Below are positions 1 through 64,000 of a stretch of DNA of 64,000 bases, one piece after another. Position numbers and translations under genes: made by a program. Each line of letters begins with the position of its first letter. Position 1 is the stretch's first letter. The stretch covers positions 1-64,000 of the forward strand of contig NZ_NFKI01000014.1 of the NCBI RefSeq assembly GCF_002160305.1, written 5' to 3'. The notes below the pieces were generated by a model. It did not search any database. It was not told the DNA's origin and saw only the letters and a program-made list of their open reading frames with translations. This DNA is from Pseudoflavonifractor sp. An184. Lineage in GTDB: Bacteria; Bacillota; Clostridia; Oscillospirales; Oscillospiraceae.

Positions 1-122
1 CGCTGAACGCCTTGTCATACAAGGCATTCAGGGCATTCGATCCCACTCGAGGCGGGCTGCCGCCCCCTCGAGCTCCCCCGCCCTAACTTGAGCGGATTCA
101 CCTATACAGAGGTTTTTTGACA
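1..122 (-). repeat. Stem-loop array element, family A, copy 1 (cut by window edge)
   Basis: Read on the minus strand, this matches 13309-13431 closely, starting with TGTCAAAAAACCTCTGT and continuing through a CTCGAGG/CCTCGAG stem and a second stem (CTGAA...TTCAG, plus 3-31). The rest lies beyond the left edge. It begins right after the gpsA terminator hairpin. No coding capacity is seen. I do not recognise this repeat as a named family. Confidence 0.8.
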
Positions 123-127
123 AGATG

Positions 128-161
128 AAAAACTGGACCCGATTTCGGGTCCAGTTTTTTT
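128..161 (-). terminator. Terminator downstream of gpsA
   Basis: An ACTGGACCC stem pairs with GGGTCCAGT, with A-rich and T-rich flanks, so it can work in both directions. It lies 40 bases past the gpsA stop and directly abuts the repeat element at 1-122. By analogy with 13.3 and 21.7 kb, a second copy may lie left of the window. Confidence 0.8.
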
Positions 162-200
162 ATCGCTTTTTCGGAGGCGGTGGGGATGGGGGCCAGGCAC

Positions 201-1202
201 TCAGGACCAGGACTCCTCCAGCTCCGAGCGCTTGGCCCGGCCCATCAGGTCGATGACCACCAGCTTGGGGTCCCGGCCCTCATAGAGCACCTCATAGGCG
301 GCCTGGGCAATGGGCATCTCCACGCCGGCCTTCTGGGCCAGGGTCCGGGCGTTGGCGGCGGCGTAGTAGCCCTCCACCACCGCGCCGATCTCGTCCAGCG
401 CCTGCTGGACCGGCTTGCCCTGGCCGATGAGAATGCCGCACCGGCGGTTCCGGGAGTGCATGGAGCAGCAGGTGACGATCAGGTCGCCCACCCCGGCCAG
501 GCCGGTGAAGGTCTCCTTCTTCCCGCCCAGGGCCACCCCCAGCCGGGCCATCTCCGCCAGTCCCCGGGTCATGAGGAGGGCCTTGGTGTTGTCCCCGCAG
601 CCCATACCGTCGGTGCACCCGGCGCACAGGGCGATGACATTTTTCAGGGCGGCGCAGATCTCCGTCCCAATGGGATCGTTGCTGGTGTACACCCGAAAGC
701 GGGGGTTCATAAACAGATCCTGGACCAGCTCCGCGTGCTCCAGCCGCTCCGCCGCCGCCACCACGCCGGTGGGGATATGGCGGCCCACCTCCTCCGCGTG
801 GGAGGGGCCGGACAGCACCACCACCGGGCAGCTTCCGCCCAACTCCTGATCAATGACCTGGGACAGGCGCAGGGAGCTTCCCCGCTCAATGCCCTTGGAG
901 GCGGAGACAATCGCCGTCCCCGGCTTCACGATCCCCCGCAGCTTGGCGGCGGTCTCCCGCACCGCGTAGGAGGGGGTGACCATCACCACCACGTCGCTCT
1001 CGCCGGCGGCGTTCAGATCGGCGGTGAGATGCAGGGACTCCGGCAGCCGCACTCCCTTGAGCATGGGGTTCTCCCGGGTCCGCTTCAACTCCTCCGCCTT
1101 CTCAGGCCGGTGAGACCACAGAGTCACATCGTGCCCGTTTTCCTCCAGCACCAGGGCCAGGGCCGTCCCCCAGCCGCCGCTGCCCACTACCGTAATTCTC
1201 AT
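201..1202 (-). CDS. gpsA: Glycerol-3-phosphate dehydrogenase [NAD(P)+]
   Basis: Cytoplasmic enzyme that reduces dihydroxyacetone phosphate to sn-glycerol-3-phosphate, the backbone for phospholipids. At 333 residues it is the usual length. The N-terminal Rossmann motif GSGGWGTALA (residues 7-16), the SASKGIE segment with Lys103 and the ALKN segment with Lys187 are all visible, as is the C-terminal GLAGVGDL helix. A GGGAGGAAG ribosome site precedes the ATG. It follows plsY and der on the same strand, a conserved Firmicute order; the PlsY product consumes its glycerol-3-phosphate. A heptamer-repeat element fills the 141-base gap to plsY. Identification is very secure. Confidence 0.97.
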   Translation of the reverse strand: MRITVVGSGGWGTALALVLEENGHDVTLWSHRPEKAEELKRTRENPMLKGVRLPESLHLTADLNAAGESDVVVMVTPSYAVRETAAKLRGIVKPGTAIVSASKGIERGSSLRLSQVIDQELGGSCPVVVLSGPSHAEEVGRHIPTGVVAAAERLEHAELVQDLFMNPRFRVYTSNDPIGTEICAALKNVIALCAGCTDGMGCGDNTKALLMTRGLAEMARLGVALGGKKETFTGLAGVGDLIVTCCSMHSRNRRCGILIGQGKPVQQALDEIGAVVEGYYAAANARTLAQKAGVEMPIAQAAYEVLYEGRDPKLVVIDLMGRAKRSELEESWS

Positions 1203-1230
1203 AGATTCTTCCTCCCTCTCTGTTATCTTA

Positions 1231-1352
1231 GAGAGTGGAGAGTGAAGAGCGGAGAGTGGAGATGCGGTGTCCGGCAGAGCCGGACGGTTTCAAATCATTC
1301 GCCTCCGGCGAACTTAATATCTTCACTCTTCACTTTCCACTCCTTACTCTTT
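1231..1352. repeat. Heptamer inverted-repeat element H1
   Basis: The left arm (1231-1263) is built of 7-base units of the type GAGAGTG. The right arm (1319-1352) holds the complementary units. The centre contains small palindromes (CCGGCAGAGCCGG and CGCCTCCGGCG). The right arm overlaps the plsY stop codon at 1344-1346. The unit sequence differs from elements H2-H4, but the layout of opposed 7-base arms around a unique centre is the same. Confidence 0.7.
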
Positions 1353-2024
1353 CTTGTGGTGCAGCGAAAACTTGTTTTCTGTTCCCGAGAGCAGCCGCTG
1401 GATGTTGCCCCGGTGCATGTACAGGATCAGACAGCCCAAACAGGCGCCGAACACAGTCAAAAAGACGTCGTGGTAGACAAACCAGGTGGCGAAGGGGAAG
1501 CTGGCCCCGGCCCAGCAGGAGCCCAGGGACACATACCGGGTCAGAACCGCCAGAAGGAGGAAGCCGCCCCACACCACCAGGGCGATGCGCCAGTCGATCA
1601 TAATGGCGATGGCGCCGCCGGAGAGGATGCCCTTGCCCCCCTTGAAGTGGAACATACAGGGGAACATGTGGCCCAGCAGACAGAACAGGCCCGCCCAATA
1701 CTCCGCCAAGGCAAAGCCGATGGTCTCGCTGCCCACCACAATGATTGGGGCGGCAATCAGCTTGCTGAAGGAGATAGCGGCCACAGCTTTGAGCACGTCG
1801 CACAAAATCACCACAAAGGTGAGGGGACCGCCAAATGTGCGGTAGAAGTTGGTGAGCCCCGCGTTGCCGCTGCCGTGGGTACGCACATCATCGTGGAGAA
1901 TGTACTTGGAGACGATCACCGCTCCGTTGAAGCAGCCGCAGAAATAAGCCACTACCGCCACAAAAAGCGCCCAGCCCCACAGCTGTACCTCCCAGTCGTA
2001 AATTGCAGTCAGGTCTAACATCAC
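1344..2024 (-). CDS. plsY: Acyl-phosphate:glycerol-3-phosphate acyltransferase PlsY
   Basis: Integral membrane enzyme that acylates glycerol-3-phosphate from acyl-phosphate to give lysophosphatidate. The protein is about 226 residues with several hydrophobic helices. The family motifs THGSGNAGLTN (about residues 50-60) and HFKGGKG (about 128-134) are visible. It overlaps the der stop: GTG at 2024 gives a GTGA overlap, and the next codon is an ATG at 2021, so the start is ambiguous by one codon. Translational coupling to der is likely. The stop codon is embedded in heptamer element H1. gpsA, next in line, supplies its substrate. Confidence 0.95.
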   Translation of the reverse strand: MMLDLTAIYDWEVQLWGWALFVAVVAYFCGCFNGAVIVSKYILHDDVRTHGSGNAGLTNFYRTFGGPLTFVVILCDVLKAVAAISFSKLIAAPIIVVGSETIGFALAEYWAGLFCLLGHMFPCMFHFKGGKGILSGGAIAIMIDWRIALVVWGGFLLLAVLTRYVSLGSCWAGASFPFATWFVYHDVFLTVFGACLGCLILYMHRGNIQRLLSGTENKFSLHHKKE

Positions 2025-3343
2025 TCCTTCTCTCCCTTCTGCCGGATGGTCAGCCGCACCGGGGTGCCCTCCAGGCCAAAGGTGGCGCGGATCTGGTTCT
2101 CCAGATACCGCTGGTAGGAGAAGTGGAACAGCCTTGCGTCGTTGCAGAAGCAGACGAAGTGGGGGGGCTTGATGCCCACCTGGGTCATATAGTAGATCTT
2201 CAAACGGCGGCCCTTGTCCGTGGGGGGCTGCACCCGGGCGGTGGCGTCGGCCAGCACCGAGTTGAGCATGCCGGTGGTAATGCGCATGGCCGCCTGGTTG
2301 TTCACATAGACGATCAGGTCAAAGAGCCGGTCCACCCGCTGCCCCGTCAGGGCGGAGATGAACACGATGGGGGCGTAGGTCATGTAGCTTAAATCCCGCA
2401 TGACCTCCTGTCGCATCTTGTCCATGGTCTTGCCGTCCTTCTCGATGGCGTCCCACTTGTTCACCACGATGATACAGGCCTTGCCCGCCTCGTGGGCCAG
2501 GCCGGCCACCTTGGTGTCCTGCTCGGTGACCCCCTCCTGGGCGTCGATGAGGATGAGGCACACGTCGCTGCGCTCGATGGCCATGGTGGAGCGCAGGACG
2601 GAGAACTTCTCAATCCGGTCGTCCACCTTGGACTTTTTCCGCATGCCGGCGGTGTCGATGAAGCAGAACTTGCCCTTCTCATTTTCAAAGTAGCTGTCGA
2701 TGGCGTCCCGGGTGGTGCCCGCCATGTCGGAGACGATGACCCGCTCCTCCCCCAGGATGCGGTTGACCAGGGAGGACTTGCCCACGTTGGGCTTGCCGAT
2801 GATGGCCACCTTGATGACGTCGTCCTCCTCTTCCTCCTCGTCCTCCGGGGGGAAGTACTGGAAGCAGGCGTCCAGCAGGTCGCCGGTGCCGTGGCCGTGG
2901 ACGGCGGAGACGGGGATGGGGTCCCCCAGCCCCAGGTTGTAGAACTCATAGATGTCCGGATTCTCCCGGCCCACCTGGTCGGCCTTGTTCACCGCCAGCA
3001 CCACAGGCTTGCCCGAGCGCAGGAGCATGTTGGCCACCTCCTGGTCGGAGGCGGTCATCCCCGTCTTTACATCGCACACAAAGACGATGACCGTGGCGTT
3101 GGCGATGGCGATCTCCGCCTGCTCCCGCATAAAAGATAAAATCTGGTCGTCGGTGCCCGGCTCGATGCCGCCGGTGTCCACCAGGTCGAAGACCCGGTTG
3201 CGCCACTCGCAGGGGGCGTAGATCCGGTCCCGGGTGACGCCGGGGGTGTCCTCCACGATGGACAGCCGCTGGCCGCACAATTTATTGAACAGCATGGACT
3301 TGCCCACGTTGGGCCGGCCCACGATGGCGACTAAAGGCTTCAT
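2021..3343 (-). CDS. der: Ribosome-assembly GTPase Der (EngA)
   Basis: Essential GTPase acting in late 50S subunit maturation. At 440 residues it shows the hallmark tandem G domains. The first has GRPNVGKS at 9-16, DTGG and NKAD. The second has GKPNVGKS near 183-190, DTAGMR and NKWD. A C-terminal KH-like domain follows. An acidic linker (EDEEEEEDD) joins the two G domains. The start is the ATG at 3343. It is followed by overlapping plsY and preceded by the DUF512 gene, a common clostridial neighbourhood. Confidence 0.98.
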   Translation of the reverse strand: MKPLVAIVGRPNVGKSMLFNKLCGQRLSIVEDTPGVTRDRIYAPCEWRNRVFDLVDTGGIEPGTDDQILSFMREQAEIAIANATVIVFVCDVKTGMTASDQEVANMLLRSGKPVVLAVNKADQVGRENPDIYEFYNLGLGDPIPVSAVHGHGTGDLLDACFQYFPPEDEEEEEDDVIKVAIIGKPNVGKSSLVNRILGEERVIVSDMAGTTRDAIDSYFENEKGKFCFIDTAGMRKKSKVDDRIEKFSVLRSTMAIERSDVCLILIDAQEGVTEQDTKVAGLAHEAGKACIIVVNKWDAIEKDGKTMDKMRQEVMRDLSYMTYAPIVFISALTGQRVDRLFDLIVYVNNQAAMRITTGMLNSVLADATARVQPPTDKGRRLKIYYMTQVGIKPPHFVCFCNDARLFHFSYQRYLENQIRATFGLEGTPVRLTIRQKGEKE

Positions 3344-3362
3344 AAAATCACTTCCCTTTTTC

Positions 3363-3455
3363 GTTTGAGATAGGAGATAGGAGATAGAAGATAGAAGATA
3401 GGAGATATTTCCCCGTAACTCAAACTCCTATCTCCTATCTCATCACTCCTATCTA
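3363..3455. repeat. Heptamer inverted-repeat element H2
   Basis: The left arm (about 3366-3408) contains repeated GATAGGA and GATAGAA units. The right arm (3424-3455) has the complementary TCCTATC units, so the transcript could fold into a long hairpin. The stop codon of the DUF512 gene (TAG, 3449-3451) lies inside the right arm. The same terminal sequence, GATAGGAGTGATGAGATAGG, recurs in H3 and H4. Confidence 0.8.
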
Positions 3456-4822
3456 TATTGAAAGTATTCCGTCTCCTCCCGCAGCTGCACCTGCTCCATG
3501 GGAGGGACCTCCAGGCCGCACATGGCGTCCAACAGCTCGTACCCATCCTGGGCCACGGGAGTGACCGGCACACCCAACTCCCGCTCCACGTCGTCCAGGG
3601 ACACGTCGTCCAGAAAGACCCGCTCCCCGTGGCGGAGCATGTTCTGGGGGATGAGCAGCCGCTCCCCCAGGGGCTTTCCCCGCAGCTGGGCGATCAGGTC
3701 GCCGCCGGTGACCAGGCCGGCCACCGTGATGGTCTCCCCGAAGAAGTCGTTGCGGATGGGGTACACCGTACCCTCTATTTTACCACATTTTTCCCGGGCC
3801 AGGCCTATCAATTCTGTTAAGAATGGGGCGGCGGACACGCCGGTGGCGATGGAGAAGGGGGTGGTCCCCTCCATCTCCTCGGGCTCCATCAGATTGAGAC
3901 CCCGGCAGAACTCCTGCCGCAGCAGCCGGAGCATGCCCACCCCGTTGTCCAGCTGGGTGAACTCCTCGTAGTAGTCCTCCTGGGGCAGGGGGCGCCCGGC
4001 CAGCAGGTAGAACTCATCGGAGCACCACACCAGGGAGGTGCCGTGCTGCGCCTTATGGGCGGCGGCAAAGGCCTCCACCTGGTCTATGAGGGCGGCGGCC
4101 TCCTGCTGTGTATAGGGGCGCAGGGGGTAGAGGCCCTCCCGGTATTTTGTGACCCCCACCGGCACCACGGAGATGCTGTTCACCGCCGGGGCCATGTCCG
4201 CCAGATCAAGCAGGGTGCGGTCCAGGGCGGGGCCGTCGTTGATCCCGGGACAGGAGACGATCTGGCAGTTCATGGTGATGCTGGCCTGGGCGAAGCGGCG
4301 CATGATGGCGATGCCCTCCCCGGCCCGGCGGTTTTTCAGCATTTCACAGCGCAGCTCCGGGTCGGTGGTGTGGACGGACACGTTGATGGGGGAGATGCGC
4401 AGGGCGATGATCCGCTCCACCTCCCGCTGGGACAGATTTGTTAAGGTCAGGTAGTTGCCCATGAGGAAGGAGAGCCGGGCGTCGTCGTCCTTGAAGTACA
4501 GGCTCTTCCGCATCCCGGGGGGCATCTGGTCCACAAAGCAGAAGATGCAGTTGTTGGCGCAGGAGCGGGCCCGGTCCATGAGGTAGGTCTCGAACTCCAG
4601 GCCCAGGTCCTCCCCCTCCTCCTTGCGGACCCGCACCGTGCGGCGGTTCCCATTGGGCTCCTGGAGGACCAGAGCGAGCTTGGGGTCGTAGGTGTAGAAC
4701 TTGTAGTCCAGCACGTCCGCCACCGGATGGCCGTTGACCTCCAGCAGGGTCTCACCGGGGCGCAGGCCCGCACGATGGGCCGGGCTTCTGGGGTCCACCG
4801 ACCGAATGACTGTCATGCTCAC
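3449..4822 (-). CDS. PDZ and radical-SAM domain protein, DUF512 family
   Basis: 457-residue protein. An N-terminal PDZ-like fold (SPAHRAGLRPGETLLEVNG, about residues 13-31) is followed by a radical-SAM type cysteine set C88-x3-C92-x2-C95 in CANNCIFCFVDQ, then the DUF512 C-terminal region. Members are widespread in Clostridia next to der, but I know no established reaction; involvement in Fe-S dependent chemistry is inferred from the cysteines. The start is taken as GTG at 4822, eight bases after AGGAGG; an in-frame ATG lies two codons on. The stop codon lies in heptamer element H2. Confidence 0.9.
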   Translation of the reverse strand: MSMTVIRSVDPRSPAHRAGLRPGETLLEVNGHPVADVLDYKFYTYDPKLALVLQEPNGNRRTVRVRKEEGEDLGLEFETYLMDRARSCANNCIFCFVDQMPPGMRKSLYFKDDDARLSFLMGNYLTLTNLSQREVERIIALRISPINVSVHTTDPELRCEMLKNRRAGEGIAIMRRFAQASITMNCQIVSCPGINDGPALDRTLLDLADMAPAVNSISVVPVGVTKYREGLYPLRPYTQQEAAALIDQVEAFAAAHKAQHGTSLVWCSDEFYLLAGRPLPQEDYYEEFTQLDNGVGMLRLLRQEFCRGLNLMEPEEMEGTTPFSIATGVSAAPFLTELIGLAREKCGKIEGTVYPIRNDFFGETITVAGLVTGGDLIAQLRGKPLGERLLIPQNMLRHGERVFLDDVSLDDVERELGVPVTPVAQDGYELLDAMCGLEVPPMEQVQLREETEYFQYR

Positions 4823-5068
4823 TGTACGCGCCTCCTCTCCAGACTGCCGGGTGCTGTTTTGAGCATATCCGATTTATTCTACAATAGAAGGGAGGGAATT
4901 TCAAGATAAATCGAGGGATTTTCCCCACTGACCCAAAGGAGCGGCGCAGTCCCCGGCGCTTCTGCCGGGAGCGGGCTGAGGATAGGATGGGCGGAACCGG
5001 CATAAGATAGGGCTGATCCGGTTTGGAAATCATTTGACAGATTTGTGCCGGATTCCAGGATTTTATAC

Positions 5069-5097
5069 TTGACAGAACCCGTTTGCTATGATAACAT
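5069..5097 (+). promoter_or_regulatory. Promoter of the serine tRNA pair
   Basis: TTGACA (5069-5074), a 17-base spacer and TAACAT (5092-5097) lie just upstream of the first tRNA. The rest of the 4823-5124 gap shows no gene. Confidence 0.75.
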
Positions 5098-5124
5098 ATT
5101 ACTCGCCTCTGATTGAAAAGACGA

Positions 5125-5212
5125 GGAGAGATGTCCGAGTGGTTTAAGGAGCCGGTCTTGAAAACCGGTGACTCGTCAAGAGCCGTGGGTTCGAATCCCA
5201 CTCTCTCCGCCA
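5125..5212 (+). tRNA. tRNA-Ser (anticodon TGA)
   Basis: Class II tRNA of 88 bases. The acceptor arm GGAGAGA (5125-5131) pairs with TCTCTCC (5202-5208). The anticodon TGA is at 5159-5161 in a 7-base loop. It has a long variable arm, a TTCGAAT T-loop and an encoded CCA end. It shares a promoter with the next tRNA. Confidence 0.97.
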
Positions 5213-5258
5213 CTTTTTTCCGGGCAAAAGTAAAGATGTGTTGACGACTTGCAGCCAT

Positions 5259-5350
5259 GCAGAAGTACCCAAGTGGCTATAAGGGGCTCCCCTGCTAAGG
5301 GAGTAGTCGGGTTAAACCGAGCGAGGGTTCGAATCCCTCCTTCTGCGCCA
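5259..5350 (+). tRNA. tRNA-Ser (anticodon GCT)
   Basis: Class II tRNA of 92 bases. The acceptor GCAGAAG (5259-5265) pairs with CTTCTGC (5340-5346). The anticodon GCT is at 5294-5296 between CTCCC and GGGAG. It has a long variable arm and an encoded CCA. It lies 46 bases after the first serine tRNA and ends at a strong terminator. Confidence 0.97.
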
Positions 5351-5387
5351 AAACAAAAGGGCATCCGAAAGGATGCCCTTTTGTTTT
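5350..5387 (+). terminator. Terminator of the tRNA pair
   Basis: A near-perfect stem (CAAAAGGGCATCC, GAAA loop, GGATGCCCTTTTG) followed by TTTT begins at the last base of the tRNA. Confidence 0.9.
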
Positions 5388-5528
5388 GGGTTTCGCCGCC
5401 CGAAGGGCGGCTCCACCCTTTGGTATTTGAATGCTCGGGATGGCAAAGCCATCCCTGCGCCAAGGTTTTCGCCTGCGGCGAAAACGCTGGTACGGCGCAC
5501 CCGCGCCAACCGCCAGAAGGCCGGTTGG
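5388..5528 (+). repeat. Stem-loop array element, family B, copy 1
   Basis: Four consecutive hairpins: 5395-5411, 5437-5455, 5466-5484 and 5506-5528. They are joined by linkers ATGCTC, CTGCGCCAAGG and CGGCGCACC-CGCGCC. The linkers recur at 52816-52963, while every stem has a different sequence that still pairs. It lies between the tRNA terminator and convergent cobA-hemD. No coding capacity. Confidence 0.75.
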
Positions 5529-5588
5529 GTGGTTCTTCTGAAGCGGTCCTGTCAATCCCAAATATCGATTTCAACCGGCCCCTCTGAA

Positions 5589-5623
5589 CCCGCAGTCTTT
5601 GTATTCCAAGGACTGCGGGTTTT
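5589..5623 (+). terminator. Hairpin with T-run
   Basis: CCCGCAGTC pairs with GACTGCGGG, followed by TTTT on the plus strand. A second stem (CCGCCC/GGGCGG, about 5640-5661) follows before the cobA-hemD stop. The remainder of 5529-5705 shows no gene. Confidence 0.5.
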
Positions 5624-5705
5624 GCGTATCAATGTAATCCGCCCCCACTTTGGAGGGCGGATATTTTATCGTCTTTTTGACGCTGTGCGGAAGCTGGGAG
5701 CGTCC

Positions 5706-7196
5706 TTATATCCTCCCGGACTGCGCGGCGTGGTCCGCCAGAGTCTGAACCACGCTCTCCGCGGAGATGTCGGGGGCGGTGAGGAAGGGAGCGCTGCTCC
5801 GGGCGGCCAGGGCCTTGGCGGTCACCGGGCCGATGCACACGCAGGTGAGGGAGGGGGGAGGGGTGACGCCGGTATCCAGCAGGAAATCCACGCCGCTGGC
5901 GCTGGAGAAAAGGAGATAGTCCGCCTCCCCCAGCCGGGCCTGGAGGACGGCCGGGTCCGTGTTGTCGGGCCGGAGGGCATAGAGGGGGACGTCCTCCACC
6001 GGGAAGCGCTCCGCCAGGCGGCGGTACAGCTCCCGGGAGCCCAGCTGGGAGCGGAACAGCCGCACTGGCTCGCCGGGGGAGAGCCGCTCCAGCAGGGCGC
6101 CGGCCAGCCCCTGGGTGGTGTGGACCTCCGGGCACAGGTCGGCGGAGATCCCGTGGCGGCGCAGGGCGGCTCCGGTGGCGGGGCCGATGACGGCAAAGCG
6201 GCAGGGGGCCAGGGCGCGCAGATCCACCCCCGCCCGGTCCAGGGCCCGGAAGAAACACTCCACCCCGTTCTGGCTGGTGAGTACCACCCAGTTGGGCTCC
6301 TGGGCGAGGAGGCTCCAGTGGAAGCTGATCTCCTGCTCCACCACCTGAGTGGTCATCAGAGAGAAGGGGCGGGCCCCCAGATCAGTCAGGGGGCGGCGCA
6401 GGCGGGCCTGGATGGCCGGCGTGCCGGTGAGGGCCACCCGCACCCCCTCCAGGGGGCGGGCCAGGGTGGGGGACAGGTCCAGGGCGGCGGTCTCCCCCAC
6501 CACGATGACGGCGGGGGGGAGGACCCCCGCCCGCTCCGCCGCCTCGGGCAGCTGTTCCAGCGGGGCACGGACGGCGGCCGGGTGGGGGGCGCAGCCCCCC
6601 GAGACCACGGCGGCGGGGGTGTCCGGGGCCCGGCCCGCCGCCATCAGCCGCTGGACGATGGCGGGGAGCTGGGACAGGCCCATGAGGATGACCAGGGTGC
6701 CCTCTACTCCGGCCAGCCGGTCCAGCTGGTCAGAGACTCCATCTTTTGTGTGGGCGGTGATCACGTGGAAGCTGCGGCTCAGCCCCCGGTGGGTGACGGG
6801 AATGCCCGCCTGGCCGGGGATGGCGATGGCGGAGGAGATCCCGGGCACCACCTCAAAGGGGACGCCCGCCCCCTGGAGGGCCTGGATCTCCTCACCCCCC
6901 CGGCCGAATACGAAGGGGTCGCCCCCCTTCAGGCGGACCACCGTGTGCCCCGCCTGGGCCAGGGAGATGAGCGTTTGGGAGATGTCCTCCTGGGGGGCGG
7001 AGTGGCGGCCAAGCCGCTTGCCCATATAGAGCCTCTGGGCCTGGAGCGGAACGGCGTCCAGCAGCTCCGGGGCGATGAGGTCGTCGTAGACCACCGCGTC
7101 GCAGGTCTGGAGCAGCCGGTATCCCCGGAGGGTGATCCACCCGGCGGGGCCGCACCCGGCCCCCACCAGATAGACGCGGCCTGACGGTTGGGTCAT
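5706..7196 (-). CDS. cobA-hemD: Fused uroporphyrinogen-III C-methyltransferase / uroporphyrinogen-III synthase
   Basis: 496 residues in two enzymes. Residues about 1-245 form the SAM-dependent methyltransferase (VYLVGAGCGPAG near the start, KGGDPFVFGRGGEE, PGISSAIAIPG, GIPVTHRG). Residues about 250-496 form uroporphyrinogen-III synthase (VLTSQNGVECF, FSSASGV). Together they make uroporphyrinogen III and methylate it to precorrin-2. The ATG overlaps the stop of the precorrin-2 dehydrogenase gene (ATGA), so the two are translationally coupled. Such fusions are known in Clostridia. Siroheme is the likely product, given the reductase gene at 10.7 kb; cobalamin synthesis is also possible. Confidence 0.96.
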   Translation of the reverse strand: MTQPSGRVYLVGAGCGPAGWITLRGYRLLQTCDAVVYDDLIAPELLDAVPLQAQRLYMGKRLGRHSAPQEDISQTLISLAQAGHTVVRLKGGDPFVFGRGGEEIQALQGAGVPFEVVPGISSAIAIPGQAGIPVTHRGLSRSFHVITAHTKDGVSDQLDRLAGVEGTLVILMGLSQLPAIVQRLMAAGRAPDTPAAVVSGGCAPHPAAVRAPLEQLPEAAERAGVLPPAVIVVGETAALDLSPTLARPLEGVRVALTGTPAIQARLRRPLTDLGARPFSLMTTQVVEQEISFHWSLLAQEPNWVVLTSQNGVECFFRALDRAGVDLRALAPCRFAVIGPATGAALRRHGISADLCPEVHTTQGLAGALLERLSPGEPVRLFRSQLGSRELYRRLAERFPVEDVPLYALRPDNTDPAVLQARLGEADYLLFSSASGVDFLLDTGVTPPPSLTCVCIGPVTAKALAARSSAPFLTAPDISAESVVQTLADHAAQSGRI

Positions 7197-7816
7197 GGCA
7201 ATACCTCCTCACAAAACTGGCGTAAAAGGGATTCGGTCTCCTTGGAAGTGAGCGGCCGCCCCTTCTCCAGGGCGGCGGAGAGCAGGCGGGAGAACCAGCG
7301 CCTCCGCCGGGACGGGGGCAGGGCATCCTTTCCCGCCTCCCGCTGCTCCTCCAGCCAGTCCAGGATGGGCTCCAGAGATTCGGGGAGCTGTTCCTCCAGG
7401 GTGCGGCGGACGTGGGCGGCGGCGGCGGGGCTGGCCCCGCCGGTGGAGATCCCCACCGACAGCCGCCCCCGGCGGACCACGGCGGGAAAGAGAAAGGTGC
7501 TCTCCTCCCGGCTGTCCGCCACGTTCACCGGAATGGAGCGCTCCCGGCACAGCTGGGCCACGGTGCGGTTCAGGACCCGGTCGTCCGTGGCGGCCACCGC
7601 CAGGGAGACCCCCTCCAGCAGCTCCGGGACGAAGGGCTGCCGCAGCAGCTCCGCCCCGGACAGCTGCTCCAGCTCGGGGACAACGCGGGGGGCGCACACC
7701 AGCACCCGGGGGCCGTAGTCCAGCAGCACCCGGGCCTTCCGGGCCGCCACCGGGCCGCCGCCCACCACCAGGACCGTTTTGTCGTTCAGGTCAACAAACA
7801 GGGGAAAGCAGACCAT
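7193..7816 (-). CDS. Precorrin-2 dehydrogenase / sirohydrochlorin ferrochelatase-type protein
   Basis: 207 residues, similar to the N-terminal half of CysG and to yeast Met8. An NAD-binding VVGGGPVAARK segment lies at about residues 17-27, followed by VAATDD and the RRGRLSVGISTGGASPAAA segment. It oxidises precorrin-2 to sirohydrochlorin; the family can also insert iron. The start is the ATG at 7816, 14 bases after the ABC ATPase gene. The open frame continues upstream through the ATPase gene without function. It is coupled to cobA-hemD by a 4-base overlap. Confidence 0.93.
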   Translation of the reverse strand: MVCFPLFVDLNDKTVLVVGGGPVAARKARVLLDYGPRVLVCAPRVVPELEQLSGAELLRQPFVPELLEGVSLAVAATDDRVLNRTVAQLCRERSIPVNVADSREESTFLFPAVVRRGRLSVGISTGGASPAAAAHVRRTLEEQLPESLEPILDWLEEQREAGKDALPPSRRRRWFSRLLSAALEKGRPLTSKETESLLRQFCEEVLP

Positions 7817-7830
7817 ACCCCGGGCTCCTC

Positions 7831-8586
7831 TCAATCGTAGTAGTACCGCCAGCCCCCCTCCGTCCGGATGCGGTTGAGGGGGGTGCGGAAGGTCTCGGCC
7901 AAAATTCCGGAGGAGAACAGCTCCTCCGGCGTGCCTGTCTGGAGGAGGCGTCCCTCCTCCATCACCGCCCCCCGGTGGGCGAACCGCAGGGCCAGGCACA
8001 GGTCGTGGAGGACCAGCACCACCGCCCTGCCCTCCCGGGCCAGGGCCTGGGAGAAGGCCAACAGGTCCAGCTGGTGCTGGATGTCCAGATAGGTGGTGGG
8101 CTCGTCCATGAGGATGGTCTGGGTGTCCTGGGCCAGGGCCATGGCCAGATAGACCTTCTGCCGCTGGCCGCCGCTGAGGGTCTGGACGGGCAGCCGGGCC
8201 AGCTCCCAGGCGTCCGCCTGCTCCAGGGCCCTGCGGGCGGCGGCGTGGTCCTCCGGGCGGTACCGCCGGGGGTAGGACAGATAGGGAAACCGGCCGTGGA
8301 GCACCATGCGGTAGGCGGTGATGTTGGGGACGCTCCGGGACTGGGGCAGATAGGTGACCTTCTGGGCCAGCTGCCGCCGGGTGAGGCGGGCGGCGGGCTG
8401 GCCGTCCACCAGCACCTGCCCGCCCGCGGGGGGCTGGAGGCCGGCGATGACCTTCAGCAGGGTGCTCTTGCCGCAGCCGTTGGGCCCCAGGAGGACCAGC
8501 ACCTCCCCGGCTTTCAGGTCCAGGCTCACATCCTGCACCACCAGGGGGCCGCCGTAGCCCGCAGAGATATGTTCCAGCTGAATCAA
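7831..8586 (-). CDS. ABC transporter ATP-binding protein (FecE/BtuD type)
   Basis: 251 residues. Walker A GPNGCGKS (about 34-41), signature LSGGQRQ (about 137-143), Walker B ILMDEPT and a switch histidine in VLHD are visible. It energises uptake through the permease at 8583-9605, with which it overlaps by 4 bases. The family imports ferric siderophores, heme or cobalamin. In this siroheme neighbourhood iron or a tetrapyrrole is a reasonable substrate, but the sequence alone does not decide. Confidence 0.95.
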   Translation of the reverse strand: MIQLEHISAGYGGPLVVQDVSLDLKAGEVLVLLGPNGCGKSTLLKVIAGLQPPAGGQVLVDGQPAARLTRRQLAQKVTYLPQSRSVPNITAYRMVLHGRFPYLSYPRRYRPEDHAAARRALEQADAWELARLPVQTLSGGQRQKVYLAMALAQDTQTILMDEPTTYLDIQHQLDLLAFSQALAREGRAVVLVLHDLCLALRFAHRGAVMEEGRLLQTGTPEELFSSGILAETFRTPLNRIRTEGGWRYYYD

Positions 8587-9605
8587 GAGATTCTTCCCCC
8601 TCTCTGCCGCAGAAGCAGCCAGATGAAGAAGGGCCCGCCCGCCAGGGAGAGGACGATGCCCACCGGGATCTCATAGGGGGCGAACAGCACCCGGGACAGG
8701 AGATCGCACAGGGTGAGCAGGCACGCGCCCCCCAGGGCGCAGGCCAGCAGCAGGGGAAGGCTGTCCTCCCCCACGGTGCGGCGCATGATGTGGGGGACGA
8801 TGAGGCCCACAAAGCCCAGCAGCCCGGCAAAGCTCACCGCCGCACCCGCCAGGGCGGCGGCCAGGGCCAGCAGGACAAGGCGCAGGGGCTTCACCGGCAG
8901 CCCCAGGCTCTGGGCGGTCTCCCGGCCCAGGGCGAGAATGTCCATCTCGCCGGAGAGGGAAATCAGCAGAATCAGAGAAACTAGAACCACCCAGAAGGCG
9001 GGGACAATCCGGTCCATGGACAGGTTGCTCAGCCCGCCGATACGGAAGTCGGTATAGCTGAGCACCGCATCGGGGAAAAAGGTGACCAACGCGTCAATGC
9101 CCGCGCTGAAAATGTTGGACACCGCCACCCCCGCCAGCGCCAGGGTGATACGGCTGGCCCCGGTGCGCTCGGCGATGAGCAGCACCAGCAGCACCCCCAG
9201 GAAGGCCCCCAGGAAGGCGGCCAGGGGGGTGAGGGTCACCGACTGGGGAAAGAGAGCGGAGCACAGCACCACCATCAGGCCCGCCCCCGAGTTGACCCCG
9301 ATGATGTTGGGGGCGGCCAGGGGATTGTTCAGGACGCTCTGGATCACCGCCCCGGACACCGCCAGGGCGGCCCCCGCCAGCAGACAGCCGCAGGTGCGGG
9401 GCAGGCGGACGAACTGGATGATCTGCCCCTCCACCGTACCCGACAGCTGGCCCAGCAGGGCCTGGGGTATCAGAGAGGGGGAGACGAAGGTGGAACCCAG
9501 GCAGATGCTTAGCAGGGCGGAGAGCAGAGTGAGCAGGAGCAGCCCCGCCAGCACCCGCCCCACCGGGCGGAGCTCAGGGGTAGAGGATGTCCGCAAGCTT
9601 TTCAT
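8583..9605 (-). CDS. ABC transporter permease, FecCD family
   Basis: About 340 residues with roughly ten membrane segments. Family landmarks are RLPRTCGCLLAGAALAVSG, NNPLAAPNIIGVNSGA and GFVGLIVPHIMRR. I chose the ATG at 9605, preceded by GGGGGGAAG at good distance; an ATG at 9626 has no ribosome site. Either way the start overlaps the end of the binding-protein gene. It forms the membrane channel with the ATPase at 7831. Confidence 0.94.
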   Translation of the reverse strand: MKSLRTSSTPELRPVGRVLAGLLLLTLLSALLSICLGSTFVSPSLIPQALLGQLSGTVEGQIIQFVRLPRTCGCLLAGAALAVSGAVIQSVLNNPLAAPNIIGVNSGAGLMVVLCSALFPQSVTLTPLAAFLGAFLGVLLVLLIAERTGASRITLALAGVAVSNIFSAGIDALVTFFPDAVLSYTDFRIGGLSNLSMDRIVPAFWVVLVSLILLISLSGEMDILALGRETAQSLGLPVKPLRLVLLALAAALAGAAVSFAGLLGFVGLIVPHIMRRTVGEDSLPLLLACALGGACLLTLCDLLSRVLFAPYEIPVGIVLSLAGGPFFIWLLLRQRGGRIS

Positions 9606-10539
9606 AGGCTTCCCCCCAGCGCGCATTGGGCTTCAGATTGTATAGAGAGTGCTCCAGGGTGTGGAACCGTCCCTCCTGCACCGCCCGCAGACCGCCCCAG
9701 GCGGGGTTGGACAGGAGAGTTTTCTCCAGGGTCTCCTGGGCGTCGGTGGCGTCCGAGCCCTGGAGGACCACAAAGATATAGTCCGGGTCGGCGGCCAGGA
9801 TGGCCTCCAGGCTCAGCTCCTCCAGCAGGGGGGCGTTGCTGTCCGCCACATTGACGCAGCCCAGGTCGGAGAGCATCTCTCCCAGGAGGAAATCCTGGCT
9901 CCCCTTCACCTTGCAGCTGGAGCCGGTGGCACGGATGGTGAGCACCGTGGGGGCCGAGCCGTCCTGGCGCGCCTTGGCCGCCTCCACCTGTTCCTGGACC
10001 TGAAGGCCGTAGGTCTCATAGTTCTCCGGGCATCCGGTGAGGCCGGTGCAGATCTTCAGCATGTTCAGATAGTCGTCAAAGCTCTGGATGTCGAAGTAGG
10101 CCGTCGGGATGCCTGCGCGCTCAAAGGTGCTCTCCAGCTCCAGGTCCGCCGTGGTGTTGCAGCTGGCCAGAATGAAGTCGGGCTGGGCGGCCAGAAGGAC
10201 CTCCAGGTTGGGCTCCTTCACCGCGCCCAGGTCGGCCACAGTCTCGCTGAGCCCCAGGTCGAAGGAGGTCCAGGCGTCGTTGGCCGCCGCCACAAGGGTG
10301 TCCCGGCCTCCGGCCAGGCACCACACGTCGGCAAAGCTGCCGATAAGGGCGGCCACCCGCTCCGGCCGCTCCACCGTGACGGTCCGGCCCAGGTCGTCGG
10401 TGAAGGTGTACGCCTGGGCGGCGGAGCTGGAAGCCGAAGAAGGGGCGGCGGAGCTGGAGGAGGCCGCGGGCGAGCCGCAGGCGGAGAGAGAGGCGGCCAG
10501 AACGAAGGCCGCAAGGAGAAGAATCGGAATTCGTTTCAT
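9574..10539 (-). CDS. Iron/tetrapyrrole-type ABC substrate-binding lipoprotein
   Basis: 321 residues. The signal peptide ends in lipobox LSAC (Cys21), followed by a serine/alanine linker (about 22-41) and a periplasmic-binding fold starting FTDDLGRTVTVERPERV, typical of BtuF/FhuD-like proteins. It delivers substrate to the FecCD-type importer downstream. Lipid anchoring is expected for a monoderm. A terminator separates it from the upstream reductase gene. Substrate unresolved: siderophore, heme or corrinoid. Confidence 0.94.
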   Translation of the reverse strand: MKRIPILLLAAFVLAASLSACGSPAASSSSAAPSSASSSAAQAYTFTDDLGRTVTVERPERVAALIGSFADVWCLAGGRDTLVAAANDAWTSFDLGLSETVADLGAVKEPNLEVLLAAQPDFILASCNTTADLELESTFERAGIPTAYFDIQSFDDYLNMLKICTGLTGCPENYETYGLQVQEQVEAAKARQDGSAPTVLTIRATGSSCKVKGSQDFLLGEMLSDLGCVNVADSNAPLLEELSLEAILAADPDYIFVVLQGSDATDAQETLEKTLLSNPAWGGLRAVQEGRFHTLEHSLYNLKPNARWGEAYEKLADILYP

Positions 10540-10589
10540 AGATGGTTCCTCACAGAGTATTCGATGGATAAGCGGAAGGCGGAGCCAAA

Positions 10590-10629
10590 GAAAAAGCCCT
10601 GCCGGCAGAAGGGACCTTCTGTCGGCAGG
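10590..10629 (-). terminator. Terminator after the AsrC-like reductase gene
   Basis: On the minus strand a CCTGCCGACAGAAGG stem pairs with CTTCTGCCGGCAGG and is followed by CTTTTTCTTT. It separates the reductase from the importer genes, although some read-through is possible. Confidence 0.75.
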
Positions 10630-10671
10630 ACAGAGCGTGTGATGACAGCCGGCGCGCCGCCGGCGGGAGGG

Positions 10672-11610
10672 TCAGCGGCTCTCGCCCCGCTGAAGCAGAG
10701 GAGCGTCCAGAATGGACTGTTTGCGGGCCAGAACCTCGTCGCTGGTGAGCTGGGCAATGAAGTTGTCCGGGCCGATGCGGTCGATGAACGCGCCGAACCG
10801 CTCGCCGGTCCAGCCCTGCTCCCGGTACAGGAGGATGGCCTTCTCCACCAGCTGGAACACTTCCTCCTTGGTGTAGATCTCCGGCAGGCGGTTGCCCATC
10901 CGCTGGCGCTTGCCCCACAGGCCGCCCACAAAGACCGCATAGCCGGCCTTCTTCTCCGAGACGGTGTGGAACACGCAGTTGTCAATGCACTTGCCGCAGC
11001 TGGTGCAGAGCGTCCGGTCGATCTCCATGACGCCGTTCTCCATGTGGGCGGCGTGGACCGGACAGCGCTCCGAGGCCAGACATCTTCCGCAGCCGTGGCA
11101 GTCCTTGGAGTCGTACTCAGGCATCCGCTGCCCCATGATGCCGAAGTCGTTGAGGGAGGGCTTGACACAGTTGTTGGGGCAGCCGCCGATCCCGATTTTA
11201 AACTTGTGGGGCAGCTTTACGTCGTACCAGCCCTTGTAGAATTTCTCATGGAGCTCCCGGGCCAGGGCCTGGGTGTCGATGAGGCCGTGGACGCACACGG
11301 TGCCCTTGCAGGCCACAATGGGCCGGACCCGGGCCCCGGTGCCGCCGGTGTACAGGCCGCGCTCCTTGAGGAACTGGTCGAAGGGTTCAATGGTCTCATA
11401 GGTAAGTCCCTGGACTTCCACGGTCATGCGGGAAGTCATGGCAACGGCTCCGCTGCCGAACTTTTTGGCGGCCTCGGCGGCCACCATGAGCTCCTCACTG
11501 GTGAGGACCCCGTCCTCGGTGATAATGCGGCCTACAAAATGCTCCCCATCCCGGGTCATAATGTAGCCGCGGCCCTTCAGGGCCTTCTTCTCGGCATCGG
11601 TGATCTTCAT
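10672..11610 (-). CDS. AsrC-like siroheme/4Fe-4S reductase with ferredoxin domain
   Basis: 312 residues from the ATG at 11610 (AGGGG upstream); a TTG seven codons earlier is less likely. The first half carries the siroheme/4Fe-4S cysteine pattern of sulfite and nitrite reductases: CKGTVCVHG, then GIGGCPNNCVKPS. Inserted after it is a two-cluster ferredoxin domain (CHGCGRCLASERCP and CTSCGKCIDNC). Size and layout resemble AsrC of anaerobic sulfite reductase, but no asrA or asrB lies nearby, so the electron donor and true substrate are unknown. Siroheme genes and an importer follow. It has its own consensus promoter. Confidence 0.85.
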   Translation of the reverse strand: MKITDAEKKALKGRGYIMTRDGEHFVGRIITEDGVLTSEELMVAAEAAKKFGSGAVAMTSRMTVEVQGLTYETIEPFDQFLKERGLYTGGTGARVRPIVACKGTVCVHGLIDTQALARELHEKFYKGWYDVKLPHKFKIGIGGCPNNCVKPSLNDFGIMGQRMPEYDSKDCHGCGRCLASERCPVHAAHMENGVMEIDRTLCTSCGKCIDNCVFHTVSEKKAGYAVFVGGLWGKRQRMGNRLPEIYTKEEVFQLVEKAILLYREQGWTGERFGAFIDRIGPDNFIAQLTSDEVLARKQSILDAPLLQRGESR

Positions 11611-11687
11611 GTTTTCCCCTGCTTTCCTCAAAATCTGGCGCGCTCACGCCGCGCCTGCACAGGCATCCTTGTGGGTGAAGCACCTCC

Positions 11688-11716
11688 ATTATAATCGCAG
11701 GGCGGGAGAAATGCAA
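11688..11716 (-). promoter_or_regulatory. Promoter of the AsrC-like gene
   Basis: On the minus strand: TTGCAT (11711-11716), 17 bases, TATAAT (11688-11693). A leader of about 70 bases follows. Confidence 0.85.
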
Positions 11717-11756
11717 GCAAACCTTACAAAAACCGCCGGGAAAACAGAGGGCGCGC

Positions 11757-11785
11757 TGGACATTTTTCGCGCCATCCTCTACAAT
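11757..11785 (+). promoter_or_regulatory. Promoter of the MATE gene at 11857
   Basis: TGGACA (11757-11762), 17 bases, TACAAT (11780-11785). It is divergent from the AsrC-like gene's promoter, about 40 bases away. Confidence 0.75.
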
Positions 11786-11856
11786 GGAGGCGAGAGGACC
11801 GGCGGTCCGCCGCCCGGAGGGGAGCGGCCCGCCCCAGCGGGAGGGAGGAGCGAAAT

Positions 11857-13266
11857 ATGGAGGAGCATGCCCTGTCCCAGAGCGGGCCCGGCCTGCCGCC
11901 GGAGACCTGGAGGGAGCAGTTTGTTCAGGTGCTGACCCTGAGCGTGCCCGCCATTCTGGCGCAGATCAGCTCCATGGCCATGCAGTACATCGACGCGGCC
12001 ATGGTGGGCAGCCTGGGGGCCAGGGCCTCGGCCTCCATCGGCCTGGTGTCCACCTCCACCTGGCTGCTGGGGGGCATGTGCATCTCCCTGGCCACCGGCT
12101 TTTCCGTCCAGGTGGCCCATCTGATCGGAGCGAACCGGGAGGAGGAGGCCAGGGACGTGCTCCGGCAGGCCCTGCTGGCCGCGCTGGTGGTGGGAGCTCT
12201 GCTGTGCACGGTTGGAACCTCCATCAGCGGGGCGCTGCCCGCCTGGCTGGGGGGCGAGGCGGAGATTCTGGGGGACGCCTCCAGCTACTTTTTCATCTAC
12301 TCCTGCGCCCTTCCCGCGGTGCAGATGCGCCAGCTGTGCGGAAGCATGCTCCAGTGCAGCGGGGATATGCGCACCCCCAGCCTGCTCAACGCCCTCATGT
12401 GCGGGGAGGACGTGGTGTTCAACAGCCTGCTGATCTTCCCAGGCATCTCCATCCCCGGGACCGGGCTGTCCCTGCCGGGGGCGGGGCTGGGGGTGACAGG
12501 GGCCGCCCTGGGGACCGCCATGGCGGAGTGGGTCACCGCCCTTTTGATGCTGCTGACCGTCTGCCTGCGCGCCCCAAAGCTGCGCCTGACCCGGGAGCGG
12601 GGGCGCTGGCTGCCCACCGTCCGGTGCCTGCGCACCGCCGCCGGCATCTCCATCCCCATGGCCTTTGAGTATACGGTCATGTGCGGGGCGCAGATCGCCT
12701 CCACCCGGATCGTGGCCCCTCTGGGGACGGTGTCCATCGCCGCCAACTCCCTGGCGGTGACGGCGGAGAGCCTGTGCTATCTGCCCGGCTATGGGGTCGC
12801 GGCGGCGGCCACCACGCTGGTGGGACAGAGTCTGGGGGCGAAGCGGCGGGACCTGGCCCGGCGGTTTGCCCGGATGTGCGTGCTGCTGGCGGTGGCGCTG
12901 ATGACCCTCATGGGGGCCCTCATGTTCTGGTTTGCCCCGGCGGTGTTTGCCCTGCTCACCCCCGACCCGGCCGTCCGGACGCTAGGGGTGCAGGTGCTGC
13001 GCATCGAGGCCTTTGCAGAGCCCCTGTACGCGGTATCCATCGCCTCGGCCGGGGCCATGCGGGGGGCGGGGGACACCCTGGTGCCCAGCATCCTGAATCT
13101 GGTAAGCATGTGGGGGGTGCGGATCACCGCCGCCGCCCTGCTGGCCCCGCGCATCGGCCTGGCCGGGGTGTGGCTGGCCATGTGCGGCGAGCTGTGCTTC
13201 CGCGGGGTTCTCTTCCTGATCCGCCTGCTGCGGGAGCGCTGGCTGGACCGGAAGGTGTTTGGCTGA
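11857..13266 (+). CDS. MATE family multidrug/cation efflux protein
   Basis: 469 residues with about twelve membrane segments in two homologous halves. Each half shows the family pattern (first half: LSVPAILAQISSMAMQYIDA; second half: SIPMAFEYTVMCGAQ). It exports cationic or amphipathic compounds in exchange for Na+ or H+. A GGGAGGAG ribosome site precedes the ATG. It is a single-gene unit with its own promoter and a terminator hairpin 8 bases after the stop. Substrate not predictable. A second, different MATE gene lies at 21931-23337. Confidence 0.95.
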   Translation: MEEHALSQSGPGLPPETWREQFVQVLTLSVPAILAQISSMAMQYIDAAMVGSLGARASASIGLVSTSTWLLGGMCISLATGFSVQVAHLIGANREEEARDVLRQALLAALVVGALLCTVGTSISGALPAWLGGEAEILGDASSYFFIYSCALPAVQMRQLCGSMLQCSGDMRTPSLLNALMCGEDVVFNSLLIFPGISIPGTGLSLPGAGLGVTGAALGTAMAEWVTALLMLLTVCLRAPKLRLTRERGRWLPTVRCLRTAAGISIPMAFEYTVMCGAQIASTRIVAPLGTVSIAANSLAVTAESLCYLPGYGVAAAATTLVGQSLGAKRRDLARRFARMCVLLAVALMTLMGALMFWFAPAVFALLTPDPAVRTLGVQVLRIEAFAEPLYAVSIASAGAMRGAGDTLVPSILNLVSMWGVRITAAALLAPRIGLAGVWLAMCGELCFRGVLFLIRLLRERWLDRKVFG

Positions 13267-13273
13267 ACCAAAA

Positions 13274-13303
13274 AAGCGCTCTGGGCTTTTGCCCAGAGCG
13301 CTT
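13274..13303. terminator. Terminator hairpin, left copy
   Basis: AAGCGCTCTGGGC pairs with GCCCAGAGCGCTT around TTTT, with a run of A at its left. The same hairpin recurs at 13525-13551 on the far side of the repeat element. Each copy keeps the A- or T-run on its outer side only, as if one bidirectional terminator had been duplicated. Confidence 0.85.
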
Positions 13304-13308
13304 CAGTT

Positions 13309-13517
13309 TGTCGAAAACCTCTGTTTAGACGAATCCTCCCGAGTAATGGCGGGGGAGCTCGAGGGGGCGGCAGCCCGCCTCGAGTGGGATCAAATGCCCT
13401 GAATGCCTTGCTTGGAAAGGCGTTCAGCGAGCGCAGCGAGGACTTTTCCGCCGCGCAGCGGCGGGAAAGTAACGGCATTTTTCAGGCTGTCGGAAAAGTC
13501 CTTGGACTTTTTTGACA
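13309..13517 (+). repeat. Stem-loop array element, family A, copy 2 (complete)
   Basis: 209 bases. It starts TGTCGAAAACC and ends CTTTTTTGACA, so the two ends are inverted copies. Inside are stems at 13358-13384, 13399-13427 and 13442-13470, then the linker AACGGCATTTTT and a further stem (CAGGCTGTCGGAAAAGTCC with its complement) running to the right end. It matches the element at 1-122 and, with altered stems, the one at 60203-60388. It sits between convergent MATE and brnQ genes, bracketed by identical terminators. Confidence 0.8.
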
Positions 13518-13524
13518 GCCTGAG

Positions 13525-13556
13525 GCGCTCTGGGCTTTTTGCCCAGAGCGCTTTTT
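13525..13556 (+). terminator. Terminator hairpin, right copy
   Basis: GCGCTCTGGGC, TTTTT loop, GCCCAGAGCGC, then a T-run on the plus strand. The stem is identical to the one at 13274-13303. It lies 16 bases from the brnQ stop. Confidence 0.85.
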
Positions 13557-13571
13557 CACTGTGTGGTGAGA

Positions 13572-14843
13572 TCAGGGGGCGTCCTTCCCAACCGGTTTGG
13601 AGAGGAGGGCGCCGATCACCCCGCCCACCGCGGCGGGGATGAGCCAGCCGAAGCCGTAGTCATAGAAGGGGAGGAGCTCCACGAGGGGGAACAGGTCCAG
13701 GTAGTCGTGGAAGGTGAGCACCAGAGCGGTCAGGGTGGCCCCCAGGGCCGCCCCCTTGTAGAGGCCGGCGCGGGAGATCCAGTTCTGGAAGGCCAGCAGC
13801 ACCACCGTGGTCATGAAGGGGGGACAGATCACCGACAGCACCGGGTTGGCGATGTTGATGATGGTGGACAGGCCCAGGTTGCAGATGGCGCAGCCGATGA
13901 CCGCCAGCAGGAAGATGCCGGCGCGGTAGGAGAGGCGGCCTTTGGTCATCTCCTCAAAGTAGGAGGCGGTGGCGCCGAAGAGGCCGATGGCGGTGGTGAG
14001 GCAGGCCAGGGTGACCACAATGGCCAGAATCACCACTCCGGCCTGACCCAGCAGCTCCTTGGTGATGGCCACAATGAGGGCGGCCTGGTCCAGACCGTCC
14101 CCAAAGGCGGTGCTGGTGGTGGCGCCCAGGAAGGTGAGCCCCCCGTATACCACGGCCAGAAGCAGGGCGGCCACGCCGGTGGAGCCGGCCACCTGGGGGC
14201 GCTGCTCCTTCCAGGTTTTCAGGCCGGACTGGACCATGGAGTCCTGAATGATAATGGCGAAGCCGGCCACCGACAGAATGTCCATGGCCTGATAGCCGGC
14301 CAGCAGTCCCTCCTGGGCGATGTTGGGAGAGGCGGCCGGGCCGATGGGGCCGATGGGATTGGCAATGCCCACCACGATCAGGATCAGAATTCCGGTGATG
14401 AGCACCGGGGTGAGGCACTTGCCGATGATGTCCACCAGGCGGCTGGGGCGGATGGTCAGGAGGACCACCACCACAAAGAATAAAATGGAGAAGGGGAACA
14501 GTCCCAGCCCGTCAAACAGGGGGCGGACGGCCATCTCATAGGTGGTGGCCGCCGTGCGGGGCGGGGCGATGAACACGCCGGTACAGAGGATGGCGGCGGT
14601 GTTCAGAATAACCCCCGGCTTGGCGCCGACGGATTTGTTCATGGCCTGAACGCTGCCCCCGCCGTGGATGGCGGCATAGATGCCCACGCAGGAGAGAACC
14701 TCTACCAGGAAGAAGCAGAGAAAGCCGATGCCCCAGTCCTCTCCGCCTGATTTTCCCAGAAAAGGCGGGAAAATCAGATTCCCGGCCCCGAAAAACATGG
14801 CGAACAAGGCAAAGCCGGAGACAAAGAACTGTCGTGTCCGCAT
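13572..14843 (-). CDS. brnQ: Branched-chain amino acid carrier BrnQ (LIVCS family)
   Basis: 423 residues with about twelve membrane helices. The family start FFVSGFALFAMFFGAGNLIF (residues 6-25) is clear, as is the PPRTAATTYEM segment. It imports leucine, isoleucine and valine with Na+ or H+. AGGAGG lies 7 bases before the ATG. A GC-rich hairpin in the leader (14857-14878) ends directly at this ribosome site, so leader structure may tune translation. It has its own promoter and converges with the MATE gene. Confidence 0.96.
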   Translation of the reverse strand: MRTRQFFVSGFALFAMFFGAGNLIFPPFLGKSGGEDWGIGFLCFFLVEVLSCVGIYAAIHGGGSVQAMNKSVGAKPGVILNTAAILCTGVFIAPPRTAATTYEMAVRPLFDGLGLFPFSILFFVVVVLLTIRPSRLVDIIGKCLTPVLITGILILIVVGIANPIGPIGPAASPNIAQEGLLAGYQAMDILSVAGFAIIIQDSMVQSGLKTWKEQRPQVAGSTGVAALLLAVVYGGLTFLGATTSTAFGDGLDQAALIVAITKELLGQAGVVILAIVVTLACLTTAIGLFGATASYFEEMTKGRLSYRAGIFLLAVIGCAICNLGLSTIINIANPVLSVICPPFMTTVVLLAFQNWISRAGLYKGAALGATLTALVLTFHDYLDLFPLVELLPFYDYGFGWLIPAAVGGVIGALLSKPVGKDAP

Positions 14844-14856
14844 TGAAGAACCTCCT

Positions 14857-14943
14857 CGCGCCGCGGCAATGCGGCGCGTTTTTTTCTAATATGCGCCAAA
14901 AGGCGACTTTGTATATCATACCGGGTTTTGGCAGCTATTGCAA
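14857..14943 (-). promoter_or_regulatory. brnQ promoter and leader hairpin
   Basis: On the minus strand: TTGCAA (14938-14943), 17 bases, TATGAT (14915-14920). In the leader, CGCGCCGC and GCGGCGCG (14857-14878) form a stem next to the AGGAGG. Confidence 0.8.
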
Positions 14944-14974
14944 GGAAAACTTTGAAAAAGCGTGAAAAAGCCTA

Positions 14975-15007
14975 AAAAAGTCCAGGCGCCGCAGCCGCGG
15001 CGCCTGG
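14975..15007 (-). terminator. Terminator of the hydrogenase operon
   Basis: On the minus strand a CCAGGCGCCGCGG stem with its complement is followed by ACTTTTTT, 20 bases past the hydA stop. Confidence 0.88.
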
Positions 15008-15026
15008 AAATCAGGAGGGAGAGGGG

Positions 15027-16724
15027 TTATTTCTGATAGCTCACATGGAGCAGCTCGTGGCGCTGCTCATGGGTGAGCTTCTGCAGGATGGAGGTGACGC
15101 CGGGGTTGTACTCCGCCCGCTTGAAGGGGGCGGACCGGTCGGTGGCGTACAGGCCGGCGGAGCGGGCCTGCTTTTTGGCCTTGAGGCCGTAGGGCTGTCC
15201 CGCGCCGCCCACACAGCCGTTGGGGCAGGTCATAACCTCGATCAGGTCATAGTAGGCGGTGCCCTCGTCGATCTCCTTCAGGAGCTTCTGGGCGTTGTTG
15301 AGGCCGTGGACCACCGCCAGCTTGATCTCCCGGTCGCCCACGGGGATGGTGGCCTCCCGGATGGACTCGTTGCCCCGCAGGGGGGAGTACTCCAGGGCCC
15401 GGAGGGTGTTCCGGGATTTGTCGGGCATGCAGTGGCGGACCACCGCCTCGGCCACGCCGCCGGTGGTGCCGTAGATGGTGCCCGCGCCGGAGCCCAGGCC
15501 GAAGGGCAGGTCGGGGGCCTCCAGGTCCAGCTGGGGCAGCTGGATGCCCGACTCCTTGATCATGTTGATGATCTCCTGGGTGGTGAGGACCAGGTCCACG
15601 TCGGGCTTGCCCTCGTGCTGGAACTGGGGCCGGGCGGCCTCCATCTTCTTGGCGGTGCAGGGCATGATGGCGATGTGGAAGGTGGTCTTTCCGTCCTGGG
15701 CGTCCTTCTCCTGGTAGTGCTTGCGCACGATGGAGGCGAACATCTCCATGGGGGACTTGCAGGTGGAGATGTGCTTTAAATACTTGGGGTTCTCCATCTC
15801 CAGATATTTGACCCAGGCGGGACAGCAGGAGGTGAACATGGGGAAGGGCCCCCCCGCCTCCAGCCGGGCCAGGAACTCCTCCGACTCCTCGATGGTGGTG
15901 AAGTCGGCGCCGAAGGTGGTGTCGTAGATCTCGTCGATCCCCATGTACTTCAGGGCGGTGACCAGCTGGTCCAGCACGTTGGTGCCCGCGGGCAGGCCGA
16001 AGGCCTCGCCCACCGCCACCCGGACGGCGGGGGCGATCTGAACCACGGTGCGCACCTTGGGGTCGTGGATGGCCCGCCAGGCCTTGCCGATCTGGTTGTA
16101 GATGGTGATGGCGCCGGTGGGGCACACGGCGGCGCACTGGCCGCAGCTGATGCAGTGGGTCTGGGACAGGGTGCGGCCGAAGGCGGGGGACACCCGCATG
16201 TTATAGCCCCGCTGGGCGAAGTCGATGATGTCCATGCCGATGGTCTCGCCGCACATGCGCACGCAGTCGCCGCACAGGATGCACTTGCTGGGGTCCCGGA
16301 CCACGGCGGGGCTGCTGTCGTCCAGCTGGGACTCCTCCCGGCTGTCCCCGAAGCGCACCTTCCGCACGCCGAAGCGCATGGCCAGCTCCTGGAGGCGGCA
16401 GTCGCCGCTCTTCTCACAGGTGGTGCAGGAGCAGTTGTGGGAGGCCAGCAGCAGCTCCAGGATCATCCGCCGGTGTTTTAACAGCCGGGCGGTGTTGGTG
16501 CGGATGGACAGGCCGTCCCGGGGCTTCATGGAGCAGGAGGTCTCGATCTTGCCCCGCTCGTCCTCCACCACGCACATGCGGCAGGCCCCGTAGACGGACA
16601 GGTCGGAGTAGTAGCAGAAGGTGGGCATCTCGATGCCGGCCTTGCGGATGACGGAGAGGACGTTGGGCTCCCCGTCGAAGGGGACCCGCTGGCCGTCGAT
16701 GTACATGATTCCTTTGTTTGCCAT
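15027..16724 (-). CDS. hydA: [FeFe] hydrogenase catalytic subunit HydA
   Basis: 565 residues from the ATG at 16724, preceded by GGGAGGAG; an upstream extension of the frame is not supported. In order: plant-type [2Fe-2S] domain (CYYSDLSVYGACRMC), a histidine-bearing HNCSCTTCEKSGDC cluster segment, a two-cluster ferredoxin domain (CILCGDCVRMC and CISCGQCAAVCP), then the H-cluster motifs FTSCCPAWVK, MPCTAKKME and MTCPNGCVGGAGQP. It reduces protons to hydrogen. With HydB and NuoE-like HydC it forms the trimeric NADH/ferredoxin-linked hydrogenase typical of fermenting Clostridia. It lies 5 bases after hydB. Accessory hydEFG genes are not in the window. Confidence 0.97.
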   Translation of the reverse strand: MANKGIMYIDGQRVPFDGEPNVLSVIRKAGIEMPTFCYYSDLSVYGACRMCVVEDERGKIETSCSMKPRDGLSIRTNTARLLKHRRMILELLLASHNCSCTTCEKSGDCRLQELAMRFGVRKVRFGDSREESQLDDSSPAVVRDPSKCILCGDCVRMCGETIGMDIIDFAQRGYNMRVSPAFGRTLSQTHCISCGQCAAVCPTGAITIYNQIGKAWRAIHDPKVRTVVQIAPAVRVAVGEAFGLPAGTNVLDQLVTALKYMGIDEIYDTTFGADFTTIEESEEFLARLEAGGPFPMFTSCCPAWVKYLEMENPKYLKHISTCKSPMEMFASIVRKHYQEKDAQDGKTTFHIAIMPCTAKKMEAARPQFQHEGKPDVDLVLTTQEIINMIKESGIQLPQLDLEAPDLPFGLGSGAGTIYGTTGGVAEAVVRHCMPDKSRNTLRALEYSPLRGNESIREATIPVGDREIKLAVVHGLNNAQKLLKEIDEGTAYYDLIEVMTCPNGCVGGAGQPYGLKAKKQARSAGLYATDRSAPFKRAEYNPGVTSILQKLTHEQRHELLHVSYQK

Positions 16725-16729
16725 ACCGC

Positions 16730-18632
16730 TCACTCCTCCCGAATGGCGCCGAAGGGACAGCAGCCCCAGCACGCGCCGCACTTGATACATTTCTCCGTGT
16801 CAATGACATGGGGCATCCGGATCTGGCCGGAGATGGCCTCCATGGGGCACTGGCGCATACACTTGCCGCAGCCCTTGCACAGCTCCGGATCGATCTGGAG
16901 CACCTTTTTCCGGCCGTTGCAGTGGGGGCAGTGCTTGTCCACCACGTGGGCCAGGTACTCGTTCCGGAAATACTTCAAGGTGCTCTGCACCGGTTTGCAG
17001 GCGCTCTGGCCCAGGCCGCACAGGGCGGTCTCGGTGATGGTGGAGGACAGGTCCTCCAGCAGGTCCAGGTCCTCCAGAGAGCCCTCGTTGTTGACGATGC
17101 GGGTGAGGATCTCCAGCATGCGGCGGGTGCCCTCCCGGCAGGGGACGCACTTGCCGCAGGACTCGTTCTGGGTGAAGTTCATGAAGAACCGGGCCACCTC
17201 CACCATGCAGGTGTCCTCGTCCATGACCACCAGTCCGCCGGAGCCGATCATGGCCCCCACCTTTTTCAGGGAGTCGAAGTCCATGGGCATGTCCAGGTGC
17301 TCCTCGGTGAGGCAGCCGCCGGAGGGGCCGCCGATCTGCACCGCCTTGAACTTCTTCCCGTCCTTGATGCCTCCGCCGATGTCAAAGATGACCTCCCGCA
17401 GGGTGGTGCCCATGGGGACCTCGATGAGGCCGGTGTTCACCACGTTGCCGGTGAGGGCGAAGGCTTTCGTTCCGGGGCTGCCCTCGGTGCCGATGGAGCG
17501 GTACCAGGCGGAGCCCTTTCGGATGATGAGGGGCACGTTGGAGAAGGTCTCCACGTTGTTCAGGACCGTGGGCCGGGCCCACAGGCCCTTCTCCACCGTC
17601 CGGGGGGGGTTTCACGCGGGGCATGCCCCGGTTGCCCTCGATGGAGGCGGTGAGGGCGGAGCCCTCGCCGCACACGAAGGCGCCGGCGCCCCGGTTCACA
17701 TGCAGGTGGAAGGAGAAGTCGGTGCCCATGATGTGGTCCCCCAGGAACCCCATCTCCTCCGCCTTGGCGATGGCGGTTTTCAGCCGGGAGAAGGCCAAGG
17801 GGTACTCGGCACGGACGTAGATGTAGCCCTCATCGCTGCCGGCGGCCACGCCGGCGATGAGCATGCCCTCGATGATGGAGTGGGGGTTGCCCTCCATGAT
17901 GGACCGGTCCATGAACGCGCCGGGGTCGCCCTCGTCGCCGTTGCACACCACATATTTCTTGCCGGGGGGCTGTTTCCGCACGCTCTCCCACTTGCGGCCG
18001 GCGGGGAAGCCGCCGCCCCCCCGGCCCCGCAGGCCGGAGTCGGAGATCTCCTTGCAGATCTCCTCGCCGGTCATCTCGAACAGGGCCTTCTCAAAGGCGG
18101 AGTAGCCGTCCCGGGCGATGTACTCGTCGATATCCTCCGCGTCGGTGGAGCCGCAGTTCTCCAGCACCACCCGGTGCTGCTTTTTGTAGAAGGGGATCTC
18201 GTCGTGCTTGGCGTAGGTCACCCCGTCCAGCTGGTACAGCAGCCGCTCCACCAGCTCCCCCTTCAAAAGGGTCCTGTCGATGATCTCGTCGCAGTCGGAG
18301 ACCTGGACGTGGGTGTAGAGGATGCCGTCCGGCTCGATCTGGAGCAGGGGCCCCATCTCGCAGAAGCCGTGGCAGCCGCTCTTTTTCAGGTGGAGCTCCT
18401 TCCCCTTGGCGGGGGCCTCCACCTCGCCGTCCTCGTGGAGCAGGCCCACCTGGACCTGGATGCCCCGCTTGGCGCAGGCCTCCTTTAAATAGTCGTAGAT
18501 GTCCAGAGAGCCGCCGGCGATGCAGCCGGTGCCCGCGCAGATGAGCACCTGCTTCTTCTGGGCGGACAGGGCCCGCTTGTCCTTGATCTGGCGGACTTCA
18601 AACTGTTCCCGGGTAATGGTACCGCTTGTCAT
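16730..18632 (-). pseudogene. hydB: NADH-binding hydrogenase subunit HydB (NuoF type), frame broken at a C8 run
   Basis: The full gene would encode about 633 residues: a thioredoxin-like [2Fe-2S] domain (C32, C37, C87, C91), the NADH/FMN site RGRGGGGFPAG (about 203-212) and CNGDEGDPGAF, a NuoF-type 4Fe-4S site (ESCGKCVPCREG) and a two-cluster ferredoxin tail. The first 343 codons end in MPRVKPP; the continuing sequence (VEKGLWARPTVLNNVETF) is in another frame. A run of eight C (17602-17609) would restore the frame if it were seven. Everything else is well conserved, so a sequencing slip, slippage-based expression or a recent mutation are all possible. Its ATG overlaps the nuoE stop. Confidence 0.9.
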
Positions 18633-19114
18633 TGGGCAGCCTCCTCCTTCCGCAGCTCCCCCAGAAGCTCAATGGCCAGCTCCGGGGTCATCTTGGAGTG
18701 GACCTGGTCGTTCACCGTCACCACCGGGGCCAGGCCGCAGGCGCCCAGGCAGGCCACCGTCTCCAGGGTGAACAGGGAGTCGGCGGAGGTCTTCTGCTTG
18801 TCCTCCAGCTCCAGGTACTCCCGGATGGCGTTGTAGATGGGTTGGGACTTGCGCACATGGCAGGCGGTGCCGTCACAGACCTTGATGATGTACTTCCCCT
18901 TGGCCTCCAGGGAGAAGTTCTCATAGAAGGTGGCCACGCTGTACACCTTGGCCACGCCGATATCCAGCTTCTGGGCGATGCGTTCCAAGACCTCCGGGCT
19001 GAGGTACTTGTATTCCGCCTGAATATCCTGCATAATGGCGATGAGATGGTGGCGCTGGCAGCCGTAGGAGTCGATGATCTCCTCCACGCGCTCCATTGAG
19101 ATTCCGTTGGACAT
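18629..19114 (-). CDS. NuoE-like [2Fe-2S] subunit of the hydrogenase (HydC)
   Basis: 161 residues of thioredoxin-like fold. Ligands C80, C85, C122 and C126 sit in CDGTACHVR and CLGACGLAP. The N-terminal helical part contains the family segment SVATFYENF. It passes electrons between the HydB flavin and HydA. It is the first gene of the operon nuoE-hydB-hydA and overlaps hydB by 4 bases. GAGGTG upstream of the ATG is the likely ribosome site. Confidence 0.95.
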   Translation of the reverse strand: MSNGISMERVEEIIDSYGCQRHHLIAIMQDIQAEYKYLSPEVLERIAQKLDIGVAKVYSVATFYENFSLEAKGKYIIKVCDGTACHVRKSQPIYNAIREYLELEDKQKTSADSLFTLETVACLGACGLAPVVTVNDQVHSKMTPELAIELLGELRKEEAAQ

Positions 19115-19382
19115 AGTTTTCTACACCTCGTCTTTCCTGGTCAACGCCCAAAATGGGCAGTATACCCCACATAATACCATAATAATGGATTCGAGAATGG
19201 AAAGCTATTGGGCATTTTGCTGAATTATTGGCATGGATGGGAATCTGAAAAAATATCCTATGAAGGAAATCATGCAAATTCTGCCGGGAAAACCGGGAGG
19301 GCGGCGAGAGAAAACCGGGCCAGAATGCGGAAAAAGAGATTTGACAGCCGGGCGGGAAGCTGGGCATGAATTTTTAGACTGT
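19115..19382. other. Hydrogenase operon upstream region
   Basis: No gene. A palindrome GCCCAAAATGGGC (19146-19158) lies about 30 bases before the nuoE start, next to a TATACT that could be a -10 box on the minus strand, and a partial copy (TTGGGCATTTTGC) lies near 19208. A regulator site is possible; I cannot name the regulator. Confidence 0.4.
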
Positions 19383-19412
19383 TTGACCAAAAGAACCGGT
19401 TTGTGGTAGGAT
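19383..19412 (+). promoter_or_regulatory. Promoter of the 19487-21643 pair
   Basis: TTGACC (19383-19388), 18 bases, TAGGAT (19407-19412), 75 bases before the first start codon. Confidence 0.65.
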
Positions 19413-19486
19413 AGAAAAAGCAGTTTACCAAAGGGGACCGGGGGCGGCTTTCTTCTGCCGCGCCCGGAGCCCGGAAAGGACGCAAC

Positions 19487-20338
19487 ATGGATTGGAGACA
19501 AGTGTTACCACCCCTGTGCCGGAGCCGGATTGAGACCCGGTTCGCCCCGGCCGGGGAGGACCTGCCGGCGGGGAGCAGCAAATTCGGCGGCCGGCCGGAC
19601 GTGCCCGCCGGCTTTGTGTGGCCGGTGTTTGAGACGAAGACCTTTGACGGCGAGGAGGGGAAGCCCCGGCCTCTGGCCTTCCTGGCCCAGTTCGACTGCG
19701 CACGGCTGGCGGAGCTGGACCCGGAGGGGCTGCTGCCCAGGACCGGCCTGCTCTCCTTCTTTTATGAGCTGGGCTCCCAGCGGTGGGGCTATGACCCCAA
19801 GGACGCGGGCTGCGCCCGGGTGTTCTGGTTTGACGGGGAGCCCGTGGCCCCGGCGGAGTTTCCCCGGGACCTGGAGGAGGACTTCCGCCTGCCGGAGCTG
19901 GCGGCGGAGCTGTCGGGCGGTACGGACGCGCCGGACTTCCAGGACGCCTGCCTGGCCCTGGACTACCCCTTCACCGCCAACGACTACCGCTTCTTTGACC
20001 AGGCCCGGCGGGAGCTGGGGTACGCCTATCCGGACAACCGCTCCCAGCTGCTGGGCTGGCCGGACATCATTCAGAACAACATGACCCTGGAGTGCGAGCT
20101 GGTCTCCCGGGGCTATTACCTGGGGGGGAGCTGGGAGAGCGTCCCTCAGGAGGAGCGGGACGCGTTACGCGCGCCCAGCGTCCAGGACTGGCGGCTGCTG
20201 TTCCAGCTGGATACGGTGGCGTCCGGGGATTTTGAACTCATGTTCGGCGACTGCGGCCGCATCTATTTTTACATCCGGAAAGAGGATCTCCTGGCCCGGC
20301 GGTTTGACCGGGCATGGCTGGTCCTCCAGTGCATGTGA
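19487..20338 (+). CDS. DUF1963 (YwqG-like) family protein
   Basis: 283 residues, soluble, no signal or membrane segments. The family pattern is visible: SSKFGGRPDVPAGFVWP near residues 30-46, PLAFLAQFDC, a GLLSFFYE strand and a C-terminal LLFQLDT...FGDCGRIYFYI. DUF1963 proteins are widespread and, to my knowledge, without a proven function. GGAAAGGA precedes the ATG. It is followed 24 bases later by an unrecognised gene, so the two are probably cotranscribed. Confidence 0.85.
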   Translation: MDWRQVLPPLCRSRIETRFAPAGEDLPAGSSKFGGRPDVPAGFVWPVFETKTFDGEEGKPRPLAFLAQFDCARLAELDPEGLLPRTGLLSFFYELGSQRWGYDPKDAGCARVFWFDGEPVAPAEFPRDLEEDFRLPELAAELSGGTDAPDFQDACLALDYPFTANDYRFFDQARRELGYAYPDNRSQLLGWPDIIQNNMTLECELVSRGYYLGGSWESVPQEERDALRAPSVQDWRLLFQLDTVASGDFELMFGDCGRIYFYIRKEDLLARRFDRAWLVLQCM

Positions 20339-20362
20339 GCGCTGTCAGAGAGGAGTCAAAGC

Positions 20363-21643
20363 ATGAAATTGGAAATTACGTTTCAGGGAAAGACCCGCAA
20401 CCGGGACGCGTTTATCCGCAGCGTCCAGCGGCTGGCCAAGGCCCAGGAGTATCAGCTGGGGGCGTGGAAGGACGGAATGCGGGTGGTCCTGTGTCCTCTG
20501 GGCTATCTGGACATGGGCTGGACCCGGGAGAGCGGGCTGTTCGGCGGCTGGAAGATCACCGGGGGCTGCATCACCGTCCCCGGCGGCCCCGGCCTGCACA
20601 AGGCGGTGGTGGAGCTGATCGACGCCCTGAGCAAAAAGGACCTGAAGGAGGTTCAGGTGGTGGACAGCACCGGCTTCTGGGAGCACCGGGATTTCCAGCG
20701 CCTGTCTCAGGAGACCTACGGCCCCTGGCTGGAGCAGGAGCTGCGGGGAGCGCTGGTCAAGCTGGGGCAGTCCCCGGAGAGCGTCCCCCTGTTCTGGGGG
20801 GAGGAGGACTATCTGCCCCAGGAGGTGCCGGATACAGTCTACACCCCCATGGGCCGCTTCTCCAAGGGGTGGCTCCAGGAGCAGCTGGACCAGGGCCGGA
20901 CGGAGGAGCTGGCCCGGCGGATTTTCCTGTGGCCCAACGCATTCAAGGACGCCTTTTACTATCGGAACGGGGCCATGAAGCGCATGTGGCAGGACTGCTG
21001 CTTTGCGCCCTCGGACCGGCACTACTCCGATGAACAGATCAACGGCTTTGTGCTGAGCTTCCTGGAGCGGGCTAACCGGCTGGACCCGGCGCTGCCCCTG
21101 CCCATGTCCGCCTACCGGGAGCTGTGCATTATGGACGGCCGGGCGTTCAAGATCCCGGAGGACGCCCCGGAGCTGGAAGAGGAGTTCACGCCCGGCTACC
21201 ACAAGGGGGAGCTGCTCCAGAGCTATGAGAGGCTGTGGCTCCCGCTGCCCGGCGTGTACCGCTATGAGTGGAGCGACGACGGCCTGGGCAATGCCGGCTG
21301 CATCTGGATCGACGAGGACGGCGGCGGCCCCATCTGGCGGGTGAGCGGCTATCGGAACAAGGACGGCGCGGCGGACTGGAACGCCGACATGTCTGAGCTG
21401 AAGGATGTGGAGACCCTGGAGCCGGAGGGGGGCAAGGCCCGCTGGGGGTGGAAGGACATCCCCAACAAGGCCGAGCCGGACCTGCCCCTGCGGCAGCTGC
21501 TGGGCGAGGTGGCGGCAGGGGACACCCTGTACGTGATCACCGTCACCTTCTCCGACGATGAGGAGCAGGAGGAGATTTATGACCGCCTTCACCGTATGAA
21601 AATCATGGACAAGCAGGACACCCCCTTCGGGGGCGGGCAGTAA
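20363..21643 (+). CDS. Protein of unknown function
   Basis: 426 residues, soluble, rich in Trp, Tyr and acidic residues. I do not recognise the family. The first quarter (MKLEITFQGKTRNRDAFIRS...) looks like a small alpha/beta domain. The middle holds conserved-looking WPNAFKDAFYYRNG and YSDEQINGFVLSFLERAN segments. The last third (YRYEWSDDGLGNAGCIWIDE) may be a beta-rich domain. It follows the DUF1963 gene closely, with GAGAGGAG upstream. The pair recalls small intracellular modules in which DUF1963 proteins accompany lineage-specific partners; that is inference. Confidence 0.7.
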   Translation: MKLEITFQGKTRNRDAFIRSVQRLAKAQEYQLGAWKDGMRVVLCPLGYLDMGWTRESGLFGGWKITGGCITVPGGPGLHKAVVELIDALSKKDLKEVQVVDSTGFWEHRDFQRLSQETYGPWLEQELRGALVKLGQSPESVPLFWGEEDYLPQEVPDTVYTPMGRFSKGWLQEQLDQGRTEELARRIFLWPNAFKDAFYYRNGAMKRMWQDCCFAPSDRHYSDEQINGFVLSFLERANRLDPALPLPMSAYRELCIMDGRAFKIPEDAPELEEEFTPGYHKGELLQSYERLWLPLPGVYRYEWSDDGLGNAGCIWIDEDGGGPIWRVSGYRNKDGAADWNADMSELKDVETLEPEGGKARWGWKDIPNKAEPDLPLRQLLGEVAAGDTLYVITVTFSDDEEQEEIYDRLHRMKIMDKQDTPFGGGQ

Positions 21644-21649
21644 ACGACA

Positions 21650-21681
21650 GAGCGCGGAGAGGCTATCGCCTCTCCGCGCTC
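21650..21681. terminator. Terminator hairpin, left copy
   Basis: GAGCGCGGAGAGGC, TATC loop, GCCTCTCCGCGCTC, 6 bases after the stop codon. The same hairpin recurs at 21881-21918 beyond the repeat element. Confidence 0.8.
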
Positions 21682-21685
21682 AGAC

Positions 21686-21879
21686 TGTCGAAAAAGTGGC
21701 AAAGCCACTTTTTCGAATAGGGCTGCACGAAATTTCAACCTCGATTTCTTGCGAAATTGTCGGTCAAAATTTCGTGAGAGGTGTCATTTCCGAGGCACAT
21801 GTCCTCGAAAATGACGAGATTTGATCTTATTCCGTCGTCTGCGGACGACGGAACTCCTTGCAGGAGGGCTTTTTTGACA
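21686..21879 (+). repeat. Stem-loop array element between duplicated terminators (family D)
   Basis: 194 bases starting TGTCGAAAAAG and ending CTTTTTTGACA, the same inverted ends as the family A element at 13.3 kb. The interior is different: successive stems GAAAAAGTGGC/GCCACTTTTTC, CGAAATTT.../AAATTTCG, GTCATTTCCGAGG/CCTCGAAAATGAC, CCGTCGTC/GACGACGG and CTCCTTGCAGGAG. No coding capacity. It sits between convergent genes. Confidence 0.75.
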
Positions 21880-21880
21880 A

Positions 21881-21918
21881 GCAGAGCGCGGAGAGGCTAT
21901 TGCCTCTCCGCGCTCTGC
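21881..21918. terminator. Terminator hairpin, right copy
   Basis: GCAGAGCGCGGAGAGGC, TATT loop, then its complement. It differs from the copy at 21650 only in the loop and in an extended stem. It lies 12 bases from the MATE stop. Confidence 0.8.
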
Positions 21919-21930
21919 TGTGTTGAGGAA

Positions 21931-23337
21931 TCAGACCTTGGCGGCGGGATGCCGGCCCTCGGCCGCCACGTGGGAGTCGGTCTTGATCAGGGCGAAGGCC
22001 TTCCGGCGCACATACAGGAAGTAGAGGATGTGTACCGCCCCGGTGACGATCCAGGAGATGGGGTAGGAGATGTACAGGTTCTCCGGGGTGCGGTCCATCT
22101 GGAAGATGGTGAAGATCCACACGATCCGCAGGCCGCATGCCCCGATCAGGGAGACCACCATGGGCACAATGGAGTAGCCCAGGCCGCGCAGGCTGCCCAC
22201 CATGGTGTCCATGATGCCGCACAGGGCGTAGGTCCGGGCGATATAGCCCAGGCGGATGATGCCCTGCTGGATGACCGCCTCGTCGGAGTTGTAGATGCTC
22301 ACCAGGGGGTGGCCGAAGAAGTAGGCCAGGTTGCCCAGGATCAGCCCGGTGAGGATCACAAAGCCCTGGCAGTAGAACAGGCTCTTGTCCACCCGCTTGC
22401 AATCCCCGGCGCCGTAGTTCTGCCCGGTGAAGGTCAGATTGGTCTGGTAGAAGGCGTTCATGGCCTGATAGACAAAGTTTTCGATGTTGTTGGCGGCGGC
22501 GGACCCGGCCATCACGGTGGAGCCGAAGGAGTTGATGGAGGACTGGATCAGCACGTTGGACAGGGAGAACACGATGCCCTGAAATCCCGCGGGCAGGCCG
22601 ATCTGAAGAATGTGGCCCAGAATCACCTTGTCCATCTTCAGCTTTTTCAGATTCAGGCGCAGGGGACCCTCCTCCTTGGACAGGCAGCGCAGGATCAGAC
22701 CGGCGGAGATGTACTGGGAGATGGTGGTGGCCGAGGCTACGCCGGCCACGTCCATGTGGAGCACCAGCACCGTGAACAGGTTCAGGATCACATTGACGAT
22801 GCCGGCCACAATGAGGTAGTAGAGGGGGCGCTTGGTGTCCCCTTGGGCCCGGAGAATGGCCGCGCCGAAGTTGTAGGCCAGGGTGGCGGGCATGCCCAGG
22901 AAGTAGATGCGCAGATAGATGGTGGACAGATCGATGACGTCCGCCGGGGAGGACATCCACACCAGCAGCTGATGGGCCATGATGAAGCCGAAGACGCCCA
23001 GGAACACGCCGCTCACCAGGGCCAGGAAGATGGCGGTATGGACGGCCCGGCTGACGATTTTGGGCCGCTGCCCTCCCAGGTTTCGGGCCACCACCACGTT
23101 GGCGCCCACGGACAGGCCCACAAACAGGGCGATGAGCAGGTTGATGAGGGAGGTGGTGGAGCCCACGGCGGCCAGAGACGCCTGACCGGCGAACTGCCCC
23201 ACCACGATGACGTCGGCGGCGTTGAACAGAAGCTGCAGCATGCTGGAGGCCATCAGGGGAAGGGCGAACAGCAGAATCTTATCGGCCAGAGAGCCGTGAC
23301 ACATGTCCAGCTGGTGGTGCGCCTTGGTGCGGAGCAT
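21931..23337 (-). CDS. MATE family efflux protein (second copy, different subfamily)
   Basis: 468 residues from the ATG at 23337 (AAAGGA upstream); the frame is open for 31 further codons without a ribosome site. About twelve membrane segments, with the pattern LADKILLFALPLMASSMLQL at the start and FNAADVIVVGQFAG in helix 2, typical of the clostridial MepA-like group. It exports unknown compounds. It is only distantly similar to the MATE protein at 11857. It converges with the 20363 gene across the element with duplicated terminators. Confidence 0.94.
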   Translation of the reverse strand: MLRTKAHHQLDMCHGSLADKILLFALPLMASSMLQLLFNAADVIVVGQFAGQASLAAVGSTTSLINLLIALFVGLSVGANVVVARNLGGQRPKIVSRAVHTAIFLALVSGVFLGVFGFIMAHQLLVWMSSPADVIDLSTIYLRIYFLGMPATLAYNFGAAILRAQGDTKRPLYYLIVAGIVNVILNLFTVLVLHMDVAGVASATTISQYISAGLILRCLSKEEGPLRLNLKKLKMDKVILGHILQIGLPAGFQGIVFSLSNVLIQSSINSFGSTVMAGSAAANNIENFVYQAMNAFYQTNLTFTGQNYGAGDCKRVDKSLFYCQGFVILTGLILGNLAYFFGHPLVSIYNSDEAVIQQGIIRLGYIARTYALCGIMDTMVGSLRGLGYSIVPMVVSLIGACGLRIVWIFTIFQMDRTPENLYISYPISWIVTGAVHILYFLYVRRKAFALIKTDSHVAAEGRHPAAKV

Positions 23338-23544
23338 ACGTTGACCATCCTTTCCAAAATCGCCCGCGGGGCGGTCCAGAGCGGCGCGGCCGCGCCGGCT
23401 GAAAGGGAGCCGTGGGTATTTGTTTAACAAAAAATTTACATTTTTAAGAGCACTAATTAAGATACATCAAGCCATCCTGTTTCGCAACCCTTTTGAAGCC
23501 CTAAAAAACATAGAAAAATGGGCGGTGAAAGGGCGCACTTTGCA

Positions 23545-23594
23545 CAAAAAGCACCCGGGAGCTTCCGTTTTGCGGACAGAAGTTTCCCGGGTGC
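23545..23594 (-). terminator. Terminator of the K+/H+ antiporter gene
   Basis: On the minus strand GCACCCGGGA pairs with TCCCGGGTGC around a second small stem (GTCCG/CGGA), then CTTTTTG. It lies 22 bases past the stop. Confidence 0.85.
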
Positions 23595-23615
23595 GGAAAA
23601 GCGGGGACGGTCCGG

Positions 23616-25232
23616 TCAGGCGGAGACCGGAGCGGGGGCGGCGGAGGACTGGGCGATGACCAGGGTGTCCCCCGCCTGGAGGATGGTGGAGCCGCCGGGG
23701 ATGATGGTCTCGTTTCCGCGCTTGATCATGACGATGAGGGTGTCGCTCCGGGTGGGGATCTGCCGCAGGGAACGGCCCACCCACTTGTGGCCCTTTTCCA
23801 CCACGATCTCCTGGAGGAACAGGTTTTCCCGGTCCTCAAAGGCCCGGGCGGCCAGCACCAGCAGGTCGCCGGGCAGCAGCACCGTGCTGCCGTTGGGGAC
23901 GATGGTCTCCTCCCTCCGGGCGATCATAACCACCAGCAGGTCGGAGGGGAGGGGGAGCTCCTTCAGGGTCTTGCCGTTCCAGGGATGATTTTTGTCCAGG
24001 TGGATTTTGATGAAGTCGATGTCGCTCTCCTCCTGGTAGTCGTTGAAGGTCTTGCTTACGTCGGCGGTGTGGTCGATCATGTGCAGCTTGGCGGAGACGC
24101 GGGGGAGCAGGCTGCCCTGGAGGGAGATGGACAGCAGGACAATGCAGAACACCAGGTTGAACAGGTTGTAGCGGGTCTCCGCCCCCTGGAGGACCGCCAT
24201 AATGGCGAACACGATGGAGGCCACGCCCCGGAGCCCGGCCCAGGACACCACCCCCACCTGAGCCAGGGAGGGGCGGAAGGGCAGCATCAGGACCGAGACC
24301 ACCGCGGGCCGGGCCAGGAAGGTGAGAAACACCATGATGGCCAGGGCGGGCAGCAGCACCGAGGGCAGCTCCACCGGGGTCACCAGCAGGCCCAGCAGGA
24401 AGAAGATGAGCACCTGGGCCACGTCGGTGACCACGTCGAAGAAGTGGACCAGGTTGCGCTTCTGGGGCAGCTTGGTGCTGCCCATGTAAATGCCGCACAG
24501 GTAGGAGCTCAGATAGCCGTTGCCCCCCAGCACGGTGGGCAGGGCGTAGGAGAGGATGACCACCGCAAAGACAAAGATGGTCTGGCTCTGCTCCGAGGGG
24601 AACATCCCCCGGCGCAGGCTCCAGATGGCCAGCTTGCCCAGGAGCAGGCCGCCCAGTGCGCCGATGGCGATCTGCTGCACCAGGAGCAGGGGGATAAACA
24701 CGTCCTGTCCTCCCATGATGCCAACCGCCACGGTGGTAAGCATGTAGGAGATTGGGTCGTTGGAGCCAGACTCGATCTCCAGCAGGGAGTCGGTGTGGTA
24801 CTTCAAGGCCAGCTTCTTGGAGCGCAGGATGTTGAACACTGAGGCCGCGTCGGTGGAGGAGATCACCGAGCCGATGAGAAAGCTCTCCACCCAGGGCAGC
24901 CCCAGGACCAGGTGGGCAAAGGCGGCCACCGCTCCGGCGGTCCCGGCCACTCCCAGGGTGGACAGCACCACCGACTGGACCACCACCGGCCGGGCGGCGT
25001 TCAGGTTGGTGCCGAAGCCGCCGTAGAACATAATGAAAATCAGGCTGGCCGAGCAGATCACGTTGGCGGCGTCATAGTCGTCAAAGGGAATTCGGAGCAG
25101 GCCGTTTTCTCCAAAGCACATCCCAAGGGCGATAAAGATCAGCAGGGACGGGACGGCCAGACGGTCCAGATACCGCCCCATCAGCGTACACAGCAAGATC
25201 ACACAGCCCATCAACAGCAGAGCTTCATTCAT
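23616..25232 (-). CDS. K+/H+ antiporter with RCK_C domains (CvrA/NhaP2 type)
   Basis: 538 residues. Residues about 1-390 are a CPA1-type exchanger with about twelve helices, including the ion-site pattern SSTDAASVFNIL and ESGSNDP. Residues about 400-535 hold two RCK_C (TrkA-C) type ligand-binding domains, each with the (N/P)xGxTxLxxGDxL(V/L)(L/I)A pattern: PNGSTVLLPGDLLVLA and PGGSTILQAGDTLVIA. Such domains in CpaA-type antiporters bind c-di-AMP. A DarA-type c-di-AMP receptor lies next door, supporting a role in potassium and turgor control. It has its own terminator. Confidence 0.94.
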   Translation of the reverse strand: MNEALLLMGCVILLCTLMGRYLDRLAVPSLLIFIALGMCFGENGLLRIPFDDYDAANVICSASLIFIMFYGGFGTNLNAARPVVVQSVVLSTLGVAGTAGAVAAFAHLVLGLPWVESFLIGSVISSTDAASVFNILRSKKLALKYHTDSLLEIESGSNDPISYMLTTVAVGIMGGQDVFIPLLLVQQIAIGALGGLLLGKLAIWSLRRGMFPSEQSQTIFVFAVVILSYALPTVLGGNGYLSSYLCGIYMGSTKLPQKRNLVHFFDVVTDVAQVLIFFLLGLLVTPVELPSVLLPALAIMVFLTFLARPAVVSVLMLPFRPSLAQVGVVSWAGLRGVASIVFAIMAVLQGAETRYNLFNLVFCIVLLSISLQGSLLPRVSAKLHMIDHTADVSKTFNDYQEESDIDFIKIHLDKNHPWNGKTLKELPLPSDLLVVMIARREETIVPNGSTVLLPGDLLVLAARAFEDRENLFLQEIVVEKGHKWVGRSLRQIPTRSDTLIVMIKRGNETIIPGGSTILQAGDTLVIAQSSAAPAPVSA

Positions 25233-25406
25233 AGATCAGTCCTCCTTTGCACCGGTCAGCCGCAGCTATTTTATAGCTTAGAGCTTATTATAAATATAAC
25301 TATATGCTTATTATAGCACAAAAGATGCTGATTTCCTACTGATTTTTCAAAATTACCCTGTAAAATTTTGCGGAGCCTTCGAAAAAATGAAAAAGCCCGC
25401 GGGAAC

Positions 25407-25439
25407 AAAAAATTCCGGAGGCGCGCAGCGCCTCCGGAA
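25407..25439 (-). terminator. Terminator of the DarA-like gene
   Basis: On the minus strand TTCCGGAGGCG pairs with CGCCTCCGGAA, followed by TTTTTT. The gap down to the antiporter start (25233-25406) holds AT-rich promoter-like sequence, with GCTTATTATA occurring twice, and no gene. Confidence 0.88.
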
Positions 25440-25458
25440 GGGGAGAGAATCTATGGAA

Positions 25459-25818
25459 TCAGAACTTCTCCAGCCGCTCCAGATCCAGGACGAACACGGT
25501 CACGCCGCCGAACTCCATATTCATGGGGATGGAGGGCATGGCCGCGGCGTACTGGCCGGCGGCGGGCATGGACACGCTGGAGTAGACGGTCTGCTTCCGC
25601 TTGCCCGCGCACCGCTTCAAAATGTCCATGGCCTGGGGAAGGCGGGACTCCTCCACGCCCAGCATGATGGTGATGTTCTTCTTCTTCCAAAAGCCGCCGG
25701 TGGAGCTGAGCATGGTGACGAAAAATCCGTTCTGGTTCAGTTCGCTCACCGTGGCGTCATAGTCATCCTCCTGGACCACGGCCAGGATCAATTTGTTGTG
25801 TACATTGGCAGCATCCAT
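25459..25818 (-). CDS. darA: DarA/PstA-type PII-like c-di-AMP receptor
   Basis: 119 residues from the ATG at 25818, preceded by AAAGGAGG; longer open frame upstream is not supported. The family pattern is clear: KLILAVVQEDD near residues 9-19, FFVTMLSSTGGFWKKKNITI and MLGVEESRL. DarA proteins (formerly YaaQ, DUF970) are trimeric PII-like sensors that bind c-di-AMP through the TGG-containing loop; partners vary. The RCK_C antiporter lies directly downstream on the same strand, which suggests a c-di-AMP/potassium neighbourhood. Confidence 0.93.
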   Translation of the reverse strand: MDAANVHNKLILAVVQEDDYDATVSELNQNGFFVTMLSSTGGFWKKKNITIMLGVEESRLPQAMDILKRCAGKRKQTVYSSVSMPAAGQYAAAMPSIPMNMEFGGVTVFVLDLERLEKF

Positions 25819-25945
25819 ATGCGCCGGCCTCCTTTGAACAGAACATCCGATGGGAGCCGCTCCGAAGGAGGGGCGCGGCTCTCTCGGTCTGTCTCTATCA
25901 TACACGATTTTCCGTCAAAAAGAAAGATGAAAACGCAGAGAAATG

Positions 25946-25974
25946 CTCCCGCCCCGGGAAAAACGGGGCGGGAG
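25946..25974 (-). terminator. Terminator of the small membrane protein gene
   Basis: CTCCCGCCCCG pairs with CGGGGCGGGAG, 6 bases after the stop. Confidence 0.7.
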
Positions 25975-25979
25975 GCGGA

Positions 25980-26198
25980 TCATGTCTTCCCGGCGGGCGG
26001 CACGTCGTCTCCGGGATTTTGGCTCTGGGTGCCGAAATAGAAGGCGATGACGATGGAGAAAATGGTGATAAAATCCCGGGCGCTCACCTGGCCGGTGACC
26101 GCCAGAAAGACAAACAGGCCGGTGAGGGCCAGAGTGACGATGCTCTTGATGCACAGGAGGTTATAGATCCTCCGCCGGATCAGCGGGTCCATATTCAT
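25980..26198 (-). CDS. Small membrane protein, two helices
   Basis: 72 residues starting MNMDPLIRRRIYNLLCIKS. Two hydrophobic stretches (about 18-38 and 44-60) are separated by GQVSARDF, with a charged tail (QNPGDDVPPAGKT). GGAAAGGAG lies just before the ATG at 26198; a second ATG follows at 26192. Size and topology resemble small holin-like or accessory membrane proteins, but I do not recognise it and there is no phage context. It has its own terminator. Confidence 0.7.
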   Translation of the reverse strand: MNMDPLIRRRIYNLLCIKSIVTLALTGLFVFLAVTGQVSARDFITIFSIVIAFYFGTQSQNPGDDVPPAGKT

Positions 26199-26253
26199 CC
26201 GCTCCTTTCCCTCCATTCTATGCGGGCGGGGGCCGGAGGGGGAAAAATTGATC

Positions 26254-26284
26254 TTGACTTGGAGCGGGGTCCAGGGTTTAGGAT
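26254..26284 (+). promoter_or_regulatory. MerR-type promoter with 19-base spacer
   Basis: TTGACT (26254-26259) and TAGGAT (26279-26284) are 19 bases apart, the overlong spacing that MerR-family activators correct. The spacer holds an imperfect dyad, ACTTGGA...TCCAGGGT. It precedes the merR-type gene, so autoregulation is likely. Confidence 0.7.
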
Positions 26285-26340
26285 AGAGCCAGAAGCGGCG
26301 CGGAGGGACGCGCGGCAGAATGGATGGAGGAGATGTGGTT

Positions 26341-26727
26341 ATGACCATCGCGGAAGTCAGCCAGAAATTTGATATTTCCGCCGACACCCTGCGCTACTAC
26401 GAGCGCATCGGCCTGATCCCGCCCGTGCCCCGGAGCAAGAGCGGTATCCGGGACTACGACGAGGAGTCCTGCGGCTGGATTGAGATGATGAAGTGCATGC
26501 GCAAGGCGGGGGTCCAGATCGAGGCCCTCATCGAGTACGTGACCCTGTTCCGCCAGGGGGACGACACGGCGGACGCCCGGAAGGCCATTTTGGTGGAGCA
26601 GCGGGACCAGCTGGTGGACCGCATGGCGGATATGCAGGCGTCCCTGGACCGGCTGAATCAGAAGATCGAGAACTATGAGCACATCCTGGAGGCCGAGCGG
26701 CGCCTGCGCAAGCCGGAGGCAGTCTGA
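26341..26727 (+). CDS. MerR family transcriptional regulator (AdhR/NmlR-like)
   Basis: 128 residues from the ATG at 26341, eight bases after GGAGGAG. The winged-helix DNA-binding part is classical: MTIAEVSQKFDISADTLRYY, then ERIGLIPPVPRSKSGIRDY. The effector half contains CMRKAGVQIEALIEYVTLF, typical of the AdhR/NmlR group, followed by a coiled-coil dimer helix. One cysteine is in CGWIEMMKCMRKAG; these regulators often sense reactive aldehydes or electrophiles. No obvious partner gene is cotranscribed, since a terminator follows, so targets beyond itself are unknown. Confidence 0.92.
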   Translation: MTIAEVSQKFDISADTLRYYERIGLIPPVPRSKSGIRDYDEESCGWIEMMKCMRKAGVQIEALIEYVTLFRQGDDTADARKAILVEQRDQLVDRMADMQASLDRLNQKIENYEHILEAERRLRKPEAV

Positions 26728-26734
26728 GCGGGAA

Positions 26735-26774
26735 AAGGGCCTGTGTTCCCAAGGGCCGGGAACACAGGCCCTTA
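26735..26774. terminator. Bidirectional terminator
   Basis: AAGGGCCTGTGTTCCC pairs with GGGAACACAGGCCCTT. It serves merR from the left and the TauE/SafE pair from the right; the stop of the latter overlaps it. Confidence 0.85.
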
Positions 26775-27137
26775 TGCTCTGGCTTTTCCAAAGAGCTCCA
26801 TGGCGCCTGCAATAATCAGGAACGCCCCAAAGCACTTGCGCAGGACCTCCACATCCAGGGCGGTGGCCGCCCAGGCGGCCAGAGCGGCCAGCGCCAGCCC
26901 CGCCCCGATGGCGGGCAGGAGCACCGGCTTGACCACGTAGCCGTTTTTTAAATGGGCGGGCAGGGCCATCAGGCCGGCGGGGAGGAAGTAGAGCAGGTTG
27001 ATGCCCTGGGCCAGGTGCTGGTCCAGCCCGGCAAAGACGGTCATATACACCAGCAGCAGGGTGCCGCCCCCCACGCCGAAGCCGGACAGCACCCCGGTGA
27101 CCGCCCCCGCCAGCAGGGGGAACAGCCACTCGCTCAT
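26772..27137 (-). CDS. Half-size TauE/SafE (TSUP) transporter protein B
   Basis: 121 residues with about four membrane helices, starting MSEWLFPLLAGAVTGVLSGF with the family glycine motif GFGVGGGTLLL. TauE/SafE proteins normally have about 250 residues made of two repeats of this unit. Here the unit is encoded alone and paired with a second half (27134-27496) through a 4-base ATGA overlap. The two probably form a heterodimer exporting sulfite, sulfonates or other organic anions. Confidence 0.88.
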   Translation of the reverse strand: MSEWLFPLLAGAVTGVLSGFGVGGGTLLLVYMTVFAGLDQHLAQGINLLYFLPAGLMALPAHLKNGYVVKPVLLPAIGAGLALAALAAWAATALDVEVLRKCFGAFLIIAGAMELFGKARA

Positions 27138-27496
27138 GGGAGGAAACACCGTACGCCCCCGTAGAGGAGCAGCAGGCCGAACAGCCGCCTCAGCCAGGGC
27201 ATGTTCATCCCCCGGAACCACTTTCCCCCCAGCCAGCCCCCTGCGGCGCCCCCGATGAGGTAGGGGAGGGCGGCCATGATGTCCAGGCCGCCCCGGAACA
27301 GGTAGATGGCCGCCGACAGCACACACAGGGGGAGGATCACCGCCACCGAGGTGGCGAAGGCCTGCCGCTGGCTCAGGCCGCACACCCGGGTGAGCAGGGG
27401 CACCAGCACCGAGCCGCCCCCGCCCCCGAAAAATCCGTTGGTCAGCCCCGCCGCCGCCCCGGACAGGGCATAGCGCAGCTTTCCGCCTTGTTCCAT
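27134..27496 (-). CDS. Half-size TauE/SafE (TSUP) transporter protein A
   Basis: 120 residues from the ATG at 27496, with about four membrane helices. LSGAAAGLTNGFFGGGGGSV is the family motif at the start of the repeat unit, followed by SQRQAFATSVAVILPLC. It is upstream partner of the half-size protein B. The pair together equals one standard TauE/SafE transporter; other small paired TSUP proteins occur in Clostridia. Confidence 0.88.
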   Translation of the reverse strand: MEQGGKLRYALSGAAAGLTNGFFGGGGGSVLVPLLTRVCGLSQRQAFATSVAVILPLCVLSAAIYLFRGGLDIMAALPYLIGGAAGGWLGGKWFRGMNMPWLRRLFGLLLLYGGVRCFLP

Positions 27497-27504
27497 ACAA
27501 AACA

Positions 27505-27533
27505 CCCCTTCCGGCCTAGTTTGCCGGAAGGGG
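27505..27533 (-). terminator. Hairpin between acetyltransferase and TauE/SafE genes
   Basis: CCCCTTCCGGC pairs with GCCGGAAGGGG. T-rich sequence follows on both strands; on the minus strand it would end the acetyltransferase transcript. Confidence 0.7.
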
Positions 27534-27574
27534 CGCATTTTTATGTATCCAAAGTGCCGGGAAACCCGGGGGCC

Positions 27575-28204
27575 CTATTGGAGCCGGTCCAGCCGCCCGG
27601 CCTGGATGGCGGGCAGATTGCGCCGGATGCGCTCCCGGGGCCAGTCCCACCAGCGCAGCTCCAGCAGAGCGGCGGTGGTCTCCGGATCGAACCGGGGGCG
27701 GATGGGTTTGGCGGGCACGCCGCCCACGATGGTGTAGGGGGGCACGTCCCGGGTGACCACCGCCCGGGCGCCGATGACAGCCCCGTCCCCGATGGTGACG
27801 CCGGACAGGATCACCGCCTCATAGCCGATCCATACGTCGTTTCCCACCGTGATGTCCCCCCGGTTGTCCCAGGCGTCGGTGACGCGGGACTTCTCCAGCC
27901 CCCACTCCTCAAAAAACAGGGGAAAGGGGTAGGTGGACAGGGAGCGCAGGGTGTGGTTGGCGCTGGTAAAGAGAAACTTTGCCCCGCAGGCGATGGAGCA
28001 GAACTTCCCGATGGTCAGCCTGTCCCCGTTGACGGGGTAGTGGTAGAGTACGTTGTTGGTCTGAAATTCCGTGGGGTCGTGGACAAAATCGTTGTACATG
28101 GTGTAATCTCCCACGGAAATATTGGGATCTGTAATCACCGGCCTCAGGTAAATGGTCTGCCGGTCCCCGGTGCGGGGATAAATTTCCTTCTCTGGAATCG
28201 CCAT
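27575..28204 (-). CDS. Xenobiotic O-acetyltransferase, Vat/CatB family
   Basis: 209 residues from the ATG at 28204 (AGGAGG upstream). Left-handed beta-helix hexapeptide fold. Family signatures are [20 protein letters not shown], then [14 protein letters not shown] containing the catalytic histidine (about residue 84), [20 protein letters not shown], and the C-terminal RWWDWP. Vat and CatB enzymes acetylate streptogramin A or chloramphenicol with acetyl-CoA; many chromosomal relatives have unknown substrates, so resistance should not be assumed. It is alone on its transcript, next to a TetR gene on the same strand. Confidence 0.92.
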
Positions 28205-28298
28205 CAAAAAACCTCCTGACTGTTATTTGATCTCCGCCGCGATTCCAGTCAGGGCAATACAGCGCTTCACGCATACCACCTCTTTGGGTTTTATTGTA

Positions 28299-28877
28299 TC
28301 ACCCGCGCTCCTCCGGCGCAAGGGGGGCGGAGCGGCCCGCCTGCTGGTCCAGCAGCTCCTTCCCACGCTCTGAAAGCTGGCTGATGAGCTCCACCACCTG
28401 CTCCCGGGGGAGGTCCCGGCTGCGGATGTAGGCGTGGTAGCCCCCGTAGACCGTGTAGCTGAGAAAGATGTGCATGTCCGGATTCCGGGCATACTCCGGG
28501 TGCTGACGGAATACCAGCTGCTTGACGCTCTCCTCCACCTTCTCCACCATCCGCCCCGACCGGCTGCCGGAGAACAGGATCTGAATCCGCTCGTCCTGGG
28601 TCCAATAGCCCTGAAACAGCTCCCGGGTGAACTGGGCGGGCCGCTCAAAGACGTACTCCGGGTGGCGCAGGCCGAAGATCACCTGCTCCACCACCTGGGT
28701 CTCCAGGGCGTCGGACAGGGCGTACAGGTCCTCGTAGTGGCTGTAAAAGGTGGACTTGTGGATCTCCGCCCTCTGGCACAGCTCCTTCACCGTGATCTTC
28801 TCCAGGGGCTTCTGCCGCCGCAGGTCCAGAAAGGCCTGCCGGATGCTTCCTTCCGTTTTTTTCACACGCAGGTCCAA
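28299..28877 (-). CDS. TetR family regulator
   Basis: 192 residues from TTG at 28877, placed 7 bases after AGGAGG; no ATG has a ribosome site. The N-terminal helix-turn-helix is clear: IRQAFLDLRRQKPLEKITVK followed by CQRAEIHKSTFYSHYED. The C-terminal ligand domain resembles the TetR_C_33 / dihydroxyacetone-kinase-type regulator group of Firmicutes. It is divergent from glgB. A perfect 9-base palindrome lies 18 bases upstream of the start and is a likely operator. Confidence 0.88.
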   Translation of the reverse strand: MDLRVKKTEGSIRQAFLDLRRQKPLEKITVKELCQRAEIHKSTFYSHYEDLYALSDALETQVVEQVIFGLRHPEYVFERPAQFTRELFQGYWTQDERIQILFSGSRSGRMVEKVEESVKQLVFRQHPEYARNPDMHIFLSYTVYGGYHAYIRSRDLPREQVVELISQLSERGKELLDQQAGRSAPLAPEERG

Positions 28878-28894
28878 AATTCTGCCTCCTTCTG

Positions 28895-28918
28895 CCGACT
28901 CTTCTGCAAAAGAGTCGG
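28895..28918. promoter_or_regulatory. Palindromic operator candidate for the TetR regulator
   Basis: CCGACTCTT, 6 bases, AAGAGTCGG. It sits in the tetR leader within the tetR-glgB divergent region. The glgB side has a weak TATGGT (28971-28976). Confidence 0.6.
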
Positions 28919-29016
28919 ATAACCGACGTTTGTAGGAAATCGCCGCTGGCCAATCCGGCGGCGGGTCTGGTATGGTGAAAGCGATCCATCTCACCCTTTG
29001 ACATGGGAGGTACGCC

Positions 29017-30786
29017 ATGGAGTTCCATGCCTTTTATACCGGCGCGTCCTTTGACGCATATGAATACCTGGGGGGACACCTGACAAGAGAGGGGGCGGTG
29101 TTCCGCACCTTTGCCCCGTCGGCGGAGAAGATCTCCCTCATCGGGGCGTTCAGCGGCTGGGAGGAGCTCCCCATGGAGCGGGTCCACGACGGGAACTTCT
29201 GGGAGTGCTCCGTCCCCGGGGCCCGGGCGGGCATGCTGTACAAGTACCGCATCTACACCCGGGGCGGCCGGCGCCTGGACCACTGCGACCCCTACGGCTT
29301 CTATATGGAGCTGCGCCCCAACAGCGCCTCCATTCTGTGGGACCAGTCCGCCTACTCCTTCCGGGACCAGGGCTGGCGGAGCCGCCCCAAAAACTGGCGG
29401 GAGGGCCCCCTGAACATCTACGAGCTCCACCTGGGCTCCTGGCGGCGGAAGCCGGACGGCGGCTGGTACACCTACCGGGAGCTGGCCGAGCCGCTGATTT
29501 CTTATGTCAAGGCACTGGGGTACAACGCCCTGGAGTTCCTCCCCCTGGCCGAGCACCCCAGCGACTCCTCCTGGGGGTATCAGATCACCGGCTTTTTCAG
29601 CCCCACCTCCCGGTACGGCACCCCGGACGGCCTGAAATACCTGGTGGACCAGTGTCACCAGGCGGGGCTGGCCGTCCTGCTGGACTTTGTCCCCGCCCAC
29701 TTCGCCGTGGACGACTACGGCCTGTGGAACTACGACGGCACCGCCCTGTACCAGTACCCCAGCCCCGACGTGGGGAACAGCGCCTGGGGCAGCTGCAGCT
29801 TCATGCACTCCCGGGGGGAGGTGCGCAGCTTCCTCAACTCCGCCGCCCGCTTCTGGCTGGAGGAGTACCACTTCGACGGCCTGCGGGTGGACGCGGTGCG
29901 CAACCTCATCTACTGGAACGGGGAGCCCGCCCGGGGGGAGAATCAGGGGGGTCTCCAGTTCCTCCGGGCGATGAACCGGGGGCTGAAGGAGTGCTGCCCC
30001 CGCGCCCTGCTGGTGGCCGAGGACTCCTCCGCCTACCCCGGGGTCACCCGCCCGGCGGAGGAGGGCGGCCTGGGCTTTGACCTGAAGTGGGATCTGGGGT
30101 GGATGCACGACACCCTCTCCTACTTCCAGGCCCCGCCGGAGGAGCGGGCCTCTCAAGGGGGGAAGCTCACCTTCTCCATGGACTACTTTGCCAACGAGCG
30201 CTATCTGCTCCCCCTGTCCCACGACGAGGTGGTCCACGGCAAGGCCACCATTTTGCAGAAGATGTACGGGGACTACGAGGGGAAATTTCCCCAGGCCCGG
30301 GCCCTATACCTCTATATGTTCGCCCACCCGGGGAAGAAGCTGAACTTCATGGGCAACGAGCTGGGCCACTTCCGGGAGTGGGACGAGGGCCGGGAGCAGG
30401 ACTGGAATTTGTTGGACTACCCCCTCCATGGAGGGTTCCTGGCCTTCCACAGGGCGCTGAATCACCTGTACCTCAACGCCCCCGCCCTGTGGCGGGACGA
30501 GGGGGAGGGATTCTTCACCTGGCTCCGGCGGGGGGAGGACGGCCTGTTCGCCTTCCTGCGGGAGGGGGGCGGCCAGCGGCTGCTGGCGGCGTTCAACTTC
30601 CTGGACCGGGAGCAGGACCTCGCCCTTGCCATGAACGAAGCCGCCCGGCTCCGGCCGCTGATGGACAGCGACAGCGCCGCCTTCGGGGGCGGCGCCCAGG
30701 GGGAGCCGGAGGCCCTCAGGGCGGAGCGTGGCGGCCTCCGCATCACCCTCCCGCCCTATTCCGGGCGGCTGTACCAGGTGGAGTGA
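29017..30786 (+). CDS. glgB: 1,4-alpha-glucan branching enzyme (GH13)
   Basis: 589 residues. N-terminal CBM48-like domain (EGAVFRTFAPSAEKISLIGA, about 25-44), catalytic barrel with EFLPLAEHPSDSSWGYQITG, nucleophile Asp292 in GLRVDAVRN, acid/base Glu335 in LLVAEDSS and the His402-Asp403 pair in LSHDEV, then a beta-sandwich tail. It introduces alpha-1,6 branches into glycogen. GGGAGG lies 6 bases before the ATG. It is shorter than enteric GlgB because it lacks the extra N-terminal module. No other glg genes are close. It ends only 3 bases from the convergent GH3 gene. Confidence 0.94.
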   Translation: MEFHAFYTGASFDAYEYLGGHLTREGAVFRTFAPSAEKISLIGAFSGWEELPMERVHDGNFWECSVPGARAGMLYKYRIYTRGGRRLDHCDPYGFYMELRPNSASILWDQSAYSFRDQGWRSRPKNWREGPLNIYELHLGSWRRKPDGGWYTYRELAEPLISYVKALGYNALEFLPLAEHPSDSSWGYQITGFFSPTSRYGTPDGLKYLVDQCHQAGLAVLLDFVPAHFAVDDYGLWNYDGTALYQYPSPDVGNSAWGSCSFMHSRGEVRSFLNSAARFWLEEYHFDGLRVDAVRNLIYWNGEPARGENQGGLQFLRAMNRGLKECCPRALLVAEDSSAYPGVTRPAEEGGLGFDLKWDLGWMHDTLSYFQAPPEERASQGGKLTFSMDYFANERYLLPLSHDEVVHGKATILQKMYGDYEGKFPQARALYLYMFAHPGKKLNFMGNELGHFREWDEGREQDWNLLDYPLHGGFLAFHRALNHLYLNAPALWRDEGEGFFTWLRRGEDGLFAFLREGGGQRLLAAFNFLDREQDLALAMNEAARLRPLMDSDSAAFGGGAQGEPEALRAERGGLRITLPPYSGRLYQVE

Positions 30787-30789
30787 GAC

Positions 30790-33216
30790 TCACAGCCCCA
30801 GGCGCTTCCTTCTCCGCCGGTGCTCCAGCCGGGCGGAGACAAAGGCGGACAGGGCCCGGAAAAATCCCCGGAACCCGTGGCCGTTGGCCATGTCCAGCGC
30901 CGCCAGGGCAAATTTCGTGTCCGCCAGCCCGTTGGACAGCTTCACCAGCCCCCGGAAGGGCATGTTGCGGATAAACAGGGACACCGGGTCGGGCTCCCCC
31001 AGTCTGGCCTTCCGCCGGGCCATGCGGCCCAGCACCCAGTTGGCAAGCCGGGCCGCCCGCCCCCTGGCGTAGGACAGCTGGTAAAAGCTGTCCTCCAGGG
31101 TGAGGGGGGCGCTCCGGTCCCATTTGGCCTCCGGGATGGGGCGGTCCAGCAGGGCCTGGAAGGCCCCGTCCGGCACGTCCTCCACCTGGCCGGAGAAGTA
31201 GCAGGCCAGGGTTTTCTTGTCGTACACCGCACCCGGGTCGGTCCCCTCCACCTCCAGTGCGGCGGACAGGGGCAGGTCCCCGGCGTTGGGCCCCACGGAG
31301 ATGCGGTAGGCACCCCCCTCCACCTCCCACTGATTGGTCTTGGGGTTGAACCACCGGAAGGCGTACTCGTCCAGGGGGATGGCCACCCGCCGGCTCTCCC
31401 CCGGCTGAAGGGTTACCTTTTGAAATCCTTTCAGCTCCAAAGCGGGGCGGAACACCCCGTCCCTGGGGCCGGTAAGGTACACCTGGGCCACCTCCGCCCC
31501 CGGCCGTGCCCCGGTGTTGGTGAGGGTGAAGGAGACCCCGTCCCGGCGGACGCTCAGATCCGAATAGGCGAAGGTGGTGTAGCTCAGGCCGAAGCCGAAG
31601 GGGAAGGCCACCGGCTTCCCAACAGTCTGGTAATACCGATAGCCCACAAACAGCCCCTCCCGGTACTCCGCCGTCCGCTCCCGCCCGGGGAAGTACCGGG
31701 CGTTGGGGGCGTCGGCCAGGACCAGGGGGAAGGTCTCCGCCAGACGGCCGGAGGGGTCCACCTTCCCGGTGAGCAGGTCGGCGGCGGCCCCCGCCCCCGC
31801 CTGGCCCCCCAGATAGCCGTGGAGCAGGGCCTTGCACCGGCCCAGCCAGGGGAGCTCCAGCGCGCCGCCTCCCGCCAGCACCACGGCCACGTTGGGGTTG
31901 GCCTGGGCCACCGCCTCCAGGGCGCGGACCTGGTTGTCCGGCAGGGCCAGGTGGTCCCGGTCCAGCCCCTCGCTCTCAAAGCACTCGGGGATGCCCAGGA
32001 AGAGGAGGACCGCCTCCGCCCGGCGGGCCAGCTCCGCCGCCTCCCGCTCCAGGCGCTCCGAGGGCTGGCCGTTCCGGCGGTAGGCCTTGGCGTGGCCGAT
32101 GACGTCGAGGCCGCTCTCCTTCAGGCAGTCCAGGGGCCGGTCCAGCCGGGTGGGGCGGACCAGGGAGGAACCGGCCCCCTGATACCGGGGCTCCAGGGCC
32201 AGGTCCCCCAGCACCGCCACCCGGGTCCCGGGGGCCAGGGGGAGAAACCCGCCTTCATTTTTCAGCAGCACCGCGCTCTCCGCCGCCGCCCGGCGGGCCA
32301 GGGCGTGGTGGGCCCCCTCGTCAAAGTGCTTGGGGGCGGTTCGGGCGGCCTTGTTGGTGGCCAGCGCCACGTCCAGCAGCTCGTCCACCCGCCGGTCGAT
32401 CACGTCCAGGGAAATCTCCCCCCGGTCCAGGGCCGTCAGCACCTCCCGGTCGCTGTCCCCCTGGGTGCCGGGCATCTCCAGGTTGCTCCCCGCTTTCAGG
32501 CCGTCCACCTGGCGGTTGCAGGCACCCCAGTCGGTGACCACCATGCCTGTGAACCCCCACTCCTCCCGGAGAATTTCGGTGAGCAGGTGGGGATTTTCGT
32601 TGGCGTAAGCGCCGTTCACCCGGTTGTAGGAGGACATGACCCCCAGGGGGCGGCCCTCCTTCACGGCGATCTCAAACCCGGTGAGGTACAGCTCCCTGAA
32701 TGTGCGCTCGTCCACCACGCTGTCGCTGGTCATGCGCAGCAGCTCCTGGCTGTTGGCGGCGAAGTGCTTGACGCAGGCGGCCGCCCCCTGGGACTGGACG
32801 CCCCGCACCAGGGCGGCGGAGAGCTTGCCGGACAGATAGGGGTCCTCAGAGAAGTACTCAAAGTTCCGGCCCCCCAGGGGGCTGCGCTTCAGATTCATCC
32901 CCGGCCCCAGGAGCATGTGCACCCCCTGGGCGGCGGCCTCCCGGCCCAGGGCGCGGCCCACCTCCTCCAGCAGCGCCGGGTCCCAGCTCCCCGCCAGGCA
33001 GGCGGCGGTGGGGAAGCAGGTGGCGGGCTGGCTGGGCCGCTGGCCCAGATGGTCCCCCCGGCCCAGCTGCCGCCGCAGGCCGTGGGGGCCGTCGGACATC
33101 ACCATGGAGGGCACCCCCGCCTGGGGAAAGGCGTAGGTGCTCCACACGTCCTTCCCCGAGAGGAGGGCGACTTTTTGCTCCAGTGTGAGTTGTTTGAGAA
33201 TGTCCGGGTGTTTCAT
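30790..33216 (-). CDS. Family 3 glycoside hydrolase (beta-glucosidase type)
   Basis: 808 residues from the ATG at 33216 (AGAAGGAG upstream). No signal peptide, so cytoplasmic. The (alpha/beta)8 domain contains VMSDGPHGLR, the KHF segment (150-152) and nucleophile Asp229 in VVTDWGA. A second alpha/beta domain (about 325-560) and a fibronectin-III-like domain (ending near 700) follow. A basic C-terminal extension of about 110 residues ends RRRRKRLGL. The family removes terminal beta-glucosyl or xylosyl units from imported oligosaccharides; substrate unknown. Its promoter region lies directly against the left end of the mobile element. Confidence 0.93.
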   Translation of the reverse strand: MKHPDILKQLTLEQKVALLSGKDVWSTYAFPQAGVPSMVMSDGPHGLRRQLGRGDHLGQRPSQPATCFPTAACLAGSWDPALLEEVGRALGREAAAQGVHMLLGPGMNLKRSPLGGRNFEYFSEDPYLSGKLSAALVRGVQSQGAAACVKHFAANSQELLRMTSDSVVDERTFRELYLTGFEIAVKEGRPLGVMSSYNRVNGAYANENPHLLTEILREEWGFTGMVVTDWGACNRQVDGLKAGSNLEMPGTQGDSDREVLTALDRGEISLDVIDRRVDELLDVALATNKAARTAPKHFDEGAHHALARRAAAESAVLLKNEGGFLPLAPGTRVAVLGDLALEPRYQGAGSSLVRPTRLDRPLDCLKESGLDVIGHAKAYRRNGQPSERLEREAAELARRAEAVLLFLGIPECFESEGLDRDHLALPDNQVRALEAVAQANPNVAVVLAGGGALELPWLGRCKALLHGYLGGQAGAGAAADLLTGKVDPSGRLAETFPLVLADAPNARYFPGRERTAEYREGLFVGYRYYQTVGKPVAFPFGFGLSYTTFAYSDLSVRRDGVSFTLTNTGARPGAEVAQVYLTGPRDGVFRPALELKGFQKVTLQPGESRRVAIPLDEYAFRWFNPKTNQWEVEGGAYRISVGPNAGDLPLSAALEVEGTDPGAVYDKKTLACYFSGQVEDVPDGAFQALLDRPIPEAKWDRSAPLTLEDSFYQLSYARGRAARLANWVLGRMARRKARLGEPDPVSLFIRNMPFRGLVKLSNGLADTKFALAALDMANGHGFRGFFRALSAFVSARLEHRRRRKRLGL

Positions 33217-33388
33217 AGGGCGCTCCTTCTGTCTTGGGTCAAAAACCATACCGCCGGTTTCGGCGGTTGTAAGAGAAACTGTACGGCTGATTCAACAGAC
33301 ATTATCATAGCAAAAAAACTCCGCCCGGTACACGGTCGGGGGTCATAAGAAAGCAATATCGGTTTTCGCAGGAACGGCATGGCTTCGG

Positions 33389-35128
33389 TCATGCCGTTTC
33401 CTGTTTCATCAGCTCGTCCACGGGGATAAATCCCACAAGGTCATAGGAAATGCGGATATTCTGCCGCCGTTTGCCGCTGCTCTTGTCCGGCGCTTCAATG
33501 TAAATTGCCTTCACAAGCTCCCGCAGCGCGTAAGGGGTCAGCTCCTGCAAATCCGCGTACTTGTGTACCCGCTGGATGAACTGCTCCAAGTTTTCAATCT
33601 GTCGTTCCTGTACTTCAATATCCTGCTGTAAAGTCTGGATTTCCGCCTTGAGCTGCGTCTGCTCGTCCTCGTAAGACTGGCTCATCATAGAAAAACGCTC
33701 GTCCGTGATCTTCCCGGCCACATTGTCCTCATAGATGCGGATGAACAGCCGGTCAAGCTCGCCCATGCGCCGCTGCGCTTGTTCCAGACGCTTGATGCTG
33801 GCGCAGATTTTTTCCTCGCTGGCCAGCCGGAGCCGGTGTTCCATCGCGTCCCGGAAATGCTTCTCATACCGGGTCACATAGAAGATGACCGCTTTCATGT
33901 GCATCCAGACCAGCTCTTCCAGCACAACCGCCCGGATGAAGTGCGCTGAACAGCTTCCCGTATTGCTGCGGTAGTTGGCGCAGACAAAGTGATCTTGCCG
34001 TTTCTCAAAGTAATTGGTGGTGCAGTACCGCATCTTTGCGCCGCAGTCGGCACAGTAGACCATGCCGGAAAACAAGCTGCTTTTGCCGGTTTTCGTCCTG
34101 CGGTGCCGCTGCTGGCGGATTTCCTGAACCTTGTCAAAGACTTCCTGCTCGATGATCGCCGGGTGGGTGCCATAGAAAACTGCCTGCTTTTCCAGAGGCG
34201 TGTCCCGCTGCTTCTTGTCCCAAATGGAATTGGTGTAGGTCTTGAAGTTGACCGTACAGCCGGTATATTCCCGCCGTTCCAGAATGTGGACAACGGTGTT
34301 GGTGTTCCAGTGATAGGGATCAGAAGTCTCCGGGCTGGGGGTCTTGATGCCCGCCCTGCGCTTGTAGGCGGTGGGGTTGAGCACCTTTTCCTCCTGCAAG
34401 AGCTTTGCGATCTGCATCGGCCCGCGCCCTTCCATGCAAAGTCGGAAAATACGCTTGACCACCTGTGCTGCCGCTTCGTCCACAATCCACTTTGTCCTGT
34501 CATTCGGGTCTTTGAGATATCCAAACGGGACATTGGTGGTCAGCGGTACGCCGCGCTCGCCCTTTGCCTTCTGCACCGCACGGATTTTGCGGCTGGTATC
34601 TTTTGCAAAAAACTCGTTGAACCAGTTCTTGATACCTGCCACATCGTTGTCGGTGCTGTTGGGGTCGATGGTGTCAAAGTGGTCGTTGATGGCGATATAC
34701 CGCACTCCATACTTCGGGAAAGTGAAGTTGATATACAGCCCGGTCAGCGATGAATTTCTACCCAGCCTGGATAGGTCTTTGGTGCAGCAGACGGCCACTT
34801 TTCCTGCCTCAATTTCGGCCAGCATGGCCTGAAAGCCGGGGCGGTCGTAGTTGGTGCCGCTGTACCCATCGTCCACAAAGAAAGTCGGGTTGGGGAAGCG
34901 ATGCTCTTTTGCGTACTGGAGCAGGATCATTTTTTGATTCTGGATGGAGTTCGATACATCCCCCTTGCCGCCGTTCTTGTCATCCTTCATGTCTTCCACG
35001 GATAGACGGCAATAGAGAGCCGTGATTTTTTCAGTTGCCCGCTGCATTTCTGCGTCCTCCTTCAAAGGGGCAACTGCCAGTACAGGATTGGCTGCTTCTA
35101 TTGTACCAAGATTCCGGATATTTGTCAT
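33389..35128 (-). CDS. Large serine recombinase (TndX/TnpX type)
   Basis: 579 residues. Resolvase domain with ALYCRLS (Arg41, catalytic Ser43), SIQNQKMILLQYA, and DLSRLGRN, then the recombinase domain (NVPFGYLKDP...TPSPETSDPYHWNTNTV), a zinc ribbon beginning CADCGAKMRYC, and a long coiled coil (about 440-530). It excises and inserts the element. The ATG at 35128 overlaps the preceding stop (ATGA) and has GGAGG; an internal ATG at 35047 has an equally good AAGGAGG, so two forms may be made. It lies at the left end of the element. Confidence 0.95.
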   Translation of the reverse strand: MTNIRNLGTIEAANPVLAVAPLKEDAEMQRATEKITALYCRLSVEDMKDDKNGGKGDVSNSIQNQKMILLQYAKEHRFPNPTFFVDDGYSGTNYDRPGFQAMLAEIEAGKVAVCCTKDLSRLGRNSSLTGLYINFTFPKYGVRYIAINDHFDTIDPNSTDNDVAGIKNWFNEFFAKDTSRKIRAVQKAKGERGVPLTTNVPFGYLKDPNDRTKWIVDEAAAQVVKRIFRLCMEGRGPMQIAKLLQEEKVLNPTAYKRRAGIKTPSPETSDPYHWNTNTVVHILERREYTGCTVNFKTYTNSIWDKKQRDTPLEKQAVFYGTHPAIIEQEVFDKVQEIRQQRHRRTKTGKSSLFSGMVYCADCGAKMRYCTTNYFEKRQDHFVCANYRSNTGSCSAHFIRAVVLEELVWMHMKAVIFYVTRYEKHFRDAMEHRLRLASEEKICASIKRLEQAQRRMGELDRLFIRIYEDNVAGKITDERFSMMSQSYEDEQTQLKAEIQTLQQDIEVQERQIENLEQFIQRVHKYADLQELTPYALRELVKAIYIEAPDKSSGKRRQNIRISYDLVGFIPVDELMKQETA

Positions 35129-35421
35129 TCGCTATCCTCCATCTTTTCTGTAAACTTTTCGGCCATGATGCGCTCCATCTTCCGGTTCAGCGGCTCGGTG
35201 CCGTCATAGCTGCCTGTGACGGTGTAAACCGTGCCGCCGATCTCCTTCTGCAAGGTGAACTCCGGCAACCAGAACGCCGAGAGATTTTTCACATGAATGT
35301 GACCATCCTCTCCGATCCAGAAATTGCGCTTCGTCAGGTCACTGGGGTTGGAAAAATGGTATTCTTCCGGGGTGTCCTGGTTGTTTATGATTTCGGGTGG
35401 GATTTTCAATTTGCTGTCCAT
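35125..35421 (-). CDS. TnpW-like element protein
   Basis: 98 residues. The C-terminal half (KEIGGTVYTVTGSYDGTEPL, then NRKMERIM) fits the TnpW pattern found beside serine recombinases in Tn4451-like elements. The N-terminal half (IPPEIINNQDTPEEYHFSNP) is element-specific. Function unknown; proximity and overlap with the recombinase suggest an accessory to excision or its regulation. Confidence 0.75.
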   Translation of the reverse strand: MDSKLKIPPEIINNQDTPEEYHFSNPSDLTKRNFWIGEDGHIHVKNLSAFWLPEFTLQKEIGGTVYTVTGSYDGTEPLNRKMERIMAEKFTEKMEDSE

Positions 35422-35447
35422 AACTGCCTCCTGAAAATGTGTACGAT

Positions 35448-36902
35448 TTAGTGTTCGATTTCCTGTTTTTTCTGCCGTGTAACGGCGTTTTGGCGCTCCT
35501 GCTCATGCTGCACCTGATAGATGCTGTAATGGACGGCCCAGAGCTTTTTTGTGTCGGCGTACAGGGGAGCTATCTTTTGTTGTAACGCCTGATACTCGGT
35601 TTCCAGCTTGGATTTCTCCTTCCGCCACGCATGGACGGGGAGTTTCCCGTCCACCCACTGATTTTTCAGCTTGCGCTCGGCCATGTAAAATGTCCGCAGC
35701 ACATTTTCATGCTCTGCCTTGTACTTCTGCCGGAAAGTATCAAAACGGATGTTTTTCAGCTTGTCGGCAACGGGCTTGCCCTGCTGGTAGTAGTCCGCCA
35801 TGCGGAGCAGCTCGTCCAATTCTTTGATGCGGGCCTGCTTCCCGGAGGCGGATTTTTTCAGCGCGTCAATCTGTTCCTGCATGGAGTTCAGCAGTGCTTC
35901 CAAATCCTCGGTGGTGCGGAGCTGCTTGGATTCCAGATAGCTGACGGTTTCCGAAAACTTTTTCAAATTCCCGATTTTGGCCTTGCCGCTGTATGCGCCC
36001 TGATTGCGGGTGTCATAGTAGGCGGATAGCAGTTCCACCAATGTAGGCGGCTGGGGCGCGGAAATCTCGGTTTTGACATCTTTCAGCCAGCCGAGCAGGG
36101 ACGCGATTTTCTGCTTTGCCTCCCGCAGCATGGCGTTGGTTTTCCTGATCCAGCGGTTGAGGTCACACTTGTCGGTACGGATGCCCTTTTGCTCCATTGC
36201 CTTGACGGTGGGCCCCTCATGGACGGTGGGTAACTGCTCCACGCCCTGCCGCTCATAGCTGCGGTAGTCGATGCGGCAATCCAAACCTTTCTCCGCAAAT
36301 TTGGCGTTGCACAACTCCGCCCATGCCTGCCGCCAATGCTCCAAGGTGTCGGGGCTGCCCCAGTCGGTGGTGGGCACAGCGTTGAACACATAGTTTCCAG
36401 CCTCGTCCCGGATACGCTCGCCGTGCTCGTCCAGCACATATTCCCGGCGCTGCTTGCCGCCCCAGCTTCCATCCGGCAAGATGGGCCGGATGGGGCACAG
36501 CACATGGAAATGCGGGTTCTGGATGCCGCTGTCCTCCCTGTCCGGCTGGTGTACGGCAAAATCCACCACCATGCCCCGGTTCACAAACTGCTCCAACAAA
36601 AACTGCCTTGCAAGGGCGATGTTCTCCTGCATAGAGAATTCGTTCTGCAAGGCAATGTCAAAACTGTATGCAAGCTGGGCTTTCTTCCCACGCTCGGCTT
36701 TCTCTACGGCGTTCCAGAGGGTTTCCCGGTCTGCATACTCCGGCGGGGCATGGGGCGGCAGCAGGATTTCGGAACAGACCACGCCGCCCTTGCGGGTGTA
36801 GTCGCTGTCCTCACCGTAATACTCGCTGTGCAGCTTTTCGCCGGAACGGTAGGCGGCGGACGCCACAACTGACTGCCCAGCGCTGCGCTTGATCTGCGTC
36901 AC
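35448..36902 (-). CDS. mobA: MobA/MobL (MobQ) relaxase
   Basis: About 484 residues from GTG at 36902. MobA/MobL signatures: TQIKRSAGQSVVASAAYRSG at the start, and a histidine motif in IQNPHFHVLCPIRP. A long coiled-coil tail follows. It nicks oriT and pilots the strand. The conserved start of the family (MA-[IL]-YHFHVTQI) continues in frame upstream as I-A-L-Y-H-F-H-V from 36923, but the expected ATG reads ATC. The GTG start would drop the family's N-terminal tyrosine. See findings. It lies 2 codons after the DUF3847 gene. Confidence 0.92.
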   Translation of the reverse strand: MTQIKRSAGQSVVASAAYRSGEKLHSEYYGEDSDYTRKGGVVCSEILLPPHAPPEYADRETLWNAVEKAERGKKAQLAYSFDIALQNEFSMQENIALARQFLLEQFVNRGMVVDFAVHQPDREDSGIQNPHFHVLCPIRPILPDGSWGGKQRREYVLDEHGERIRDEAGNYVFNAVPTTDWGSPDTLEHWRQAWAELCNAKFAEKGLDCRIDYRSYERQGVEQLPTVHEGPTVKAMEQKGIRTDKCDLNRWIRKTNAMLREAKQKIASLLGWLKDVKTEISAPQPPTLVELLSAYYDTRNQGAYSGKAKIGNLKKFSETVSYLESKQLRTTEDLEALLNSMQEQIDALKKSASGKQARIKELDELLRMADYYQQGKPVADKLKNIRFDTFRQKYKAEHENVLRTFYMAERKLKNQWVDGKLPVHAWRKEKSKLETEYQALQQKIAPLYADTKKLWAVHYSIYQVQHEQERQNAVTRQKKQEIEH

Positions 36903-36926
36903 ATGAAAATGATATAGCGCGATAGA

Positions 36927-37244
36927 TTATCCCTTTCCTTTCTGCCCGGCGGCGTTGTGGGCGTTGACGGCGGACATGAGCAGACTTTTGACCTCCGGCA
37001 GAGCAAACGCTTTTTCCGCAAAGGCGTAAAATTCGGTTTCACTCAAAACCTTTGCCAGCGGCTCTACGCTTTCGATGGCCGCGCCGCGGGTGATGAGGCG
37101 GTGCGCCCGCTTGCGGCGGTCGCCTTTCTCATAGTAGCTGCGGCGGTTTTCCAGCTGCTGCTGTTTGTGCTGGAGCTGGGCAAGTTGACGTTCCTTGGCG
37201 GCAATTTCAGCTTCCAGCTCCGGGATGATTTTCTGTTTGGGCAT
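36927..37244 (-). CDS. DUF3847 mobilization accessory protein (MobC-like)
   Basis: 105 residues. Coiled-coil start (ELEAEIAAKERQLAQLQHKQ), basic GDRRKRAHRLITRG segment, then a small helical domain ending SAVNAHNAAGQKGKG. DUF3847 proteins regularly precede MobA/MobL relaxases and probably help bind oriT. AGGAGG lies 9 bases before the ATG. The stop is 3 bases from the relaxase's conserved N-terminus. Confidence 0.88.
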   Translation of the reverse strand: MPKQKIIPELEAEIAAKERQLAQLQHKQQQLENRRSYYEKGDRRKRAHRLITRGAAIESVEPLAKVLSETEFYAFAEKAFALPEVKSLLMSAVNAHNAAGQKGKG

Positions 37245-37280
37245 GGTGCACGACCTCCTAAAATATTGGTGTGTAAAAAC

Positions 37281-37315
37281 AAAAAGACCGTCTACCGAAA
37301 GACAGTAAACGGTCT
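37281..37315 (-). terminator. Hairpin upstream of the mobilization genes
   Basis: On the minus strand AGACCGTTTACTG pairs imperfectly with its complement and is followed by TTTTTGTTTTT. It would stop read-through from the S-layer gene into the mobilization genes. Confidence 0.7.
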
Positions 37316-37448
37316 GGGATACATATTCAAAACTTTGCGGGCGGTGCTGTTTGCGTCAGCAAATTGCTCTGCCCACAAAGTGCGCAGGGATAGCCGTATA
37401 GCGGCGCAAGGGGTGCAGCCCCTTGTTCGGAACGAAGTGACGCAAAAC

Positions 37449-37540
37449 AGCCCGGACATTTGCTGTCCGGGCTGTCTGCCTCGCAGAGCGCACGATACAG
37501 GGCTTGTCCCTGTATAGAAGTGCGCCCTTGGAATATTGGA
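37449..37540 (+). other. oriT: oriT candidate with RSF1010-like nic site
   Basis: The hairpin ATACAGGG-CTTG-TCCCTGTAT (37495-37515) is followed 2 bases later by AAGTGCGCCCT (37518-37528), which matches the RSF1010/IncQ nic region (nick between G and C of GCG/CCC). A second hairpin, CAGCCCGGACA...TGTCCGGGCTG (37449-37473), lies upstream, and another (CAAGGGGTGCAGCCCCTTG) near 37408. The relaxase is of the matching MobQ class. Confidence 0.75.
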
Positions 37541-37587
37541 GACTTGATGACAGAGCCGCTAAGCCCGCTAACTCCGTCATCCATTTC

Positions 37588-40500
37588 TTACCCTACACAA
37601 TAGCGCCAAAGGAAGGTTACAATCTGGGCGCGAGTACAGTCGGCATCTGGGCTGAAGGTGATGGCACTGGTACCGGAGGTAATGTCTTCGCTGGCCGCCC
37701 AAGTCACGGCCTCTGCATAGTAAGCGTCCGCCGTCACATCCATGAAGCTGCTGCCGGAGGCCGTCGGAGGAGACCCGGCGTCGCGCCACAGGAAGGTGAC
37801 AGTCTGGCTGCGGGTTACCACAGCATCCGGACTGAAGGTAGTAGCGCTGGTGCCGGATGTAATGTTCTGCTCCACGGCCCAGAGCATGGCCTCATAGTAG
37901 TAGGCAGTCGCATCCACATCGGCGAAGGGAGTACTGCTCTTTATGGGTTCGGGGGAACCAGCGGCCCGCCAGAGGAAGGTCACCATCTGTGCGCGGGTGC
38001 AGGAGGTGTCAGGGCTGAATGTCGTAGCGGAGGTTCCGCCGGTGATTCCATGCTCCACCGCCCACTGCACCGCATCCGCATACCAGGCGTCAGCCGCAAC
38101 GTCAGTAAACGTGCTGATAACAGGCAATCCTTCTGTATCGGCTTTCTCGAAGGTGATGACAACCCTGTCATTCCTGTTAAGCCCGGTCAGTTTTCCGTCC
38201 GATGGGACAGCGATTTCCTTGCCGTTGACCGTGATTGTACTGATCTTATAACCTTCGTCCGGTGTGATGGTCACAGTACCGTTGTTTGCAGCTGCCGCTG
38301 TACCGCCTGTACCGGAAACCTCAACGTCAGGCTTGCCGTCTGCCGCACTTCCGCCGCCTCCGCCGCCGGACGGCGTGTCGGGCTCATCCGGAGTATCTGG
38401 GTTGTCGGGATCGTCCGGGTCCTCGGGTATATCTGGGATATCCGGATCGTTCGGAGGCTCGACCGTCTGCTCCGTCAGCAGCGAGACCGCGCACTCGTAA
38501 GAACCCCCTGTTATTTCCTGAGGCAAGGTTACAGTCAGCTCTTCCGAAAGATCAGAGACAGTCACGGGGAGCGTATATGTTTCGCTTCCGCGCAGTGTTA
38601 CAGTCCCGGCCAATTCCGCCCCTTCGGCACTCGCTTGGTATCCCTTCAAATAGGCGCTTCCGCTGGACAGGTCGGAGAGGCGCAGCGTCAGTGTACCGCC
38701 TGGTGTACAGGTCTGGGTTTTGGCTGCTGCCGTGCCGGTAAACGTGTCACCAATCTGCAGGACGCCATTCTCCGGCACACCGCTGACCACTTCTGCCATA
38801 CAGCCTGCGCTGGTCAGAGCAAGCCGCACCTGATTCGTCCCTGGCGGCAGAGCAGTGGTGCCGCCGTTTTGTACCGCAACGGGCTGTTCGCCCCAGCCGG
38901 AGGATGTCCGGGTATACAGCTCTGCGCCGGTGAAAATTGCAGGCCAATTTACTTCAAGGGCAAAAACAGATTCTGGAGTGGCCCGCCGTGCCAATCCGGC
39001 GCTGGAACCGGGCAGCGAAATAACCATCGTTTCGGCGGTGTCGGTTATGTTCAGCTGATCCTGATAGGTATAAAGCGTTCCGTCCGCCTCGGCCTGATAG
39101 TCCAGCTCCACATCGTAGACGCCGGGAGCGAGATAGATCGAATCCAGTTCCGATATATTTTCTACCGTCTGCGCCCTGCCGATATCCTGCCGGGTGATCG
39201 AAAGCTGGCAGTCCAACGGGGATTCACCGTCTGGCAGCTGGAAAGTCACCTGCTTGCAGGTGTCTCGAGAAAGTTGCTCCTTTGTATTCTTCAGGTCTGC
39301 GTACAGATAGACAACCCCTCTACTACCTCTATGGAATATCGCTGCATACGCGTCCGTGTAGGCATCCAGCTGAACCGGCAGATATACGTTTGCGCTGGAG
39401 GTAGATGCATGCGCATAGGCGTTTACAATATGTGGCGTTCCGTCTGCATCGATCAGCCGTGCGTATGCATCCCGCATAACGCCTGCACTGCTGAGGGTCG
39501 AATAATCGAAGCCCAGTTCCACCTCAGTATAAAAATCAGTCAGGTTCACATCCGGGCTGTCCTTTGAGAGGGTGATCCGGGTATAAAACCAATCATTCCC
39601 TCCCGGATCTACCGATGCTTGCATCTGAATGGAATCCGCGCCGGAAAAATAGATCTTGCCGTCGTAAGACTTCACTTCCGGCACACGGCTGGAGGGAACA
39701 GAGGACGCAAGCGGCATGCCATTGATGGCGGTCAGCTTCGAAAGGTTGAGCTTATTGACAGCAGCTGTGATAGACGCCGTTACGACTTCTTCACCGCTGG
39801 TCGGCAGCGTCCGGCCAGCCAAACCATCCAGCGATGCCACGGCGATCCCGCCCGGCGTACCGCTGGCGCTGTCTTCGTTGTACTGGATGACAACATAGCA
39901 GTTTTTCTGCTCATCCGGCGTGCGCAGGCCGTATTCAACAGTGAAGCGGCTGGGATTGGACTGCATCCCCAAACCAATCGTGGCATTGCTTGCAATTTCC
40001 AGTTCACCGGCGCTGTTGCGCTGCAAGACGGTAAACCTGTTTGCATCAATACACGCCGAGGGGCAATCCAAATAAAAAATGATTTGCTCATCCTGCTGGA
40101 AAATCACCTCAGCGGACTGTGTCAACTTCTTGGTAACGGTCTGCCCGTTTTCTGCGGCGTAGTATTCCACCGTCACTGTGGCTTGATATGTTCCTACGTT
40201 TTGTCCGTCCAGAGCGGCAACCGCCCGCAGCATGTTCCCGCCGTAATCGCCGGACAGCTGCTGGAGGCTGGCGGCGTACGTCCGCCCATTGACCTCCACT
40301 TTTACCGAAGCGACGTCCAGGGCATCCTCCAGTTCCACCACATATTGCGGGATCTCCTCAAAACGCACGAGTTCGGGCATGCTAACAATTTTGGGCACCA
40401 TGCGCTCCCGGGCATACAAGACCTCGGACGCCTCATTGTTGGTGAGAAGGGTCTCCTCTGTGCTCAGCTGGAAGCCGTCCTCGCTGGTTTCCGGCCGGTC

Positions 40501-43098
40501 CAAGGTAACCGTGATGGTATTTTCTTCCTGAGTCGGGGTGCAGGTAAAAAACACCTTTTCAGAGGAGAACGGCGCAACGTATACATTTTCATGCGTGCCG
40601 AGCGGCTCCCCGTTGCACGCAGCTGTCACATTGACCCAGCCGCCTGCGCTGCCCAGATTGCTCACACTCACCCCCACTTTGTTCGCCGTATCAAGGATGA
40701 AGGCCTTCTCCGGCCCAATATTTTCCGGGAAGACGGCGAAGTCCGGCAGCTGACGCACGTCCTGTAGTTCATCCGGGCTATCCACATAGCCCAGTTCAAA
40801 ATCAGCCTCCGGCATCACCGTAATGTTCATGTCAGTTTCCACCAAATAGTGTCCCGCATTGGTAGCATAATCGCGCACCAGCGTGTTTTGCGCGCCATCC
40901 TTCAGCGCCTCGGCGACGGCTTCCCCTTTCAGTTCCGCAAAAGCCGCCTCTGACAGGCCGTGCTCTACTTGCGTCTTGAGCGTTTGTCCATTGAGCTTGT
41001 AATTAGTGACTCCTTCACGATGGTGTTCATATTCGTCGCCGCCGAATTCTTCGTCCGCGTAATAGTCACGATACGGCCTGCCGTCATAAAGACGGCTGGA
41101 GACGTATATGCTGGGCACTTCCAGCGCGCCGGAAAGCGCGTCGCTGCCGTCGCTGCTCGTGTACGCCGGCATTTTGAAGGTGCTGCTCAGCAAGCCGCGG
41201 TTGGTGCACTGGCTGCCAAAGGACTGGAAACGCATCTGGGCAAACAGCTGCTTGTACAGCTCCAAATCTTCCTCAATCAAATCGCTGATGTACCCGGCGG
41301 CCACCGAGCCCAACGCTGCGCCCAGCACCATGCCGACGCCGTCCAGGAACAGACCGCCGACGCCTGCCGAAGTCGTAACAATCGCGGTGTTGAGGACGTT
41401 GCCGAACGTGTGCTTCATCGTGATGACCGCTGTGTAACCAACCTTATCTGCGGCGGGGATGTCCGGATCGTTCCACACATCCGCTGTCTCTCCTATATCC
41501 ACCACCAACTCGCTGACGGATGCTGCCCCCTCCAATACGTTGGCCATGGTGCGGACCGGTGCAGTGGCCTTGCACAGGTTTTTGATCTTATCCAGCGCCT
41601 CTTCAGGTACAACACTGGTGAAGTCAACATGCCCGTCATTACTGGCTATGTCGCCAAGAATATCCAGCCCGGCTTTGGAGAATTCCACAGCACAGGTTTC
41701 TTTCACGATACCCTCAGCTGCCCGGGCTGTGCGAGCGAGCAGGGCTGTATCTGGCTGGCTGACATACACAGCACTCTTTGCTGCATTGATACCCGCAGCG
41801 ATTTGATCATTGTAGCCCTGCACATCGGTGCTGTAGGTCACCATTTCGACCCGCAGTGTGTCAGTGCCCTCAAAATAGTAATATGTGAATCCCGGTTCTG
41901 TGGACGCAGATGCATTTTCCGAAAAGATAATCTCCGTTTTCGACGACACATTGATGCCCACTTCCTTTTGGGTACCGTCCTCGTCCGTATATTGCAGAAC
42001 GGTTTGAATCGCAAGATCGTATGTACCGTCTTCGGCGATCAGTTTGTCCAGCACTTCATCGAGTTCATCAGATGTATTGACGCCGCTCGTATCGTCCGAA
42101 TTGTAATATTTCTGGCTGAGTTCAACAAGATCGGTAGTTGTTTCCCCAACCGTGCTGGTCAGCTTCGTCTTTTCCCATGCGTATTCGCTGTTATAGTAGG
42201 GGTTCCCCTCCTGATACAGCGCCAAATCAGAAGCAGAGATGGTTTTGACCTGCTCTAGATCCGCCTTCACGACGAAGGACGATGCGGCACGGGCCACAGT
42301 TGGCGCTACGCCGCCCGTGGGCACGATCGTTCCGGTCAACTCCTCTTTGTTGTCCGCTTTCATTTGGGCCAGATCCGGCACAAGCTCAACCGTGATCGAC
42401 TCGCCCGCCGCCAGCGGATAGTTCTCCACCAGCGGATCCAGACGCAGGTAATTGGCGTCTTCCCCCGCCAGAGTTAAACCCAAGTCTGCGATATCCGAGC
42501 CGCCTGTATTGGTAATCTTGTAGGTCTGCACCAGAGTTGAAGGATCCGCCGCGCCCTGCGGCTCAATGGACACTTGGCCGTCACCCGGATCGCAGGTAAA
42601 GGGCAGATCGATAGACGCATCCTCAACTTCTTTGCCCGTGGTAACCAGGGTACTCTGCACAGAAACGGTATACACCGTGTCCTCCGCATTCTGGGCAAAA
42701 ACGCTCAGTTCCACGGTCTGCGTCTCACCTGGCTCAATCACCAGCGGCGATTCTTCCGCCCCGGCCATGACAAAGTTCATGGAGAGATCGGCATGATTGT
42801 TATTGCAGCTGAGGTAGTACTTCTGCATGACGGCACTGTGATTGGTCACCTGCACATAGAGCGTCTGGTCATAGTCCCGCGCAATATGCTGCCCTTCCGT
42901 CACGCGCAGCGTCAGCTTTGCGCCTTCCGCCGTCTCCGCATCCCCGTCAAGAACGACGATAGGAGACTGGGTCTCCGCTTCCACCTGCAGTTTGGCCTCC
43001 ACTGTGGCCGCAAAGGCCTGTGCTGGGAACATGCTCAGGCACATCGCCGCCGACAGCAGTGTGCTGATGATTCGTGTACGAATTCGCGTATGCATCAC
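37588..43098 (-). CDS. Giant secreted S-layer-homology protein
   Basis: 1,836 residues. Signal peptide (LLSAAMCLSMFPAQAFA, cleavage near 30), then a very long unrecognised extracellular region with several beta-sandwich-like stretches, for example CARDB-like TLVQTYKITNTGGSDIADLG. A hydrophobic glycine-rich stretch (VGGLFLDGVGMVLGAALGSV) lies near 600. An acidic proline linker of DP/DT repeats and a six-glycine tract precede a YKISTITVNG-type repeat. Three SLH domains close the protein (each with TFSPD and TRAQ/TRSQ), binding cell-wall polymer. It is cargo of the mobile element; a two-component system lies upstream. The ribosome site AAGGAG is 10 bases before GTG 43098, followed by ATG. Role unknown: adhesion or a surface trap are possibilities. 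Confidence 0.9.
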   Translation of the reverse strand: MMHTRIRTRIISTLLSAAMCLSMFPAQAFAATVEAKLQVEAETQSPIVVLDGDAETAEGAKLTLRVTEGQHIARDYDQTLYVQVTNHSAVMQKYYLSCNNNHADLSMNFVMAGAEESPLVIEPGETQTVELSVFAQNAEDTVYTVSVQSTLVTTGKEVEDASIDLPFTCDPGDGQVSIEPQGAADPSTLVQTYKITNTGGSDIADLGLTLAGEDANYLRLDPLVENYPLAAGESITVELVPDLAQMKADNKEELTGTIVPTGGVAPTVARAASSFVVKADLEQVKTISASDLALYQEGNPYYNSEYAWEKTKLTSTVGETTTDLVELSQKYYNSDDTSGVNTSDELDEVLDKLIAEDGTYDLAIQTVLQYTDEDGTQKEVGINVSSKTEIIFSENASASTEPGFTYYYFEGTDTLRVEMVTYSTDVQGYNDQIAAGINAAKSAVYVSQPDTALLARTARAAEGIVKETCAVEFSKAGLDILGDIASNDGHVDFTSVVPEEALDKIKNLCKATAPVRTMANVLEGAASVSELVVDIGETADVWNDPDIPAADKVGYTAVITMKHTFGNVLNTAIVTTSAGVGGLFLDGVGMVLGAALGSVAAGYISDLIEEDLELYKQLFAQMRFQSFGSQCTNRGLLSSTFKMPAYTSSDGSDALSGALEVPSIYVSSRLYDGRPYRDYYADEEFGGDEYEHHREGVTNYKLNGQTLKTQVEHGLSEAAFAELKGEAVAEALKDGAQNTLVRDYATNAGHYLVETDMNITVMPEADFELGYVDSPDELQDVRQLPDFAVFPENIGPEKAFILDTANKVGVSVSNLGSAGGWVNVTAACNGEPLGTHENVYVAPFSSEKVFFTCTPTQEENTITVTLDRPETSEDGFQLSTEETLLTNNEASEVLYARERMVPKIVSMPELVRFEEIPQYVVELEDALDVASVKVEVNGRTYAASLQQLSGDYGGNMLRAVAALDGQNVGTYQATVTVEYYAAENGQTVTKKLTQSAEVIFQQDEQIIFYLDCPSACIDANRFTVLQRNSAGELEIASNATIGLGMQSNPSRFTVEYGLRTPDEQKNCYVVIQYNEDSASGTPGGIAVASLDGLAGRTLPTSGEEVVTASITAAVNKLNLSKLTAINGMPLASSVPSSRVPEVKSYDGKIYFSGADSIQMQASVDPGGNDWFYTRITLSKDSPDVNLTDFYTEVELGFDYSTLSSAGVMRDAYARLIDADGTPHIVNAYAHASTSSANVYLPVQLDAYTDAYAAIFHRGSRGVVYLYADLKNTKEQLSRDTCKQVTFQLPDGESPLDCQLSITRQDIGRAQTVENISELDSIYLAPGVYDVELDYQAEADGTLYTYQDQLNITDTAETMVISLPGSSAGLARRATPESVFALEVNWPAIFTGAELYTRTSSGWGEQPVAVQNGGTTALPPGTNQVRLALTSAGCMAEVVSGVPENGVLQIGDTFTGTAAAKTQTCTPGGTLTLRLSDLSSGSAYLKGYQASAEGAELAGTVTLRGSETYTLPVTVSDLSEELTVTLPQEITGGSYECAVSLLTEQTVEPPNDPDIPDIPEDPDDPDNPDTPDEPDTPSGGGGGGSAADGKPDVEVSGTGGTAAAANNGTVTITPDEGYKISTITVNGKEIAVPSDGKLTGLNRNDRVVITFEKADTEGLPVISTFTDVAADAWYADAVQWAVEHGITGGTSATTFSPDTSCTRAQMVTFLWRAAGSPEPIKSSTPFADVDATAYYYEAMLWAVEQNITSGTSATTFSPDAVVTRSQTVTFLWRDAGSPPTASGSSFMDVTADAYYAEAVTWAASEDITSGTSAITFSPDADCTRAQIVTFLWRYCVG

Positions 43099-43328
43099 GT
43101 CTGTCCAACTCCTTTTGGGGAAAATTCCAGTGTGGGCTGTAAAACTGCCCCTTCTATGATCCTTCTCCCGGATTTCTATGCGGTGGTCCGAATTGCCGTA
43201 CCATCTGACGCCGGTTCCAGGGCAAAGAATCGTGCGGCTCTACATAGCGCACCCGCGCCGGTCGCGGAGCATCCCACTGCCTCACAGCATGTTACACAAA
43301 AAATATAGCATACTGCTGAGCTGTTTTG

Positions 43329-43347
43329 TTCCCAAAAAATATGGGAA
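43329..43347. promoter_or_regulatory. Inverted repeat upstream of the S-layer gene
   Basis: TTCCC-9 bases-GGGAA. It lies about 230 bases before the S-layer gene and just past the two-component terminator, where a response-regulator site would be expected. The rest of 43099-43361 shows a possible TATATT box near 43305 and no gene. Confidence 0.4.
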
Positions 43348-43361
43348 TTCGTTAAATCCTG

Positions 43362-43407
43362 AAAAAGCGTTCGGCACAGGGGAAGATCACACCCCTGTGC
43401 CGAACGC
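43362..43407 (-). terminator. Terminator of the two-component operon
   Basis: GCGTTCGGCACAGGGG pairs with CCCCTGTGCCGAACGC, with CTTTTTC following on the minus strand. Confidence 0.9.
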
Positions 43408-43419
43408 AGTGAAATCTTT

Positions 43420-44001
43420 TCAGGACAAATAGGCGGCAAATATGTGCCGCAGCATATTTCGGTCCGGAAGGCCCAGCTTGTGCAGCACGCTGGTTTGCTG
43501 GTTGGCAATTGTCTTGGCCGATGAATACAGCTGCACCTCCTGCCCCAGCATCTGCCGCAACACCGCCCGCTCCGCGACAGTCAGCGCCTGCAGCAGCGCT
43601 GCACAGATCAGATGCGACTGCGGCGTCGGTCCAGTCGCGGTCTCGCGGATGGTAGGCAGCAGCATGGAAGCCTGGCTTTTGAGCACATAACCTGAGGCAA
43701 AGGCATGGACACTGGCCCGGATGACAGTTTCCGGATTATCATCCGCAGTCAGGATGAGCACCCGCGCGGTCGTCTGCATACGGATACGCCGGGCCGCATC
43801 TGCGCCGTCTGTATAACTTCCAATCAATTCCAGATCCATCAGGACAATATCGGGCTGTAGGCGGGCAACCGCAGCGCAGCCCTCCTGCGCGGTGGCACAC
43901 ACCGCAGCAAGTTCCAGATCTGGCTGTCCCAGCAGCATCTGTGTAAGCAGATAGCGGAAATCCAAATCGTCGTCCACTGCTAAAATACGGATGGGATTCA
44001 T
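43420..44001 (-). CDS. Response regulator, receiver plus divergent LuxR-type HTH
   Basis: 193 residues. Receiver domain with acidic pocket (AVDDDLDF), phospho-acceptor Asp in DIVLMDLEL (about residue 56), Thr in LILTADD and Lys in YVLKSQ. The C-terminal domain, LTVAERAVLRQMLGQEVQLY then KTIANQQTSVLHKLGL, is a degenerate NarL/LuxR helix-turn-helix. It is coupled to the histidine kinase by a 4-base overlap. Its target is probably the S-layer gene next downstream on the same strand. Confidence 0.9.
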   Translation of the reverse strand: MNPIRILAVDDDLDFRYLLTQMLLGQPDLELAAVCATAQEGCAAVARLQPDIVLMDLELIGSYTDGADAARRIRMQTTARVLILTADDNPETVIRASVHAFASGYVLKSQASMLLPTIRETATGPTPQSHLICAALLQALTVAERAVLRQMLGQEVQLYSSAKTIANQQTSVLHKLGLPDRNMLRHIFAAYLS

Positions 44002-45437
44002 TGCACGCCTCCTTTATGGACGTTCTGGCGGTGCATCGGGAAACAAAGGGATACCGTGCTGCCGCGGCCCGGCGCGCTCTTCACAGAAATGCTGCCGTGA
44101 TGCGCATTCATTACATTCCAGCAGTAATAGAGCCCCAGTCCCATATTACCGCCGCCTTGCCTGGTGGTAAAATAAGGGTCAAACACTTGCTGAAGCGTCC
44201 CGGGCTCCATACCATATCCGGTATCTGTTACTGAAATCACCGCTTTCCACCGTTGACAGCAATAGGATAGTTCGATCCTACCGCCCTCCGGCATCGCGTT
44301 CACCGCATTGTCAATCAGGTTTGAAAGCATTTCGCGCAAGTGCGTCTGGTCGCAGAACAGCGGTTGCGCGTCGCACCTTCCAACCGACAGTATGATATCA
44401 CGGTCCATCGGAAACACGGTTTCCGCCACCGTACTCTGAAAAAGTGGTTTTACTGCACACAGCTCCGGCATCAGCGTGATCTGTTGAGCATAGAGCTTCG
44501 TACGGTTGACAAATTGCTTAAGATGAAGCACTGCTCCATTGATGATATCCAATTCATGATCCAGATAGCCGCGGCTCTGCATCAACGCGGTACACCACTC
44601 AATCTTCGCCAAGTCATTTTTTAACGCATGCCCCACATAATGCGCATTGCGCTGGATCACTTGGCCACCGCTCGTCCAGTCATATGTCTCGCGCCGGAAC
44701 CGCAGCCCCCATATCCCGCCGTGAAACGCCCGGCAAAGGAAGAATATCAAAATACACAGCGCGATGATCAGGTTAAACTGCCATAATTTCCTTAGGTTAG
44801 GGATACCAAGCGCATGATATGGAAACGCGGAAACAAGCCAAAACCACAGCGGTACGAGCATGGTCATGGCTGCGAGGCGGCGCTGCTGGAAGCGCATGCT
44901 CAACCGTTCCTCCCATAGTGCATGCAGCAAAACAACGGTGGAGAGAATGCCCATCCCCCAGTTATAACCCGCAACGCTCAGGCAAAATACCGTGTCCTGC
45001 TGGAAGTACAGCGTCTGCGTGAAGGGGAAAATACAGACTAGCGCTGCGGCGGGCAAATAGGCTGCAATACTTAGGAAGAGGAACCACCTGCCCGCCCGCT
45101 GCTCTAATCTATGAAAGAAAAAGGCAAACACCAGAACGGACGGCATTGAAAGATAGTAGAATACCGCGCTGAGTACAGAATACAGACCCTCGGAAAAATC
45201 ATCCGTCCAGATACTGGCCTGGATCAGCTGCGGCCCCAATGTATAGAACAAATATTCCTTGAGTGCCCCAACGCTGAACAGAATACCGCTGATAAAGCAC
45301 CAGTTGTTAAGTTTATTGTGCAGATCCGCCAGTAGGATCAGGGTAAAGATGCACCAGAGCACCATAGTGAATACCAGCAGCATCTCGCCGGGCAGCCCTT
45401 GCTGCGCCGCTTCATGAATTACATTAAACTGATCCAC
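43998..45437 (-). CDS. Sensor histidine kinase with multi-helix membrane sensor
   Basis: 479 residues from GTG at 45437, next to GGAGGAGG. An ATG eleven codons upstream lies within the -10 box, so it cannot be the start. Residues about 15-245 hold seven or so membrane helices. The kinase part has the phospho-acceptor region AHYVGHALKNDLAKIEW, an N box (MLSNLIDNAVNAM), G1 (VTDTGYGM) and G2 (GGGNMGLGLYYC). It forms a pair with the downstream response regulator. The signal is unknown. Confidence 0.92.
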   Translation of the reverse strand: MDQFNVIHEAAQQGLPGEMLLVFTMVLWCIFTLILLADLHNKLNNWCFISGILFSVGALKEYLFYTLGPQLIQASIWTDDFSEGLYSVLSAVFYYLSMPSVLVFAFFFHRLEQRAGRWFLFLSIAAYLPAAALVCIFPFTQTLYFQQDTVFCLSVAGYNWGMGILSTVVLLHALWEERLSMRFQQRRLAAMTMLVPLWFWLVSAFPYHALGIPNLRKLWQFNLIIALCILIFFLCRAFHGGIWGLRFRRETYDWTSGGQVIQRNAHYVGHALKNDLAKIEWCTALMQSRGYLDHELDIINGAVLHLKQFVNRTKLYAQQITLMPELCAVKPLFQSTVAETVFPMDRDIILSVGRCDAQPLFCDQTHLREMLSNLIDNAVNAMPEGGRIELSYCCQRWKAVISVTDTGYGMEPGTLQQVFDPYFTTRQGGGNMGLGLYYCWNVMNAHHGSISVKSAPGRGSTVSLCFPMHRQNVHKGGVQ

Positions 45438-45468
45438 AGCGCCTCCTCCCCTCCCTTTGGATGATTGC

Positions 45469-45497
45469 ATTATAGCAAAAATGTCCGTTAAAAGGAA
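45469..45497 (-). promoter_or_regulatory. Promoter of the two-component operon
   Basis: On the minus strand: TTCCTT (45492-45497), 17 bases, TATAAT (45469-45474). Transcription would start about 20 bases before the GTG start of the kinase. Confidence 0.65.
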
Positions 45498-45574
45498 TAT
45501 GATACATAAAAATATCTCTTTGGCAGCACAGTATGATCATCCAGCGGAAAAAGTTTGGTAAATCCGCTTTTTAT

Positions 45575-45808
45575 TTATCTCTTTTCCTTCCCGCGTTTCT
45601 GCCAAACAATGTCGTACCCCAGCACATCGGCCAGCTCCACAGCCTCGCCATAGCGCAGGCTGCCGCGTTTCAGCTTGTCCGACAGGTTGGGGACGCTGCT
45701 GCTCCAACCATATTCGTCGGCCAGGATTTCCACGGCCTCACTCATGGTCATGCCAGCCCGGATGATATACGACTTGATCTCGTTTCGGTAAATCTCGTTG
45801 TTTCTCAT
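45575..45808 (-). CDS. Small DNA-binding-like protein (DUF6471-like)
   Basis: 77 residues: MRNNEIYRNEIKSYIIRAGM, then MSEAVEILADEYGWSSSVPN, LSDKLKRGSLRYGEAVELAD. The layout matches small helix-turn-helix proteins of the DUF6471 type common in mobile elements. AAAGGAGG lies 9 bases before the ATG. It is probably a regulator of the element; no closer assignment. Confidence 0.75.
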   Translation of the reverse strand: MRNNEIYRNEIKSYIIRAGMTMSEAVEILADEYGWSSSVPNLSDKLKRGSLRYGEAVELADVLGYDIVWQKRGKEKR

Positions 45809-46359
45809 GGTTTATGCCTCCTTTTTCGTTTGCTTGGCGGTGAAGCCGGTGCGTTGGTGAACGTACTGGGTTCATCGCTGGGCGATGGATAATAGTATGC
45901 GAATAACCGTTTTCTCTGCCGCCTGCGAAGCCCTGTTCACAAGTGGTAGGGATCGGTTTCACTGTTTCGCGTGGATTTTCGCGGGTTTTGATAATTGCAC
46001 GCCGGACAGCGTACCCGCTTCGCTGTCCGGCGTATCGTGCTTTGATGGCGTTATCAGCATAAAAACGCCGGATTTTTCGTTGTTTTCACTTCCTTTGAAA
46101 ATATCGCTGCATTTTGCCGTTCTCCCCGAATGCCGTTCCTGCCCCTGCCTTTTCAGCGGCGTATTCCGGCATTGGCACGCTCTCCCGTGCTTTCAAGCAC
46201 ATGGAGTCATGGCGCTGCTTCCCCTGCCGGGGGTATCCCATTCGGACGGTCATGTAATTTTCAAGGTGCTGTCGTCTCCCGACAAGTACAGTTTAACGAA
46301 AAATCGGGTCTGTTCCCGTATATCCAAGAGGTTGGAAAACGGGTGCGAAAAGCGGAAAT
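45809..46359. other. Non-coding stretch of the mobile element
   Basis: About 550 bases between the small divergent regulator genes. It contains a stable hairpin, CGCCGGACAGCG with its complement (about 46002-46033), and AACGCCGGATTTTTCG nearby. Short open frames exist on both strands, but none has a ribosome site or a recognisable product. It may be a regulatory or replication-linked region. Confidence 0.4.
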
Positions 46360-46389
46360 TTCCACGCTTATAGAAATCTATGCTATAAT
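46360..46389 (+). promoter_or_regulatory. Promoter of the Cro/CI-type regulator gene
   Basis: TATAAT (46384-46389) with TTCCAC (46360-46365) 18 bases upstream, about 30 bases before the start codon. Confidence 0.6.
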
Positions 46390-46417
46390 GGGAAGCAGAA
46401 CGAAAGGGGGCGCGGAT

Positions 46418-47260
46418 ATGAATATCAAATTGACGATCCCAGAGAGGCTCAAAGATTTGCGGATAGAGCGCGGTCTGACACTGGAACAGCTTTCCGAGGC
46501 GACGGGGATTTCCCGTGCAGCCCTCGGCAAATATGAGGCGGACGATTTCAAGGACATCAGCCCATTCAGCATCGCGGCGCTGGCAAAGTTCTACGGGGTA
46601 TCCGCCGATTACTTGATGGGATTGACGGAAACAAAAAATCACCCAAACACAGAGCTGGAAGCCCTGCATTTGGGTGATAATGCGATTGAAGTATTGAGAG
46701 ACGGGCAGTTCAACCACCGACTGCTGTCGGAGCTGATCTGCCATAAAGATTTTCAGCGGTTGATGCTGGATGCAGAAATTTATGTGGATCGTATCGCGGA
46801 TATGCGCATCAACGACATGAACGCCGTGCTGGAAGCTGTGCGTCAGATGGTGCTGGCAAAACGAGAAGATAGCACGAACGACCTCTATCTCCGCACACTG
46901 GAATTGGCCCAGGTGCCGGAGGAAGAATACTTCGGTCATGTAGTCGCGGATGACCTGACCAAGATACTCCGCGATATTCGGGAAGCCCACAAGACTGACA
47001 GCACAACGGCAGACGAACCTTCCGCCGCCGCACAAGCCCAGCAGCAGTTGCAGACCGCCATGAATTTCGAGGGCAGCAGCGACGAAAAGAAGGCGAGGGC
47101 CTTTCTGGTGACCTTCGGCATTGACTATGATGCGATCACCAAAGAGCAGTTCGTTAATCTGATCGAGGTTCTGCGGCTGTCAAAGCACATGAAAAGCCCC
47201 ATAAGCCAGCGGGGCAAAAGCAACATGACACACGGAAAAGGGAAAAGAAAGCGTAAATAG
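46418..47260 (+). CDS. Cro/CI (XRE) family regulator of the mobile element
   Basis: 280 residues from the ATG at 46418 (AAAGGGGG upstream). N-terminal HTH: PERLKDLRIERGLTLEQLSE, ATGISRAALGKYEADDF, then a KFYGVSADYLMGLTE segment. The C-terminal part is a helical effector or oligomerisation region with a basic tail (GKGKRKRK). It is the last gene before the right end of the element and likely controls excision or transfer. Confidence 0.9.
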   Translation: MNIKLTIPERLKDLRIERGLTLEQLSEATGISRAALGKYEADDFKDISPFSIAALAKFYGVSADYLMGLTETKNHPNTELEALHLGDNAIEVLRDGQFNHRLLSELICHKDFQRLMLDAEIYVDRIADMRINDMNAVLEAVRQMVLAKREDSTNDLYLRTLELAQVPEEEYFGHVVADDLTKILRDIREAHKTDSTTADEPSAAAQAQQQLQTAMNFEGSSDEKKARAFLVTFGIDYDAITKEQFVNLIEVLRLSKHMKSPISQRGKSNMTHGKGKRKRK

Positions 47261-47266
47261 GCAAGA

Positions 47267-47309
47267 AAATACGCCGTATCCAGCAAAATCTGCTGAATAC
47301 GGCGTATTT
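47267..47309. terminator. Bidirectional terminator near the right end of the element
   Basis: AAATACGCCGTAT...ATACGGCGTATTT with an inner CAGCA/TGCTG stem. Confidence 0.88.
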
Positions 47310-47421
47310 CTTCGTTGCCCAATCCTGCCTGACAGATGCCATAATCGTAATTCTTTCAAATCACTTTCTTATGAGCACCTGTCCCAGGCGGAGTGCATTT
47401 TTTTATAAAATTTTCATATTT

Positions 47422-47464
47422 CCCGCCTGCGCCCCGTCCCCTGGGGGACAGAGACGCAGGCGGG
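47422..47464 (-). terminator. Terminator of the arginine operon
   Basis: CCCGCCTGCG pairs with CGCAGGCGGG around an inner GTCCCC/GGGGAC stem, 12 bases past the argF stop. AT-rich sequence follows on the minus strand. Confidence 0.75.
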
Positions 47465-47476
47465 GGAGAGAAACGC

Positions 47477-48397
47477 TCAGTCCTCGCCGCCCATGAGCAG
47501 GTACATGACCGCCTTCTGGGCGTGGAGGCGGTTCTCCGCCTCGTCGAAGATCTCCTCGGCGTGCTCCTCGAACACGTCGGCGGTGATCTCCTCCCCCCGG
47601 TGGGCGGGCAGGCAGTGCTGCACCATGCACCCGGGGTTGGTGAGGGCCATCAATTCCTGGTTCACCTGATAGCCCACAAAGGTCTTCTCCCGGACGGCCT
47701 TCTCCTCCTCCTGGCCCATGGAGGCCCACACGTCGGTGAACACCACGTCGGCGCCCACGGCGGCCTCTTTGGGGTCCCGGCAGAGGGTGAACTGGAAGCT
47801 GGGGTCGCTCTGGGCAAAGGCCAGCACGTCCGGATGGGGGTCGTAGCCCTCGGGGCAGGCCACGGACACCTCCATGCCCACCTTCAGGCCGCCCACGATG
47901 AGGGAGTTGGCCATGTTGTTGCCGTCGCCGATGTAGCACATCTTCAGACCCTCCAGCACCGCCTTGTGCTCCCGGACGGTCATCAGGTCGGCCAGCACCT
48001 GGCAGGGGTGGCAGAAGTCGGTGAGGCCGTTGATGACGGGGATGTTGGCGTGGGCGGCCAGGGTCTCCACCTCCTCCTGGGCGAAGGTGCGGATCATGAT
48101 GCCGTCGCAGTAGCGCAGGAGCACCCGGGCGGTGTCCTCCACCGGCTCGCCCCGGCCGATCTGGCTCTCCTTGCTGGAGAGGAACAGGGCGTGGCCCCCC
48201 AGCTGATACATGCCGGTCTCGAAGGAGACGCGGGTGCGGGTGGAGTTCTTTTCAAAGATCATGGCCAGGGTCTTGCCCTTGAGCTTGTCGTGGGGGATGC
48301 CGTGCTTCTGGCTGAATTTCAGCTGGTCCGCCGTGTCCAGGATCTTGAGAATCTCCTCACCCGTCAGATCCAGCAGCTTGAGCAAATCCTTTTTCAT
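47477..48397 (-). CDS. argF: Ornithine carbamoyltransferase
   Basis: 306 residues. Carbamoyl-phosphate site STRTR (52-56), FCHPCQ near 130 and the ornithine loop HCLPAHRGEE near 270 are all present. It forms citrulline from ornithine and carbamoyl phosphate. It is the last gene of argC-argB-argF, 16 bases after argB. Argininosuccinate synthase and lyase genes upstream complete citrulline to arginine. A catabolic role cannot be excluded from sequence, but the neighbours point to biosynthesis. Confidence 0.96.
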   Translation of the reverse strand: MKKDLLKLLDLTGEEILKILDTADQLKFSQKHGIPHDKLKGKTLAMIFEKNSTRTRVSFETGMYQLGGHALFLSSKESQIGRGEPVEDTARVLLRYCDGIMIRTFAQEEVETLAAHANIPVINGLTDFCHPCQVLADLMTVREHKAVLEGLKMCYIGDGNNMANSLIVGGLKVGMEVSVACPEGYDPHPDVLAFAQSDPSFQFTLCRDPKEAAVGADVVFTDVWASMGQEEEKAVREKTFVGYQVNQELMALTNPGCMVQHCLPAHRGEEITADVFEEHAEEIFDEAENRLHAQKAVMYLLMGGED

Positions 48398-48413
48398 CTT
48401 CGGTCACCTCTTC

Positions 48414-49271
48414 TTAGTGGGTCAGCATGGTGCCGATGCCCTCGTCGGACAGCAGCTCCAGCAGAATGGCGTGGGGGACGCTCCCGTCCAGCAGGGTGGC
48501 GGACTTGACGCCGGAGCGCACCGCCTCCACGCTGAAGTTCACCTTGCCGGCCATGTCCGCCGGGATGGTCCCGTTGCGGATGAGGGCGGGCACCTGGGAC
48601 AGGGGGAGCACCGGGATGGGCGCGTCGGGGGACTCGGGGGCGTGGAGCAGCTGCTCGGCCGCCACCAGGTGGATGAGCTTCTCCGCCTTCAGGGCCACCG
48701 CCAGCTTGGCGGCGGTGTGGTTGGCGCTGACGCTGTACACCTGGGTGGGGTCCTCGGCCCCCTGGGCGATGGTGGCCACCACGGGGGTGTAGCCCTTGGA
48801 CAGGAAGTCCTCCAGAAGGCCGCCGTCCACCTGGACCAGCTCGCCGGTGCAGGGGTGGTCCCCGCCGGCGGATTTGGCGGTGAGGAAGCCCCCGTCAATG
48901 CCGCACAGGCCGATGGCCTTGGCGCCCAGCTTGTTCAGGGTGGCCACCAGGGTTTTGTTCACCTTGCCGCACAGGGTCTCCTGCACCAGGTCGATGGCAC
49001 TCTCGTTTACCTGGGGGAAGCCGTCCACCACGGGCAGCTCCTTCCCGGCGTCCTTCAGGGCCTGGCGCACCTCGGGGCCGATGCCGTGGACCAGCACCAC
49101 CTTGACGCCCACCAGGCGGAGCAGGGTGATGTCGGTGGCTACGGCGTCCCGCAGCTCCTGGTTCATGGCCACGCCGCCGCAGTTGACCACGACGATCTTG
49201 CCGTTGTAGCGCTGGATGTAGGGCAGGGCCTCGGTGAGAATGGTGGCCCGATCCAGATGGGTATTGGACAT
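48414..49271 (-). CDS. argB: Acetylglutamate kinase-like protein with altered active site
   Basis: 285 residues, same fold and length as ArgB, with GLCGIDGGFL, EAVRSGVKSATLLDGSVPHA and DEGIGTM all clear, and Lys243 (ADMAGKV) retained. Three normally invariant features differ: the N-terminal lysine of KxGG is Asn30 (VVNCGG), the HGGGP loop reads HGIGPE, and the NADxAA aspartate is His185 (SANHTAA). These residues bind ATP phosphates and magnesium in known enzymes. The frame is intact and the gene lies between argC and argF with GGAGG upstream, so it is expressed; its activity is doubtful. Confidence 0.9.
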   Translation of the reverse strand: MSNTHLDRATILTEALPYIQRYNGKIVVVNCGGVAMNQELRDAVATDITLLRLVGVKVVLVHGIGPEVRQALKDAGKELPVVDGFPQVNESAIDLVQETLCGKVNKTLVATLNKLGAKAIGLCGIDGGFLTAKSAGGDHPCTGELVQVDGGLLEDFLSKGYTPVVATIAQGAEDPTQVYSVSANHTAAKLAVALKAEKLIHLVAAEQLLHAPESPDAPIPVLPLSQVPALIRNGTIPADMAGKVNFSVEAVRSGVKSATLLDGSVPHAILLELLSDEGIGTMLTH

Positions 49272-49306
49272 AGCGTTTACCTCCTAGTCAGATGTGGGAA
49301 AGCCGG

Positions 49307-50248
49307 TCACAGGGGAATCCCCGCGGTCTCGTCAAAGCCCAGCATCAGGTTTAAATTTTGAATGGCGGCGGCCGCCACCCCCTTGCCCAGGTTGTCGAAC
49401 CGGGCGGTGAGCAGGGTCTGTTCCTCGTGCCCGCACACGGTGATCTCCAGGCGGCTGCTGCCGGCGAAAGCGCCGGAGTTCAGGCGGGGCCCCTGGCTCC
49501 CGAAGGGGGCCACGGACACCAGCGTCTGCCCCTCGTAGTAGGATGCGAGCATCTCGCATACGTCCTCTGCGGTGGGGTGCCCCTGAAGCAGCCGGTTCTG
49601 CAGGGGGACCGAGGTGGACATGCCGCTGTACATGTCGCTTAAAATGGGGGTGAACACCGGCGGGGCGGTGAGCCCGGCGATGTGCTGCATCTCGTTCAAA
49701 TGGTTGTGCCGCAGCCCCAGGGAGTAGAGGCTGGGACAGGCCAGGGCCGGGTCCCGGTCCGGGTTCTGGAACTCAGCGATCATCTCCTTGCCGCCGCCGG
49801 AGTAGCCGGTGATGGAGAAGCAGGAGACCGGGTAGTCCGGGGGCAGGATGCCCAGTTTCACCAAAGGCGCCACGGTGGACAGGAAGCCCGAGGCGTGGCA
49901 GCCCGGGTTGGACACCCGCTTGGAGAAGCGGATGCGCTGCCGCTGGCCCGGGAGCAGCTCGGCGAAGCCGTACACCCAGCCCGGCTCGGTGCGGTGGGCG
50001 GGGGAGGTGTCCAGAATCCGGGTGTTGGGGTTCTCCACCAGGGGGATGGTCTCCCGGGCGATGTCCTCCGGCAGACACAGGAGGACCAGGTCGGCGGCGT
50101 TCAGAAACTTCTTTCGCTCCTCCACGTCCCGGCGCTTGTCCGGGTCGATGATGAGAAACTCCAGGTCGTCCCGCTGGGACAGCAGCTCGTAGATCTTTGC
50201 GCCCACTACGCCGCCTTTGCCGTCGATGAAAATTTTAGGTCTGTTCGT
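49307..50248 (-). CDS. argC: N-acetyl-gamma-glutamyl-phosphate reductase, type 2
   Basis: About 313 residues. The type 2 form is recognised by DLEFLIIDPDKRRDVEERKK, NAADLVLLCLPEDIARE, RVSNPGCHASG with the catalytic Cys, and ITGYSGGGKEMI. It reduces acetylglutamyl phosphate. The NADP-binding start (KIFIDGKGGVVGAKIYELL) is in frame upstream of the first GTG (50206). The only start consistent with the AGGAGGTG ribosome site is ACG at 50246-50248 (ACG-AAC-AGA), where relatives have ATG. A long hairpin (50264-50289) abuts the ribosome site. Confidence 0.93.
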   Translation of the reverse strand, partial: TNRPKIFIDGKGGVVGAKIYELLSQRDDLEFLIIDPDKRRDVEERKKFLNAADLVLLCLPEDIARETIPLVENPNTRILDTSPAHRTEPGWVYGFAELLPGQRQRIRFSKRVSNPGCHASGFLSTVAPLVKLGILPPDYPVSCFSITGYSGGGKEMIAEFQNPDRDPALACPSLYSLGLRHNHLNEMQHIAGLTAPPVFTPILSDMYSGMSTSVPLQNRLLQGHPTAEDVCEMLASYYEGQTLVSVAPFGSQGPRLNSGAFAGSSRLEITVCGHEEQTLLTARFDNLGKGVAAAAIQNLNLMLGFDETAGIPL

Positions 50249-50263
50249 GGGTGTTCACCTCCT

Positions 50264-51235
50264 CCTACTTTTCTTAAAAGAAAAGTAGGCAAAAGAATTT
50301 TGTGCGAAACTGTGTTTCGCCTCTTCTCTCTCAGCCTTCCCCCTGGGGGAAGGTGGCTGGCCGAAGGCCAGACGGATGAGGGGGCAGGATTCGGATTGAA
50401 CTGGTTGTGCACAGGGAAATTTCGCCGCCTGCGGGCGGCGAGTGACTTTGCCCGCGGCGGCAAAGTCACCAAAACGCCGCCGGGGACAGCTCCGGATGAG
50501 CACTTCGTGCTCATAGTCGCCTTTCCCCGGACCCCGTTGCGGGGAACGCGTACCTGCTGGATTTTGCAGCACTTCCGGCGCGCAAAATCTGAGTGGCTTT
50601 TATCGTTTCATTCCGGGCCACTGGGCCCTGAGTTTGCAAAAATTGCCGCCGTTGCGGTTCATCTTCTGCGCCTGGCTTTGCCGAGCCAACGCTCCCAGTT
50701 TGTTTTCCTCTGTATGGGCGGCCCCATGTGGCCGCCCGCCCTGAAAAGAGATTCCCAGCTTTGAATGTTTCCACCTATGTAGGGCGGGGGCTTGCCCCCG
50801 CCGTCTTTCAGGGACCGACTCTTTTTGTAGGGCGCGGCCTCCAGGACGCGCCGCTCCGTCCACGAATGGGCGGCCCAGTGTGCCGCCCCTACGGGAACCC
50901 AAAAGTATCTCCGCCGTTTCTCTAAGCCGTATTTGAGCCCCGCCGCAACAAAGGCGCGCTTTCCACCGGGAGAACTGCCACGTGAAGGTTATTGAACGCT
51001 CAGCGGCAGCGGTTATAGAAGGGAAACCAGTCAGCTGAGCTGTCCGCGCCTTTGCGATGACTGCCACGCCCGCCTAATTGGCGGCCCCCGTAAAACCGGG
51101 GGTCCAGGGGACGGGCGAATATGAGCGCGGAGCGCTCATCTGAGCCTGCCCCCTGGCGTCTTTTGGTTCCTTTTCCACGTGGAAAAGGAACTCGCCGCCG
51201 GGGCGGCGAAACTCCCTTTGCCCGAAAAGCCGAAG
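50264..51235. repeat. Hairpin mosaic region between argH and argC
   Basis: About 970 bases without a gene, made largely of inverted repeats. Examples: CCTACTTTTCTT/AAGAAAAGTAGG (50264-50289); AGCCTTCCCCC/GGGGAAGGTGGCT (50333-50357) followed by GGCCGAAGGCC; GTGACTTTGCC/GGCAAAGTCAC (about 50442-50468); GAGCACTTCGTGCTC; TGTAGGGCGGGGGCTTGCCC (near 50777); and TTCCTTTTCC/GGAAAAGGAA near 51171. Motifs of the CTTCCCCC...GGGGAAGG and GTAGGGCGGGG types are, from general knowledge, frequent in related genomes. Confidence 0.75.
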
Positions 51236-51241
51236 CGCAGC

Positions 51242-52624
51242 TTATTTCTTCCGCTGAGCAACAAACTCCTCGATGAGCTGAATCTGTTTGGTAACCGCCT
51301 CCTTGGAGGGGCCGCCGTAGACTTTTCTTCCGTTGACGCAGTTTTTCAGAGCCATGGCCTCGTAAACCCCCTCGTCAAACAGCTCGGAGATGGCCCGGAA
51401 GTCCCGGAGGGTGAGGGTGTCCAGGGTCTCGTGGTTCTTGATGCACAGGTTGACCAGGCGGCCCACGATCATATAGGCCTCCCGGAAGGGCATGCCCTTC
51501 TTCACCAGGTAGTCGGCGCAGTCGGTGGCGTTGATGAAGCCGCCGGCGGCCGCCCGCTCCATATTGTGGCGGCGGACCGACAGGGTGTTCACCATGGCGG
51601 CGAACACAGGCAGGCACTCCTCCACCGTGTCGATGGCGTCAAAGAGGGCCTCCTTGTCCTCCTGCATGTCCTTGTTGTAGGCCAGGGGCAGGCCCTTCAT
51701 CATGGTCAGAAGGGTGATGAGGTCGCCGTACACCCGGCCCGTCTTGCCCCGGACCAGCTCGGCCACGTCGGGGTTCTTCTTCTGGGGCATGATGGAGGAG
51801 CCGGTGGAGTAGGCGTCGTCCAGGTCCACGAACTTGAACTCCCAGGAGCACCACAGGATGATCTCCTCGGAGAACCGGGACAGGTGCATCATCAGGATGG
51901 ACAGGCTGCTCAAAAGCTCGATGGCGTAGTCCCGGTCGGAGACAGAGTCCATGGAGTTGTCGGTGGGCTTTTTGAAACCCAGGGCCTGGGCCGTCTGGAA
52001 CCGGTCGATGTCATAGGTGGTGGTGGCCAGGGCGCCGGCCCCCAGGGGGCACTCGTCCAGCCGCTCCAGGCAGTCCTCCAGCCGGGTCACGTCCCGCTTG
52101 AACATGTTGGCGTAGGCCATCATGTAGTGGCCGAAGGTGGTGGGCTGGGCCCGCTGCAGGTGGGTGTAGCCGGGCATGACGGTGTCGGTGTGCTCCTTGG
52201 CCCGCTCCACCAGCACCTGCTCCAGGTTCAGGATCTGGTCGATGATGACGGGAATCTCCTGCTTCACATACAGCCGGGTGTCCACCGCCACCTGGTCGTT
52301 CCGGGACCGGGCGGTGTGCAGGCGCTTGCCCGCGTCGCCGATGCGCTGGGTGAGCAGGGTCTCGATGTTCATGTGGATGTCCTCGTTGTCCACCGAGAAC
52401 TCCACCTTGTCGGCCTCGATGTCGGCCAGAATGGCCTTCAGGCCGTCTACAATGGCCTCCACCTCGTGCTCCTCGATGATGCCCTGCTTGCCCAGCATCT
52501 GGGCGTGGGCGATGGAGCCGGCGATGTCCTGCTTGTACAGCCGGGCGTCAAATTGGATGGAGGAGTTAAAATCATTCACTAAGGTGTCGGTCTCCTTCTG
52601 AAACCGGCCAGCCCAAAGTTTCAT
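51242..52624 (-). CDS. argH: Argininosuccinate lyase
   Basis: 460 residues. The fumarase-superfamily signature GSSIMPQKKNPD (about 280-291), HTARSRNDQV near 103-112 and TTYDIDR are visible. It cleaves argininosuccinate to arginine and fumarate, the last step. It follows argG but is separated from it by a duplicated argG tail, a stem-loop element and heptamer element H3. The ATG has GAGGTAATG upstream. Confidence 0.97.
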   Translation of the reverse strand: MKLWAGRFQKETDTLVNDFNSSIQFDARLYKQDIAGSIAHAQMLGKQGIIEEHEVEAIVDGLKAILADIEADKVEFSVDNEDIHMNIETLLTQRIGDAGKRLHTARSRNDQVAVDTRLYVKQEIPVIIDQILNLEQVLVERAKEHTDTVMPGYTHLQRAQPTTFGHYMMAYANMFKRDVTRLEDCLERLDECPLGAGALATTTYDIDRFQTAQALGFKKPTDNSMDSVSDRDYAIELLSSLSILMMHLSRFSEEIILWCSWEFKFVDLDDAYSTGSSIMPQKKNPDVAELVRGKTGRVYGDLITLLTMMKGLPLAYNKDMQEDKEALFDAIDTVEECLPVFAAMVNTLSVRRHNMERAAAGGFINATDCADYLVKKGMPFREAYMIVGRLVNLCIKNHETLDTLTLRDFRAISELFDEGVYEAMALKNCVNGRKVYGGPSKEAVTKQIQLIEEFVAQRKK

Positions 52625-52651
52625 AGTACATTACCTCGCTTTATTTGAAAA

Positions 52652-52735
52652 GATAGGAGTGATGAGATAGGAGATAGGAGATATTGCGTCGTACAGCACA
52701 ACTCCTATCTCCTATCTTCTATCTCCTATCTGAAA
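52652..52735. repeat. Heptamer inverted-repeat element H3
   Basis: The left arm starts GATAGGAGTGATGAGATAGG and the right arm has TCCTATC units, around a unique centre of about 15 bases. It lies between the duplicated argG tail and the argH start. Confidence 0.8.
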
Positions 52736-52736
52736 A

Positions 52737-52815
52737 TTAGTTCAGTTTTCCCTGCTCCCGCAGCGCCTGAACGGTGTCGGGCAGGCCCCACAGGTTGATG
52801 AAGCCGGTGGCGTCG
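52737..52815 (-). repeat. Duplicated 3' end of argG
   Basis: 79 bases repeating the last codons of argG (compare 52964-53042) with four differences. It encodes [15 protein letters not shown]... and a stop in the same sense. It is separated from the intact gene by family B element 52816-52963. It is non-functional as a gene, but marks the insertion event. Confidence 0.9.
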
Positions 52816-52963
52816 CTCCCCATCGGGCAGGCCCGATGGGGACCCCTTGTTTTTGAAATGCTCGGCGGAAATGAATTCCGCCTGCGCCAAGGTTTTGCTG
52901 GCGCAAAACGCTTGTGCGGCGCACCTGCGCCGCCCCCGCTTCGCGGGGCAGGACGACGCCGGA
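52816..52963 (+). repeat. Stem-loop array element, family B, copy 2
   Basis: Four stems: 52818-52841, 52864-52882, 52893-52908 and 52934-52948. The linkers ATGCTC, CTGCGCCAAGG and CGGCGCACC-GCGCC are shared with 5388-5528. Stem sequences differ from those of copy 1 at every hairpin but pair correctly. It is bracketed by two copies of the argG 3' end. Confidence 0.8.
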
Positions 52964-54181
52964 TTATTTCAGTTTTCCCTGCTCCCGCAGCGCCTGCACG
53001 GTATCGGGCAGGCCCCACAGGTTGATAAAGCCGGTGGCGTCGTCCTGGTTGTAGTCGCTCTCCTCGAAGGTGACCAGGTTCTCGGAGTACAGGGTCTCGG
53101 GGGAGGTGACGCCGGCAGTGATGATGTTGCCCTTGTAGAGCTTGAGCTTCACGGTGCCGGTGACGTGCTTCTGGGTGTCCACGGCGAAGGCCTGGAGGGC
53201 CTCCCGCAGGGGGGTGAACCACTTTCCGTTGTAGATGAGGTCGGCGAAGTCCACCGCCAGCTTGGTCTTCATGTGCTTGGTGTCCTTGTCCAGGGTGATC
53301 ATCTCCAGCACCTCGTGGGCCTTGTAGAGGATGGTGCCGCCGGGAGTCTCGTACACGCCCCGGTCCTTCATGCCCACCAACCGGTTCTCCACGATGTCCA
53401 GCAGGCCGATGCCGTTCTCGCCGCCCAGCTTGTTCAGCTTGCGGATGATGTCGCTGGCCTTCATCTTCTCCCCGTCGATGGCCACGGGCCAGCCCTTTTC
53501 AAAGTCCAGGGTCACATAGGTGGGGGCGTCGGGGGCCATGGCGGGGGAGACGCCCATCTCCAGGAAGCCCGGCTTGTCGTACTGAGGCTCGTTGGCGGGG
53601 TCCTCCAGGTCCAGACCCTCGTGGGACAGGTGCCACAGGTTCTTGTCCTTGGAGTAGTTGGTCTCCCGGCTGATCTTCAGGGGCACGTTGTGGGCCTCGG
53701 CGTAGTCGATCTCCTCGTCACGGCCCTTGATGTCCCACTCCCGCCAGGGGGCGATGATCTTCATCTCGGGGGCGAAGCGCTTGATGGCCAGCTCGAACCG
53801 CACCTGGTCGTTGCCCTTGCCGGTGCAGCCGTGGCAGATGGCGTCGGCGTTCTCCTTCTTGGCGATCTCCACCAGCCGCTTGGCAATCACCGGCCGGGCG
53901 AAGGCGGTGCCCAGCAGGTAGCCCTCATAGCTGGCCCCCATCATCATGGAGGGCACGATGACCTCGTCCACCATCTCGTCGGTGAGGTCCTCGATGTACA
54001 GCTTGGACGCGCCGGTCTTGATGGCCTTCTCCTCCAGACCGTCCAGCTCGTCCCCCTGGCCCACGTCGGCGGAGACGGCGATGATCTCGGGGTTGTTGTA
54101 GTTCTCTTTCAGCCAGGGGATGATGATGGACGTATCCAGGCCGCCGGAATAGGCAAGCACAATTTTCTTGATCTCAGACAT
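52964..54181 (-). CDS. argG: Argininosuccinate synthase
   Basis: 405 residues from the ATG at 54181 (GGAGGG upstream; longer frame unsupported). The P-loop-like AYSGGLDTS (about 10-18), [16 protein letters not shown] and the APWREWDI segment identify the family. It joins citrulline and aspartate using ATP. It is first gene of the arginine cluster, with a consensus promoter and an AT-rich, ARG-box-like region upstream. The reading frame is complete even though a repeat element follows its stop at once. Confidence 0.97.
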
Positions 54182-54248
54182 GTTCGTTTCCCTCCAAATA
54201 TATGAGTTCGGGCCCTGCGGAAGAAGGCCCGCCTCGGTCATTGGCAAC

Positions 54249-54277
54249 AGTTTACCACTCCGGGCATGGAATTGCAA
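54249..54277 (-). promoter_or_regulatory. argG promoter
   Basis: On the minus strand: TTGCAA (54272-54277), 17 bases, TAAACT (54249-54254), 68 bases before the start codon. Confidence 0.8.
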
Positions 54278-54324
54278 CCCCTCTTTCGCATAATTATTCG
54301 AGTAAAGCCAAAAAAATTCCGTAA

Positions 54325-54360
54325 ATATTGAATAAATATGAATACAAGAATGAATATTTT
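54325..54360. promoter_or_regulatory. Possible ARG boxes upstream of argG
   Basis: Three TGAATA half-sites in AT-rich sequence (ATTGAATAAATATGAATA, then GAATGAATATTTT) resemble AhrC/ArgR operators. They lie about 50 bases upstream of the argG -35 box. Low confidence. Confidence 0.35.
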
Positions 54361-54411
54361 ATGAAATCATGCAAAACACGGGAGCGAGAAGGGGTCCGGC
54401 AAAATCCATAA

Positions 54412-54473
54412 AATTATTGACAAACGATAATTTTATGATATACTACAATTAGAATTATTGTAAAACGATAATT
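54412..54473 (+). promoter_or_regulatory. Promoter with twin operators for the 54491 gene
   Basis: TTGACA (54417-54422), 16 bases, TATACT (54439-54444). Two identical imperfect palindromes, AATTATTG-5-CGATAATT, lie at 54412-54432 (over the -35) and 54453-54473 (over the start site), 41 bases apart centre to centre. Confidence 0.8.
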
Positions 54474-54490
54474 TCTTAGGAGGGGTCCCT

Positions 54491-55462
54491 ATGACGTGGA
54501 GACGAGGCGCGCTTCTGTTCTTTGCCGCCCTGGCGGGGGCGCTGATCCCGCTGATCCCTACTGTGCAGGTGGCCGGAGCCCTGACCGCGCCCATCGAGCT
54601 GGCCGGAGGCCTGCTGCGGGAGCTGTCCCTGTCCGGGCCGGGGGGAAATGTTCTGGCCTGGGCCATCGTTCTTCTGGCGGCTGGGCTGCCCCTTCTGCTG
54701 CTGGTGCTGCCTCCGAACCGGGGGCGGCGGCACTGGGAGGACATTTTTCTGCCTGCCAGCTCCCTGCTCCTGATCGGTCTGGCCTTCTGTGCGGTCAACC
54801 CCAGCTATTTGGACCGCTTTTTCGGTTCCACACTGCTGATTGCGGCCGCGGTGATATGGGTCTCCCTGCTGGTGTTCTGGGGGGTGCTCCGTCTGCTGCG
54901 GGGGATGGAGGAGGCCCCTCTGGAGAAGCTGTCCGGCGTGCTGCGGATTCTGCTGGTGGGCTGCGCGGCCCTGCTGGTGTTTGCAGCCGCATCCCGGGGG
55001 AGCGGGGCGGTGGTGGAGATCAAGGATTTTCAACAGGACTGGACCCTCTTTCTGGCGGTGGCGTCGGTCCCGGAGCCGTCGGGCCTGACGGGGGATCAGG
55101 CGTTGAATATCGCCCTGGCCCTGCCTCTGGTGGAGCTGATTCCCGACCTGCTGGGGGCCTGGATGCTCCTGCTGGCGGCGGATCTGACCACGGCGCTGGC
55201 CCGAGAGCCCTTTGGGGAGGAGAGCGTGGGGCGGTGCGTGACCACGGCCCGCTGGAGCCGCCTGGCTATCCAGGCCACCCTGGTGCTGACGCTGGGGGTC
55301 AATCTGGTGAAGCTGGCCCGATACGATTCCTTGATCACGGAGGTGAAGGTCTCTCTGGACCTGCCCCTGATCCCGCTGATCCTCTCCGCCGCCCTGTACC
55401 TGCTGTGCCGGTGTGTCCAGCGGGGACGGGAGCTCCAGGAGGACAACGACTCCATCATTTAA
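54491..55462 (+). CDS. Multi-helix membrane protein (DUF2975-like)
   Basis: 323 residues with about eight hydrophobic segments and no enzymatic motif. AGGAGG lies 8 bases before the ATG. The partner gene downstream (55794) encodes a small YozG-type repressor; DUF2975 membrane proteins are commonly paired with such repressors, and the topology fits, although the protein is longer than typical members. Its promoter bears twin palindromic operators. Function unknown. The stop codon is followed immediately by heptamer element H4. Confidence 0.7.
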   Translation: MTWRRGALLFFAALAGALIPLIPTVQVAGALTAPIELAGGLLRELSLSGPGGNVLAWAIVLLAAGLPLLLLVLPPNRGRRHWEDIFLPASSLLLIGLAFCAVNPSYLDRFFGSTLLIAAAVIWVSLLVFWGVLRLLRGMEEAPLEKLSGVLRILLVGCAALLVFAAASRGSGAVVEIKDFQQDWTLFLAVASVPEPSGLTGDQALNIALALPLVELIPDLLGAWMLLLAADLTTALAREPFGEESVGRCVTTARWSRLAIQATLVLTLGVNLVKLARYDSLITEVKVSLDLPLIPLILSAALYLLCRCVQRGRELQEDNDSII

Positions 55463-55776
55463 AGAGATAGGAGTTAGGAGATAGGAGATAGGAGTTAGGA
55501 GATAGGAGATAGGAGATAGAAGATAGGAGATAGGAGTTAGGAGATAGGAGTTAGGAGATAGGAGATAGGAGATAGAAGATAGGAGATAGAAGATAGGAGA
55601 TAGAAGATAGGAGATAGAAGATAGGAGTTTTGAGTTAGGAATCAGAAGTTGGGAATTGAGCCAGCGCTGCGGCAGTTCTGGCGGGAATTCGGTTGGGGAC
55701 GGTTCGGAAACAGGGGCAGAAGGCTGCATGACCCCGAAATATCTCCTATCTCCTATCTCATCACTCCTATCTCAAC
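55463..55776. repeat. Heptamer inverted-repeat element H4 (expanded)
   Basis: About 23 tandem 7-base units (GATAGGA, GTTAGGA, GATAGAA) at 55465-55628, a unique centre of about 110 bases, then a short opposite arm (ATCTCCTATCTCCTATC) ending in the conserved TCATCACTCCTATCTC (to 55776). It lies between the membrane protein gene and its presumed repressor. It is the longest member of the family here. Confidence 0.88.
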
Positions 55777-55793
55777 CACAGGGGGGTGGGGCT

Positions 55794-56024
55794 TTGGCTA
55801 TTACGGTACATTTAAGTGAAATATTAAAGGAGCGGGGGATGACCGCCAAGGAGCTGTGCGCCCTGGTGGGCATCACGGAGGCAAATCTGTCCATTCTCCG
55901 CTCCGGCAAGGCCAGCGGCGTGCGCTTTCACACCATCAACCGCATCTGTTACTATTTAAATTGTGACGTGGGGGACATCCTGCGCTTCGACGGACGATTG
56001 GAGGACGACTATGAGGAGAGGTAA
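55794..56024 (+). CDS. Small Cro/CI-type repressor (YozG-like)
   Basis: 76 residues from TTG at 55794, after GGGGTGGGG. The sequence ITVHLSEILKERGMTAKELC, then LVGITEANLSILRSGKASGV and INRICYYLNCDVGDIL, is typical of the YozG/HTH_26 group of mini-repressors. It probably controls the upstream membrane-protein operon through the twin palindromes at 54412-54473. The stop overlaps the start of the lipoprotein gene by 14 bases. Confidence 0.85.
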   Translation: MAITVHLSEILKERGMTAKELCALVGITEANLSILRSGKASGVRFHTINRICYYLNCDVGDILRFDGRLEDDYEER

Positions 56025-56988
56025 TTGGATCTCTGGCGGACTGGCGCTTATCTTGATTTTCGCCCTGGCCGGGTGCAGTCTGGCCCAGCCGGAGAGGGAG
56101 GGGCCGGAACAGGACGAGTTCATCGGCTATCACCTGGTCTATGAGCCCATTCCCGGGGAGGGAGAGGTGATTCTGATCGAGGACGAAAATTGGGTGGAGT
56201 ACGGCAGTGAGACTCTGGACCTGGGCGCCTATGGCTCCACTGAAATTCCTCAAAAGATTTTGATCGGGGAGCTCCAGGACAACGGGAGCTATCTCTTCCC
56301 CGGCAAGGAGGGGCTGAACTTCTTTTTTCCGGTTTACATGGCGGGATACGGGGAAAATGAACACGAGGTGCGACTCTCCTACTCCCAGCTGGAACTGACG
56401 CGGCAGTCCTCCCAGACGGAAGACGCCGGAGATTCTTACCGCTACGCAGGTGAGGCCTGCTACGGTCTGCCCCAGGGGGCGGCCGAGTGGCCGGAGGAGC
56501 CGGAGTACGGCTGGACCGCCTATGAGGTCTATCAGCGGGAGGACGGGACGCCCTTCGGGACCATCTATCTCACCGGAGACGGAAACCGGTACGCCGGAGC
56601 GGGGGGAGATTTTGGGTTTGGGCAGGAGCGGGTTCTGGCCGAGAAATTCAATGGGGAGACCTATCAGAAGTCCAGCCTGGAGCTCCAGGTGGACTTTCAG
56701 GCCATCCCCCGTATGGAGACCGTCACCCTCCAGCAGTACGACGGCGGCCATAGGCTTTTGACGGAGCACACCCTGTCCGCTCAGGAGGCGCTGTCCCTGG
56801 AGGATGGGTGGACCGTCCCCATGGCGGAGGGGACCGCCTATACCCTGATCGTCAAGAACAACGCCGATGGCACGGTGGACTATGAGATGTTTCCCGAGCC
56901 GCTGGATGAGAGGCTGCCCTGGGAGACCGAGCTGTGGTTTTTAAACGACGTGGGCATGGGCGTCCCGGTGACGGTGGAGCTGGAGTGA
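56011..56988 (+). CDS. Lipoprotein of unknown function
   Basis: 325 residues from the ATG at 56011, overlapping the repressor gene by 14 bases. Signal peptide MRRGNWISGGLALILIFALA followed by lipobox cysteine (AGC, about 22). The mature part is acidic and beta-rich (for example EPEYGWTAYEVYQREDGTPF, GTIYLTGDGNRYAG) with no recognised domain. It is probably anchored outside the membrane and cotranscribed with the preceding two genes. Confidence 0.8.
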   Translation: MRRGNWISGGLALILIFALAGCSLAQPEREGPEQDEFIGYHLVYEPIPGEGEVILIEDENWVEYGSETLDLGAYGSTEIPQKILIGELQDNGSYLFPGKEGLNFFFPVYMAGYGENEHEVRLSYSQLELTRQSSQTEDAGDSYRYAGEACYGLPQGAAEWPEEPEYGWTAYEVYQREDGTPFGTIYLTGDGNRYAGAGGDFGFGQERVLAEKFNGETYQKSSLELQVDFQAIPRMETVTLQQYDGGHRLLTEHTLSAQEALSLEDGWTVPMAEGTAYTLIVKNNADGTVDYEMFPEPLDERLPWETELWFLNDVGMGVPVTVELE

Positions 56989-57058
56989 GCCGGGCGGCCT
57001 TGTTTGGAAAGAAGTGTGTGTTTTTTCTTAAATCCGCATAAAATATCCCAGCGCCCTC

Positions 57059-57088
57059 TTTACAAGCGCGGCCCGGCAATGATAAGAT
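57059..57088 (+). promoter_or_regulatory. Promoter of the glycerophosphodiesterase gene
   Basis: TTTACA (57059-57064), 18 bases, TAAGAT (57083-57088), 32 bases before the start codon. Confidence 0.7.
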
Positions 57089-57120
57089 GGGACGCGAATG
57101 AATGAAAAAGGAGTGAGGGC

Positions 57121-57987
57121 ATGGTGTGGCTTTGGGTGCTGCTGGCGTTTGCGCTGACGCCGGTGCTGGGCGGAACCTTTTGGGCGCTGGCGACGGAAGG
57201 GCGGCGGAACCACCCCAAGTGGGGCGTGTTCCGCAGTGTGCAGTACGCCCACCGGGGGCTCCATAACCGGGAGCTGGGCGTCCCGGAGAACTCCATGGCG
57301 GCCTTCCGCAGGGCCCGAGAGCTGGGGTATGGAGTGGAGCTGGACGTCCACCTGACGAAGGACGGGCAGCTGGCGGTGATCCACGATAAGAGCCTGAAGC
57401 GCACCGCCGGGGTGGACGCGGAGGTGTCCGACCTGACCATGGAGGAGCTGAAGCGCTGCCGGCTGGAGGGCACCCAGGAGACCATTCCGGCCCTGGAGGA
57501 GGCGGCCCGGCTGTTCCAGGGCGGACCCCCTCTGCTGGTGGAGCTGAAGGCGGACTACTTCGACGTGCGGGAGCTGGTGAAGAAGGCGGTGGCCGTGCTG
57601 GACCGCTGCCAGGTGGACTACTGCATCGAGTCCTTCCACCCCGGGGTGATCTTCTGGCTCAAGCGCCACCGCCCGGACATCTGCCGGGGACAGCTGTCCC
57701 AGAACTTCTGGCGGCACCGGGGGGAGCTGAAGGGCTGGCAGGCCTTCGCCATGACCAACCTGCTGTCCAATTTCCTCACCCGCCCGGACTTTATCTCCTT
57801 CCACTGGGCCCACCGCATGCTTCCGGCGGTGTGGCTGTGCCGGCGGCTCCACCGGCTGCCCGTGTTCTGCTGGACGGTGCAGAGCCGGCAGACCATGGAG
57901 CAGGTGGAGCGGGAGGGCTGTCTGGTGATCTTTGAGGGCTTCCTGCCCGCCGGGCGGCCGGTTCCCGCCGTCCCCAAGGCCTCCTGA
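57121..57987 (+). CDS. Glycerophosphodiester phosphodiesterase
   Basis: 288 residues. One N-terminal hydrophobic helix (VWLWVLLAFALTPVLGGTFW) may anchor it. The GDPD domain follows with AHRGLHN (catalytic His), PENSMAAF, GVELDVHLTKDG and the second histidine in AVIHD; a LLVELK strand lies near 140. It releases glycerol-3-phosphate from glycerophosphodiesters. AAGGAG lies 9 bases before the ATG. Single-gene unit with its own promoter and terminator. Confidence 0.93.
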   Translation: MVWLWVLLAFALTPVLGGTFWALATEGRRNHPKWGVFRSVQYAHRGLHNRELGVPENSMAAFRRARELGYGVELDVHLTKDGQLAVIHDKSLKRTAGVDAEVSDLTMEELKRCRLEGTQETIPALEEAARLFQGGPPLLVELKADYFDVRELVKKAVAVLDRCQVDYCIESFHPGVIFWLKRHRPDICRGQLSQNFWRHRGELKGWQAFAMTNLLSNFLTRPDFISFHWAHRMLPAVWLCRRLHRLPVFCWTVQSRQTMEQVEREGCLVIFEGFLPAGRPVPAVPKAS

Positions 57988-58004
57988 CCCATTAAAATAA
58001 AAAT

Positions 58005-58038
58005 ACCGGCGCCCGGCACAGAGCCGGGCGCCGGTTTT
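58005..58038. terminator. Bidirectional terminator
   Basis: ACCGGCGCCCGGC, ACAGA loop, GCCGGGCGCCGGT, flanked by A-rich and T-rich sequence, between convergent genes. Confidence 0.88.
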
Positions 58039-58071
58039 CCTTATGGGACTGTCAGACTGGATCGGTTTGAA

Positions 58072-58458
58072 TCAGGCGTCCTTGGTGACGGATACCAGCT
58101 GGGCGGTGACGTCCTCGCTGTCCGGCTCCAGGGGGCCGGTATAGGTGACAGTGATCGAGTCGCCGGGGGCCAGGTCGGACAGGTCCGCGTCAGATTCGGA
58201 GAAATCAAAGCGGAAGTACAGGTCGTCCGAGATGAGAACCAGGTACTTCAAGTCGGTGTCAATCTGGTTCAGGGTTCCCTGAAGGGTGTACTCCTCGCTC
58301 TTCTGGCTGCTGGAGGCGTCCGGGTTGGACTGTGAGGACTGCGCGGACTGGTCGTGGCCGCCGGGCAGGTATTGGCGCAGCATGGAGCAGCTGGAGAGGG
58401 CTAAAACGGCGGTCAGGCCGACAGCGATCAGCAGACCGGATTTGAAGGGACGGTTCAT
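58072..58458 (-). CDS. Small lipoprotein
   Basis: 128 residues from the ATG at 58458 (AAAGGAGG upstream). Signal peptide with lipobox LSSC (about residue 25), a serine/glutamine linker and a compact beta-rich domain (YTLQGTLNQIDTDLKYLVLI, then LAPGDSITVTYTGPL) resembling an OB-like fold. Function unknown. Convergent with the glycerophosphodiesterase gene. Confidence 0.82.
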   Translation of the reverse strand: MNRPFKSGLLIAVGLTAVLALSSCSMLRQYLPGGHDQSAQSSQSNPDASSSQKSEEYTLQGTLNQIDTDLKYLVLISDDLYFRFDFSESDADLSDLAPGDSITVTYTGPLEPDSEDVTAQLVSVTKDA

Positions 58459-58690
58459 AGAGATAGGTCCTCCTTTTAGGGATTCGGCGCATGGGATGCG
58501 CCTGCATCCGAAGGGTAGCATGGGAGGGAAATGAAAACAAGTAGTTTTCACGAATGCTAAGGAAATGTTAAGAGAACCTTCAGAAATAGGGCCGTTCCCA
58601 GGGAAAGCGGGGGATTCCCTCCACAGCCGGAAAACCTGAGGGGCGGTTCAGAGGGTCGGCATGCAGGTTCAAAAAAATTTCGATTTGGGG

Positions 58691-58719
58691 TTGACAAATT
58701 AGTTAGCATATGCTAATCT
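58691..58719 (+). promoter_or_regulatory. Promoter with palindromic operator TTAGCATATGCTAA
   Basis: TTGACA (58691-58696), 17 bases, TAATCT (58714-58719). A perfect 14-base palindrome (58703-58716) overlaps the spacer and the -10 box. The half-site TTAGC resembles operators of MarR/SlyA and of DtxR-type metal regulators. No gene follows directly. Confidence 0.8.
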
Positions 58720-58725
58720 ATGGGT

Positions 58726-58883
58726 GGTTAGAGACGAGAGAACAAAAAGCCCCCTCCTCACACCTCCCTGCTTTCTTCCCCACACCTCAGGCTTTTGGAA
58801 ATCTCTCTGGCCACCAGACACCCAAAGGGACAGGCATCACCCTCTTGGGGCCCCGGCCGCGGACACGCGGCCGGGGATTTTTT
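58726..58883 (+). ncRNA. Candidate small RNA or orphan leader
   Basis: Transcript predicted from the promoter above to a strong terminator (CCCCGGCCGCG, loop, CGCGGCCGGGG, then ATTTTTT; 58851-58883), about 155 bases. No ribosome site or recognisable peptide inside. A segment just past the terminator (TGTCCGCGGCCGGG, 58885-58898) is perfectly complementary to 58852-58865, so an alternative, non-terminating fold exists. It could be an sRNA, an attenuator or the relic of a lost operon. Confidence 0.5.
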
Positions 58884-58919
58884 ATGTCCGCGGCCGGGAA
58901 GATACGCGGGGGCGGTATG

Positions 58920-58948
58920 TTGACGGCGGAAGGCGGGCATGGTATAGT
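58920..58948 (+). promoter_or_regulatory. Promoter of the PerM-family gene
   Basis: TTGACG (58920-58925), 17 bases, TATAGT (58943-58948), 69 bases before the start codon. Confidence 0.8.
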
Positions 58949-59017
58949 GATAACGATTTTGGAAACAAGGCGCGTCCGGGAGAGCGGAACGCCGCCGGAC
59001 CAGGAGGGAGCCGCAAA

Positions 59018-60190
59018 ATGCCGAAACAATGGATGCGGAGCGTTCTGCTGATCATCACCTATACTGTTCTGCTGGTGCTGGGCCTGATGCGCAGCGACTG
59101 GATCTTCGGGCTGCTGGGACAGATCCTGTCCGGCTGCCGCCCGCTGTTCATCGGGTTTGCCATCGCCTTTATTCTGAACCGGCCCTGCGCCTTCTTCTGC
59201 CGGCACTATGAGCGCAATCTGGGGAAGCGGTGGAAAAAGCTGGGGAGGCCCCTGGCGGTGCTCACCTCCTATCTGGCCCTCATCGCGGTCATTGTGGCCC
59301 TGTTCTCCTTTGTGCTGCCCCAGGTGGTGGAGAGCATCCGGATGCTGGCCGGGAGCCTGGGGGGGTATATTGCCAACCTCCAGACCCTGCTGAACCAGGC
59401 GGCGGACTATCTGGACTGGGAGGCGGTGGACCTGGACCTGTCCAGCCTGAACCAGTATCTGCGGGAGTTCCTGAACGGCGTGCTGACCAGCGTGTCCAAT
59501 GCGGCCACCCAGGTGGTGATGGTGACGGGGAACATCATCTCCATGTTTGTGACCCTGGTGCTGGCGGTGGTATTTTCCATCTATATGCTGGCTGGGAAGG
59601 AGAAGCTGCTCAGCCAGGGCCGCCGGCTGCTGCGGGCCTATCTGCCGGAGCGGTGGGCGGACCGGGTGAGCGATGTGATCCAGCTCACCGCCGACATCTT
59701 CTCCAGCTTTGTCTCCGGCCAGCTCATCGAGGCCTGCATCCTGGGCGGGCTGTGCGCCCTGGGCACTCTGTTCATTCAGCCGGATTACGCCGCCCTCATC
59801 GGGGTCATCATCGGGGTGTCCGCCCTGATCCCGGTGGCGGGGGCCTATATTGGCGCGATCCTGTCCGCCTTCCTGCTGGTGATGGTCAACCCGGTGCGGG
59901 CCCTGATCTTCCTGATCTTCCTGGCGGTGCTCCAGCAGATCGAGGGCAATGTGATCTATCCCCGGGTGGTGGGCACCTCCATCGGCCTGCCGGGCATCTG
60001 GGTGCTGGCGGCGGTGACCGTGGGCGGCGGGCTGTTCGGCCTGCTGGGCGTGCTCCTGAGCGTGCCGGTGGCCTCGGTGGTGTACGCCCTCATCAAGCGG
60101 GACGTGCGCCGCCGGCTGACCGAGCAGGGGGTGGCTCTGGAGGAGCCGGAGCCCTCTGCGCCGGAGCAGCCGGAGGAGAAAATCCAATAA
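59018..60190 (+). CDS. AI-2E/PerM family membrane permease
   Basis: 390 residues from the ATG at 59018 (GGAGGGAG upstream). About eight membrane helices around a large extracytoplasmic loop, with the family segments LFIGFAIAFILNRPC, VSGQLIEACILGGLCALG and QQIEGNVIYPRVVGTSIGLP. The family contains putative transporters (PerM, YdbI/YhhQ-type, sporulation YtvI) with uncertain substrates, sometimes Na+/H+ exchange. The proline/glutamate tail (EEPEPSAPEQPEE) is cytoplasmic. It converges with the AraC gene across family A element copy 3. Confidence 0.92.
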   Translation: MPKQWMRSVLLIITYTVLLVLGLMRSDWIFGLLGQILSGCRPLFIGFAIAFILNRPCAFFCRHYERNLGKRWKKLGRPLAVLTSYLALIAVIVALFSFVLPQVVESIRMLAGSLGGYIANLQTLLNQAADYLDWEAVDLDLSSLNQYLREFLNGVLTSVSNAATQVVMVTGNIISMFVTLVLAVVFSIYMLAGKEKLLSQGRRLLRAYLPERWADRVSDVIQLTADIFSSFVSGQLIEACILGGLCALGTLFIQPDYAALIGVIIGVSALIPVAGAYIGAILSAFLLVMVNPVRALIFLIFLAVLQQIEGNVIYPRVVGTSIGLPGIWVLAAVTVGGGLFGLLGVLLSVPVASVVYALIKRDVRRRLTEQGVALEEPEPSAPEQPEEKIQ

Positions 60191-60202
60191 CCGCGCCAGC
60201 AT

Positions 60203-60388
60203 CTCAAAAACCCTGTGCGGAACAAAATCCGTCTGGATCTGGGCGGGGGAGCTCGAGGGGGCGGCAGCCCGCCTCGAATGGGATCAAATGCCCCGGGCGC
60301 CTTGCACAGCAAGGCGCCCGGCAAGCGAAGCGCGGACTTTTGCGCCGCTGTGCGGCGTAAAAGTAACGGCATTTTTGCACATATTGAC
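60203..60388 (+). repeat. Stem-loop array element, family A, copy 3
   Basis: Shares GGCGGGGGAGCTCGAGGGGG and its partner CCGCCTCGA, then GGGATCAAATGCCC, with the copies at 1-122 and 13309-13517. The second stem is changed to CCGGGCGCCTT/AAGGCGCCCGG and the third to ACTTTTGCGCCG/CGGCGTAAAAGT, pairing kept. It ends AACGGCATTTTTGCAC. The inverted ends are degraded and no flanking duplication is seen. Confidence 0.78.
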
Positions 60389-60399
60389 GTATTGGTGGG

Positions 60400-61245
60400 T
60401 TATTCCTTCAGGCTGCCGCCCAGGATGGGAGCGGCGTCGCTCCCCTGGTGCTCCCGGGCGTATCGGCCGGGGGAGGTGCCGGTGAGGTGGCCGAAGGTGC
60501 GGATAAAGTGGGAGTTGTCGGAGAAGCCGGACAGCTCCCCCGCCTGCTGGACGCTGACCCCCTCCTTCAGCAGCTGGCGGGCCTTGAGCACCCGGCTGTA
60601 TATAATGTACTCCATCACGGAGAAGCCGGTGGCCGATTTGAAGATCCGGCACAGGTAGTGCTTGCTGAGATAGAACTGCCCGGCGATCAGGTCCAGGGTG
60701 AGGGGCTCGGACAGGTGGTCGCGGATGTAGTCCAGAATGGGGGCGACCCGCAGGAAGTCCTTGCTGCGGACGGCGTCCCCGGCGGAGGCGGCGTCCAGGA
60801 TGGGGGCCACCTGGAGAAGCAGGTCCAGCAGGGCGATGGCCTGGTGGACGTCGCTGCCGAAGGAGCCGTCGTTCTTGTTGCGCTCCAGGGCCTGGAAGCG
60901 CTCGATGAGGGAGATCATCTGGTCGTTGGTCATGTCCGCCCGGAGAAAGGCGGACTGGGCCATCCGGCTGAAGTCGGTCTGGGGGGTGGACAGGGCGGAC
61001 AGGGCCTTCCGGCTGATGTGGAGCACATAGCGGGCGTGAAAGCCGGTGGCGATGGTGCGGTGGAGGGTGTTTTCCCCGATGAGATAGAGGGTGCCCCGGC
61101 GCAGGGGATAGACCTGATCGTTGACAAAAATGTTGCCGGGACTGGTGAGGGGAAGGAAAAATTCACAGTAGTCGTGAAAATGCAGCCGGCTCATGCTCCA
61201 GTTGTCATTGTGGTTCAGCTGCAGGTGAAAGTCGATTTGGGTCAT
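60400..61245 (-). CDS. AraC family regulator
   Basis: 281 residues. Cupin-like sensor (SRLHFHDYCEFFLPLTSPGN, about 19-38) with metal- or ligand-binding histidines, then two helix-turn-helix motifs (LTLDLIAGQFYLSKHYLCRI and VSVQQAGELSGFSDNSHFIR). It is divergent from gctA; its promoter overlaps an 11-base inverted repeat shared by both transcripts, so it probably controls both itself and glutamate fermentation genes. The ligand is unknown. Confidence 0.92.
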   Translation of the reverse strand: MTQIDFHLQLNHNDNWSMSRLHFHDYCEFFLPLTSPGNIFVNDQVYPLRRGTLYLIGENTLHRTIATGFHARYVLHISRKALSALSTPQTDFSRMAQSAFLRADMTNDQMISLIERFQALERNKNDGSFGSDVHQAIALLDLLLQVAPILDAASAGDAVRSKDFLRVAPILDYIRDHLSEPLTLDLIAGQFYLSKHYLCRIFKSATGFSVMEYIIYSRVLKARQLLKEGVSVQQAGELSGFSDNSHFIRTFGHLTGTSPGRYAREHQGSDAAPILGGSLKE

Positions 61246-61326
61246 ACCCGGTGGCCTCCGATGGGTAAATTGTACAATTCAGGCAAAAAAGCTGGAAAAG
61301 ACTTGCTCTGATTTGTCGGCTGTGAT

Positions 61327-61355
61327 ATTATAGCACAGGAAGCGAAGATATGCAA
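61327..61355 (-). promoter_or_regulatory. araC-type gene promoter
   Basis: On the minus strand: TTGCAT (61350-61355), 17 bases, TATAAT (61327-61332). Confidence 0.85.
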
Positions 61356-61404
61356 ACTTTTTGCCAAGTTCCCCAAAGACCGCTTGCATATCTTGTGCTA
61401 CACT
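61345..61404 (+). promoter_or_regulatory. Operator region and possible gct promoter
   Basis: AAGATATGCAA (61345-61355) and TTGCATATCTT (61384-61394) form a perfect inverted repeat 28 bases apart; flanking TAGCACA and TGTGCTA extend it. The left half overlaps the araC -35 box. The right half is followed by TGC-TACACT (to 61404), an extended -10 candidate for gctA. Confidence 0.65.
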
Positions 61405-61503
61405 AGACCCTGATGAACCGCGCGTATCACTCTGGACCGCGGGGCGGTCCGCAGAAACCAACACCGTACATCAAAAACTATAAGTGTAATGGGGGTTTTA
61501 TCT

Positions 61504-62601
61504 ATGAACAAAGTATACACCTTGCACGACGCGGTCGCGAAATTCGTCGAGGACGGAGACTGCATCTCCTTCGGCGGCTTCACGACCAACCGGAAGCCCT
61601 ACGCCGTGGTGGGCGAGATCCTGCGCCAGGGCCAGAAGGACTTCACCGTCTGGGCCGGCCCTGCCGGCGGCGACTGGGACATGCTCATCGGCGAGGGCCG
61701 GGTGAAGGCGTACATCAACTGCTACACCGCCAACTCCGGCTACACCAACGTGTCCCGCCGCTTCCGCGCCGCCATCGAGAAGGGCGAGCTGACCTATGAG
61801 GACTACTCCCAGGACGTGCTCATGCTTCAGCTGCACGCCGCCTCCCTGGGCCTGCCCTTCCTGCCCGTGCGCCTGATGCAGGGCTCCGGCCTGGTTAAGT
61901 ACTGGGGCATCAGCGAGGAGCAGCGCAAGGCTCTGGACAAGGTGGACGACCTGAAGTGTGTGGAGATCGAGAACCCCTTTGAGCCCGGCCAGAAGGTCAT
62001 CGCCGTCCCCGTGCCCAAGCTGGACACCGCCGTCATCCACGTGCAGAAGGCCTCTCCCGACGGCACCTGCATCATCGAGGGCGACGAGTTCCACGACGTG
62101 GACATCGCCGTGGCCGCCCGCAAGGTCATCGTCACCTGCGAGGAGCTGGTGAGCGACGAGTACATCCGCCGCGATCCCACCCTGACCAAGGTGTTCGGCG
62201 AGTGCGTCAACGCCGTGGTCCACTGCCCCTACGGTGCCTGGCCCTCTCAGTGCTACAACTACTACGACAACGACTCCCACGCCCTGAAGGAGTACGACAA
62301 GGCCTCCAAGTATCAGGACGCCGAGGATGCCAAGGTCCAGCTGGAGAAGGCCGCGGTCAAGGCCGAGAAGGCCGCCGCCGCCAAGCCCGAGGACGCCAAG
62401 CTGGCCGACGCCGCCGCCAAGGCCCGCAAGGCCGCCGAGGACGCCAAGGCCGGCGCCGCCATCCCCGAGACCTTCAAGGACTATCTGGACAAGTGGGTTT
62501 ACAGCGTGAAGGACAACGACGAGCTGCTGGATAAGATCGGCGGTTCCCGCCTGATGCGGCTGAAGAACGAGCCCCACCTGGGTTATTCCACCAGACACTA
62601 A
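61504..62601 (+). CDS. gctA: Glutaconate CoA-transferase subunit A
   Basis: 365 residues from the ATG at 61504. Start VYTLHDAVAKFVEDGDCISF, GGFTTNRKP and the RLMQGSGLVKYWG segment match GctA of Acidaminococcus (about 320 residues). With GctB it moves CoA from acetyl-CoA or glutaryl-CoA-type donors to 2-hydroxyglutarate or glutaconate in glutamate fermentation. An extra lysine/alanine/glutamate-rich helix of roughly 45-50 residues (about 278-325, for example KAAVKAEKAAAAKPEDAKLA) is inserted before the conserved C-terminal YLDKWVYSVKDNDELL. Codon use is strongly biased, as in abundant proteins. Confidence 0.94.
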   Translation: MNKVYTLHDAVAKFVEDGDCISFGGFTTNRKPYAVVGEILRQGQKDFTVWAGPAGGDWDMLIGEGRVKAYINCYTANSGYTNVSRRFRAAIEKGELTYEDYSQDVLMLQLHAASLGLPFLPVRLMQGSGLVKYWGISEEQRKALDKVDDLKCVEIENPFEPGQKVIAVPVPKLDTAVIHVQKASPDGTCIIEGDEFHDVDIAVAARKVIVTCEELVSDEYIRRDPTLTKVFGECVNAVVHCPYGAWPSQCYNYYDNDSHALKEYDKASKYQDAEDAKVQLEKAAVKAEKAAAAKPEDAKLADAAAKARKAAEDAKAGAAIPETFKDYLDKWVYSVKDNDELLDKIGGSRLMRLKNEPHLGYSTRH

Positions 62602-62621
62602 GAGTTGGGAGGTACATTACA

Positions 62622-63425
62622 ATGTCTGATTACACCAAGTACACCAAACAGGAAATGCAGGCTTACGCCATTGCCAAGAACATCAAGGAGAATCAGATCG
62701 TCATCGTGGGCACCGGCCTTCCCCTGATCGGCGCCTCCCTGGCCAAGCGGGCCGTGTGCCCCTCCTGCCACCCCATCGTGGAGAGCGGCCTGATGGACTG
62801 CTCCCCCGTGGAGGTGCCCCGCTCCGTGGGCGACAACCGCTTCATGGCCCACTGCGCCGTGCAGTGGCCCAACGTGCGCTTCGTGGGCTTTGAGGCCAAC
62901 GAGTGGCTGCACAACGAGGACCGCCTGGTGGCCTTCATCGGCGGCGCTCAGATCGACCCCTACGGAAACGTGAACTCCACCTGCATCTACGGCAAGGGCG
63001 ACTATGTGAAGCCCCAGACCCGGTTCACCGGCTCCGGCGGCGCCAACGGCATCGCCACCTACTGCAACACCATCATCATGATGCAGCACCAGAAGCGCCG
63101 CTTCATGGAGAAGATCGACTACATCACCTCCTGCGGCTGGATGGACGGCCCCGGCGGCCGTGAGCGCGCCGGCCTGCCCGGCAACCGCGGCCCCCAGATG
63201 GTGGTCACCGACCTGGGCATCATGAAGTTCGACGAGGAGACCAAGCGGATGTACCTGGCTTACTACTATCCGTTCTCCTCCCCCGAGATGGTTCAGGAGA
63301 ACACCGGCTTCGAGATCGACCTGTCCCGCGCCCAGCTGATGGAGGGCCCCGGTCCCGACATCATCAAGCTCATCCGCGAGGAGATCGACCCCGGCCAGGC
63401 CTTCATCAAGGTGCCGAAGGAGTAA
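62622..63425 (+). CDS. gctB: Glutaconate CoA-transferase subunit B
   Basis: 267 residues. The catalytic glutamate is Glu54 in VESGLMDC, the position known from Acidaminococcus. GGAQIDPYGNVNST and GSGGANGIATY are family segments. It carries the CoA-thioester intermediate. GGGAGG lies before the ATG, 20 bases after gctA. It forms a heterooligomer with GctA. gcdA follows, completing conversion of 2-hydroxyglutarate-derived glutaconyl-CoA towards crotonyl-CoA and butyrate. Confidence 0.96.
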   Translation: MSDYTKYTKQEMQAYAIAKNIKENQIVIVGTGLPLIGASLAKRAVCPSCHPIVESGLMDCSPVEVPRSVGDNRFMAHCAVQWPNVRFVGFEANEWLHNEDRLVAFIGGAQIDPYGNVNSTCIYGKGDYVKPQTRFTGSGGANGIATYCNTIIMMQHQKRRFMEKIDYITSCGWMDGPGGRERAGLPGNRGPQMVVTDLGIMKFDEETKRMYLAYYYPFSSPEMVQENTGFEIDLSRAQLMEGPGPDIIKLIREEIDPGQAFIKVPKE

Positions 63426-63472
63426 TTGACAGTCTCTTTTGACTTACTACTTTGAATTAGGAGGAAACGACA

Positions 63473-64000
63473 TTGGGTAACTATTCTATGCCCCGCTACT
63501 TCCAGAACATGCCCACCGTGGGCAAGGCCGTCCGTGCCAACCCCGAGAACGTGGCGGAACTCAAGGCCATTGAGGAGGACATCCACGCCCAGATCGTGAA
63601 GGGCCTGGAGAACGGCAAGGCCGACGAGGCCATGAACGCCCGCGGCCAGCTCACCGCCATGCAGCGGGTCACCCTGCTGGTGGACCCCGGCACCTGGTGC
63701 CCCCTGAACAGCCTGTATAACCCCAACAAGAACAAGACCGGCACCACCTCCATCATCAAGGGCCTGGGCCGCGTCAACGGCAAGTGGTGCGTCATCATCG
63801 CTTCCGATAACAAGAAGCACGCCGGCACCTGGGTGCCCGGCCAGGCCGACAACCTGCTCCGGGGCAGCGACACCGCCAAGCGGCTGCGCATCCCCCTGAT
63901 CTACCTGCTGGAGTGCGCCGGCGTGGAGCTGGATCAGCAGGAGCTGGTGTACCCCAACCGCCGGGGCGGCGGCACCCCCTTCTACCGCAACTCCGAGCTC
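63473..64000 (+). CDS. gcdA: Glutaconyl-CoA decarboxylase alpha subunit (partial, runs off window)
   Basis: First 176 residues; the gene continues past the window. The start is TTG at 63473, 8 bases after AGGAGG, giving the expected MGNYSMPRYFQNMP. The carboxyltransferase part matches Acidaminococcus GcdA (ASDNKKHAGTWVPGQADNLL, then VYPNRRGGGTPF). It transfers CO2 from glutaconyl-CoA to biotin; the membrane beta subunit then exports Na+. The beta, gamma and delta subunit genes are expected downstream. Confidence 0.95.
   Translation, partial: MGNYSMPRYFQNMPTVGKAVRANPENVAELKAIEEDIHAQIVKGLENGKADEAMNARGQLTAMQRVTLLVDPGTWCPLNSLYNPNKNKTGTTSIIKGLGRVNGKWCVIIASDNKKHAGTWVPGQADNLLRGSDTAKRLRIPLIYLLECAGVELDQQELVYPNRRGGGTPFYRNSEL

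Follow-up and report, generated by a model that had tools for sequence, protein, structure and literature searches.

Target duplications made by transposons normally have a fixed number of base pairs, which is set by the geometry of the transposase, and within the IS1182 family ISfinder holds a wide range of duplication lengths. Hairpin targeting is described for a staphylococcal member of this family, IS1272/TnSha1. According to the available excerpts of PMC4923244, it is found in hairpins, several of which are confirmed terminators, with partial deletion and no duplication. Its targeting follows no primary sequence consensus, and insertion occurs at the stem (PMC4923244 and PMC5678879, both in excerpt). 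Figure 13 of PMC5678879, in the part available, draws a pathway a, replacement of the stem-loop, which is proposed for IS1272, and a pathway b, a hypothetical branch in which the whole stem-loop is duplicated. The same excerpts cite a review for palindrome targeting by some IS1182 members, without detail, and the excerpted text of PMC3196728 gives a 4-bp direct repeat for ISCaa15.

Here we describe a 219-nt element lying between two copies of one terminator hairpin. In our assessment it is very probably a miniature inverted-repeat element (MITE) moved by IS1182-group transposases whose own elements end in CAG...TGTC, with the whole stem-loop target duplicated.

The element and its bracketing hairpins in the window

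The window is a stretch of 64,000 nt from the draft genome of the gut bacterium Pseudoflavonifractor sp. An184 (G000; 3.59 Mb, 162 contigs). The site under study reads MATE gene (11857-13266, plus strand), 30-nt hairpin, 219-nt element, 31-nt hairpin, brnQ gene (13572-14843, minus strand). Both gene names are putative and were read from translated ORFs, and the gene limits are ORF-based calls rather than annotation; by these calls the stop codons of MATE and brnQ are 7 and 18 nt away from the hairpins. The features of this site are listed below, together with those of another bracketed element found in the window.

13270..13275, unstranded: A-run (A6), brnQ terminator tail for the minus strand, found only outside the left hairpin; terminator-like on the minus strand, with 0.9 expected by chance
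13274..13303, unstranded: left terminator hairpin, the 30-nt left copy of the target-site duplication, from sequence and flank comparison
13304..13522, plus strand: family A element, miniature inverted-repeat, 219 nt, CAG...CTG, with limits from the junction comparison of many copies
13304..13318, plus strand: left terminal inverted repeat CAGTTTGTCGAAAAC; the common family form, CAGCTTGTCGAAAAA, is common to IS1182-type ISs of the same genus
13482..13523, unstranded: near-palindrome of 42 nt forming the right end of the element, with 20-nt arms that are 90% complementary, from sequence
13508..13522, minus strand: right terminal inverted repeat, CAGGCTGTCAAAAAA on the minus strand, from sequence
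13523..13553, unstranded: right terminator hairpin, the 31-nt right copy of the duplication, from sequence and flank comparison
13552..13556, plus strand: T-run (T5), MATE terminator tail, found only outside the right hairpin
21651..21680, unstranded: left hairpin of the second bracketed element, from flank comparison
21681..21884, plus strand: second-family element, 204 nt, with the same type of ends and another interior, from flank comparison
21885..21914, unstranded: right hairpin copy of the second element, with one loop difference, from flank comparison

The earlier note on this DNA had described two terminators with an identical stem, an A-run to the left only and a T-run to the right only, and all of this is borne out by the sequence. 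The stem arms are formed by GCGCTCTGGGC at 13276-13286/13291-13301 in the left hairpin and 13525-13535/13541-13551 in the right, and these 11-nt arms match exactly; the loops are unlike by one T (TTTT left, TTTTT right) and the feet by one base (AAGCGC vs AGGCGC). All four exact matches to GCGCTCTGGGC in the window fall in the two hairpins, with 0.09 expected. We call the hairpins terminators because of their position, stem and tails and not because of a simple consensus terminator scan, which flagged the left hairpin alone in a stretch where 0.9 chance sites are expected. A promoter scan of the same stretch found none, and an Rfam search gave 7 matches at E up to 1, every one under its gathering score.

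The element had been given as 209 bases in length, which the junctions correct to 219. It is too short to encode a transposase. It has the properties of a MITE, being short, non-coding and present in many copies, with a target-site duplication on both sides and terminal inverted repeats, which are imperfect (CAGTTTGTCGAAAAC / CAGGCTGTCAAAAAA), and its predicted folding is strong (z -7.8). As had also been proposed, the hairpin is specific to the locus and the element is found elsewhere: at least 63 aligned pieces of family A occur in its own genome among the best 40 of 149 candidates scored, so that our sample favours copies with better scores and is no complete census. With at most 2 mismatches allowed, the 15-nt end pattern was matched 144 times, and its reversed control 15 times. 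The element at 21651-21914 sits between convergent ORFs and stands for another MITE family, one that behaves in the same way. Positions 60197-60377 of the window hold a diverged, right-cut family A copy that ends at GGCATTTTTG and has no obvious flanking hairpins, and at 1-128 the contig start falls inside a family A copy, as do the starts or ends of several other contigs in the assembly (L087-L098).

Hairpins at other copies and at empty sites

Flanks were compared at 60 loci, made up of 58 of 59 extracted stretches (the one left out holds an IS at contig C130) and the two window loci. At 22 of these there was no end pair, the element being cut by a contig end or truncated, which left 38 elements with both ends. 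A duplicated stem-loop abutting both ends (score of at least 13) was found in 32 of the 38; three of the other six scored 5-8 and three scored 0 (a contig end, a match on one side, or ends paired wrongly). Among shuffled left/right pairings (n=1838), 0.6% reached a score of 10 and the largest score was 24. The hairpin sequence varies between loci and matches within a locus. The 32 copies answer the genome-wide search for locus-specific duplicated hairpins proposed in the earlier note and, together with four single-hairpin empty sites, uphold its idea that terminators are the target and that the hairpin is duplicated in full. That most copies have hairpins abutting their ends would also be seen if the hairpins were outer terminal modules of the element and travelled with it, a reading that is extremely improbable given that their sequences are locus-specific, that the two at one locus match, and that the hairpin of the locus is present at empty sites, where four clean ones contradict it.

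The shape of the duplication was studied in 76 cases scoring at least 13, comprising 60 MITEs (G000 and its relatives G010 and G030) and 16 ISs (G007 and G011); orthologous sites of the three relatives are counted separately among them and are not independent. Duplication length runs from 16 to 40 nt with a median of 29, and 74 of the 76 lie within 21-40, the other two being shorter calls. The duplication is centred exactly on the best hairpin in 56 and is 1 nt off in 17 (73/76 within 1 nt). A hairpin score of at least 8 was reached by 79% of the 76 duplications vs 0.26% of 5000 random 30-mers. Outside the duplications the mean A content is 0.46 on the left and the mean T content 0.54 on the right (T background 0.19; n=76), and an A-run or T-run (at least 4 of 6 bases) stands on one side in 48 of the 76, with no clear run in 28.

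These lengths bear on a different reading, in which a staggered cut of fixed length with a target preference for palindrome centres yields duplications of about 25-35 bp. Lengths do cluster at about 25-34 nt, and a symmetric target preference would also centre duplications on palindromes. When the GC-bounded span of the hairpin was measured separately, its correlation with duplication length was moderate overall (Spearman 0.56, 75 sites), which this reading can accommodate. Against it, the lengths range over 21-40 nt (apart from the two shorter calls) and correlate with hairpin span; DDE elements usually hold their duplication length to within 1-2 nt. Length equals the GC-bounded span within -2 to +6 nt at 57 of the 75 sites, and within these the correlation rises to 0.87 in a subset selected by that very fit; over all 75 sites the standard deviation of the length-span difference (5.7) exceeds that of the lengths (4.6). 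Because the all-site correlation is just 0.56 and 5.7 exceeds 4.6, the argument that structure sets the length is carried by the 57 well-fitting sites. Overall we consider a fixed stagger unlikely.

Under whole stem-loop duplication, the transposase would select a stem-loop in the DNA, in most cases an intrinsic terminator that closely follows a stop codon, and the 3' ends of the element would be joined to the two 5' feet of the extruded stem-loop, one per strand. Gap repair would then copy the entire stem-loop, so that the length of the duplication would come from the hairpin and not from a fixed stagger, and a complete terminator would be left to both neighbouring genes. The cruciform and 5'-foot chemistry is what we infer from these junctions, and termination is probably preserved at both neighbours. 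Genomic context was taken, by ORF-based calls, from 18 MITEs in the window and in the stretches of G010, of which one overlaps an ORF and two lie at edges. The 15 that could be assigned are in convergent (8), tandem (7) and divergent (0) gaps, compared with 83, 202 and 75 among 360 background gaps; each of the 15 has a gene ending at it, with a median stop-to-hairpin distance of 13 nt and one site at 169.

To look for empty sites, each of the 60 bracketed MITEs was compared with sequence retrieved from the other two of the genomes G000, G010 and G030; 22 pairings were occupied (split) and 7 were spanned. At L017 a gap-free alignment of 769 bp (96.6%) runs across one hairpin in G010, as does a gap-free alignment of 781 bp (95.1%) at L044, and the G010 empty sites of L019 (85.6%) and L025 (94.9%, gapped) have one hairpin each. 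None of these four clean empty sites has two hairpins. L020 was rejected as an empty site, G010 carrying an element fragment there in the opposite orientation. Two of the spanned pairings match the window site with L050, the only empty relative of the window locus, where a single hairpin is followed by TCAGTTTG, which resembles the first bases of the element. We did not accept it as a clean empty site; the extra bases may be an element remnant, and L050 is ambiguous and may be a deletion product. At four other loci the empty site thus has one hairpin, as expected, and at the window's own locus the picture is ambiguous. Genes 97-100% identical to MATE, its nearest relatives, come from Pseudoflavonifractor capillosus An827 (L076, L079) and from a bin (L050). 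Both An827 (L076) and G010 carry the element at the window site, and in both the right loop is inverted, AAAAA for TTTTT.

Terminators serving both strands are common between convergent genes, and two terminators, or a local duplication, could have come first with the element or a repair event later filling the gap between them. We regard this order of events as extremely doubtful: each of the four clean empty sites has a single hairpin rather than two, and the signature is common to IS and MITE copies.

IS1182-type elements with the same behaviour

Among genomes of the same genus, G007 has 36 matches to IS1182-family transposases and G011 has 16, and the corresponding ISs are 1.5-1.6 kb long with CAG...TGTC ends of the MITE kind. 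The IS1182 model NF033551 (cut-off 270) scored 395 bits in G007, 396 bits in G011 and 298 bits for a partial match in G010, all above the cut-off; for ISs with CAG or GAG ends and the duplication signature it gives 385-396 bits in the window's family and 468-482 elsewhere in the phylum. At L118 the left end of the IS, CAGCTTGTCGAAAAA, agrees with the common MITE form at all 15 nt, and the right end of this IS is one base off the common MITE form and two off the right end of the window element. The IS1182 copy in the window's own genome (L108, G000:C130:57249-58595) was rejected as a partner, since it has GTCTGTTGACAAAGT-type ends and a 7-bp duplication.

We fetched 44 IS loci from G007 and G011, of which 34 had both ends. 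Each of 20 was found to have a whole-hairpin duplication of its own; by eye, most of the remaining 14 stand between two hairpins that are not alike. Among the 28 flanks of these 14 ISs, 10 match a flank of another copy, while cross-genome flank comparisons gave 0 of 1512 as a control. Four partner-hairpin pairs join copies that both lack their own duplication (L274/L286, L275/L286, L281/L282 and L119/L140), as expected if the ISs recombined with each other; two further flank matches involve ISs with their own duplication and are less clear.

In G010 one IS1182-type IS is represented by 14 left ends, of which 13 are identical over the 74-77 nt that could be read. At least 9 of these left ends lie at contig ends, and the assembly contains no full copy of the IS. 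Because the ends are identical, its insertion there would be recent. A hairpin abuts 16 of its 17 distinct flanks (14 left, 3 right), and three left/right end pairs have identical hairpins of 30, 31 and 33 nt. The lone flank without a hairpin (L297) adjoins a MITE cut at its GGCATTTTT. The sequences outside one of these three pairs correspond to site L036, arranged in G000 as hairpin-MITE-hairpin, and judging from contig-end adjacency G010 would read hairpin-IS-hairpin-MITE-hairpin at this site, with three hairpins. The sequences themselves show whole-hairpin duplication, its centring on the hairpin, the single hairpin at four empty sites and an identical signature on transposase-encoding ISs. 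No match to a CAG-ended IS1182 element was found in the draft genomes G000 and G030, and it is therefore from shared ends, a shared target type and one shared site that the MITE appears to be mobilised by the CAG-ended IS1182 group.

A survey of the phylum covered 37 IS1182 loci picked from the better matches. Six have their own whole-hairpin duplication (L106, L215, L216, L217, L218 and L229), all except L106 in other genera, and the ends of all six are CAG or GAG. At L110, L219 and L221 there is a hairpin on the left and the right side is not readable; L105, L119 and L246 have unlike hairpins, and L245 has a hairpin on one side. IS1182 loci with other ends have duplications of 7 bp (L107, L108), 9 bp (L224, L228), shorter, or none. 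L240 (G178:C8), an IS1182-type IS with a repeated palindromic unit on both flanks, scores 12, just below the threshold of 13, in repeated surroundings; we presume that the unit resembles a CRISPR repeat.

This distribution also bears on whether a nuclease or replication event at cruciforms makes the duplication, with the element merely filling hairpin breaks. Palindromes are fragile, and inverted loops at some loci show that hairpins are processed. However, the six duplicating loci among the 37 are all CAG- or GAG-ended, and loci with other ends have short duplications (7 or 9 bp at four) or none. The restriction of the duplication to CAG/GAG ends points to the transposase and makes an origin in hairpin breakage quite improbable. 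On a tree the 9 labelled duplicating rows cluster (4 changes; shuffled mean 8.2; 0/500 as low) in more than one group. We make no claim that duplication marks a single IS1182 clade, several changes being needed and labels being incomplete (L219, L221, L245, L246).

Taking transposase-directed duplication to the level of the phylum, we think it probable that a widespread IS1182-type group in Bacillota reads the structure of its target rather than its sequence or length. It would join to the 5' feet on both strands and duplicate one stem-loop, so that terminators would be filled, neighbours would stay terminated and each insertion would provide a new target.

Fate of inserted copies and comparison with known systems

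Among the 76 left/right hairpin pairs there are 35 identical ones, 36 with differences and 5 with an indel. In four of the differing pairs each copy is nearer to the reverse complement of the other (inverted loops); loops that are reverse-complementary between matching stems were seen at L019, L028, L153, L181, L229 and L136 (the last two by eye). Stem changes are fully compensated in 3 pairs and keep pairing after a one-sided change in 13, and they break pairing in one copy in 20 (19 one-sided, 1 two-sided). Continued selection on both hairpins finds no support here, stem changes breaking pairing (20) about as often as they keep it (16). Right-cut copies make up 27 of 122 element matches, and 14 of the 27 are cut at position 178-179 (GGCATTTTT). 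By eye they keep the left hairpin, except L160, and L039 ends at a contig end; examples in which the right end is lost are L031, L035, L038, L040 and L194. They likely arose by deletion between T-runs, possibly across palindromes.

In different relatives the element lies in opposite orientations at one and the same terminator, as in L157 (G030) vs L043 (G000) and L192 (G010) and in L195 vs L020, which could reflect either inversion through the palindromic hairpins or independent insertions. Tandem family A copies occur at L015 and L183, with the same hairpin before, between and (L183) after them, a pattern best read as repeated insertion into an already duplicated hairpin. Nested insertion, inversion and recombination between ISs would in this way find sites in the duplicated terminators, and the whole process would offer a route to high copy number at gene ends with termination probably spared.

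Like the bacterial MITEs described in the available excerpts of PMC10969869, the element is short and geneless, with terminal inverted repeats, target duplication, many intergenic copies and strong folding. Unlike them, it duplicates an entire terminator hairpin, whose length varies, a kind of target that those excerpts do not describe. In the open-licence literature, as far as the excerpts reach, whole-terminator duplication by a transposon was found in the hypothetical pathway of PMC5678879 and nowhere else, and we make no claim of its absence from print. The statement in the earlier note that no described element behaves in this manner holds in part: IS1272 does target terminator stem-loops and, in the excerpts of PMC4923244 and PMC5678879, replaces them. 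The probable IS1182-type partner goes beyond that note.

The junctions described here provide natural evidence for the branch that was drawn just hypothetically for IS1272. The duplicated unit is a folded structure, and the extrusion of hairpins or cruciforms at terminators in vivo thereby becomes testable from insertion junctions. The IS1182 members with other ends surveyed here differ from the CAG/GAG group in having 7-bp, 9-bp or no clear duplications. Both IS1272 and the elements studied here (through their probable partner ISs) involve an IS1182-family transposase and a stem-loop or terminator target. In IS1272 the stem-loop is deleted or replaced and no duplication is made, whereas here we see no replacement and the stem-loop is kept twice. 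IS1272 and the CAG-ended group look like two outcomes of one targeting mode.
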